From assembly GCA_003219465.1 (NCBI GenBank), contig QHOX01000121.1, forward strand, positions 1 to 33,153: a stretch of DNA of 33,153 nucleotides, in the 5' to 3' direction. The DNA is from Verrucomicrobiota bacterium (GTDB lineage: Bacteria; Verrucomicrobiota; Verrucomicrobiia; Chthoniobacterales; UBA10450). The position numbers were made by a program, and so were the translations under genes. This document shows, piece after piece, positions 1 through 33,153 of this stretch; position 1 is the stretch's first letter; the number at the start of each line of letters is the position of its first letter. The notes under the pieces were generated by a model that saw nothing but the letters and a program-made list of their open reading frames with translations, searched no databases and had not been told where the DNA came from.

Positions 1-213
1 AAATTCTACGGTTGAAACAAAGAGAGCATTCAAGTCGGGAAAAGGAACGTGCGCTTCGATCAGCGTTCGGCGCACCTGTTCCCGGCGCTCAGGCACGAAA
101 AGTTTGCCGCGCCCGGAAAGAAAAAACAGCAAACCCACAGCGACACGTGCCAGGAGTATGCCGAGCCATTCCAACGAATGCAGTTCGTTGACGAAGCTTT
201 GCGCACACGACAT
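1..213 (-). CDS. DoxX family membrane protein, N-terminal part (runs off the left edge)
   Basis: A leftward frame begins at ATG 211-213 and stays open for 71 codons to the edge of the window, so only the N-terminal part is present. It begins MSCAQSFVNELHSLEWLGI and continues with a hydrophobic stretch ending in LLFFLSGRGKLF, then a basic segment and VPFPDLNALFVSTVEF. The pattern of a first membrane helix ending in LFFxSGxxKL followed by a P-P-L-N segment is typical of DoxX/DoxD family inner-membrane proteins, which have four helices and about 130-160 residues. Their function is poorly defined; some act in redox or sulfur-linked complexes. No Shine-Dalgarno sequence is obvious. The family call rests on the N-terminus only. 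Confidence 0.7.
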   Translation of the reverse strand, partial: MSCAQSFVNELHSLEWLGILLARVAVGLLFFLSGRGKLFVPERREQVRRTLIEAHVPFPDLNALFVSTVEF

Positions 214-352
214 CGACCCAAATTGGAAGCCAGCTCACGAGCCGTCAATGGAATCGAAAGACTAAACTGACAAAAGCGACGAGGATCTCAAGTGAGAATG
301 TTCCTTGCAACCAACCTGATTTGCCGCGACGAATTTGTTTTGGGAGGAAATT

Positions 353-1456
353 ATGGCAAAACGATCAATCATAGCCTTACTGGTTTCGGCGTTCGCTTGC
401 GCGATTCTAAATGCAGAAGAACTGCCGCTCATTCATCAACCTACGTTAACTCCGCAAGACAGCGGGACCATCAACGGCCTAATCGCCGTCTGGCCGGTAA
501 ATCCACAGGTGGTCTGGGCCTGCGGTCGCAACGGTACATTCACAGTCACCACTGATGGCGGCCAGACTTGGAATGCCAGTGTTGTGCCCGGTGCTGAAGA
601 TCTGGAGTTCCGGGATGTGCAGGCTTTCAGCGCGAGCGTTGCGTATCTGATGTCGATTGGCGATAACCCAACTGATTTTCGTGTTTACAAAACACTGGAC
701 GGCGGCGCCACTTGGACCATCCAATTCGAGAACCAGAATCCGAGTGCTTTCTATGACGGCTTCGCGTTCTGGACACCGCAGCGCGGAATTCTGCATAGCG
801 ATTCGGTGAATGGAGTCTTTCCCGACTTTCGTACGCTCGATGGAATGACGTGGCAAGACATCAGCAGCAACATGCCGCCGGCCTTACCGGGCGAATTTTC
901 TTTCGCGTCGAGCGGAACTTGCGTCACAACGCAGGGTGGGCGGAACGCTTGGATTGCCACTGGCGGCGCTGATATCGCCAGAGTCCTTGCCACTACTGAT
1001 CAAGGTAACACCTGGAATGCTTACGACACTCCGTTGGTTAGCTCGCCTAGCGCAGGTGCGTTCACGGTCGATTTTCGCGATCCGTTCCACGGGATCGTGG
1101 GCGGTGGCGATTTGGATCCCGGTGATCCCAATAACGCGCGCACTGCAGTTTCCAGCGATGGTGGCAGAACTTGGACTCTCACAAGTCCTCCTCCGGTAAC
1201 CGGCGCGATTTTCGGACTGAGCTACGTCGGACAGACTGGCCGCGGGGGTGGAAACAATCTCGGCCGTGCCGTGGTGATCACCGCCAATGACCCGCCCACG
1301 TTTGCTACTGGAGCCGCTGCCTGGACTCCGGACGAAGGCACGACCTGGTTCACGTTGCCCGGTGTGAGCGGCTTTTGGGCGGTAGCTTTCGTCACTCCCA
1401 AAGCCGGATGGTTGGTCAACGGAACGGATGGTCGCATATTGAAAATCAGTTTTTAG
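353..1456 (+). CDS. exported YCF48/BNR-like beta-propeller protein
   Basis: This 367-residue protein has an N-terminal signal peptide (MAKRSIIALLVSAFACAILNA, cleavage probably near AEE), so it should be exported. The body carries repeated Asp-box motifs of the YCF48/BNR type: TDGGQTW, LDGGATW, LDGMTW, TDQGNTW, SDGGRTW and PDEGTTW. They are spaced as expected for blades of a six- or seven-bladed propeller. Such folds serve as sialidase-like or photosystem-assembly scaffolds; no catalytic residue set is evident here, so no activity is assigned. The start at ATG 353 is chosen because GGGAGGAA lies just upstream at 342-349; a TTG 18 bases earlier would put that ribosome site inside the gene. It stands alone, followed by an arsS-like gene in the same direction after about 115 bases. 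Confidence 0.8.
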   Translation: MAKRSIIALLVSAFACAILNAEELPLIHQPTLTPQDSGTINGLIAVWPVNPQVVWACGRNGTFTVTTDGGQTWNASVVPGAEDLEFRDVQAFSASVAYLMSIGDNPTDFRVYKTLDGGATWTIQFENQNPSAFYDGFAFWTPQRGILHSDSVNGVFPDFRTLDGMTWQDISSNMPPALPGEFSFASSGTCVTTQGGRNAWIATGGADIARVLATTDQGNTWNAYDTPLVSSPSAGAFTVDFRDPFHGIVGGGDLDPGDPNNARTAVSSDGGRTWTLTSPPPVTGAIFGLSYVGQTGRGGGNNLGRAVVITANDPPTFATGAAAWTPDEGTTWFTLPGVSGFWAVAFVTPKAGWLVNGTDGRILKISF

Positions 1457-1572
1457 CGAGCGCATTGCGTCACACGTGACGTGTCGATCGCGTTGCCGAA
1501 TCGCAGCGAAGCTTTCATGATGCTTTGCTAAACCTCGGCAGCCGGAGAACTATTACTATCGCTCCGGCACCG

Positions 1573-2529
1573 ATGAACCGTTTCGCGCAAAGGCTAGGAG
1601 AGCAATCAATCTCGCTTCGGCGTGGCCGCCCTGAAATTCTCCAGGTCAATGTGGGTAAGCTTTGCAACCTGACCTGCGTGCATTGCCATGTGAACGCCGG
1701 GCCGAAGCGAAGAGAGGTCATGATCCGCAAGACGGTTGATCGGATCATCGATTGGCTGGCGAATACCGACATTCCAACGGTTGACCTCACCGGTGGAGCG
1801 CCGGAAATGATTCCCGATTTTCGCTATTTCATCGAGCGTGTGAAAGAGCTACAGCCGTCACGTCACGTTATCGATCGCTGCAATCTAACCATTTTGCTCG
1901 AGGACGGGTACCACGATCTCGGCGAGTTCCTTGCTGGTAAAGAGGTGGAAATCATCGCGTCGATGCCGTGTTACTCGGCGGAAAATGTGAACGCGCAACG
2001 CGGGGACGGCGTATTCGAAGGCAGCATCGCGGCGTTGCAACTTCTGAACTCGTTAGGTTACGGGATTGATCCCAAGTTGCCGCTGCATCTCGTTTACAAT
2101 CCGGTGGGCGCGTTTTTGCCACCACCGCAGAATGAGCTTGAGGCCGATTACAAACGGGAGTTGCAAAAGCATTTCGGAATTGTGTTCAACAAGCTCTACA
2201 CGCTTACGAATCTTCCGATTGGCCGGTTCGCCGCTTACCTGCGCCGCGGCAATCGGCTCGATGACTACATGCAACTTCTGATCGAGGCATTCAATCCAGC
2301 GACTATCGAAGGTCTCATGTGCCGCAACACGATCAGCGTCGGATGGCGCGGTGAAGTTTATGACTGCGATTTCAATCAGCAGCTTGGGATGCAATGGAAC
2401 AATGGGCAACCGATTTTCTTGTGGGACGTCAACCCCGATTCGCTTGAAAACCGCGAGATCATGACCGGCGATCATTGTTTTGGCTGTACAGCCGGCGCAG
2501 GCTCGACCTGCGGCGGTGCGATTGTCTAG
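1573..2529 (+). CDS. arsS: ArsS-like radical SAM/Cys-rich protein
   Basis: This 318-residue radical SAM enzyme has the cluster motif C31-x3-C35-x2-C38 (CNLTCVHC) in the context QVNVGKLCNLTCVHCHVNAGP, and the family glycine patch DLTGGAPEM. Its Cys-rich C-terminal domain contains MCRNTISVGW, YDCDFNQQLG, DHCFGC and the terminal STCGGAIV. This is the ArsS / selenobiotic radical SAM family (C-terminal DUF3641). Characterised ArsS makes the dimethylarsinoyl-adenosine precursor of arsenosugars from a methylated arsenical and SAM. The start at ATG 1573 matches the usual family N-terminus; a TTG at 1525 would add 16 residues. No recognisable ArsM arsenite methyltransferase lies beside it, so substrate is uncertain. 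A decayed second copy of its 3' end lies at 3978-4072. Confidence 0.88.
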   Translation: MNRFAQRLGEQSISLRRGRPEILQVNVGKLCNLTCVHCHVNAGPKRREVMIRKTVDRIIDWLANTDIPTVDLTGGAPEMIPDFRYFIERVKELQPSRHVIDRCNLTILLEDGYHDLGEFLAGKEVEIIASMPCYSAENVNAQRGDGVFEGSIAALQLLNSLGYGIDPKLPLHLVYNPVGAFLPPPQNELEADYKRELQKHFGIVFNKLYTLTNLPIGRFAAYLRRGNRLDDYMQLLIEAFNPATIEGLMCRNTISVGWRGEVYDCDFNQQLGMQWNNGQPIFLWDVNPDSLENREIMTGDHCFGCTAGAGSTCGGAIV

Positions 2530-2540
2530 TCTCCTCCTGT

Positions 2541-2561
2541 GGCACTTCGCTGTGCGAAGCC
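2541..2561. terminator. hairpin between convergent arsS and delta-60 gene
   Basis: CTTCGC-TGT-GCGAAG forms a six-pair stem extended by GGC/CC, 12 bases after the arsS stop and about 60 bases beyond the end of the opposing gene. There is no clear T-tract, so termination is an inference from position between two converging genes. Confidence 0.3.
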
Positions 2562-2622
2562 TGCGGGCCGCCCACAAGGCAGCCGCTTTCGTCAATCAGC
2601 TCAGATCGACCTCGAATGTATG

Positions 2623-3882
2623 TTACTGAGCGAGGTAGCGGGCGACGGTGGTTCCACTGTTGCTGTTGCCGGCGGCAATGATCTTGCCGTCGGTTTGAAT
2701 GAGCGCCGTATTAGCAAAGGCTTCGCTACTACCGAATGCTGTGCTAACAAAGCCGCCGTTACCGAACGTCGTGTCTATGCTTCCGTTAGGAAGATAGCGT
2801 GCCAAGCCAAAGCTCGATGGACCGGGAGCAACATCGACGTCGGTCTGCGCCGTTTGACCTACCGCGACAATGTCGCCGTTTGTCTGGGCGGCGACAGCAA
2901 ATGCCTGAGAAAAGAGGTTGCCGGGGAACGGTGTTGCAACGCCGCCATGAGTGCCAAAGTTGTTGTCGATCGTGCCGTCAATGTTGTAGCGCACTATCAG
3001 GAAGCCCGAAGTGGTTTGCCCAAATGTCAGGTTCGGAGCGGTCACAAGGGTGCCAGCGGTGACGATCTTGGTGCGATTTGTTGTCGGGTCGGTTGTAACG
3101 ACAAATCCGCATATGCCGTCAAAGGGGAAGCCCGCAGTCTGTCCGTTGACACCGAACCTGGTAACCAGGCTGCCATTGACAGAGTAGAGGGAGGTAACGT
3201 TCCCGAAGCCGATAAGGATTTGACCATTGGACAGAATCGCGACGGACTCGCCGGCCCCAAACGCCGGCCCCACCGTTGGGGCTACACCACTCGAGCCGAA
3301 GGTTGAGTCAAGCTGGCCATTACTGAGTAAGCGCGCGGCAATGTCTCTAGTGACAATAACAATCTTGCCGTCAGATTGCAGCGCGATTCCCCCACTGGCT
3401 GGCGAAAGGAAGAGTCCTGCCGCTGTGATCGCTACACTGCCGTTGGTACCAAAGGTGTTATCGACACTTCCGTTAGTATTGAAGCGGAAAACTGTGAGCT
3501 GAATACCATCGGGGGCAGCGGTGACAATTTTGCCATCTGTTTGAATCGCTACGGCGAATGCAGCCCCGGCCTCGGTGGTACCGACAGCGATCAACACTTT
3601 GCCGCCAGTGCCGAAACCTGAATCGAGAACGCCGTTAGAGGTGTAACGCAGGAGACCACCCTGTTGAAAGTTCTGAGAATTTGGGAGCGACCCGGCTACC
3701 ACGATTTTGCCGTCACTTTGGAGGGCCGCGGCATTGGCAACTGTATTTGCGGTAGTGGCAATCCCGTTGTTGCCGAAAGTCGGGTCCAGACTCCCAGCCT
3801 GGCCCATTCCCAACTCGGGTAAAGTGCAAACACCTGCGAATAAGAGTAGCGTAAAAAGTTTTGAGAACCCAATGTTATTCAT
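2623..3882 (-). CDS. exported delta-60 repeat protein
   Basis: This 419-residue protein starts with a signal peptide (MNNIGFSKLFTLLLFAGVC...LGMGQA), so it is exported. The body is built of about seven copies of a roughly 55-60-residue unit. Each unit has a turn such as LDPTFGNNG, LDSGFGTGG, VDNTFGTNG, LDSTFGSSG, IDNNFGTHG or IDTTFGNGG, followed by a strand such as LQSDGKIVVAG. This is the delta-60 repeat, predicted to form a beta-propeller; its biological role is unknown. The ATG at 3880-3882 is preceded by a strong AGGAGGG on the coding strand. The frame is open further upstream, but that part is the antisense of an arsS relic and is not coding. The upstream region shares an unusual bipartite element with the ferritin-like gene at 15.7 kb. 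Confidence 0.85.
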   Translation of the reverse strand: MNNIGFSKLFTLLLFAGVCTLPELGMGQAGSLDPTFGNNGIATTANTVANAAALQSDGKIVVAGSLPNSQNFQQGGLLRYTSNGVLDSGFGTGGKVLIAVGTTEAGAAFAVAIQTDGKIVTAAPDGIQLTVFRFNTNGSVDNTFGTNGSVAITAAGLFLSPASGGIALQSDGKIVIVTRDIAARLLSNGQLDSTFGSSGVAPTVGPAFGAGESVAILSNGQILIGFGNVTSLYSVNGSLVTRFGVNGQTAGFPFDGICGFVVTTDPTTNRTKIVTAGTLVTAPNLTFGQTTSGFLIVRYNIDGTIDNNFGTHGGVATPFPGNLFSQAFAVAAQTNGDIVAVGQTAQTDVDVAPGPSSFGLARYLPNGSIDTTFGNGGFVSTAFGSSEAFANTALIQTDGKIIAAGNSNSGTTVARYLAQ

Positions 3883-3909
3883 GAAACCCTCCTGATATGT
3901 GAAATGTAA

Positions 3910-3969
3910 CCGTAGAATCGCAGCTACTTGGAACTGCACGCAACACTCTAAACGTAACACGCCTGTTAC
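3910..3969 (-). promoter_or_regulatory. bipartite upstream element of the delta-60 gene
   Basis: Read leftward, the palindrome GTAACA-GGCG-TGTTAC (3954-3969) is followed after 30 bases by CTGCGATTCTACGG (3910-3923), about 27 bases before the start codon. The same two blocks, 29 bases apart and in the same order, precede the ferritin-like gene at 15647-15705. The arrangement suggests an operator plus a promoter core. The regulator and sigma factor are unknown. Confidence 0.5.
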
Positions 3970-3977
3970 TTTTGCGT

Positions 3978-4072
3978 GGCGTTCAATCCAGCGACCATCG
4001 AAGGTCTTATGTGCCGCAACATGATCAGTATCGGCTGGGGCGGGATCCAGTTGCGGTGGCGCCATTGTGTGA
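3978..4072 (+). pseudogene. decayed 3' fragment of a second arsS copy
   Basis: Positions 3978-4043 match the arsS coding region 2286-2351 at about 58 of 66 bases and would read AFNPATIEGLMCRNMISIGW. Immediately after, in another frame, 4043-4072 reads GSSCGGAIV and a stop, matching the arsS C-terminus. About 150 bases between the two parts are missing and the junction shifts frame. No start or SAM-binding region is present, so this is a relic of a former tandem or homologous arsS. The delta-60 gene now lies between it and the intact gene. Confidence 0.8.
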
Positions 4073-4166
4073 CGCGGGCGCCAGAGGTAGGGCGATTGAC
4101 CTCACTCGCCTAGATATCCAAGCGCGAGGAATAAAGATTCTCACAGGCGGTTCAGGTGAACCACCC

Positions 4167-4994
4167 CTACCATTTCGACACAACCACTACGTGCGCCGCC
4201 ATTGGAACAACGAATTCGTTTCCTCGCGCATATTGTCTGATTCCGTTTTCAAGCGCGCTGCGAATCGCCTCCAATGTCTCTGGCGATTGCCGCGCCAGGA
4301 TGCCCGCGGTGCGAACGCCGGCGTTCCGTTCCGCTTCGAAAAGATAGCCCGCGTCTGGAAGCTTCCATTCAACTGTGCGCGTCTTATAGCTCATCGAAGT
4401 GCCGTCGAACCCGGCTCGTATGAGGACTTGCCGGCATTCCTCTGGTTCGCCGTACAAATATTTCGGCGGACCTTCGGGCAAGCCGACATCCAGATTCGCG
4501 TAAGCTTCAATCGTGTCGTTAACGATCTTCGCCCCGGGATTCCGCTCTGGTCCGGCCCAAACAGTAAAACCAAACTTGCCTCCCCGTTTCAAAACGCGGC
4601 ACACTTCGACGCATGCTTTTTCTGGATGTGAGACATGCAACAATCCGAAGTTCATAAGCACACGATCGAAACTGCCGTCTTCAAATGGCAGGTCCTGTGC
4701 GTCACCTTGCATGAATCGAATCTCCGGAAACATTCGCTTCGCAATCGCGACCATTTTGTCGGAGAAATCGATTCCCGTAGGAACCGCGCCCAATTTTTTC
4801 GCTGCGGCTGACACGTAGCCGGGGCCACAGGCGACATCCAAAGCCAACATTCCTGCCGAAACCATGGCGTCTGCCAAAAGCGAGGGAATAAATTGCCGCG
4901 TCAGCGACGACCACACGGAATCGTATTTGTCTGCCACGCGTTGCCAGCCTGCGTGTTCAAAGCGAGTGAAGTCGTCGCCTTGCATGTCCGACAT
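4167..4994 (-). CDS. class I SAM-dependent methyltransferase
   Basis: This 275-residue protein has the Rossmann-fold methyltransferase motifs in order: motif I LALDVACGPGYVS (about residues 50-62), the acidic motif II region PTGIDFSDKM, motif III FMQGDAQDLPFEDGSFDRV and the post-motif LKRGGKFGFTVWAG. This places it in the UbiE/methyltransferase-11 type, acting in the cytosol on an unknown small molecule. It lacks the Cys pattern expected of ArsM, so I do not link it to arsenic despite the arsS gene nearby. It lies 63 bases after the TPR-like gene in the same direction and may be cotranscribed. The start could be the first ATG or the one three codons later. Confidence 0.85.
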   Translation of the reverse strand: MSDMQGDDFTRFEHAGWQRVADKYDSVWSSLTRQFIPSLLADAMVSAGMLALDVACGPGYVSAAAKKLGAVPTGIDFSDKMVAIAKRMFPEIRFMQGDAQDLPFEDGSFDRVLMNFGLLHVSHPEKACVEVCRVLKRGGKFGFTVWAGPERNPGAKIVNDTIEAYANLDVGLPEGPPKYLYGEPEECRQVLIRAGFDGTSMSYKTRTVEWKLPDAGYLFEAERNAGVRTAGILARQSPETLEAIRSALENGIRQYARGNEFVVPMAAHVVVVSKW

Positions 4995-5057
4995 ATTCTA
5001 GGGCCGGCGCTTCGCCTGCCAAGCTTCATGGCAACCGAACCGGTTGCCTTACAATTT

Positions 5058-5558
5058 TTACTCGAGAGGTAATTCGATTCGTTCTTCTTCCTCGCGCGGG
5101 ACGAGTTTGTTTCGCTCAATGATGCGCGCGCAGGTGTTCCATCGCAGAATCGCATCGTCGTGACCGGGCGGGCTGAGCGGTTCAGCTTTTTCGAACCAAT
5201 CCATTGCTTCGCGCAAAAGATCGTACGCCTGAAACCGGCAGCCCGGCGTGTGCTGTCGCAGTTTCGTCTTTGCCCGGCGTTCGGCGACGATTCCGGAATA
5301 ATACGCGCGCTCATATTCCGATTTCACGCGGCTCAGCAATTCTTTCGTTTGCGTCTCGCTGACGCCATACCCTTTTTCGAAGCGATCGGTGAACGCGAGC
5401 AAAAGCACGATGATGGCCCTCTGATTGTCGGGATCGACAGCAAGGATGTCGAGGCAAATGCTCTCCGCTTCGCCGGGTTCGTTGAGCAGGCGGTAACGCT
5501 CAGCTTTCTCCAGCGCGGCGGGAATGGCGTCTTTGTGGAGTTGTTTCAGATCGGGCAT
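5058..5558 (-). CDS. TPR-like helical protein, function unknown
   Basis: This 166-residue protein has no signal peptide or membrane segment. Its N-terminal half contains helical pairs resembling a tetratricopeptide unit: AIPAALEKAERYRLLNEPGE, then AESICLDILAVDPDNQRAI, with the typical D-P-x-N turn. The C-terminal half is rich in charged and aromatic residues (YDLLREAMDWFEKAEPL, RWNTCARIIERNKL) and also predicts as helical repeats. TPR folds mediate protein-protein contacts; no partner is evident. It lies between sdhB and the methyltransferase gene, all leftward, separated from sdhB by about 150 bases that hold short tandem repeats. Confidence 0.7.
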   Translation of the reverse strand: MPDLKQLHKDAIPAALEKAERYRLLNEPGEAESICLDILAVDPDNQRAIIVLLLAFTDRFEKGYGVSETQTKELLSRVKSEYERAYYSGIVAERRAKTKLRQHTPGCRFQAYDLLREAMDWFEKAEPLSPPGHDDAILRWNTCARIIERNKLVPREEEERIELPLE

Positions 5559-5575
5559 GGCTTCGCCCCGTGATT

Positions 5576-5599
5576 CGTTACATCGTTAAATCGTTACAT
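5576..5599. repeat. octamer tandem repeat
   Basis: Three adjacent 8-base units CGTTACAT, CGTTAAAT and CGTTACAT lie between the TPR-like gene and sdhB. The unit differs from the heptamers nearby but has the same short, AT-leaning, tandem style. Confidence 0.8.
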
Positions 5600-5693
5600 C
5601 GGCAAAGACAACCCGATTGAAACGCGCTCGGCTCCCCCCAGCGCGCCGCTACCCTCGTGGCTTTACCTTCTATCTCGCCGATCCCTTCAACTC

Positions 5694-5728
5694 GATTCAC
5701 GATTCTCAATTCACGATTCACGTTTCTT
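5694..5728. repeat. heptamer array at the sdhB 3' end
   Basis: Five consecutive 7-base units read GATTCAC, GATTCTC, AATTCAC, GATTCAC and GTTTCTT. The sdhB stop codon (5711-5713) lies within the array, so the last codons of sdhB (KKRES) are made of it. Related arrays occur at 6462-6496 in the opposite orientation and 6926-6960 in the same orientation. Confidence 0.85.
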
Positions 5729-6460
5729 CAGCCGTCGCCAGAACCATCCAAGCGGATCATAAAACTGATCCACCACGCGTTCCTTTAACGGAATGATTCC
5801 GTTGTCCGTGATTTGAATGCTTTCGGGACAAACCTTGGTGCAACACTTGGTGATATTGCAGTAACCGATGCCCTGCGCGTTCCGCAATTCCTCGATGCGA
5901 TCCTGCGTGTCGAGAGGATGCATCTCCAGCGCGGCCACATGAATTAAATAGCGCGGCCCGATAAATTTTTCGTGCATCCGGTGATCGCGCAGCACGTGGC
6001 AAACGTCCTGGCACAAAAAACATTCAATGCATTTCCGGAATTCCTGCACCCGATCGATGTCCTCCTGCTGCATTCGCCAGGTGCCGTCCGGCGTATCCGG
6101 CGGCCGCGGCTTGAACGGCTTGATTCTTTTCTTCACTCGAAAGTTCCATGAGACATCTGTCACCAAATCCTTGATCACCGGGAAGGCTTTCATTGGCTCG
6201 ATCGTCACTGGTTTTTCCAACGGCACTTCGCTCAGCCGCGTCATACACATGAGCTTGGGTATGCCATTTACTTCTGCCGAGCACGACCCGCACTTGCCAG
6301 CCTTACAGTTCCACCGACAGGCAAGATCCGGCGCCTGCGTCCGTTGAATGTCATGTACGGCGTCCAGGACCACCATGCCTTCCGTACATTCGGTAGCGTA
6401 ATCGCGAAATGCGCCGCCCTTCGCGTCACCGCGCCAGATTTTGAAAATAGCTGTTTTCAC
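5711..6460 (-). CDS. sdhB: succinate dehydrogenase/fumarate reductase iron-sulfur subunit
   Basis: This 249-residue subunit carries electrons from the flavin in SdhA to the quinone site. Cluster ligands are all visible: C52-x4-C57-x2-C60-x11-C72 for [2Fe-2S]; C144-x2-C147-x2-C150 with C211 for [4Fe-4S]; and C154, C201 and C207 for [3Fe-4S]. The spacing matches E. coli SdhB. The start is GTG at 6458-6460, which overlaps the stop of the four-helix-bundle gene as GTGA, implying translational coupling. The stop lies in a heptamer array. It is the last gene of the leftward sdh operon; length and gene order resemble mycobacterial Sdh1 (type F). Confidence 0.95.
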   Translation of the reverse strand: MKTAIFKIWRGDAKGGAFRDYATECTEGMVVLDAVHDIQRTQAPDLACRWNCKAGKCGSCSAEVNGIPKLMCMTRLSEVPLEKPVTIEPMKAFPVIKDLVTDVSWNFRVKKRIKPFKPRPPDTPDGTWRMQQEDIDRVQEFRKCIECFLCQDVCHVLRDHRMHEKFIGPRYLIHVAALEMHPLDTQDRIEELRNAQGIGYCNITKCCTKVCPESIQITDNGIIPLKERVVDQFYDPLGWFWRRLKKRES

Positions 6461-6960
6461 CGTGAATCGTAAAGTGAGAATCGTGAATCGTCGATGCGTT
6501 CATCGTACAGCGGCGAGTGTTCTCGAACCAATTTGCCGTTACCCGCGTTCTGTTGCCGCAAATAGCGTACGTAACCGTCAATTAACTGACGAACCCGCCA
6601 ACCGTCTTCTTTCAGAGAAGTGATCTGTTCAGCTGGGAGGTACTGCTCGTCTTCACAGACGTTCAAATCATCCATCAGCTCTTCGAGAGAGCCACGAGAG
6701 TGAAGCGTAAATTTGATTTGATCGAGGTAGTGATAACGACCGTGTCCCTCCGCGATGTTGTTAGTCAGTGAAACAGCAGCTCGCCGGATCTGGTTGGCCA
6801 ATCCAAATTTCTCGGTTTCCGGCAATTGCTTAGCGATTCGGTACATCGCCCTTCGGAATTTCCGAGCTGCTTGGTACACTTCCAGGTCCTCGAAAGTTGA
6901 AATTCGCTGATGGTGTTCACTGCCCGATTCACGATTCACGATTTTCGATTCTCCATTCAT
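6457..6960 (-). CDS. four-helix bundle protein (23S rRNA intervening-sequence protein family)
   Basis: This 167-residue protein has the core STFEDLEVYQAARKFRRAMY followed by FGLANQIRRAAVSLTNNIAEG and a long C-terminal helix. This is the S23/IVP four-helix-bundle family first seen inside intervening sequences of bacterial 23S rRNA genes; family members form small pentameric bundles of unknown role. Here it lies between sdhA and sdhB. The ATG at 6958-6960 follows GGTGA and lies four bases after the sdhA stop. Its stop overlaps the sdhB start. Its first codons (MNGESKIVNRES) and last codons (SRFSLYDSR) are encoded by heptamer arrays in opposite orientation (6926-6960 and 6462-6496), so the gene is bracketed by an imperfect inverted repeat like a small inserted cassette. 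Confidence 0.88.
   Translation of the reverse strand: MNGESKIVNRESGSEHHQRISTFEDLEVYQAARKFRRAMYRIAKQLPETEKFGLANQIRRAAVSLTNNIAEGHGRYHYLDQIKFTLHSRGSLEELMDDLNVCEDEQYLPAEQITSLKEDGWRVRQLIDGYVRYLRQQNAGNGKLVREHSPLYDERIDDSRFSLYDSR
6462..6496. repeat. heptamer array, left arm of the four-helix-bundle cassette
   Basis: Five consecutive 7-base units read GTGAATC, GTAAAGT, GAGAATC, GTGAATC and GTCGATG. They are the reverse complement in style of the array at 6926-6960, so the two form an imperfect inverted repeat about 430 bases apart. They encode the C-terminus of the four-helix-bundle protein. Confidence 0.85.
6926..6960. repeat. heptamer array, right arm of the four-helix-bundle cassette
   Basis: Five consecutive 7-base units read GATTCAC, GATTCAC, GATTTTC, GATTCTC and CATTCAT. 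The array ends exactly at the start codon of the four-helix-bundle gene, whose first codons it encodes. It is inverted relative to 6462-6496. Confidence 0.85.
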
Positions 6961-6964
6961 GGTG

Positions 6965-8776
6965 TCACCGATTTTCTTCAATAATTCGCTTCAAATAATC
7001 GGGCATCTGCGGCAATGGCTCCAGTCGGATTCGCATCGATCCGTCACCGGCTTTTGAAATGATCGTGTTTACGCTGCCAAAACGCTCGTCCTTGTCGGGA
7101 TAGTCTTCACGAAACTGCGCGCCGCGGCTTTCTTTGCGTTCCAGCGCGGCACGCGTAATCGCTTCCGAGACTATCAGCAGATTCTTCAAGTCGAGGGTGG
7201 TGTGCCAACCGGGATTGTATTCGCGGTTGCCGGTGACCGCCGCGTTATCGGCGCGCGTTTTGAACTGGCCGATATTCTTCAACGCTTCGCGCATTTCGGT
7301 TTCGTTGCGAACAATTCCAACCAAATCCTGCATCGTCTGCTGCAACTCTTTCTGAATCGCATAAGGATTCTCACTATCGGTACGCTCGAACGGTGTCAGC
7401 GCTTCGCGCGCAGTGACGTCGATCTGGTCTGGGTCGATCCTGCCGTGCTGATTTTCCTTCGCGAATTTTGCTGCGAATTCGCCGGCGCGTTTGCCGAATA
7501 CCAAAAGATCAGAGAGCGAATTGCCGCCGAGGCGATTCGCGCCATTGATTCCCGCGGCGCATTCGCCGGCAGCAAACAGCCCCAGCAAGCGCGACATTTG
7601 CGTGTCAGGATCGACGCGTATGCCACCCATGATGTAATGCGTCGTCGGTCCCACTTCCATTGGTTGCTCGGTGATATCGATGTCGGCAAGTTGTTTAAAT
7701 TGGTGATACATGCTCGGCAGCTTGCGTTTGATGTGTTCTGCTGCATTTGGGATTTTCGATTTGATCCAGGCGATATCGAGGAACACGCCGCCGTGCGGGC
7801 TTCCCCTGTCTTCCTTGATCTCGCGCACGATGCAACGCGAGACGTGATCGCGCGTCAGTAATTCTGGCGGGCGGCGCGCGTCTTTATGTCCCTGGCAATA
7901 GCGCCAGCCTTCCTCCTCGTTGTCCGCGGTCTGATGTCGATAATTTTCCGGGATCGACTCGAACATGAAACGTTTGCCCTCTTTGTTGGTCAAAATGCCG
8001 CCCTCGCCTCGCACACCCTCCGTGACCAGGATTCCCATCACGCTCGGTGGCCATACCATGCCAGTGGGATGAAACTGAACGAACTCCATGTCGATGAGTT
8101 CAGCGCCCGCCTCATATGCGAGCGCGTGTCCATCTCCAGTATATTCCCAGCTGTTGCTTGTGATTTTGTAGGCGCGACCGATCCCACCGGTGGCCAGCAC
8201 GACTGCTTTCGCCCGAAAGATTTTGAAACGGCCTCGCTCGCGTTCATAACCAAACGCGCCAACCACGCGTTCTCCGTTCTTTAACAACGAAAGAATCGTG
8301 TGCTCCATGTGGACATCGATTCCCTGGTGCACGCCGTGATCCTGCAATGTGCGGATCATTTCCAGTCCGGTGCGATCGCCCACGTGCGCGAGCCGCGGGT
8401 ATTTGTGGCCGCCGAAATGTCTTTGCAGAATTCGGCCGTCTTTTGTCCGGTCAAAAACGGCGCCCCAAGCTTCGAGTTCGCGCACTCGATCGGGCGCTTC
8501 CTTCGCGTGCAATTCAGCCATGCGCCATTGGTTCACATATTGCCCGCCGCGCATGGTATCGGCGAAGTGCACCTTCCAATTATCGCGTTCATCGACGTTG
8601 GCCAGCGCGGCTGCGATTCCGCCCTCCGCCATTACAGTGTGCGCTTTGCCCAGAAGCGATTTGCAGACCAGTCCAACACGAACGCCCGCAACCGACGCTT
8701 CAATTGCCGCCCGCAAACCTGCGCCGCCCGCGCCGATTACAAGAACATCGTGCTCGAAAGTGTCGTAGTCCGGCAT
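6965..8776 (-). CDS. sdhA: succinate dehydrogenase/fumarate reductase flavoprotein subunit
   Basis: This 603-residue flavoprotein oxidises succinate to fumarate, or the reverse. It has the N-terminal FAD dinucleotide motif VLVIGAGGAGLRAAIEA (residues 11-27) and H46 in KAHTVMAEGG, the position of the covalent FAD link. Catalytic-site motifs EFVQFHPTG and VTEGVRGEGG follow, then HYIMGGIRVD and GLFAAGECAAGINGANRLGG, and the C-terminal domain NPGWHTTLDLKNLL. It follows the membrane subunit gene by 21 bases and precedes the four-helix-bundle gene by four bases, so it is operonic. The order membrane subunit-flavoprotein-iron-sulfur subunit matches mycobacterial sdh1, apart from the inserted gene. 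Confidence 0.97.
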   Translation of the reverse strand: MPDYDTFEHDVLVIGAGGAGLRAAIEASVAGVRVGLVCKSLLGKAHTVMAEGGIAAALANVDERDNWKVHFADTMRGGQYVNQWRMAELHAKEAPDRVRELEAWGAVFDRTKDGRILQRHFGGHKYPRLAHVGDRTGLEMIRTLQDHGVHQGIDVHMEHTILSLLKNGERVVGAFGYERERGRFKIFRAKAVVLATGGIGRAYKITSNSWEYTGDGHALAYEAGAELIDMEFVQFHPTGMVWPPSVMGILVTEGVRGEGGILTNKEGKRFMFESIPENYRHQTADNEEEGWRYCQGHKDARRPPELLTRDHVSRCIVREIKEDRGSPHGGVFLDIAWIKSKIPNAAEHIKRKLPSMYHQFKQLADIDITEQPMEVGPTTHYIMGGIRVDPDTQMSRLLGLFAAGECAAGINGANRLGGNSLSDLLVFGKRAGEFAAKFAKENQHGRIDPDQIDVTAREALTPFERTDSENPYAIQKELQQTMQDLVGIVRNETEMREALKNIGQFKTRADNAAVTGNREYNPGWHTTLDLKNLLIVSEAITRAALERKESRGAQFREDYPDKDERFGSVNTIISKAGDGSMRIRLEPLPQMPDYLKRIIEENR

Positions 8777-8797
8777 GGTGACAGCAGCAAACTGCGG

Positions 8798-9580
8798 CTA
8801 CATAAGCCGCACATCATGCCAGACGCCGATTGCACATAGCCGCACGTACAGGTCGGCAAAAGCGACCCAGAAAAGACTCAGCCACGCCCAGAGCATGTGG
8901 CGATGGTTGAAACAGGTCACGCACGCATAGGCGCGGTAGCATGTTGGTGAGCGGGAAAATTGATCTAGAAATCCACCGGCAAGATGCCGCAGCGAGTGAC
9001 AACCAAACGTGTAGCCGCCCAGCAAAACGACGTTTATTGCGAGCACGATCGTGCCCACGCCGATTCCAAATCCGTTGGCAAACCAGAGCGCTTTCCAAAC
9101 GTCATAGGCCAGAACCAGAAGAAATAAGAGTGCCAGATAAAGAAAGTAGCGATGAACATTCTGCATGATGAGCGGGAATGAACGCTCGCCCCAGTAGCTC
9201 TTACGCGGCTCGCCCACAGTGCATGCCGGTGGATCGGCCCAGAACGCCTTGTAATACGCGCCACGATAGTAGTAACAGGTCAGCCGAAATCCAGCAGGCG
9301 CCCAAAGAACTAACAACGCCGGAGAAAAGATTAGCCACTGCGGCCACCACCCCGGTTTCGGTCCAAACCAACTATGGGGCGAATCGCCGAACAGTTCCGG
9401 CGAATAAAACGGCGAGACATAATTGCCGAAAAAATAATCTTTTCCCTGAAACGCCGCCCATGTGGAATAGACGATGAAAGTCGACAGTCCGATAAAAACG
9501 AGCAGCGGCTGGATCCACCAAACGTCCGCGCGCATCGTCTCCCCGAATGAACGTCGGGGTAGCGCTGTTGTTCCGTTCAT
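8798..9580 (-). CDS. sdhC: succinate dehydrogenase membrane subunit, type F-like, candidate Rieske-type SdhC
   Basis: This 260-residue membrane protein has about five hydrophobic segments, near residues 21-44, 82-104, 145-166, 173-193 and 229-252. It contains FRLTCYYYRGAYYKAFW (C102), FGCHSLRHL (C194, H195, H199) and CVTCFNHRHMLWAW (C220, C223, H226, H228). Length, position before sdhA and the Cys/His-rich motifs resemble SdhC of mycobacterial Sdh1. In that enzyme a Rieske-type [2Fe-2S] cluster sits in the membrane subunit in place of haem b. Which residues bind a cluster here is inferred. The ATG at 9578-9580 overlaps the stop of the upstream MBL-rhodanese gene as ATGA, with GGAG upstream, so the two are coupled; a longer start at 9631 would lie inside that gene. 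Confidence 0.8.
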   Translation of the reverse strand: MNGTTALPRRSFGETMRADVWWIQPLLVFIGLSTFIVYSTWAAFQGKDYFFGNYVSPFYSPELFGDSPHSWFGPKPGWWPQWLIFSPALLVLWAPAGFRLTCYYYRGAYYKAFWADPPACTVGEPRKSYWGERSFPLIMQNVHRYFLYLALLFLLVLAYDVWKALWFANGFGIGVGTIVLAINVVLLGGYTFGCHSLRHLAGGFLDQFSRSPTCYRAYACVTCFNHRHMLWAWLSLFWVAFADLYVRLCAIGVWHDVRLM

Positions 9581-10980
9581 TGGCCGTCCGCTCCTTCGAT
9601 TGGCAGCTTCGCCTTTTTCCACGCTTCCCAACTACCGGGAACATTCCAAAGCTCATCGAACCCGTGCCGCTTCAAAATGCTCGTGGCGATGCTGGCGCGG
9701 TAACCGCTGCCACAATAAACCGCGGTGGGTTTGCTGCGATCGAGTTCATTCATTCGATTACGTAATTCCGGGACAAAAATGTGATGCGCGCCGGCAACAT
9801 GCCCCTTTTTCCATTCGCCCGGTGAGCGCACATCGATAACCTGCAAGGAAGACTTGCGTTCATTCAGCTCGTGCACGCTCATCTGCCCGATTCTTTCCAG
9901 CGGATAGCCGGCTGCGTGCCACGCTTTCATTCCACCGATCAAATAACCGGCGAATTTGGTGTAACCGGTTCGAACAAACAGACGAAGGATTTTTTCAAGG
10001 TCATCATCTTCCTCGAGCACGAGAAGAATGGGTTTTTCTGGATCGAGCAGCCAGCCCGCCCAAATAGAGAGGATCGGCGTGCCGGCAATGTTAAGTGCGC
10101 CGGGAATGTGACCGCCGCCAAACGCGAGCATGTTTCGCACATCAACAAGAACGCCAGCCTTCTTCTCGATCGCGTCTTTGAAGGCCTGAGGAGAAAGGCC
10201 CGGAGCGCGCGGAAGACTTCCAAGCACTTTAGGGCCTTCCGCGTTCACCTTCTTCATCAGCGGGTAGTAACGGGGCACTGGTGGCGCCGTTTTAATTGCA
10301 AAATCGGTGAAGCTTTTTGCGTCTTTAAACTGCAAAAAATTATTGAATTTTCGTTCGTACCCGATTGTGCTGCTCAAACGCGCACCGATGTCGGCGCCGC
10401 AGGGCGAGCCGGCGCCGTGATTGGGATAAATCATCACGTGATCGGGAAGATTAAGGTAGAAATCGTGCAACGTGTGGAATTGTTGTTCGGCGAGTTGCCT
10501 GGTAAATTTCTCGCCTAACAAGTCGGGCCGTCCCGCGGAGGAGACAAAAAGAGAATCCCCCGTGAGCACCGCCCACGGCTCTTCAGGATGACCCGCCTCG
10601 GACAGCAAATACGACATGTGCTCCGGCGTATGCCCTGGAGTATGGCGCGCGGTTACGATCACTTCGCCAAATCTAAATCGGTCGCCATCTTTGATTTTCT
10701 CGGGGTTAAAACCGTACTCTGCGCCGCCCTCGCCGCTGGCGTAAATCCTTGCCGTTTCCAATCGCGCGCACAGTTCGCGCGAGCCGCTCACCAGATCAGC
10801 ATGAATATGGGTTTCGAAAATGTGCGTGATGATGACGCCGGCGTGCCGGGCCGCTTCAATGTAAACGTCGCAATCAGCTCTCGGGTCAAAAACCGCCGCC
10901 ACTCCTTCGTCATCGTCGCCGACGAGATAAGAAAGTTCAGCGATTCCTTCAGTCTGAATGGTTTTAAAAACGAGTGACAT
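9577..10980 (-). CDS. MBL-fold hydrolase with two rhodanese domains (persulfide dioxygenase/sulfurtransferase-like)
   Basis: This 467-residue cytosolic protein has an N-terminal metallo-beta-lactamase domain with ETHIHADLVSG (H58, H60, D62), TPGHTPEH (H117), LTGDSLF (D142) and YPNHGAG (H188). This is the ETHE1/persulfide-dioxygenase and BaeB-like branch. Two rhodanese domains follow. The first (about 262-365) has GGGHIPGALNI but no catalytic Cys where one is expected (VLEEDDDLE). The second (about 366-462) has VIDVRSPGEW and the active loop CGSGYRAS with C423. Such fusions oxidise or transfer sulfane sulfur, with sulfite as a possible product. It is the first gene of the sdh operon and its stop overlaps the sdhC start. 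A sulfite-oxidase-family gene lies about 210 bases upstream. Confidence 0.9.
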   Translation of the reverse strand: MSLVFKTIQTEGIAELSYLVGDDDEGVAAVFDPRADCDVYIEAARHAGVIITHIFETHIHADLVSGSRELCARLETARIYASGEGGAEYGFNPEKIKDGDRFRFGEVIVTARHTPGHTPEHMSYLLSEAGHPEEPWAVLTGDSLFVSSAGRPDLLGEKFTRQLAEQQFHTLHDFYLNLPDHVMIYPNHGAGSPCGADIGARLSSTIGYERKFNNFLQFKDAKSFTDFAIKTAPPVPRYYPLMKKVNAEGPKVLGSLPRAPGLSPQAFKDAIEKKAGVLVDVRNMLAFGGGHIPGALNIAGTPILSIWAGWLLDPEKPILLVLEEDDDLEKILRLFVRTGYTKFAGYLIGGMKAWHAAGYPLERIGQMSVHELNERKSSLQVIDVRSPGEWKKGHVAGAHHIFVPELRNRMNELDRSKPTAVYCGSGYRASIATSILKRHGFDELWNVPGSWEAWKKAKLPIEGADGQ

Positions 10981-11034
10981 TGCCGAGACTTAACGCGAAG
11001 CGGCAGCGAACTTCAACAAGATCGCGCCGCGGGT

Positions 11035-11183
11035 TCTGGGGAGCACAGGCTGCCAGCCTGTCCTTTTCGGCAACTTGCCGAAAAGCTCTTCGGAATGATT
11101 CGATGATTCCGTGGTCGCGATATCGCTTGGGTGTCGTTGGCAAGCTGCCGACGACTACAGGCTGGCAGCCTGTGCTCCCCAGA
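11035..11183. repeat. REPIN-like inverted pair (family A)
   Basis: A 27-base arm at 11035-11061 (TCTGGGGAGCACAGGCTGCC, then AGCCTGT) is repeated perfectly in inverse at 11157-11183. Each arm contains the near-palindrome ACAGGCTGCCAGCCTGT. Just inside each arm is a further palindrome: TTTTCGGCAA-CTTGCCGAAAA on the left and GTCG-TTGGCAAGCTGCC-GACGAC on the right. The element fills the gap between the molybdoenzyme and MBL-rhodanese genes, ending eight bases before the molybdoenzyme stop. The layout of two REP-like palindromes in inverted orientation is that of a REPIN. No RAYT transposase is seen in the window. Confidence 0.8.
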
Positions 11184-11190
11184 CAGCAAA

Positions 11191-12291
11191 TCACCGCACC
11201 TCGACTTCGATCGGTAGCAGATGGTTTATCATGTAAGTGCCCCGATTCGGATCGCGATGCACTGGTTGTGTTCGGCTGAGCGAATCGGTAGCGCGGGCGA
11301 TGAGAGTTTGTTTCCCGGGCTGCGCAGGGGTTTTCCAATTGAATTCCCAAAATCGCCAGGCGTTGGGTTTCGATTCGCCGAGCAATTTTGTGTCGTTCCA
11401 CGTTGCGCCGCCGTCCGTGCTCAGTTCGACTTTCGTGATTTCCACATCGCATGCCCAAGCGGCTCCGCGAACACGCACGCTCGTGTTCGCGGGCACCGTC
11501 TCTCCTTCCGCCGGACGCGCGATCTCCGCTTTGACCTTCATTTCGGTCAGCGGCGTCAATTCAGCGATGTTCTCTCCCCTCTGCCAATGCCCGTAGTCGG
11601 TCCTCTGCCAGAACGCGTAGTCAATCGTTTGATAATATCCGGTAAACGGACGGTCGGTGACGATGATGCGCTGGAGCCATTTGATGGATGCCATCGCATA
11701 CCAGCCGGGCACGATTGCGCGCACTGGAAACCCGTGCTCCGGCGGCAGGTCTTCGCCATTCATCTTGTAGGCCAGCAGCACATCGCGGCGCGCTTTTTCC
11801 AGAGGAATACTGCGCGCGAACTTCAATTCGCCCGGCGGACTCTTCGGCTCCTCAAGCATGCCACCGTCGGCTCCTTCGAGAATTATTTCGTTCGCGTTTG
11901 GCTTGAGAGTCGCTCGATCGAGCAAGACCGAGAGAGGCACTCCGGTCCACTCCGCAGTGCCGACTGCACCGAGTCGCCATTGGACTCCCTTTACTTTCGG
12001 TTCAAGAAAATTCCGGTTGTTTCCTGCGCACTCTAACGTCACCGGAGCCGTTACTGACTCCAATGCCGTGAGCTGTTTGTAATTTATGCTGAACGGTTTC
12101 TCCACTTCACCCTCTACCTGCAACCACCACGCATCGCGATCGATCGCCGGGATTGGAAAATGCGTTCGAACATAGAACGATGTCGCTGGTGTAATAAAGC
12201 TGTCCACCGTTGAGAACGGCATTTCCAGATTCAACGGGTTTTCGCTGCGCACGATTCTTCCGTCGCGAAGTTTTGTTTCCTCTTGTGGCAT
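11191..12291 (-). CDS. sulfite oxidase family molybdopterin-dependent oxidoreductase
   Basis: This 366-residue protein has the molybdopterin domain of sulfite oxidase. It contains SFYVRTHFPIP, then PVTLECAGNNR with the molybdenum-ligand Cys C88, GVQWRLGAVGTAEWTGVPL and the motif HGFPVRAIVPGWYAMASIKWL. A C-terminal Mo-co dimerisation domain contains VRGAAWACDVEITKVELSTDGG and WKTPAQPG. It probably oxidises sulfite or a related oxyanion. Unlike SoxC-type enzymes it shows no signal peptide, so it may be cytosolic or the start may be misjudged. It lies 14 bases after a small exported protein and near the oxalate-decarboxylase-like gene, all leftward. The sulfurtransferase downstream suggests a place in sulfite disposal, which is an inference. 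Confidence 0.9.
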   Translation of the reverse strand: MPQEETKLRDGRIVRSENPLNLEMPFSTVDSFITPATSFYVRTHFPIPAIDRDAWWLQVEGEVEKPFSINYKQLTALESVTAPVTLECAGNNRNFLEPKVKGVQWRLGAVGTAEWTGVPLSVLLDRATLKPNANEIILEGADGGMLEEPKSPPGELKFARSIPLEKARRDVLLAYKMNGEDLPPEHGFPVRAIVPGWYAMASIKWLQRIIVTDRPFTGYYQTIDYAFWQRTDYGHWQRGENIAELTPLTEMKVKAEIARPAEGETVPANTSVRVRGAAWACDVEITKVELSTDGGATWNDTKLLGESKPNAWRFWEFNWKTPAQPGKQTLIARATDSLSRTQPVHRDPNRGTYMINHLLPIEVEVR

Positions 12292-12305
12292 CGGTTCGAA
12301 GACGA

Positions 12306-12857
12306 TTATTTCGCTGCAAGGAGGGCGGCCGAAAGCTTTTCGTACAGGCTCATCTGAACACGGCGATCGTCCTCCGTAATCTCGTTTACCCTGAGTTGGT
12401 CGGGAGACATCTTGCTAAGAGCATCGCTTAACGCTTCAACCCGCTGCAGCACCTCCTGGCGGCTGCCCTGCACGAGATATCCAGGCGGAATACTGGCGTC
12501 GAAGGAGTTAGCAAACACGATCACCGAAACGCCGGGTCGCAATTGATATTGAGGCCCTCCCTCCAGCATCGGTGTTTTGTCATCATAACTTGAATACTCG
12601 ATAGTCGCCTGACGAGGACTGCTCCCCGGAGTACGCATCACCGCTTTGATGTCCACAACTGCCTTTCCCTTGATATCGAATTTTGTCCGCTGCAACAAGC
12701 GCACTTCCTTGACAGAGCCAACATAAACAACGGGGGCTTTCCTTCGAACTGATTCGATAAAGCTACGCATGTTCGCAGCGAAAAGACGGGCAGGATCACC
12801 AGAGATCAGAACACACGTCAAAAGGAACGTGTATCGTCTGACACTTTTCGTTTTCAT
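12306..12857 (-). CDS. exported protein of unknown function
   Basis: This 183-residue protein has an N-terminal signal peptide (MKTKSVRRYTFLLTCVLISG... to about residue 28), so it is likely periplasmic. The mature part has beta-rich stretches VVYVGSVKEVRLL, GKAVVDIKAVMRTPGSS, YQLRPGVSVIVFANSF and a helical C-terminus. I do not recognise a family. The start is supported by GAGGG six bases upstream. It sits between the bicupin gene (21-base gap) and the sulfite-oxidase-like gene (14-base gap), so the three probably form one transcript and it may serve the molybdoenzyme or the cupin. Confidence 0.7.
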   Translation of the reverse strand: MKTKSVRRYTFLLTCVLISGDPARLFAANMRSFIESVRRKAPVVYVGSVKEVRLLQRTKFDIKGKAVVDIKAVMRTPGSSPRQATIEYSSYDDKTPMLEGGPQYQLRPGVSVIVFANSFDASIPPGYLVQGSRQEVLQRVEALSDALSKMSPDQLRVNEITEDDRRVQMSLYEKLSAALLAAK

Positions 12858-12878
12858 ACGTCGCCCTCTTGTTTTGAC

Positions 12879-13961
12879 TCATTCACTCGGTGCAATGAAC
12901 ACGTCTTTGCGCGGGAAACTCCGAATTAATGATTCCGGTTTATTAAAGTTTGTCGCGAGAACCTCCACTGGATTGCCAGCAATCCAGGACGAAAGGTCGA
13001 TCGATTCGTAAATACCCGTGTTGAATCCGATCAATATCCGGCTCGGCTCGCTGCCCACGTTCTCGATTGAATGCCCGTAACCCTGCGGGATGTAACTGAC
13101 GTCTCCCGCGTGCAGGAGTTCCGTTCGGAAACGGCCGTGCGCCCCAAACATCGTCACGCTGACATCACCTTCGATCACGTATTGCCATTCGTCAGCGTTG
13201 GGATGCCAGTGCAACTCCCGGAGTGCGCCAGGTTCAAGGTCGAGAATAACGCCAGTGATCGTGGTCGAGATTGGAAACCGTGTGGAATCGACGCGCCATT
13301 CACGGCCGCCTTTGAAAACTCCGTGAGGCGCTTCAGAAAGCATCCGAAATTTGTGCGTGTGTGGTGGTGCAACACGCGGGCCTTGCAGATTTTCCGGTAT
13401 TTGCTCTGGCGGAATCGCGCCGCGGGCGAAGTAGACCTCTTGCTTCGGGAAGCCGTCAAATGCTGACTCTGGCAAACCAAAATTTTTCGCAAGCAGCGAT
13501 TTCGGCGCGTGGCCAATCCAATCGGTAATGCTGAACGTGCCGAATTCGGAGAAATAACCGTTGTCGAAAATCAAAATGAAATGTGTTGGCTCGTTGCCGA
13601 GGCATTCCAGCACGTGAGGGTGACCGCGTGGAAAGTACCAGATGTCACCCGGATCGAAGTCGTTCGTTTCGCCTTGCCCGGCCGGATTGATCACAGTGGT
13701 GCGCACACGACCTTTCAAGACGAACGCCCACTCGGCAGCCGTTGCGTGCCAGTGAAGCTCGCGCATCACACCAGGCTCCAGTTGCATCGACACGCCAGCG
13801 ATCCCTTTGGAGATCGGCAACTGTTCGGCTGTCACTTCCTTGCCAAAGCTGTTGCCGAGAACTTTGCCCTTGGATTTCTCCAGTTCGAATTTGAACGTGG
13901 GCAACTCTTTTCCGGACAGTAGCGGATCGGGAACATTGTTTTGGAAACTGACGTCACCCAT
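12879..13961 (-). CDS. oxdC: bicupin, oxalate decarboxylase family
   Basis: This 360-residue protein has two cupin domains. Domain 1 has metal ligands in LHWHATAAEWAF (H70, H72, E77) and GHPH (H116). Domain 2 has LHWHPNADEWQY (H251, H253, E258) and YGHSIEN (H297). The domain 1 lid reads NGYFSEFGTF instead of the SENST lid of Bacillus OxdC, but keeps the catalytic-position Glu (E139). Bacillus OxdC splits oxalate to formate and CO2 using manganese. The retained Glu favours decarboxylase over oxidase, but the changed lid leaves specificity open. It has no signal peptide, and is the first gene of a three-gene leftward group. No ribosome site is obvious upstream of the ATG. Confidence 0.85.
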   Translation of the reverse strand: MGDVSFQNNVPDPLLSGKELPTFKFELEKSKGKVLGNSFGKEVTAEQLPISKGIAGVSMQLEPGVMRELHWHATAAEWAFVLKGRVRTTVINPAGQGETNDFDPGDIWYFPRGHPHVLECLGNEPTHFILIFDNGYFSEFGTFSITDWIGHAPKSLLAKNFGLPESAFDGFPKQEVYFARGAIPPEQIPENLQGPRVAPPHTHKFRMLSEAPHGVFKGGREWRVDSTRFPISTTITGVILDLEPGALRELHWHPNADEWQYVIEGDVSVTMFGAHGRFRTELLHAGDVSYIPQGYGHSIENVGSEPSRILIGFNTGIYESIDLSSWIAGNPVEVLATNFNKPESLIRSFPRKDVFIAPSE

Positions 13962-14284
13962 AACAGGACTTTCTTACTGGGTCATTCCCACAGCAATCAA
14001 GCCAATCCTGATTTCATCACGGCAAATGCCCGACCACACCCGCGTCCGGCGCACACGAAATGACCGCACCGCGCAGTATCCACGATAGGCGACTTGGAAT
14101 CGCGCAAACGGGTTTAAACTACGGCCGCTTTCGAAGTGAGGCGTGCTGCGCCTCTTTCATCACGCAGCGAAACAGTCACGTTGCAAAACGCAGGCGCGAA
14201 ACGTTCATTTGCCGTGAGGCACGCCGTTTGGCGTGCGGCCTCGTAGGTCTGGAGCGCTTTGCGTCTGCTGAAGGCCAAACTCGA
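13962..14284. other. intergenic region with two hairpins, no gene seen
   Basis: This 323-base gap separates the peptidoglycan-binding gene from the bicupin gene. It holds the hairpin GAGGCG-TGCTG-CGCCTC near 14136-14152 and the stronger one GCACGCC-GTTT-GGCGTGC at 14216-14242. One may terminate the upstream leftward gene, though no T-tract follows on that strand. Frames crossing it look like shadows without a credible start. The bicupin promoter should lie at its left end, but I see no clear boxes. Confidence 0.5.
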
Positions 14285-15364
14285 CTAGTACCCCTGGTCG
14301 GTTTGAAAATTGTTCGCGCTATCAGTCTGGTACAAGCCCAGCGCTTCGACTGTCGCTTCATCGATTGCTCCCGTGATTGGCAAACCGTAATCGCGCTGGA
14401 AATTCGCGATAGCGGCCCGCGCGTCAACGCTCAGGGAGCCCGTTATTGGTCCAGAATAATAGCCTGCATCTTGCAACGCTGTCTGGACGTTCGCGATCAC
14501 CTCGTCCGGGAGCAGATCACTGTAAGTGTAGATTGGCCCATCGTAGTCGTAATAGGTCTGCAATGGATCGTAGCCATAGGCTGGATACCAGTAGTTTCCG
14601 TCAAGAAAGTAGTATCCCGTGGTAACGAAAACGATCGTGTCACAATGATTGTGCCACCAGTTACGGTCGTGCCACTCGTGCCAGTGACGGCGAAACGCTT
14701 CGTCAAAGCTGATAGAATGCTTTTTTTTGTCGTGCCCTTTTTTGCCGTGGGCGTCTTTCGGTAATTCGCGTTTCTCCCGCTGAGGTCCCACCGCTGGATC
14801 ACGATTTGTAATGACATGCGGTTGAGGATTTATCGTCGCGAGCGTTTGATTGGCAGTCCCGAATCCGCGGCGCTCACGCATTGCTGCCAGCGTGCGCAAT
14901 TCAGTTTCGCGCGTCGATGCGTCGAGCATGGGTGGTTGCCCCTTTACGTAGCCGCGACGTTCACGCATCGCCGCTAACGTGCGCAATTCGGTCTGGCGTG
15001 TGACTGGATCAAGTGTGATCGCTTGTTGCCCTGGCGCGCCGCGCTGCGCATTTAACGCGACGAAAGCAGGATTGGAGGTAGGCACGCCCGCAGAATAATT
15101 CGGCAGCAAATTCGCAACTGGTCGCGCAATCGTGCGAGGCAAATTCGAGTTGAATCTCTGCGCCGGGACTCCCAGCGGCCTCGCAACGACCTGGGGCGCT
15201 ACACGCGCGTTCGCAGCCGGCTTCGCCGCTGTCGCTGGCGCGCTGCGGCTTGCCGCGATTCGCGGCGACCCCGTTTGCACCGTTGCATTGACCATTTGGC
15301 CAGTCGTATTGTGAAGACTTCCCGCAAGCGCCGCGAGAACGCAGAATGTCGAAATTTTATTCAT
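14285..15364 (-). CDS. exported peptidoglycan-binding (PG_binding_1) protein
   Basis: This 359-residue protein has a signal peptide (MNKISTFCVLAALAGSLHNTTG), then a low-complexity Ala/Pro/Arg region. Next come two copies of a unit LDxxTRxTELRTLAAMRERRG, a His/Lys/Trp-rich stretch (HWHEWHDRNWWHNHCDTIVFVT) and a Tyr-rich segment. The C-terminal peptidoglycan-binding fold is VQTALQDAGYYSGPITGS ... IANFQRDYGLPITGAIDEAT. It probably anchors to the cell wall in the periplasm. The ATG at 15362-15364 follows GGAGG; the frame extends 26 codons upstream without a ribosome site. It stands alone, divergent from tRNA-Ala. Confidence 0.82.
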   Translation of the reverse strand: MNKISTFCVLAALAGSLHNTTGQMVNATVQTGSPRIAASRSAPATAAKPAANARVAPQVVARPLGVPAQRFNSNLPRTIARPVANLLPNYSAGVPTSNPAFVALNAQRGAPGQQAITLDPVTRQTELRTLAAMRERRGYVKGQPPMLDASTRETELRTLAAMRERRGFGTANQTLATINPQPHVITNRDPAVGPQREKRELPKDAHGKKGHDKKKHSISFDEAFRRHWHEWHDRNWWHNHCDTIVFVTTGYYFLDGNYWYPAYGYDPLQTYYDYDGPIYTYSDLLPDEVIANVQTALQDAGYYSGPITGSLSVDARAAIANFQRDYGLPITGAIDEATVEALGLYQTDSANNFQTDQGY

Positions 15365-15488
15365 TTTTAGCCTCCGAGCATTAAACATCATAAGTACCTC
15401 GTAGTTGCAACCTTTGACTGGAACGCCCCCGAACTTGTTCACGGAATAAGAAAATTACTTGCTCGCCAGCGGAAGGTTCTCTCTCAGG

Positions 15489-15516
15489 TTGCAATTCGTA
15501 ATGTGAAATCTACAAT
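15489..15516 (+). promoter_or_regulatory. sigma-70-like promoter of tRNA-Ala
   Basis: TTGCAA (15489-15494) and TACAAT (15511-15516) are 16 bases apart, close to the TTGACA/TATAAT consensus. The predicted start is about ten bases before the mature tRNA. Confidence 0.6.
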
Positions 15517-15532
15517 CTGAAAGTCTTTCGCC

Positions 15533-15605
15533 GGGGTCTTAGCTCAGTTGGTAGAGCGCCTCAATGGCATTGAGGAGGTCACGGGTTCGAATCCCGTAGG
15601 CTCCA
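15533..15605 (+). tRNA. tRNA-Ala (anticodon GGC)
   Basis: A complete cloverleaf can be folded. The acceptor stem GGGGTCT/AGGCTCC includes the alanine identity pair G3-U70. The D arm is GCTC-AGTTGGTA-GAGC, and the anticodon stem CCTCA/TGAGG has loop ATGGCAT (anticodon GGC, reading GCC). The T arm is ACGGG-TTCGAAT-CCCGT, followed by discriminator A at 15605. No CCA is encoded. Confidence 0.96.
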
Positions 15606-15646
15606 TTTTCATTTGCCATTAATCCGTCTTGTCACGGCGCGCGTCG

Positions 15647-15705
15647 GTAACAGAACTGTTACTTTTCGCATGGAGCCCGCAGGGTCAATTGCTGCGATTC
15701 TACGG
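15647..15705 (+). promoter_or_regulatory. bipartite upstream element of the ferritin-like gene
   Basis: The palindrome GTAACA-GAAC-TGTTAC (15647-15662), followed by TTTT, is separated by 29 bases from CTGCGATTCTACGG (15692-15705). The same pair with 30-base spacing precedes the delta-60 gene at 3910-3969. Bases between the blocks are also partly alike (GCAG, CAA). The palindrome could instead terminate the tRNA transcript, but its conserved pairing with the second block favours gene regulation. Confidence 0.5.
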
Positions 15706-15776
15706 GCATGAAAGCAATAAGTAATCCTTCAGCAAATGGCTCTAGCAGGAGCGAGAGTCGCCCTCTAGAGGATAAC

Positions 15777-16895
15777 GTGGAGAAGAGGAGTAAGAACCGG
15801 AAACGGTACATCAGCCGTCGTTCCTTTCTAGGCAATACGATCGCCTTGGGAGCGGGAACCATGGGCGCTGGATTGTGGGCCAGCATCCGAACCGCAGAAG
15901 CGAGCGGCGGCCTAACACCGGGAGACGCGGCACTGCTCCGGTTCCCAGCGGCACTGGAACTACTCGAGGCCGACTTTTGGATCCAATACAACGAACTTGG
16001 CGGCATCCAAGACTCGGAAGTCCCAGGCGGCACTGGCAACCCAGACTATACCGAGGCCCTCGCGGCGCTGGACGAAGACATGGATCAGTACATCCACGAT
16101 AACACCGACGATGAAATTACTCACCACACGTTCTTAAACGCGTACCTGGTCTCCAAGGGAGCGGCTCCTGCAAATCTTGATCCGTTCCGCACTCTGATGG
16201 GCAGCACTGCGACAGGAGTTAATACCAATCTGATCGGGCACCGGCTCACTAACCTCACCCAACTCACCGTTGATACTAGCTGGTGGACGCGCTACCGGGA
16301 CGACAGGCATAACCCGGATTTTAATCCAAACCACGTCTTTCCGCAGGCAGTCCCTACGTTGGGGGTGAACCAGCATACGGCGATTCCCAGGACCGATGCG
16401 GACACCACGGATCCGAATTTCCTGCAGGCGATCGCCAACACGGCGGGTTTCCACTTTCCAACCATTGAACAAGGTGGCAACAGCCTTTACCCATCGCTGG
16501 CGCAAAGGGCCACCGATGTGGAAGTGCTGCGTATCCTGATTAGCATCGGCCCAACCGAGACCATGCACTTCCAAACCTGGTCGGACAAAGCGGGTAATGC
16601 GCCGCCTCTGACTGCCGTTGATCCGGTTACCGGTGTGTCGGTCACATTCCCGGATCTGGACGTAAGCAACGAGCTATTCAAGAAGAACTTGATCATGCCC
16701 GAGCCGTGTCCGTTCCTAAGTCGAAACCTTCCCATTGTTTCGATCATTCGACCAACGAATACGGAAGGCGTCGCGACCGGGGCTCTCGCATTCCTCACCG
16801 CCATGGGGCTCTTCATCGGCCAATCGGCGGCGTTCTTTAACTACATGAAGCAACTGGCACAAGACGCAGATGCGGCCGAACGCGAATGTAGTTGA
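15777..16895 (+). CDS. Tat-exported ferritin-like domain protein
   Basis: This protein has a twin-arginine signal, YISRRSFLGNTIALGAG, and a body with ferritin-like helices. Likely metal-binding pairs are LELLEADFW, DDEITHHTF and IGPTETMHF, each giving Glu or Glu-x-x-His. It is exported folded and may bind iron or another metal; no enzymatic activity is assigned. I prefer GTG 15777 as the start because AGAGGA ends four bases before it. That start also puts the RR pair about 13 residues from the N-terminus, as usual for Tat signals. ATG 15708 would add 23 Ser-rich residues and lies only two bases after the conserved CTGCGATTCTACGG block, with no ribosome site. A strong hairpin follows the stop. 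Confidence 0.8.
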   Translation: MEKRSKNRKRYISRRSFLGNTIALGAGTMGAGLWASIRTAEASGGLTPGDAALLRFPAALELLEADFWIQYNELGGIQDSEVPGGTGNPDYTEALAALDEDMDQYIHDNTDDEITHHTFLNAYLVSKGAAPANLDPFRTLMGSTATGVNTNLIGHRLTNLTQLTVDTSWWTRYRDDRHNPDFNPNHVFPQAVPTLGVNQHTAIPRTDADTTDPNFLQAIANTAGFHFPTIEQGGNSLYPSLAQRATDVEVLRILISIGPTETMHFQTWSDKAGNAPPLTAVDPVTGVSVTFPDLDVSNELFKKNLIMPEPCPFLSRNLPIVSIIRPTNTEGVATGALAFLTAMGLFIGQSAAFFNYMKQLAQDADAAERECS

Positions 16896-16931
16896 GCCAT
16901 GTGATTGCCCGATCATATAGATGACAAGAAA

Positions 16932-16971
16932 GTCGCGAACGGTCGCACGCGAGATGGCGGCCGTTCGCGAC
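16932..16971 (+). terminator. strong hairpin after the ferritin-like gene
   Basis: GTCGCGAACGG (16932-16942) pairs perfectly with CCGTTCGCGAC (16961-16971), an 11-pair stem with an 18-base loop, about 37 bases after the stop. No T-tract follows, so it may end transcription by another route or only protect the mRNA 3' end. Confidence 0.45.
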
Positions 16972-16983
16972 CGATGCAGGTGT

Positions 16984-17076
16984 CATCCTTCACGCGAAGA
17001 TTTCCCTTTCGCGAAAATGGTTTTCGAGGAAGGATGCTGTGTTCAATAGAAGCGCGCAACATTGACAGATTGCGCG
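16984..17076 (+). promoter_or_regulatory. structured leader upstream of the SRPBCC-ketosynthase pair
   Basis: CATCCTTC (16984-16991) pairs with GAAGGATG (17029-17036). Inside are two hairpins, CGCGAA/TTCGCG (16993-17013) and CGAAAA-TGG-TTTTCG (17012-17026), which together suggest a three-way junction although they share two bases. A further stem CGCGCAA/TTGCGCG lies at 17053-17076, 31 bases before the start codon. A structured 5' leader or cis-acting RNA is possible; no known riboswitch core was recognised. Confidence 0.35.
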
Positions 17077-17107
17077 GTTTGAATTCTTCTCATCGAGAGG
17101 AGGAAGA

Positions 17108-17563
17108 ATGCACAAGACGAATTCCATTCTCATGCAGGCGCCGAAAACGGCGATTTTCGAGACCGCAGCGGACTTGGAGTTATGGCCAAAGATCCTTCCG
17201 CATTATCGCTACATACGTTTTCTGGAGCGTGGGGCTGATCGGAACCTCGTGATGATGGCCGCCCGCCGCTCCGGCATTCCGATCTCATGGACCTCAGAGC
17301 AAATCATCGACCGCGACAAGTTCGAAATTCATTTTCATCATTTGAAGGCTTTGACCAAAGGCATGCGGGTGGTCTGGACGTTTTCCGATACGGCCGATGG
17401 CGTGCTGGTGACAATTTCACACGATTTGCGATTTCGGATTCCCGTGCTCGCGCCGCTTGTCGATCCGATCGTAGGCGATTTTTTCATCCATAACGTCGCG
17501 AGTAAAACGTTGCGCTGCATGAAAGCTTACGTGGAGGCAAGGGTAGATAAGGTGACCGCATGA
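17108..17563 (+). CDS. SRPBCC (polyketide cyclase/START-like) protein
   Basis: This 151-residue cytosolic protein has the SRPBCC fold pattern. It begins IFETAADLELWPKILPHYRYIRFLE, where aromatic residues line the ligand pocket. It continues with strands ISWTSEQIIDRDKFEIHF, MRVVWTFSDTADGVLVTISHDL and a final helix. Such proteins bind hydrophobic ligands, and some are aromatase/cyclases of polyketide pathways. The ATG follows GAGAGGAGG. Its stop overlaps the ketosynthase start (ATGA), so the two are translationally coupled, and a role on the product of that ketosynthase is a fair inference. No acyl carrier protein or reductase gene lies nearby. Confidence 0.82.
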   Translation: MHKTNSILMQAPKTAIFETAADLELWPKILPHYRYIRFLERGADRNLVMMAARRSGIPISWTSEQIIDRDKFEIHFHHLKALTKGMRVVWTFSDTADGVLVTISHDLRFRIPVLAPLVDPIVGDFFIHNVASKTLRCMKAYVEARVDKVTA

Positions 17564-18807
17564 GCCGAAGACGCGCGGTCATCACCGGTATTGGACCGAT
17601 CACATGCATCGGCACGGGTGTTGAGAATTTCTGGAACGGGATCTTGGCGGAAAGGAGTGGTATCGATAGCATCACAAGCTTCGATCCGAGCGTGTTCCAT
17701 GTGCGATGCGCGGGCGAAATTCGTGATTGGAATGCCGAAGAGTACTTTTCACCGCACCGCCTGAAACGGCTGGATCGCTACGCTCAATTCGCAGTCGTGT
17801 CTGCAAAGCTCGCACTGGAGGACGCCCGCATCGACTATTCTCGCGAAAAACCGCAGGATCGCGTCGGCGTTAGCTTCGGCACCGCGCTAGGCGGCGTGTG
17901 CAAAGCCGAGGAGCAATACATCAGATATCTAAAAAAGGGTGCGCGCGGCGTTCAACCCACTCTTGCCGTTCAAGTCTTCGGTGGTTCGGCGCATTCGAAT
18001 GTTGCAATCGAGTTCGGGTTTCGCGGAGTGGGCACGACAAATTCCAATAGTTGTGCCAGCGGCACGGTATCCGTGGGCGAAGCGATTCGTTACATTCGCG
18101 ATGATTTTGTGGACGTAGTCGTAGCAGGCGGAGCGGAAGCGCCGCTCACAGCGATCACGATTGGCGCGTTCGACATTATCAAAACCATGAGCAGATGGGC
18201 GGGCGACCCCGCTCTCGCGTGTCGTCCGTTTGATGCGCTGCGCGATGGATTCGTGATGGGCGAAGGCGGAGCGTCGCTCGTTATCGAGGAACTGGAACAC
18301 GCGCGTGCTCGCGGTGCACACATTTACGCGGAAGTGCTCGGGTACAGCTTGAATAACGATGCTTTTCATATGACTACACCGCTCCCGAGCGGCGAGTCAT
18401 GCATTCGCGCCATGCGCGAAGCGCTCACGGACGCGGAACTCGCACCCGAGCAAATCGATTATATCAACGCGCACGCCAGTTCGACCCAGCTCAATGACAG
18501 TGCCGAAACGGCGTCGATAAGACAAGTGTTCGGCGACCATTCGCAGCGAATTCCTGTGAGCGGGACGAAGGGCTATTACGCGCATCCGTTGGGCGCGACT
18601 GGGGCAATCGAGGCTGCGCTTTGCGCACTTTCGTTGGATCGGCAATGGATCCCGCCCACAATCAATTATCGGAATCCCGATCCAGCGTGCAATCTCGACG
18701 TTGTGCCAAACCATGGCCGGCCGGCCGTGTTGAATTACGTGATGAGTAATTCATTCGGCTTCGGTGGCATCAACGCGAGCGTCGTGCTCGGGAGAATTCG
18801 CCACTAA
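17560..18807 (+). CDS. beta-ketoacyl-ACP synthase (FabF-like)
   Basis: This 415-residue thiolase-fold condensing enzyme begins RRAVITGIGPITCIGTG. It has the nucleophile C165 in NSNSCASGT and the two catalytic His residues, H305 in NAHASST and H342 in GYYAHPLGATG. Also present are FDALRDGFVMGEG and the C-terminal NSFGFGGINASVV. The Cys-His-His set is complete, so it should condense malonyl-ACP with an acyl group. Length matches FabF. Being coupled to a cyclase-like SRPBCC gene rather than to fab genes suggests a specialised fatty acid or polyketide role, but housekeeping FabF activity cannot be excluded. It converges with trmD; a repeat pair lies between. Confidence 0.9.
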   Translation: MSRRRAVITGIGPITCIGTGVENFWNGILAERSGIDSITSFDPSVFHVRCAGEIRDWNAEEYFSPHRLKRLDRYAQFAVVSAKLALEDARIDYSREKPQDRVGVSFGTALGGVCKAEEQYIRYLKKGARGVQPTLAVQVFGGSAHSNVAIEFGFRGVGTTNSNSCASGTVSVGEAIRYIRDDFVDVVVAGGAEAPLTAITIGAFDIIKTMSRWAGDPALACRPFDALRDGFVMGEGGASLVIEELEHARARGAHIYAEVLGYSLNNDAFHMTTPLPSGESCIRAMREALTDAELAPEQIDYINAHASSTQLNDSAETASIRQVFGDHSQRIPVSGTKGYYAHPLGATGAIEAALCALSLDRQWIPPTINYRNPDPACNLDVVPNHGRPAVLNYVMSNSFGFGGINASVVLGRIRH

Positions 18808-18819
18808 TTGATGGAGATG

Positions 18820-18885
18820 CGCTGAGGACAGCGCACGCTACAGGACGCGCATGGGAGAAAGTTGTAGCGTCCGCTGTCCTCAGCG
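18820..18885. repeat. REPIN-like inverted pair (family B, copy 1)
   Basis: Arm 18820-18842 (CGCTGAGGACAGCG, then CACGCTACA) is repeated inverted at 18863-18885 with one mismatch in 23. Each arm also folds by itself: GCGCTG-AGGA-CAGCGC on the left, CCGCTG-TCCT-CAGCGG on the right. The right arm contains the trmD stop codon (18880-18882). A second copy lies at 19976-20051. Confidence 0.85.
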
Positions 18886-19560
18886 GAGTAAGTCCGGGCG
18901 GTTCTCGCGTGTCCGTTTGATTGCCTGGTCTTTACGCCACTTCGCGATTTCCGCGTGATTCCCGGAGAGCAAAACTTCCGGAACTTTCCAGCCGCGGAAC
19001 TCAGCGGGCCGCGTGTACTGCGGCGCTTCCAAGAGCCCGTTGCTGAAGCTATCATCAGCGGCCGATTGCTCATCGCCCAGCGCCCCGGGAAGCAAACGAA
19101 CGATTGCATCAACAAGAACTGCCGCAGCAATCGCGCCGTTAGTAAGCACATAATCGCCGATCGAAATCTCAAGATCGATCAGATGTTCGATCACGCGGTG
19201 ATCGACTCCTTCGTAATGGCCGGAAATGATGATCAGATGCGGTTCCCCGGATAGCTCTCGCGCCATTTGTTGATCGAACGTCCGGCCTGCAGGCGACATC
19301 AGGACGGTTTTCGGTTTTCGGTTTTCGGTTTTCGATTTCAGCTCCTCCACCGCTGAAAAAATTGCTTCCGGTTTCATCACCATCCCCTGCCCTCCGCCAA
19401 AAGGCGCGTCATCGACCACGTGATGTTTGTCGGTCGTCCAGTCGCGCAGATTGTGAATGTGCAGGCCAACGATTTTCTTCTCTTGAGCCCGCTTCATCAT
19501 GCTTTCGCCAAGCGGCGCGCGGCAGACTTCAGGAAACAACGTGAGGATGTCGATTCTCAT
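18880..19560 (-). CDS. trmD: tRNA (guanine37-N1)-methyltransferase
   Basis: This 226-residue SPOUT methyltransferase modifies G37 of tRNAs to prevent frameshifting. Family motifs are [12 protein letters not shown] at the start, [13 protein letters not shown], the SAM knot [38 protein letters not shown] and [22 protein letters not shown]. The start at 19558-19560 matches the family N-terminus; nine further codons upstream are made of heptamer repeat. The variable loop [17 protein letters not shown] is encoded by tandem CGAAAAC heptamers (19305-19339). The stop lies in a REPIN-like arm. It is the last gene of the ffh-rpsP-khpA group; rimM, often between, is absent. Confidence 0.95.
19305..19339. 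repeat. heptamer array inside trmD
   Basis: Four perfect copies of CGGTTTT and one degenerate copy (CGATTTC) lie in tandem within the trmD coding region, encoding [11 protein letters not shown] on the other strand. Confidence 0.95.
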
Positions 19561-19565
19561 TTGGA

Positions 19566-19600
19566 AGAAACGTCGAACGCCGAACATCCAACGTCCAACG
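19566..19600. repeat. heptamer array just upstream of trmD
   Basis: Five 7-base units read AGAAACG, TCGAACG, CCGAACA, TCCAACG and TCCAACG. They end six bases before the trmD start on its 5' side and replace any recognisable ribosome site. Confidence 0.75.
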
Positions 19601-19606
19601 CTGAGA

Positions 19607-19667
19607 CTGTAGCGGCGATCTGCGACCGCCGAAATCCAAAAGCTCGGCGCTTCGAGAGCGGCTACAG
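19607..19667. repeat. imperfect inverted repeat between khpA and trmD
   Basis: CTGTAGCGGC (19607 on) is mirrored by GAGCGGCTACAG (ending 19667) with internal CGGCG stretches, suggesting a third palindromic intergenic element in the same style as the two family B pairs. Only one copy is seen here. Confidence 0.5.
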
Positions 19668-19679
19668 CACGTCTGAATA

Positions 19680-19910
19680 TTATTCGATAATCTCGAGCAG
19701 AGCGCGTTGGCCGTGGCGCGCGGCGGAGCTGGCCAGTAGGGCGCGAATAGCGTGAATAGTCTGACCGGATCTACCAATCACGCGGCCTACGTCTCCGCGT
19801 CGGAGTTGCAATTTGAAAATGACTGTTCTGCCGTTGGGAATTTCCGTGAGCACCATGTCATCAGGAAATTCGATCAGCTCGCGAATGACGAACTCGAGAA
19901 ATTCTCGCAT
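19680..19910 (-). CDS. khpA: KH domain RNA-binding protein KhpA
   Basis: This 76-residue protein is a single KH domain with the GxxG loop in [18 protein letters not shown] and the flanking segments [19 protein letters not shown] and [11 protein letters not shown]. KhpA binds RNA, often as a dimer with KhpB/EloR, and affects cell division and translation. Its place between rpsP and trmD is the normal one for this gene in many bacteria. Gaps of 155 bases to rpsP and 119 bases to trmD are filled with repeats, unusual for this otherwise tight operon. Confidence 0.92.
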
Positions 19911-19933
19911 CCGTGAAAAGACTAATCATGAAT

Positions 19934-19953
19934 GGACACGAATAAACACGAAT
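19934..19953. repeat. decamer direct repeat
   Basis: GGACACGAAT and AAACACGAAT lie in tandem upstream of khpA. A related AACACGAATAAAA occurs at about 25234-25246, downstream of the acyltransferase gene. Confidence 0.6.
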
Positions 19954-19975
19954 TTTACTAGCCGATAAACCACTG

Positions 19976-20051
19976 CTGTAGTGTCCGCTGTCCTCAGCGG
20001 ATCATCTTCCGTGTCGAAAAGAAAGTGCGCTGAGGACAGCGCACCCTACAG
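19976..20051. repeat. REPIN-like inverted pair (family B, copy 2)
   Basis: The arm at 19976-19999 (TGTAGTGTCCGCTGTCCTCA then GCG) is mirrored at 20028-20051 with two mismatches in 23. As in copy 1, one arm forms CCGCTG-TCCT-CAGCGG and the other GCGCTG-AGGA-CAGCGC. It lies between rpsP and khpA. Confidence 0.85.
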
Positions 20052-20065
20052 CGCCAAATGCCAGG

Positions 20066-20395
20066 CTAGCTTGCCGTCTCGGCAGAGGGCGATGAACGCC
20101 CTTCAGCCGGTTCCGAACTCTCTCGCTCGGCTTCAGATGGTGGCGTGGCAGCAACCATCTTCTTTTGCTTCTTGATCAAGCTGCGCACAGTATCGGACGG
20201 TTGCGCGCCCTTGCTGATCCAGTACTCAGCGCGCTCAACACTAAACGAACTGTTCTGACCAGTTTTCTTTGGATCGTACGTGCCAATGATCTCGATGAAT
20301 TTCCCGTCCCGCGGGCTCCGGCTGTCGGCCACTACCACTCTGTAGTACGGTCGATTCTTGGTGCCTTCTCTGCGTAATCTAATTGAAACTGCCAT
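20066..20395 (-). CDS. rpsP: 30S ribosomal protein S16
   Basis: This 109-residue protein has the full S16 core: [41 protein letters not shown], then [25 protein letters not shown]-terminal tail of about 25 Ser/Glu/Pro-rich residues extends beyond the core, as in some phyla. It starts six bases after the ffh stop, so the two are cotranscribed. No Shine-Dalgarno sequence is visible. Confidence 0.97.
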
Positions 20396-20401
20396 GGTAA
20401 A

Positions 20402-21724
20402 TTACATTTTCATTCGCGCCATTTGCGCCATCATCTTTTTCATCTTGCCCGCGTTCTTCATCAGCTTTCGCATCTGATCAAAACGCCGCAGCAAGTCGTT
20501 TACCTCCGTGACGGTGGAACCGCTACCGCGCGCGATGCGTTGACGCCGCCGAGCATTCAGAATGTCGGGGCGCGTCCGCTCTTCTTTCGTCATCGAAAGC
20601 ACGATCGCTTCCGTGCGCTTGAGCTGCTTCTCGTCAATGGAGAGGCCGTGCACGTTACTCATTCCCGGTAACATGCCAAGAATATTCTCCAGGGGTCCCA
20701 TGCGGCGCATCATCTTGAACTGCGCCAGGAAATCATTGAAATCGAATGAAGCCGTGCGGAGTTTGCGCTCAAGCCTGGCAACGTCTTCGGCTTCGACGGC
20801 TTCGGCAGCTCTTTCGACGAGACTGACGACGTCGCCCATTCCAAGAATCCGCCCCGCGAGCCGCTCCGGAATAAAAAGCTCAAATTGATCGAGCTTTTCA
20901 CCTGTGCCTGCAAATTTGATTGGTCGGTGCGTGACCTCGCGCATCGACAATGCTGCGCCGCCCCGGGCGTCACCATCGAGCTTCGTGAGAATAATTCCTG
21001 TTATCGACAAAGCAGCGTCAAAACCGGTTGCGACACTGACAGCTTGCTGCCCGGTCGCCGCATCTACAACCAGCAAGATTTCATGCGGCTGTAGAAATTC
21101 TTTGAGCGCTTTGAGCTCATCCATGAGCGCTTCGTCGATTTCCTGTCGCCCCGCCGTATCGAAGATCTGCACACTGGACGCCCCCGTTGTTCGCGTCGTC
21201 TCAAGCGCCGCTGCGGCGACACGCTGCACATTTTTCTCGCCCGGGTCGGGAACATGAACCGGAACGTCGATCTGTTTTCCAAGCGTTGCGAGTTGCTCGA
21301 TTGCCGCAGGGCGCTGCAAATCGCACGCCACGAGTGACGGCATCCAGCCTTGCTTTTTTAACAGCAGCGCCAGCTTGGCAGCCGAGGTTGTTTTGCCCGA
21401 GCCGTTGAGCCCAACGATCAAGATCCGTGTCTCGTCTTCGAGGCGAAGCGGCTCTGCATCGCCGCCAAGCAGCACGGTCAGTTCGTCGTGAAAAATTTTC
21501 ACGATCTGCTGACCCGGTGTAATGCTGCGAAGTACAGTTTCGCCGAGCGCTTTCTCCTTTACGCGGGCAATGAATTTTCTGGCGACCTGAAAATCAACGT
21601 CCGCTTCAAGCAGCGCCATGCGAACCTGACGCAATGCAGCGTCGACGTTCGACTCGCTGATAACGCCGTGTCCACGGAGATCTTTGAAAATCTCCTGAAG
21701 TTTGTCGCTAAGTTGAGGAAACAT
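20402..21724 (-). CDS. ffh: signal recognition particle protein Ffh
   Basis: This 440-residue SRP GTPase targets membrane proteins to the translocon together with SRP RNA and FtsY. The N domain begins MFPQLSDKLQEIFKDLRGHG. The G domain has P-loop GLNGSGKT (105-112), DTAGR (189-193) and TKLDGDARGG (247-256). The methionine-rich M domain runs from about 325 and contains MGPLENILGMLPGM, RRQRIARGSGSTVTEVN and the Met/Lys-rich tail. Length is typical. It follows the polysaccharide deacetylase gene by 63 bases and is followed closely by rpsP. Confidence 0.98.
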   Translation of the reverse strand: MFPQLSDKLQEIFKDLRGHGVISESNVDAALRQVRMALLEADVDFQVARKFIARVKEKALGETVLRSITPGQQIVKIFHDELTVLLGGDAEPLRLEDETRILIVGLNGSGKTTSAAKLALLLKKQGWMPSLVACDLQRPAAIEQLATLGKQIDVPVHVPDPGEKNVQRVAAAALETTRTTGASSVQIFDTAGRQEIDEALMDELKALKEFLQPHEILLVVDAATGQQAVSVATGFDAALSITGIILTKLDGDARGGAALSMREVTHRPIKFAGTGEKLDQFELFIPERLAGRILGMGDVVSLVERAAEAVEAEDVARLERKLRTASFDFNDFLAQFKMMRRMGPLENILGMLPGMSNVHGLSIDEKQLKRTEAIVLSMTKEERTRPDILNARRRQRIARGSGSTVTEVNDLLRRFDQMRKLMKNAGKMKKMMAQMARMKM

Positions 21725-21787
21725 GGTAGAGGGCGCTTTTCCGAACGCCTGCGGCGCTTGGAAAGCCGTCGCTCCTTGGGCTCGCAG

Positions 21788-23074
21788 TTATTTTTTAGGA
21801 GCTGTCGCAGGTGAGCTGGCAGCTGTAGCTGCACCTTCTTCGATCCCGAAGGTCCAATGAGTTTCGACCTTTTTACCTTCGGATTTGGCGCTCACAATCA
21901 CGGTGCACGACTTGTCGTGCAGCTTTTGTGGAACCTGATATGACACGATGCCGGTCTTAGGATCAAAGTTGACCGGAACAAGGCCAAGGCCGCTTACGCG
22001 CATTTGCACACTGCCAGGCTCGATCTGGCCTATGCTGCTAAGGTTCGCTTTGATAAGCGGCGTCGCCGTGCGCACCGTGCTGCCGTCTGCCGGCTGTGTC
22101 GTCAGATCTTTCGGGCCGACTTCCGCTACTGCCGTGCCACCTCCGGTGGAGGCGCCGATCATGCTCACTGCGTCTGCAAAAACTTTCGGCTTATTCGCTT
22201 CAATCGCGTAGCGGCCGATCGAATCCATCGGAGAAGTAAACGTGATCGGCTGCCCGTACACGGTGAACATCGCCTCGTAACCGGCATTTCGCGCGAGTTC
22301 CTTCACATGCTCGTTGTAATTTCCGAACGGCACTGCAAAACAATTCACCTTGATGCCGAGTCGCTGTTCGAGCAGCTCCTTGCATCCAACGACTTCGTTT
22401 TGCACCCATTTTTCATAATCGGCCCCTGTTAGTTTCTTTCTGGTTCGTTTGCCACCGGGCTCAATCACCATCACCGTGTGCCCCTCACGCAAATCCTGGT
22501 GCGTCGCTGTGTGCGCCTGAATATCAACCCCGTTGTCGCGCATATTGGCGAGCTGTTCCCATGTGATCGCTTCTCCTCCGCCGAGAGTGCCCCCGCGCAC
22601 GCCTTCGGTGTAGATAAACAATGTAAAGGGATACCCGTATTTTTTCATGATCGGCCACCCTACTTCGTATTGCGATTTCCAGCCGTCGTCGAAAGTTACT
22701 ACGGCGCACCGCGGCGGTATGTTCTTTTCGCCACGTTTCCAGGCGAGCAAATCCTGCATCGAGATCACGGTGATACCCTTGTCTTTCAACTCTTTCATCT
22801 GCGCTTCAAACGCAGCGGGCGTAATCTCTGTGCCGGGGTAGCGGACTTTGTCCACCAGCCGATGGTAACAAAAGATAAGAGTCTGAGCCGTTTGATCGAC
22901 GACTGGCTTCTTGACCTTGGGAGTTGCCACCACCACCGGCGCAGCCGTCGCGGCAGCCGTCCCAGGCACAGCGGCATCCGCAGGTTGCGGCTTTTCCGTA
23001 ACGGCTTGTTGCTTTTTGCACATCGAAAAATTCAGTGCCAGCACTAGTGGAAGGATTGCGAATCGGATCATCAT
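21788..23074 (-). CDS. polysaccharide deacetylase family protein with C-terminal Ig-like domain
   Basis: This 428-residue protein starts with a hydrophobic signal ending FSMC-KK, possibly a lipoprotein with an atypical lipobox, followed by an Ala/Pro/Lys linker. The NodB domain shows LIFCYHRLV, VTFDDGW (D129, D130) and IQAHTATH (H188, H192), the metal site of carbohydrate esterase family 4. From about residue 300 an Ig-like domain follows (PADGSTVRTATPLIKANLSS ... HWTFGIEEG). It probably deacetylates a cell-surface glycan outside the inner membrane. It is divergent from the amidase gene, with 136 bases between; both act on the envelope and may share control. Confidence 0.88.
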   Translation of the reverse strand: MMIRFAILPLVLALNFSMCKKQQAVTEKPQPADAAVPGTAAATAAPVVVATPKVKKPVVDQTAQTLIFCYHRLVDKVRYPGTEITPAAFEAQMKELKDKGITVISMQDLLAWKRGEKNIPPRCAVVTFDDGWKSQYEVGWPIMKKYGYPFTLFIYTEGVRGGTLGGGEAITWEQLANMRDNGVDIQAHTATHQDLREGHTVMVIEPGGKRTRKKLTGADYEKWVQNEVVGCKELLEQRLGIKVNCFAVPFGNYNEHVKELARNAGYEAMFTVYGQPITFTSPMDSIGRYAIEANKPKVFADAVSMIGASTGGGTAVAEVGPKDLTTQPADGSTVRTATPLIKANLSSIGQIEPGSVQMRVSGLGLVPVNFDPKTGIVSYQVPQKLHDKSCTVIVSAKSEGKKVETHWTFGIEEGAATAASSPATAPKK

Positions 23075-23210
23075 AGGAGTGTTAAGGGATTAGGCGCAGC
23101 GGCGCAAAACACAAGTGCATTTTATGCGCGATATGGGAAACATGCGAGTCGTTGAGACTCGTTCCAGTTTCAGCGAAACATTTTGATGCAGCGCCGGTTT
23201 TTGCTATTAG

Positions 23211-23948
23211 ATGAGAATGGCGCGTCTCGTCAGTGGCTTCATCGCACTCGCATTGGTCGCTTCGTTCACCGCATGCAGCACGGTCGGAACTCCCGGCGTC
23301 AAAAACACGAGCAAAACGTTTACCACGGTGGTCGTGGATGCCGGCCACGGCGGAAAGGATAGTGGTGCGTTTCGCCGCTACGGTCCGCCGGAAAAGATGG
23401 TCACGCTCGATGTAGCCCAGCGTCTCGAGCGAAAGTTGCGCGAGTCGCAGATAAAGATCGTAATGACCCGAGACTCAGACGTGTTTATTCCACTCAACGA
23501 TCGGGTCGCCATGGAGAACGCCCAGAAAAATGCAGTTTTTGTCAGCATACATTTTAACGACTCGCGTAAGCGCAAGACGCGCGGATTCGAGACATACTAT
23601 CATTCAGGCGCGTCGTTCGATCTGGCCAACCGGATCCAGCAAAAACTCATGACGATTCCGAATTCCGCAAACGGCGGAATTCACACAGCAAATTTTCGCG
23701 TACTGCGGCTTGCGAGCTGTCCCGCGGTTCTCGTGGAATGTGGGTACCTGAGCAACCGTTCTGAAGGCAACCAGGCGCGGGACTGGGAATATCGCGAATT
23801 ACTCGCGGACAGAATTGCCGAAGCAATCGTCGAGCAGCGCTACGGCGGTGGAGTTTATCGGCCGAGTCCTCAAATCGCTGCCCAATTACGGCCTCCGTCG
23901 GAACCTGCCAGTAGCGGCACCAACCTCACGCCACCTGGTTCGCGGTGA
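23211..23948 (+). CDS. N-acetylmuramoyl-L-alanine amidase, lipoprotein
   Basis: This 245-residue enzyme has a signal peptide with lipobox FTAC (C22), so it is probably a membrane-anchored lipoprotein. The Amidase_3 domain contains VVDAGHGGKDSGA (H46), E61 in PPEKMVTLD, FVSIHFND (H114) and VLVECGYLSN (E176), the complete zinc site and catalytic Glu. It cleaves the peptide from the glycan strand of peptidoglycan during growth or division. A Pro/Ser-rich tail follows. The second ATG at 23217 is an alternative start. It converges with the MFS gene, only 22 bases away. Confidence 0.93.
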   Translation: MRMARLVSGFIALALVASFTACSTVGTPGVKNTSKTFTTVVVDAGHGGKDSGAFRRYGPPEKMVTLDVAQRLERKLRESQIKIVMTRDSDVFIPLNDRVAMENAQKNAVFVSIHFNDSRKRKTRGFETYYHSGASFDLANRIQQKLMTIPNSANGGIHTANFRVLRLASCPAVLVECGYLSNRSEGNQARDWEYRELLADRIAEAIVEQRYGGGVYRPSPQIAAQLRPPSEPASSGTNLTPPGSR

Positions 23949-23970
23949 AGTTCTTGATTGGCAGCCAATA

Positions 23971-25212
23971 TTAGAATTCCTTTCCGCGTTTTTCGGGACC
24001 GATAGCGGCGATGATGATCAATGCGACAGCAGTCACAAGCGTGAACAATGCCAGGCCTTTCGCATAGTCGGGGTGGCCCCCACTAACGCGAAAATGCTCA
24101 GCTAGCCGCGCCTCTATCACGGCTGTATTGGCCGCAAAAAGATTCCCAAGCTGATAAGCGAGCCCGGGAAACGTGCCGCGTACTTCACCCGGCGACAGCT
24201 CGTTCAAATGCACGGGCACAATTCCCCAGACGCCTTGCACCGTGAACTGCATCAGGAACCCGCCTGCGATCAGCATCACCAATTCGGGCGCGAAAACCCA
24301 CGCAGGAATTAAAATGATACTGCACATCACAGTGATGATGATCAATCGGCGACGGCCGAACCTTTGAGAGAGATAGCCGACCAAGATTCCGCCGCAGATC
24401 GCGCCGACGGCATAGATAATTCCAACAACGGATTTTTCCTTTACGCTGAGTCCACGCTGTTCGCCCAAAAACGTTTGGTACATGTCCTGGGTGCCATGTG
24501 ACATGGCGTTAAACGCGGTCATAAGCAAAATGACATAGATGAACAACAGCCAGTGGCGCTTCAGGATGTCGCCCACGGTCGACCAGAAGTTCTCTGCCAA
24601 ACCTTGTCGTAACCATGCAGGCGATTCCGGAACTTTGGCGCGAATGTAGATGACCAACACCGCCGGCAGCGCGCCAACCACAAACAATGCGCGCCACCCA
24701 AAAATCGGGTAAACAATCCCATAAACCGCTGCGGCGAACAGGTAACCAAACATGTAGCCCTGCTGCAAAATTCCCGAAAACAGTCCGCGTGCTTGAGTTG
24801 GCAATGTTTCCATTGCCAGCGACGCGCCCAATCCCCACTCGCCGCCCATGCCGACCCCATAAAGCGCGCGGAAAATCAGCAGCACAGTGTAATTCGGCGA
24901 AAACGCCGTGAGCAATTCCATCAGCGAATAAAAAATGATATCGATCATCAGCGGAATCCGTCGCCCAAAGCGGTCGCCGAGCAGACCGAAGATAAACGCG
25001 CCCACCGGGCGCATCGCCAGCGTGATGGTGATCGCGTAACTCAGATCGGCGACGCTCGTGCCGAAATCGTGCGCCATTGGCACGATCACGAACGTGAGTA
25101 GAAAAAAATCGAACGCGTCGAGCGCCCAACCGAGAAAACAGGCGACGAACGTATTCCGTTGGTCGCGATTGAGTGACTTGAACAGCCGGATCGCTTCCAC
25201 AGCGTTATTCAA
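23971..25212 (-). CDS. MFS transporter, metabolite:H+ symporter type
   Basis: This 413-residue carrier has about twelve membrane segments. The two MFS signature loops are visible: LLGDRFGRRIPLM after segment 2 and GYLSQRFGRRRLI after segment 8. The N-terminus LNRDQRNTFVACFLGWALDAFDFFLLTFVI and RALYGVGMGGEWGLGASLAME are like the NanT/JEN1-type family that imports sialate, lactate or other carboxylates with protons. Substrate is not predictable here. The likely start is TTG 25212 or GTG 25200; there is no nearby ATG that keeps the conserved N-terminus, and no Shine-Dalgarno sequence. Confidence 0.9.
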   Translation of the reverse strand: MNNAVEAIRLFKSLNRDQRNTFVACFLGWALDAFDFFLLTFVIVPMAHDFGTSVADLSYAITITLAMRPVGAFIFGLLGDRFGRRIPLMIDIIFYSLMELLTAFSPNYTVLLIFRALYGVGMGGEWGLGASLAMETLPTQARGLFSGILQQGYMFGYLFAAAVYGIVYPIFGWRALFVVGALPAVLVIYIRAKVPESPAWLRQGLAENFWSTVGDILKRHWLLFIYVILLMTAFNAMSHGTQDMYQTFLGEQRGLSVKEKSVVGIIYAVGAICGGILVGYLSQRFGRRRLIIITVMCSIILIPAWVFAPELVMLIAGGFLMQFTVQGVWGIVPVHLNELSPGEVRGTFPGLAYQLGNLFAANTAVIEARLAEHFRVSGGHPDYAKGLALFTLVTAVALIIIAAIGPEKRGKEF

Positions 25213-25376
25213 CTAGCTCGAGTAACCACCAATCAACACGAATAAAACGGAAGCATTAGATCGCGTGAACGCATCGCAGCGCGAAACCGTTCGCGAATCG
25301 ACGGCACTAGCTCTTTTGCCTCCCCAATTCCGAGGGATTCCGCAAGCCATGCGGGTGCTTGCCGCGGCGAAATCCG

Positions 25377-26369
25377 CTACAATGTCGCTTCGTCGCTAGC
25401 CGCAAGCTTTTTAGCGTCAAGCATGTCTTGGAACGGCCGATAGAAGTTGGCGTAGAATGGATAAGGCCGATCGGGATTTGCGGGACGATAACGCCAGTGT
25501 TTGTACATCCAGAGCCAGGGCGCGGGGTTTTTGCGCACGTAAGGCTCGAACGAATTCCAGCATGCCTGCGCGATTTGCTGATGCGTCATTCCAGCGGTGT
25601 CTCCGATCTTTGGATGAAATACCAGCCTATAGCGGCCGTCCGGCAGCGGTTCGGTGTGGGCCGGCACGATGGGAACGCTGGTTCGCTCGTGCAACCAAGC
25701 GTGCGCCGACGTGACGCTTGTCTTTAATCCAAAACAATCGATTGCCACGGCTCCTTGAGTCGGCGGCACGGTGAGATCGACCAAGAGCGCCGTGCGGCCC
25801 TTTCGACGAAGGATCTTATAAAGGCGCATGATCCCACGGTCGCGTGGGACGAGCTCGTGACCGGATTGTTCCCGCAGTTTTTTGAAAATGGGATCCAGCG
25901 ACGAATTCTTAAATTCCTGTGAGATAATTGTGCCTTTCAGATCGAGAAAACCACAGGCGAGACTGAGCCATTCAAAGTTGCTGTAGTGATAACAGGCGAT
26001 CATCAAGCTGCGCTCCGGGCTTGTGTCGCGTGCTGTTTCCTCGAAATTTTCCAAGTCGATGTACTGAGAAAAGTTTTCTAGTGCTAGACGTGGGCTCCAT
26101 AGCAGATCGACCATGGTCCGCGCGAAATGCTGGAATGACTCACGGGCAATTTTTCGTCGCTCCTCAGGCAAGAACCGATCCCCAAATGCGACCTCTAGGT
26201 TGACGAGCGCGACTTGATAGCGCTGTCGATCGACAAAACTCAACAGCGCTCCGGCCATTTGTGCGATGTGATAGCAGGCACGTCGCGAACACAAAGGGAT
26301 CAGTTTTGTGGCAAGAACAAGCCCCAGCCACTCCAGCCGATATCGGATTCGCTTCCAGCGCGACCGCAT
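25377..26369 (-). CDS. LpxL/HtrB-type lysophospholipid acyltransferase
   Basis: This 330-residue protein has an N-terminal hydrophobic segment (LEWLGLVLATKLIPL) and the acyltransferase motif H128-x4-E133 in CYHYSNFEW. It also has LVPRDRGIMRLYKILRRKGRTALLVDLT and the C-terminal PAPWLWMYKHWRYRP typical of lipid A late acyltransferases. It probably transfers an acyl chain from acyl-ACP to lipid A or a related lipid at the inner membrane. After the TAG stop the same frame stays open for about 47 codons (to 25233). There is no lpx gene near it. Confidence 0.88.
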   Translation of the reverse strand: MRSRWKRIRYRLEWLGLVLATKLIPLCSRRACYHIAQMAGALLSFVDRQRYQVALVNLEVAFGDRFLPEERRKIARESFQHFARTMVDLLWSPRLALENFSQYIDLENFEETARDTSPERSLMIACYHYSNFEWLSLACGFLDLKGTIISQEFKNSSLDPIFKKLREQSGHELVPRDRGIMRLYKILRRKGRTALLVDLTVPPTQGAVAIDCFGLKTSVTSAHAWLHERTSVPIVPAHTEPLPDGRYRLVFHPKIGDTAGMTHQQIAQACWNSFEPYVRKNPAPWLWMYKHWRYRPANPDRPYPFYANFYRPFQDMLDAKKLAASDEATL

Positions 26370-26414
26370 TGCTCACTTTAAACATGCAGTCGGGTGCAAG
26401 ACTAGTGCAGTATC

Positions 26415-26486
26415 GTAATCGTAATCGTGCTCCTGCTCCTGCTCGTGATCGAATCACGAACGTACATTCTCGATTAGGAGCATGAG
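26415..26486. repeat. hexamer array with internal palindrome
   Basis: Six-base units GTAATC, GTAATC, GTGCTC, CTGCTC, CTGCTC and GTGATC run in tandem from 26415 to 26450. The last overlaps the palindrome CGTGAT-CGA-ATCACG (26444-26458). A degraded inverse of the array follows (CGATTAGGAGCATGAGCATG). It lies between the lipoprotein and acyltransferase genes. Confidence 0.75.
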
Positions 26487-26506
26487 CATGACCCCAGCGG
26501 CCCTTA

Positions 26507-26695
26507 CTACCAGCCCTGCCCTGGGTTACTTATCGGAGGCAAACTTTTTCGAAACTCTGCCTGCTGGCGCTCGGCTTGTCTCTGCTGGTCCGCCTCGCGC
26601 GCCTGCTGTTCTGGGCTGGGACCCGGAGAAGCACAACCGATCAATTCCAGAAGGACCATCGGAATCAAAAGCATCGTAGTCGCGAACCTTTTCAT
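26507..26695 (-). CDS. small lipoprotein
   Basis: This 62-residue protein has a signal peptide MKRFATTMLLIPMVLLELIGC ending in a good lipobox (LIGC, C21). The mature part is short, polar and rich in Gln, Glu and Arg (EQQAREADQQRQAERQQAE), probably one helix. Function is unknown. It lies 83 bases after the CNB-DUF1003 gene in the same direction. A rightward frame over the same bases lacks such features. Confidence 0.65.
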   Translation of the reverse strand: MKRFATTMLLIPMVLLELIGCASPGPSPEQQAREADQQRQAERQQAEFRKSLPPISNPGQGW

Positions 26696-26778
26696 GTGAA
26701 ATTAGAACACGACGATAATCGGCGGTATCAACGCGGCAAGCGCTCGTCGGAGATGGTCCACGGCTCGGCGAAACCGGA

Positions 26779-27621
26779 TCACTCGACTTTTGTGACGTCG
26801 TATTCGTCTAATGTCTGTTCGCGGTACTTGTGCTCGAGCGCTTTCAGGCGTTCAAGAATTTCGTTCAACGCGAGCTCGTTCTTCAAGTTCACTTGATAAT
26901 CGATTTCCGCGCGCAGCCGGTCTTTGTGAGACTGCCGATTCTGCGACATCAGAATTATCGGCGCCTGCAGCACGGAAAGCACATTAATCGCAGTACTCAG
27001 CAATAAGAACGGATACGGATCGAAGTTGATTTTGCCCATCCACGCCAACCACATGTTTATCCATACCCAAACGTTGACGAGAACCACCGCAGCAATAATA
27101 AATTTCCAACTGCCGCCGAATTCAGCGATGACGTCTGACGCACGATCGGCAACTGTTAATTGCGCCGCTTCTTCCACATTGACGTTACGTGTAGAGGTAT
27201 GTCGCAAGAGCTCGTCGGTTTGCCGCAACCGGTTGGTAAGCGCGGTGAGCATCTCCAGAGCGACATTTGGGTTGCTTAGCGTAAACGAAAGAAAATGCTC
27301 ACGCGAAAGTATAGCCAGGCGCGCATTCTCGATGACCCGCGCATCGGCCGAGCGTGGCTTACCGTTGAGCAAGGCCATTTCGCCAAAAAAATCGCCGCGT
27401 TGCAATTCGGTAAGCGTAACCTCGTGCCCATCCTTCGCTCGTACGCAGATACGGACCTTCCCCTCCTCGATTAAATACATCGCGTCGCCTTCGTCACCCG
27501 TGCGGAATAGAACCGCGCCTGCTTTGCAATCGAGGCTCTCGAGCAACTCGCACAATTCATGGGCCGCTTCAGTATCGAGCGACTCAAACAATGGCACATG
27601 ACGCAGCGTCTCGACGTTCAT
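26779..27621 (-). CDS. cyclic nucleotide-binding domain fused to DUF1003 membrane domain
   Basis: This 280-residue protein has an N-terminal cyclic-nucleotide-binding/CRP-type effector domain: RHVPLFESLD, VLFRTGDEGDAMYLIEEGKV and the phosphate cassette region GDFFGEMALLNGKPRSADA. A linker helix leads to DUF1003, with two membrane helices (FIIAAVVLVNVWVWINMWLA and PFLLLSTAINVLSVLQAPII) and the signature SQNRQSHKDRLRAEIDYQVNL. It is probably an inner-membrane protein whose membrane part responds to a bound nucleotide. The effector and output are unknown. It is divergent from the phosphatase-GlyA gene. Confidence 0.9.
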   Translation of the reverse strand: MNVETLRHVPLFESLDTEAAHELCELLESLDCKAGAVLFRTGDEGDAMYLIEEGKVRICVRAKDGHEVTLTELQRGDFFGEMALLNGKPRSADARVIENARLAILSREHFLSFTLSNPNVALEMLTALTNRLRQTDELLRHTSTRNVNVEEAAQLTVADRASDVIAEFGGSWKFIIAAVVLVNVWVWINMWLAWMGKINFDPYPFLLLSTAINVLSVLQAPIILMSQNRQSHKDRLRAEIDYQVNLKNELALNEILERLKALEHKYREQTLDEYDVTKVE

Positions 27622-27778
27622 TTGCAGGAAAGCGATGGACGGTGGTCACAATAACCGCAATGCGCGGTCGCGAGAAGCGACAAATCACTGCCAAAATGAC
27701 GCTCCTGGACCATCGGAAATTGACCTTGGACAGGTTCGCTTCTAGGTTGCTAAACGCGTTCGCTGCGCGTTCCGACCC

Positions 27779-29584
27779 GTGAAAAACGTTCTCTTCGTCT
27801 GCACAGGCAACATTTGTCGGAGCCCGATCGCGGAAGGGCTTTTTCGCCGGCTGATCGGAAACCGAAAGGACATCGAAGTCGCATCGGCCGGCGTGCACGC
27901 GGTTCGGGGCCAACCGCCAAGCCTGTACGCCGTGGAAGTCTGCGCAGAGGAAGGCACAGACATCAGCGGTCTCCGCAGCCAACCCTTGACCGCAACGCTG
28001 GTCGATCAAGCTACACACATATTCGCCATGACCGGTGCGCACGTGGAAACGATCCAAACATTGTTTCCACAAAGTGCGGAAAAAACGTTCTTACTCCGTG
28101 AATTTGAAGAGCCTGGAACTACGGTGTGGCGCGATGTGCCAGACCCAATCGGTCTCGGCCGCGAGGTGTACGAGGATTGCGCGTGCATCATCAAAAACAC
28201 TCTGCCGAGCGTGCTCGCATTTGTAGAACAGGGCGAACTCGTCCGCCCTGGTGCGGTGCGCTCGTCCGACATATCTTCTTACTCCATGGACCATCTTTCT
28301 CGCCAATTTGAACCCGGATCCAGCGCTTCCACGTCGGCGCCGTGTTACGGCGAGACATTGCGCAGAGTGGATCCCGAAATCTTTGATGCAATTGCTGCGG
28401 AAGAGAAACGCCAACGCGAGAATATCGAGCTGATCGCCTCCGAAAACTTCACCAGCCGCGCGGTGATGGAAGCTCAGGGCAGCGTGATGACCAATAAATA
28501 CGCGGAAGGTTATCCGCGGAAACGTTGGTATGGCGGCTGCGAGAACGTCGATACCGCAGAGCAGTTGGCGATCGATCGCGCCAAGCGGCTGTTTGGCTGC
28601 GAACACGTGAATGTGCAGCCGCACAGCGGCGCGCAGGCGAACATGGCGGTTTATTTTTCGATGCTGAAACCGGGCGACAAAATCCTCGCGATGAATCTGG
28701 CGCACGGCGGCCATCTCACCCATGGCCATCCCGCGAATTTCTCGGGGAAATTTTACAACGTCTCGCAATACGGCGTAAGCGAGAAGACCGAGCAGATCGA
28801 TTATGATGCGTTGCAAAAGCAAGCCGAGGAAGTCCGGCCGGTGATGATCACTGCCGGCGCGTCCGCCTATCCGCGCATCATCGATTTTCCACGCTTGCGA
28901 CAAATCGCCGATTCCGTCGGCGCCATTCTTTTCATCGACATGGCGCACATCGCCGGGCTGGTCGCCGCCGGCCAGCATCCCAGCCCGATTCCGCACGCGC
29001 AATTCGTCACCACCACAACGCACAAAAGCCTGCGCGGCCCCCGCGGCGGCATCGTCATGTGCGAAGAAAAATTTGCCAAGCAAATCGACGCCACGGTTTT
29101 TCCTGGCGTGCAAGGCGGTCCGCTCATGCACGTCATCGCCGCGAAGGCGGTTTGTTTTCACGAAGCGCTTCAGCCGCAATTCCGCGATTATCAGCGACAG
29201 GTTGTTATCAACGCGAAAGCGCTCGCCGCCGGTATCGCCCAGCACGGTTACCGAATCGTCTCCGGCGGCACCGACAATCACTTGATGCTTGTGGATCTTC
29301 GCCCGAAGAACCTCAACGGCAAAGAAGTTCAGGAAGTTCTCGACCGCGCCGGCATCACGGTGAACAAGAACGCCATTCCGTTCGACACCAGCTCGCCGTT
29401 CAAACCGGGCGGCATCCGCGTCGGCACACCGGCCGTGACCACGCGCGGGATGAAAGAAGAAGAGATGCTGGAGATCTCTGATCTCATCGCCGAAGCCCTA
29501 ACCAATCGCACAGACGAAGCAGCATTAAATCGCGTCCGCGAAAAAGTGCGCGAGCTCACGCGCAGATTTCCGCTGCCGAGCTAA
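27779..29584 (+). CDS. glyA: low-molecular-weight protein phosphatase fused to serine hydroxymethyltransferase
   Basis: One open frame of 601 residues joins two enzymes. Residues 1-152 are a low-molecular-weight phosphatase: P-loop [10 protein letters not shown] (C8, R14) and the acid loop PDPIG (D122). Ile12 matches tyrosine phosphatases; the arginine phosphatase YwlE has Thr there. A Ser/Pro-rich linker (about 153-190) follows. Residues 191-601 are a full-length SHMT with [35 protein letters not shown] and the PLP lysine K416 in [13 protein letters not shown], making glycine and methylene-THF from serine. The start is GTG 27779. No stop or frameshift separates the parts. In Bacillus the homologous ywlE lies near glyA, so neighbour genes may have merged here. 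Confidence 0.9.
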
Positions 29585-29603
29585 TTTTTTCATTCTGAGT
29601 TTG

Positions 29604-29738
29604 ATGGCGTGCCTGCTCGTCTCGGCGTTTTCGCTGGGGTTGTTTCTCATCGTGTTTGGGCGCGCGGCGGCATCGATTCGGCTTTCGCTCAGGCGGCGCC
29701 TGCGTAATCTGCGATTGATTCATGAATCGTTCCGCTGA
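29604..29738 (+). CDS. possible 44-residue membrane peptide overlapping zwf
   Basis: ATG 29604 opens a frame reading MACLLVSAFSLGLFLIVFG and then a very basic tail with several Arg, ending at TGA 29736-29738 inside the 5' end of zwf. It has a single predicted membrane helix with positive residues after it. It fills the gap between glyA and zwf, but no Shine-Dalgarno sequence is seen and its length is within chance. A ribosome finishing here would stop eight bases before the alternative zwf start at 29746. Confidence 0.3.
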   Translation: MACLLVSAFSLGLFLIVFGRAAASIRLSLRRRLRNLRLIHESFR

Positions 29739-31266
29739 GCAGCAGATGAATCCATTGCGCGAAGGACTGTCGACACGCGCGGTGCCGCAGCCTTGCAGCA
29801 TCGTGATTTTCGGCGCGACCGGCGATCTGACACACCGGAAATTGATTCCTGCGCTCTACAATCTTGCCGCTGATGGCGAATTGCCGCCGGCTGTGGCCAT
29901 CATCGGTTTCGCGCGCCGGCCGAAAAGCGATGACGATTTTCGGAAGGAGATGGAGGAAGCCGTGCGGAAATTTTCGCGCCAAGCGGTGCGCGACGAAATC
30001 TGGAAAACGTTTTCGCAATCGCTGTTTTACCATCAGAGCGAGTTCGGCGACGAGGCCGGCTACAAATCGTTAGCCGAAAGGCTGGAAGAGACCGACAACG
30101 AACGGGGCACGCGCGGCAATCGCCTTTTCTATTTCGCCGCCGGCCCAGACCAGTTCGAGACGATCCTGAAAAATCTGAAGGCCGCGGAATTGAATCGTGC
30201 GAAGGAAGGAAGTTGGGCGCGCGTCATCATCGAAAAACCGTTCGGCACTGATCTCGCCTCAGCGCGCGAATTGAATCGCATCGTCAACGACGCGTTCGAC
30301 GAAAGTCAGACCTATCGCATCGACCATTTTCTCGGCAAAGAGACCGCTCAAAACATTTTGGTGCTGCGATTCGCGAACGCGATTTTCGAGCCGCTCTGGA
30401 ACACACGCTATATCGATCATCTCCAGATCACGGCGGCGGAAACGCTCGGGGTAGAAACGCGCGCCGGTTATTATGAAACGGCCGGGGCGTTGCGCGACAT
30501 GGTGCAAAATCATTTGCTCCAGTTGCTTTGCCTGGTGACGATGGAGGCTCCAACCGATCTCCGCGCCGACAGCATTCGCGATGAGAAAGTCAAAGTCGTC
30601 CGAGCGCTCCGGCGCATCACCGGGTCGGAAGTGGCGAAGAATGTGGTGCGCGCTCAATACACTGAAGGAGCGATCGGCGGCCAACCGGTCCCGGGGTATC
30701 GCCAGGAAAAAGGCGTCGATCCAAAGTCGACGACCGAAACCTATGCCGCACTGCGCATTAACATCGACAATTGGCGCTGGGCCGATGTGCCCGTTTACAT
30801 GCGGGTCGGCAAACGTTTGCCGAAATCGGCTACGGAGATTTCCGTCCATTTCAAAAAAGCTCCGCCCGTCCTGTTCAACAAAGAGACCGTGACGATTGAT
30901 CAAAACGTCCTCGTCATTCGGATCCAACCGGACGAAGGAATTTCATTGCGAATGCTGGCAAAAATTCCGGGAACCAGTCTGCGCATCGAACCGGTGAAGA
31001 TGGATTTTCACTATGGCACTTCCTTTGGCAAAGCCAGCCCGGAAGCGTACGAACGCTTGCTCCTCGATGCGATGAGCGGCGATGCCACGCTCTTTGCGCG
31101 TCGCGACGAAGTCGAAGAGGCCTGGACGTTCATCGATCCTATCGAGGAAGCATGGCACGCGAAGAAAGATGCGCCGGAGTTATATTTCTATCCCGCCGGA
31201 TCGTGGGGACCGGAAGCTGCCGATGATTTGCTGGCCCGCGATGGCCGCCCGTGGAGAAGATTATAA
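29722..31266 (+). CDS. zwf: glucose-6-phosphate 1-dehydrogenase
   Basis: This enzyme oxidises glucose 6-phosphate to the lactone, making NADPH at the entry of the oxidative pentose phosphate pathway. Nucleotide-binding motif IFGATGDLTHRKLIPALYNL, EKPFGTDLASA (171-181) and the active-site signature RIDHFLGKE (199-207, catalytic-region H202) are present, as are DMVQNHLLQLL and KRLPKSATEI. Length is 514 residues from ATG 29722; the second ATG at 29746 (MNPLREGL) fits the family N-terminus equally well. It is followed after nine bases by opcA, its activator. No gnd or pgl lies in the window. Confidence 0.97.
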   Translation: MNRSAEQQMNPLREGLSTRAVPQPCSIVIFGATGDLTHRKLIPALYNLAADGELPPAVAIIGFARRPKSDDDFRKEMEEAVRKFSRQAVRDEIWKTFSQSLFYHQSEFGDEAGYKSLAERLEETDNERGTRGNRLFYFAAGPDQFETILKNLKAAELNRAKEGSWARVIIEKPFGTDLASARELNRIVNDAFDESQTYRIDHFLGKETAQNILVLRFANAIFEPLWNTRYIDHLQITAAETLGVETRAGYYETAGALRDMVQNHLLQLLCLVTMEAPTDLRADSIRDEKVKVVRALRRITGSEVAKNVVRAQYTEGAIGGQPVPGYRQEKGVDPKSTTETYAALRINIDNWRWADVPVYMRVGKRLPKSATEISVHFKKAPPVLFNKETVTIDQNVLVIRIQPDEGISLRMLAKIPGTSLRIEPVKMDFHYGTSFGKASPEAYERLLLDAMSGDATLFARRDEVEEAWTFIDPIEEAWHAKKDAPELYFYPAGSWGPEAADDLLARDGRPWRRL

Positions 31267-31275
31267 AACCCCGTT

Positions 31276-32334
31276 ATGCCTGCCGCTGCTGAAGCATACT
31301 CGTTAGGCGTTCCGGTCGAAATCGGGAAAATTGAGCAGGAGCTGAAGAAACTCTGGCGGGAGGGCGAAGCCGCAATGACGCGCGCATCGCTTATGAATCT
31401 CGCCATTTACAGCGAAGAGCCGGGCTCGCTCGAGAAAAACACAAAGCTCGCCGCTGAAATCACCGAAAACCACGCCTGTCGCGCGATTGTGATCGAAGCT
31501 GACTGCCGGTCCGAAGAAAATCGCGTAGACGCCTGGATCAGCGCGCATTGTCACGTGGGCCGTACCGGAAAGAAACAAGTTTGCTCCGAACAAATTTCAT
31601 TCCTGATCAAAGGCGGATGCACCACACAACTGCCAAGCATCATCCTCTCCAATCTGGATTCCGACCTGCCATTTTATCTTTGGTGGCAGGGGGAACTCCA
31701 TGACCCGATGGACGCGCAACTCTGGGAGTGGGTCGACCGATTCATCTACGACAGCCACGGCTGGGAAAATTTGCCCGCGCAAATGGCGTTGGTCGAAACC
31801 GCTCAACGCGAAGCGAAGCAGCGCCTGGTCTTGTGCGACTTGAATTGGACGCGGCTGGACAACCTTCGCTTCGCGCTGGCGCAATTCTTCGATCATCCTG
31901 CTTCGCATCATCGCCTTGCGAAGATCAGCAAGATACGGATCGATTTTGCACCGGGGTTCAGATCAACCGCTCTCCTGTTTGTGGGCTGGATGGGAGCACA
32001 ATTAAATTGGGAGATTGACGAGGTGAGATCTTCACGTGAGTTGCGGTTCACCGGAATGTCAGGACGAGCCATCGGCGTTGAATTGCATGAACGTGACGGC
32101 CAACCGGTTCACGAAATCGCATTGACCAGTGATGACGTGGAATTTGGCGTCACATACGCGAATTGCGGCGATCTTCTGGAGGTCTCACGCGTGCAGGCCG
32201 GCGAAAAACGAGTCCCGCAGTTGATGCCCGCTGGAAACAACGAGCCTGTGGGCCTGATCAGCGCGGAACTGATTCGCGGCGGGCCGCACCAAGTTTACCT
32301 GAACGCGCTCAACTGCGTTCGGGATTTACTGTAG
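31276..32334 (+). CDS. opcA: glucose-6-phosphate dehydrogenase assembly protein OpcA
   Basis: This 352-residue protein has the OpcA pattern: IEQELKKLWREGEAAMTRASLMNLAIY, then RAIVIEADCRSEE, SEQISFLIKGGCTTQLPSIILSNLDSDLPFYLWWQG and a C-terminal domain with LLFVGWMGAQLNW. OpcA aids assembly and redox activation of Zwf in cyanobacteria and is paired with zwf in several phyla. It lies nine bases after zwf, clearly one operon. It begins about 13 bases after the zwf coding end region with no strong ribosome site, consistent with coupling. Confidence 0.95.
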   Translation: MPAAAEAYSLGVPVEIGKIEQELKKLWREGEAAMTRASLMNLAIYSEEPGSLEKNTKLAAEITENHACRAIVIEADCRSEENRVDAWISAHCHVGRTGKKQVCSEQISFLIKGGCTTQLPSIILSNLDSDLPFYLWWQGELHDPMDAQLWEWVDRFIYDSHGWENLPAQMALVETAQREAKQRLVLCDLNWTRLDNLRFALAQFFDHPASHHRLAKISKIRIDFAPGFRSTALLFVGWMGAQLNWEIDEVRSSRELRFTGMSGRAIGVELHERDGQPVHEIALTSDDVEFGVTYANCGDLLEVSRVQAGEKRVPQLMPAGNNEPVGLISAELIRGGPHQVYLNALNCVRDLL

Positions 32335-32539
32335 CCAACGCCCTGCCTGCCACGCCGGAGCGCGCGCGAAGGCGGGTGGGCGGTCCCTTTTCGCCTAACC
32401 ATGAATAGACGATAGGCCCGTGGCTGATAATCACACCGTTCGGAGCGTCTCCACATCAGCAGCGCGCCTCCGCGCCACTGCCCGCGCGGCGCGGCTGAAC
32501 CGACCAACTTTTGTATCGGAGGGAATAAGTCGGCTACAA
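32335..32539. other. GC-rich gap between convergent genes
   Basis: This 205-base region lies between the ends of opcA and the beta-strand repeat gene. It holds a GC-rich stretch with complementary parts (CCTGCCTGCCACGCC near 32341 and GGCGGGTGGGCGG near 32371), then a run of C/G-rich palindromic bits near 32460-32500. Either could act as a two-way terminator or be another dispersed repeat. No gene is seen. Confidence 0.4.
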
Positions 32540-33153
32540 CTACGGCACGACCGCGAGGGTGAGATCGTTGCCATCTCCGCCTGAGTAACTTACCTGGAAG
32601 TTATTGCGGCCGGCGGTGAAAGTTGAGCCGTCGGGCAGGTTAGCGAAGGTGCCGGAAATCGGATTGGCTGAAGTGTTGCTGATCGCGGTAAAAACAGTGC
32701 CGCTCGTGAGTCTCTTGTTTGCCACCGCTTGGAAATCAAACTGTGCGCCGCTCTCGATTGTTACTCCTTTTGCTATGACCTGGTCAGCTCGGGCGTTATT
32801 GGTATTAAGTTTGTAAGTGTAATTACTGTCGGCTTTGAAAGTGAGTGTCTTCTTTAGCGTCAATCTGGCAGGTTGATTCGAACCAACACTCGGCGCCAGA
32901 AATGCTCCTGCCCCGCTGCCGGTGCCGACTGTCACTGCTCCCTGAATGATCCCTTTGCCGCTCAGCGTGCCGGCGCTTACGTTCACGGATCCTGTGCCTG
33001 TTGCTGAACCGCTCCTGTTACTGGCGATAAGTGTCCCAGCACTGACCGTCGTGCCGCCAGTATGAGTGTTGGCGCCGGTCAGAGTCAGCGTGCCAGTGCC
33101 GGCCTTGGCCAGCGCACCGCTGTCCTGAATCACTCCGGAAAAGGTCGTGTTCA
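32540..33153 (-). CDS. autotransporter-associated beta-strand repeat protein, C-terminal part (runs off the right edge)
   Basis: The frame is open to the window edge, so only the last 204 or so residues are seen. It contains the classic repeat: TTFSGVIQDSGALAKAGTGT, then LTLTGANTHTGGTTVSAGTL. This is followed by SGKGIIQGAVTVGTGSGAGA and a closing domain ending FQVSYSGGDGNDLTLAVVP. Such proteins are large exported surface proteins abundant in Verrucomicrobiota. No PEP-CTERM or beta-barrel domain follows the repeats, so the protein ends with the beta-solenoid cap. The apparent GTG start at 33133 is internal. Confidence 0.9.
   Translation of the reverse strand, partial: NTTFSGVIQDSGALAKAGTGTLTLTGANTHTGGTTVSAGTLIASNRSGSATGTGSVNVSAGTLSGKGIIQGAVTVGTGSGAGAFLAPSVGSNQPARLTLKKTLTFKADSNYTYKLNTNNARADQVIAKGVTIESGAQFDFQAVANKRLTSGTVFTAISNTSANPISGTFANLPDGSTFTAGRNNFQVSYSGGDGNDLTLAVVP

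Follow-up and report, generated by a model that had tools for sequence, protein, structure and literature searches.

A mobile element of the intervening-sequence (IVS) type, consisting of an IVP gene and inverted arms that would pair in the mRNA, would probably be cut there by RNase III and would be bound by the IVP protein, is a reasonably probable explanation for a gene cassette that lies between sdhA and sdhB in the window, i.e., the whole stretch of 33,153 nucleotides of Verrucomicrobiota DNA, from a soil-dwelling bacterium, analyzed here. Elements of this anatomy recur across many genomes, their two arms co-evolve and copies of them have changed place in the past. The locus in the window is made up of the following features:

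6457–6960, minus strand: IVP gene (four-helix-bundle protein, PF05635/TIGR02436), read from the ATG at 6960 and identified by profile matches
6965–8776, minus strand: sdhA, succinate dehydrogenase/fumarate reductase flavoprotein, the upstream host gene (NF005866, 985 bits)
5711–6460, minus strand: sdhB, iron-sulfur subunit, the downstream host gene (NF009052, 414 bits), with a GTGA overlap with the IVP stop
6925–6959, minus strand: 5' arm (named in mRNA sense), a run of roughly five degenerate heptamers (Tandem Repeats Finder [TRF], inverted repeat, fold)
6461–6496, minus strand: 3' arm, heptamers in inverted orientation with respect to the 5' arm, reaching as far as the sdhB start (TRF, inverted repeat, fold; TRF covers 6461–6491, and 6492–6496 comes solely from the unit count of an earlier note on this DNA)
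5693–5726, minus strand: third array of heptamers, at the 3' end of sdhB, oriented like the 5' arm (TRF)
5575–5601, no strand assigned: octamer array (TCGTTACA) 3' of sdhB (TRF)

The period-7 arrays delineated by TRF comprise 5.0 copies at 6925–6959 (82% matches), 4.4 copies at 6461–6491 (66% matches) and 4.9 copies at 5693–5726 (81% matches). Complementarity reaches 85% over 27 nt between 6464–6490 and 6925–6951, and 93% over 30 nt between 5693–5722 and 6461–6490; the heptamer arrays and the inverted repeat that the earlier note had placed at the ends of the gene are thus recovered by TRF and by complementarity alike. The coordinates agree with the coupled junctions it had described: the sdhA stop (6965–6967) is followed after a four-base gap by the IVP ATG (6958–6960), and the IVP stop TGA (6457–6459) overlaps the sdhB start GTG (6458–6460). 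Its statement that the arrays bound the gene holds in so far as the inverted arrays are real, but both lie inside the IVP ORF, where translation would put them at the N- and C-terminus of the protein; the core domain lies at about 6580–6891, and the start of the ORF at TTG 6981 is a mechanical call. On the 300-nt flank test applied to other loci below, the window's own locus has a lag-7 score of 17.0 for the upstream array and of just 7.0 for the downstream one. Stem-forming terminal inverted repeats around an ORF, as in the 23S IVSs, are present in the window by complementarity and predicted fold. The location in an rRNA gene is not: the IVP gene sits between sdhA and sdhB, and the window holds no rRNA matches at Rfam gathering scores.

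The product matches PF05635 (E 7.6e-29; 100.5 bits versus a cut-off of 33.8; model positions 1–104 of 106) and TIGR02436 (E 1.1e-25; 90 versus 24 bits), in both cases above the curated cut-offs, as expected from its earlier placement in the 23S IVP family, and its closest named matches are from Verrucomicrobia and Chthoniobacterales MAGs. Foldseek aligns its AlphaFold2 model (mean pLDDT 89.4) with 2gsc at a TMt of 0.92–0.94 and with the Avd structure 4dwl at 0.83–0.88. The former is the S23p of X. campestris, described in the part of the source drawn on here as a homopentamer of four-helix bundles (PMC4990558). The likeness to Avd, along with a weak DivGenRetAVD match below the cut-off (E 1.6e-4), might be taken to mean that the element is a remnant of a diversity-generating retroelement (DGR), with IVP as an accessory protein of the Avd type and a reverse transcriptase as the mover. 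This is very improbable: the fold is common to both proteins, but reverse transcriptases are rare in IVP-bearing genomes, with RVT_1 found in 10 of the 61 genomes of the window's family and PF05635 in 59 of them (364 matches in total), and the counts of the two are uncorrelated. On these grounds a reverse transcriptase is probably not the mover, and the reverse transcriptase that a DGR would have is not found as such, the window's genome having one partial RVT_1 match.

The genome search for array-flanked IVP genes proposed in the earlier note shows inverted flanks to be widespread. The family test set comprises 117 sites, about a third of the 364 matches taken best-scoring first, and hence leans to high scores. 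Complementarity of the inverted flanks scores at least 12 at 89 of 116 sites versus 7 of 950 background placements, which are mostly coding DNA, and at least 15 at 62 of 116 versus 0 of 950; direct-orientation flanks score at least 12 at 4 of 116 sites and flanks of different loci in 4.4% of cases. Such an inverted flank score (at least 12) is missing at 27 of the 116. Lag-7 arrays (score at least 12, as for all lags given here) are seen within 300 nt upstream at 29 of 115 sites and downstream at 30 of 116, and in 12 of 1306 background windows of 300 nt, mostly coding DNA not matched for intergenic position; this question of background matching is partly answered by the Y1 flanks and in-gene controls below. 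The corresponding counts are 10 of 115, 12 of 116 and 0 for lag 8, 6, 10 and 7 for lag 6, and 4, 4 and 5 for lag 12, and the family flanks hold no arrays at lags 4, 5, 10 and 13 and one at most at lags 9 and 11. Where both flanks bear an array, the period is common to them in 98 of 106 cases (family 54/58, other phylum 17/17, named 27/31, the family and named sets overlapping in part). Among arrays scoring at least 12, the best period is 7 at 47 family, 15 other phylum and 28 named sites, 8 at 16, 6 and 15, and 6 at 9, 1 and 0, respectively, with a median array length of 4.4–4.8 units. The repeat sequence itself varies from locus to locus and matches within a locus, without a fixed terminal sequence. 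Thus, of the proposal that heptamer arrays serve as cassette ends, the part that stands is that arrays bound IVP genes elsewhere too, but their sequence varies and some loci have octamers instead.

Beyond the family, PF05635 is found in 100 of 145 genomes elsewhere in the phylum, two from the window's own family among them, and 22 of 31 sites there have inverted flanks of at least 12 (2 of 33 matches had too short a flank). The same threshold is passed at 16 of 20 loci of named Verrucomicrobia (L197–L216) and at 35 of 49 sites of the remaining named set (L217–L265), which is mostly from other phyla with a few Verrucomicrobia and includes Nostoc, Planctomycetes, Calidithermus, Ignavibacteria and archaea; the named loci were scored with a 250-nt downstream stretch and have no background of their own. 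One of them, L265, is an IVP gene within a Paceibacterota (CPR) 16S rRNA gene, and heptamer-like arms in inverted order lie in that rRNA. At L172, L227, L230, L249 and L250, from several phyla, the IVP-adjoining heptamer arrays are very long, at roughly 90–150 nt.

Arrays that lack an IVP gene outnumber the array pairs that bracket one. In a converse test, from array pair to IVP, part of the DNA was known beforehand to contain IVP genes (the window, L163), which biases its two gene-sized IVP pairs. Lag-7 arrays number 13 (family) and 12 per 400 kb in two IVP-bearing genome sets versus 2 in seven IVP-less genomes, and because of this scarcity many of the arrays that stand alone may be remnants of IVP elements. 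The density of 13 per 400 kb in the family background, and the window's own arrays within the ORF at 18880–19587 and 3' of sdhB, could also suggest a chance meeting, with heptamer arrays abundant in such genomes and IVP genes falling among them by accident. Such an account is hardly credible in the face of the excess of inverted flanks over both background placements and direct flanks, and of arms that match within a locus and have a common period. As to the window's other arrays, a clean heptamer array (CGGTTTT, 96% matches) at 19305–19338 lies within the ORF at 18880–19587, which we take to be trmD, with KTENRKPK-like translated repeats and no IVP near; a second heptamer array (AACGTCC type) occupies 19569–19600, where that ORF begins; and positions 26411–26452 hold one array of hexamers of two types, first ATCGTA and then TGCTCC.

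The two arms of an element vary in step at orthologous sites. With arm matching scored as ungapped Watson-Crick complementarity, 17 sdh loci, including one pair with an identical gene start (L100, L102), give 16.1 for a locus's own arms versus 11.2 for arms crossed between loci (14/17 loci, p = 1.4e-4; in-gene control p = 0.90). The same holds for 10 sdhA2-sdhB2 loci (18.4 versus 15.4, p = 0.0098; in-gene control p = 0.66), nine of which adjoin an sdhB-paralog match and one of which, L039, was placed by flank resemblance alone, and for 8 loci at the moxR-DUF58 site (19.2 versus 13.0, p = 0.0039; in-gene control p = 0.91). At metK-ahcY, a small set of 3 loci, the values are 14.3 and 13.8. The names moxR, DUF58, sdhA2 and nuoI are our reading of the flanking sequence, and the identity of metK and ahcY was confirmed at L075 only. 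A duplex-energy version of the test is weaker (sdh p = 0.002, sdhA2 p = 0.15, moxR-DUF58 p = 0.012); RNAduplex energies on long flanks proved a noisy measure of co-evolution, and ungapped matching was used instead. The change is visible in the units themselves: among sdhA-sdhB relatives, some loci have heptamers (AATCGTG) and others octamers (TGAAGCGT), alike on both sides.

The presence or absence of the gene at related sdh loci, a check put forward in the earlier note, was followed across a set of 30 sdhB loci retrieved from genomes of the family. IVP lies between sdhA and sdhB in 11 of them, the other junctions being empty or otherwise filled, and the pattern that had been named as adverse, with the gene always in place and no heptamers, is absent. 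The sdhA-sdhB gap is almost nil in L009, L012, L015 and L027; L016 and L018 have an ORF of about 0.8 kb of no assigned family there; L017 has heptamers without an IVP gene; and the sequence of L010 stops before the junction. Other hairpin-like, palindromic-looking insertions are seen by eye in L011, L024, L030, L033 and L034, and since relatives hold such insertions there, the junction seems able to accommodate hairpin elements generally. Distances among IVP and among SdhB proteins at the main sdh site are uncorrelated (Mantel r 0.11, 404/2000, n = 16), which suggests replacement of elements, or noise. In ten further places an IVP gene also sits immediately upstream of a second sdhB, a distant one (about 30% identity), the two sdh operons being non-orthologous (G031:C82, G014:C115, G048:C302, G059:C200, G016:C91, G050:C35, G039:C41, G017:C221, G052:C220 and G038:C247).

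The further suggestion that sdhB might be a second bracketed gene is weakly supported at best and was set aside, as an array 3' of sdhB matching the 3' IVP arm (score at least 12) is not conserved, being found at 2 of the 11 IVP-bearing loci (L007, L019) and also at the named locus L199. What does occur 3' of sdhB is an octamer array (lag-8 score at least 11), at 9 of 11 IVP-bearing versus 3 of 19 other loci, the window counted (Fisher p = 0.0012, kinship ignored). These octamer arrays (L007–L036; 5575–5601 in the window) seldom match the IVP arms; some link between them and IVP remains.

The clearest change of place concerns the nuo operon. The element of L337 (G030) lies between nuoB and nuoC, and those of L336 (G054) and L338 (G023) lie between nuoD and nuoI; including the arms they are 84–86% identical over 560–564 nt, and the sequence past the arms differs. 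The nuoB-nuoC junctions of L336 and L338 are occupied by another hairpin element; the L337 contig stops within nuoD, its nuoD-nuoI junction falling beyond the end. Likewise, L138, L139 and L140 hold one element (77–84%) at three places with non-homologous flanking proteins, and homology ends near the arrays. In both cases, as in a transposable unit, one element is found at non-homologous sites with its ends at the arrays. More broadly, among 338 homologous element pairs, which are non-independent and were limited to those having flanking ORFs at all sides, the flanking proteins are homologous on both sides in 198, on one side in 6 and on neither in 134; from this split, copies can be said to be often held long and sometimes moved. 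The blastn pieces between elements tend to stop at the fast-changing arms, and in junctions viewed by eye, whose flanks are strongly diverged, no constant target-site duplication is seen. No recent copies are seen within a genome, the best within-genome pair at different places reaching 74% (L067/L069). The earlier proposal of a mobile IVS-like cassette that lands in protein operons is therefore upheld by the patchy presence at sdhA-sdhB and by the arrays at other IVP genes, and its mobility by the one element at two nuo junctions. The named locus L212 has an IVP gene at nuoB-nuoC and none at nuoD-nuoI, where about 4509–4610 resembles, on visual inspection, an IVP-free hairpin built from inverted heptamer arrays; inverted heptamer-array hairpins without IVP, like gene-less forms of the element, are also seen in L158 (13179–13285), L291 (6346–6421) and L157 (14873–15013).

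The orientation of IVP genes is biased. They are co-directional with both neighbors at 103 of 144 sites versus 37% of 464 background triples, and the neighbors checked are ordinary operon genes (nuo subunits, metK-ahcY, HlyD-ABC, HlyD-AcrB and 2-oxoacid dehydrogenase E2). The sense bias and the operon neighbors fit an element living in RNA. The same sense orientation would also be in keeping with an operon gene that has been domesticated along with a regulatory hairpin and is kept vertically, that sets the ratio of sdhA to sdhB expression by stem stability and for which mobility is a relic; several genomes each have a syntenic IVP gene at sdhA2-sdhB2, the moxR-DUF58 site and metK-ahcY, arm matching is maintained at syntenic sites, and both flanks are common to the majority class of homologous pairs just given. 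Such domestication is rather unlikely, given the patchiness at sdhA-sdhB, where close relatives have tight junctions with nothing inserted, the occurrence of one element at different nuo junctions and the many unrelated host operons.

A different reading would put the process at the level of DNA: the arms would be terminal inverted repeats belonging to a transposon that is mobilized in trans, and would be kept matched by gene conversion or by slippage in a hairpin of the DNA, with RNA uninvolved. Arms that match unit by unit (e.g., in L093), the gene-less arm hairpins of L158, L291, L157 and, by eye, L212, and Y1 transposase counts that track IVP counts (rho 0.59, partial 0.52) would all accord with it. 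Most of the Y1 transposase genes at L306–L317 and L326 lie between GC-rich inverted hairpins and are REP/RAYT-like. Among the 19 of 30 fetched Y1 loci that were scored, inverted flanks of at least 12 occur in 14, with somewhat longer flanks and GC-rich hairpins, and a lag-7 array (score at least 12) in none, so that the ends common to IVP and a REP/RAYT system are not found. Because 14 of 19 Y1 loci are inverted as well, the hallmark of IVP elements is the repeat period and not inverted flanks as such. REP/RAYT-like loci thus resemble IVP elements in having inverted ends around a small protein gene, in genomes that also hold IVP, and differ in their Y1 transposase, their GC-rich hairpins and their want of heptamer arrays; Y1 was rejected as the mover as the ends differ despite the correlated counts. 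Transposon ends do not normally vary in sequence between loci as IVP arms do, and this variation, the other hairpins borne by Y1 genes and a sense-strand bias unexpected for a pure DNA element make the DNA-level reading unlikely. Neither Y1 nor RVT_1, the transposase and reverse transcriptase looked at, is tied to the IVP element.

The IVS-type element favored here can be pictured as follows. An element of about 0.5 kb, i.e., an IVP gene and two tandem-repeat arms, would insert sense-wise between the sdhA stop and the sdhB start and would presumably be co-transcribed with the operon. The arms would then pair in the mRNA to form a stem with the IVP gene in its loop; RNase III would probably cut this stem, by analogy with the 23S IVS, freeing the IVP segment and splitting off sdhA and sdhB as messages of their own. 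Such a cut could be tolerated as it would fall between cistrons, just as in rRNA it falls in dispensable loops, and the divided operon message would be the equivalent of a fragmented rRNA. A probable role for the pentameric IVP protein is to bind the arms, of about 4–5 units each, and to promote persistence or movement of the element; from the 4–5 units and the five subunits it may be conjectured that one subunit reads one repeat unit. In predicted folds the 5' and 3' window arms pair in both the MFE and centroid structures, and the sdh segment has an MFE of -168.7 kcal/mol (z -2.37, with 2 of 100 shuffles equally good). Confidence in this explanation is slightly lowered because most of the scored Y1 loci pass the inverted-flank test and the octamers 3' of sdhB lack an explanation. 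A broader and more tentative view, to which we would give somewhat less than an even chance, is that the IVP genes of bacteria and archaea alike form one minimal mobile-element class, with the rRNA IVSs as its rRNA-inserted branch and the pentamer reading drifting but matched arms of 4–5 units of 7–8 nt; each element would then bear a private end code, its arms being copied or selected to stay matched as their sequence drifts.

Several known systems bear on this picture. In the parts of PMC4990558 drawn on here, the 23S IVS of Coxiella burnetii, of 428–444 nt, has a terminal stem and an RNase III cut, with tandem heptamers (GACAGAT) just upstream of the S23p ORF. As in the window, an S23p-family ORF lies in the loop of a stem formed from terminal inverted repeats; the host in Coxiella is an rRNA hairpin and in the window an intercistronic junction of a protein operon, where both arms are repeat arrays and the RNase III cut is a proposal. 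CPR bacteria have IVP-bearing insertions in 16S and 23S genes according to the main text of PMC11270868, which makes no mention of "inverted", "heptamer" or "tandem"; these share the IVP family with the window, L265 has inverted heptamer-like arms also, and the host is again rRNA. In Geobacter metallireducens, tandem hepta- and octanucleotide arrays paired on opposite strands, as here, one pair of them between proB and proA, were termed "global regulator binding sites" and read as possible IHF/HU sites (PMC2700814, whose main text makes no mention of "23S" or "four-helix"). In Xanthomonas, GGGAATC heptamer repeats, with 70 convergent close pairs in Xcc, were studied as G-quadruplex repeats (PMC4692102, whose main text makes no mention of "23S", "helix bundle" or "intervening"); Xcc is also the source of the IVP structure 2gsc. 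A search of the literature, bioRxiv and most subscription journals excepted, found no published link between IVP and heptamer arms beyond the Coxiella heptamers. Since no paper was found linking IVP genes to arrays, the find is filed as an element that resembles an IVS but is located outside rRNA and has repeat arrays for arms.

The function and origin of rRNA IVSs were called unclear over 25 years after their discovery, in the part of the source drawn on here (PMC4990558). The pattern described above gives this problem a concrete unit, with visible ends, a moved copy and arms that match while their sequence changes. It also offers, from the few genomes compared, an origin for some unexplained bacterial heptamer arrays, and the old puzzle of the IVP genes thereby becomes testable.
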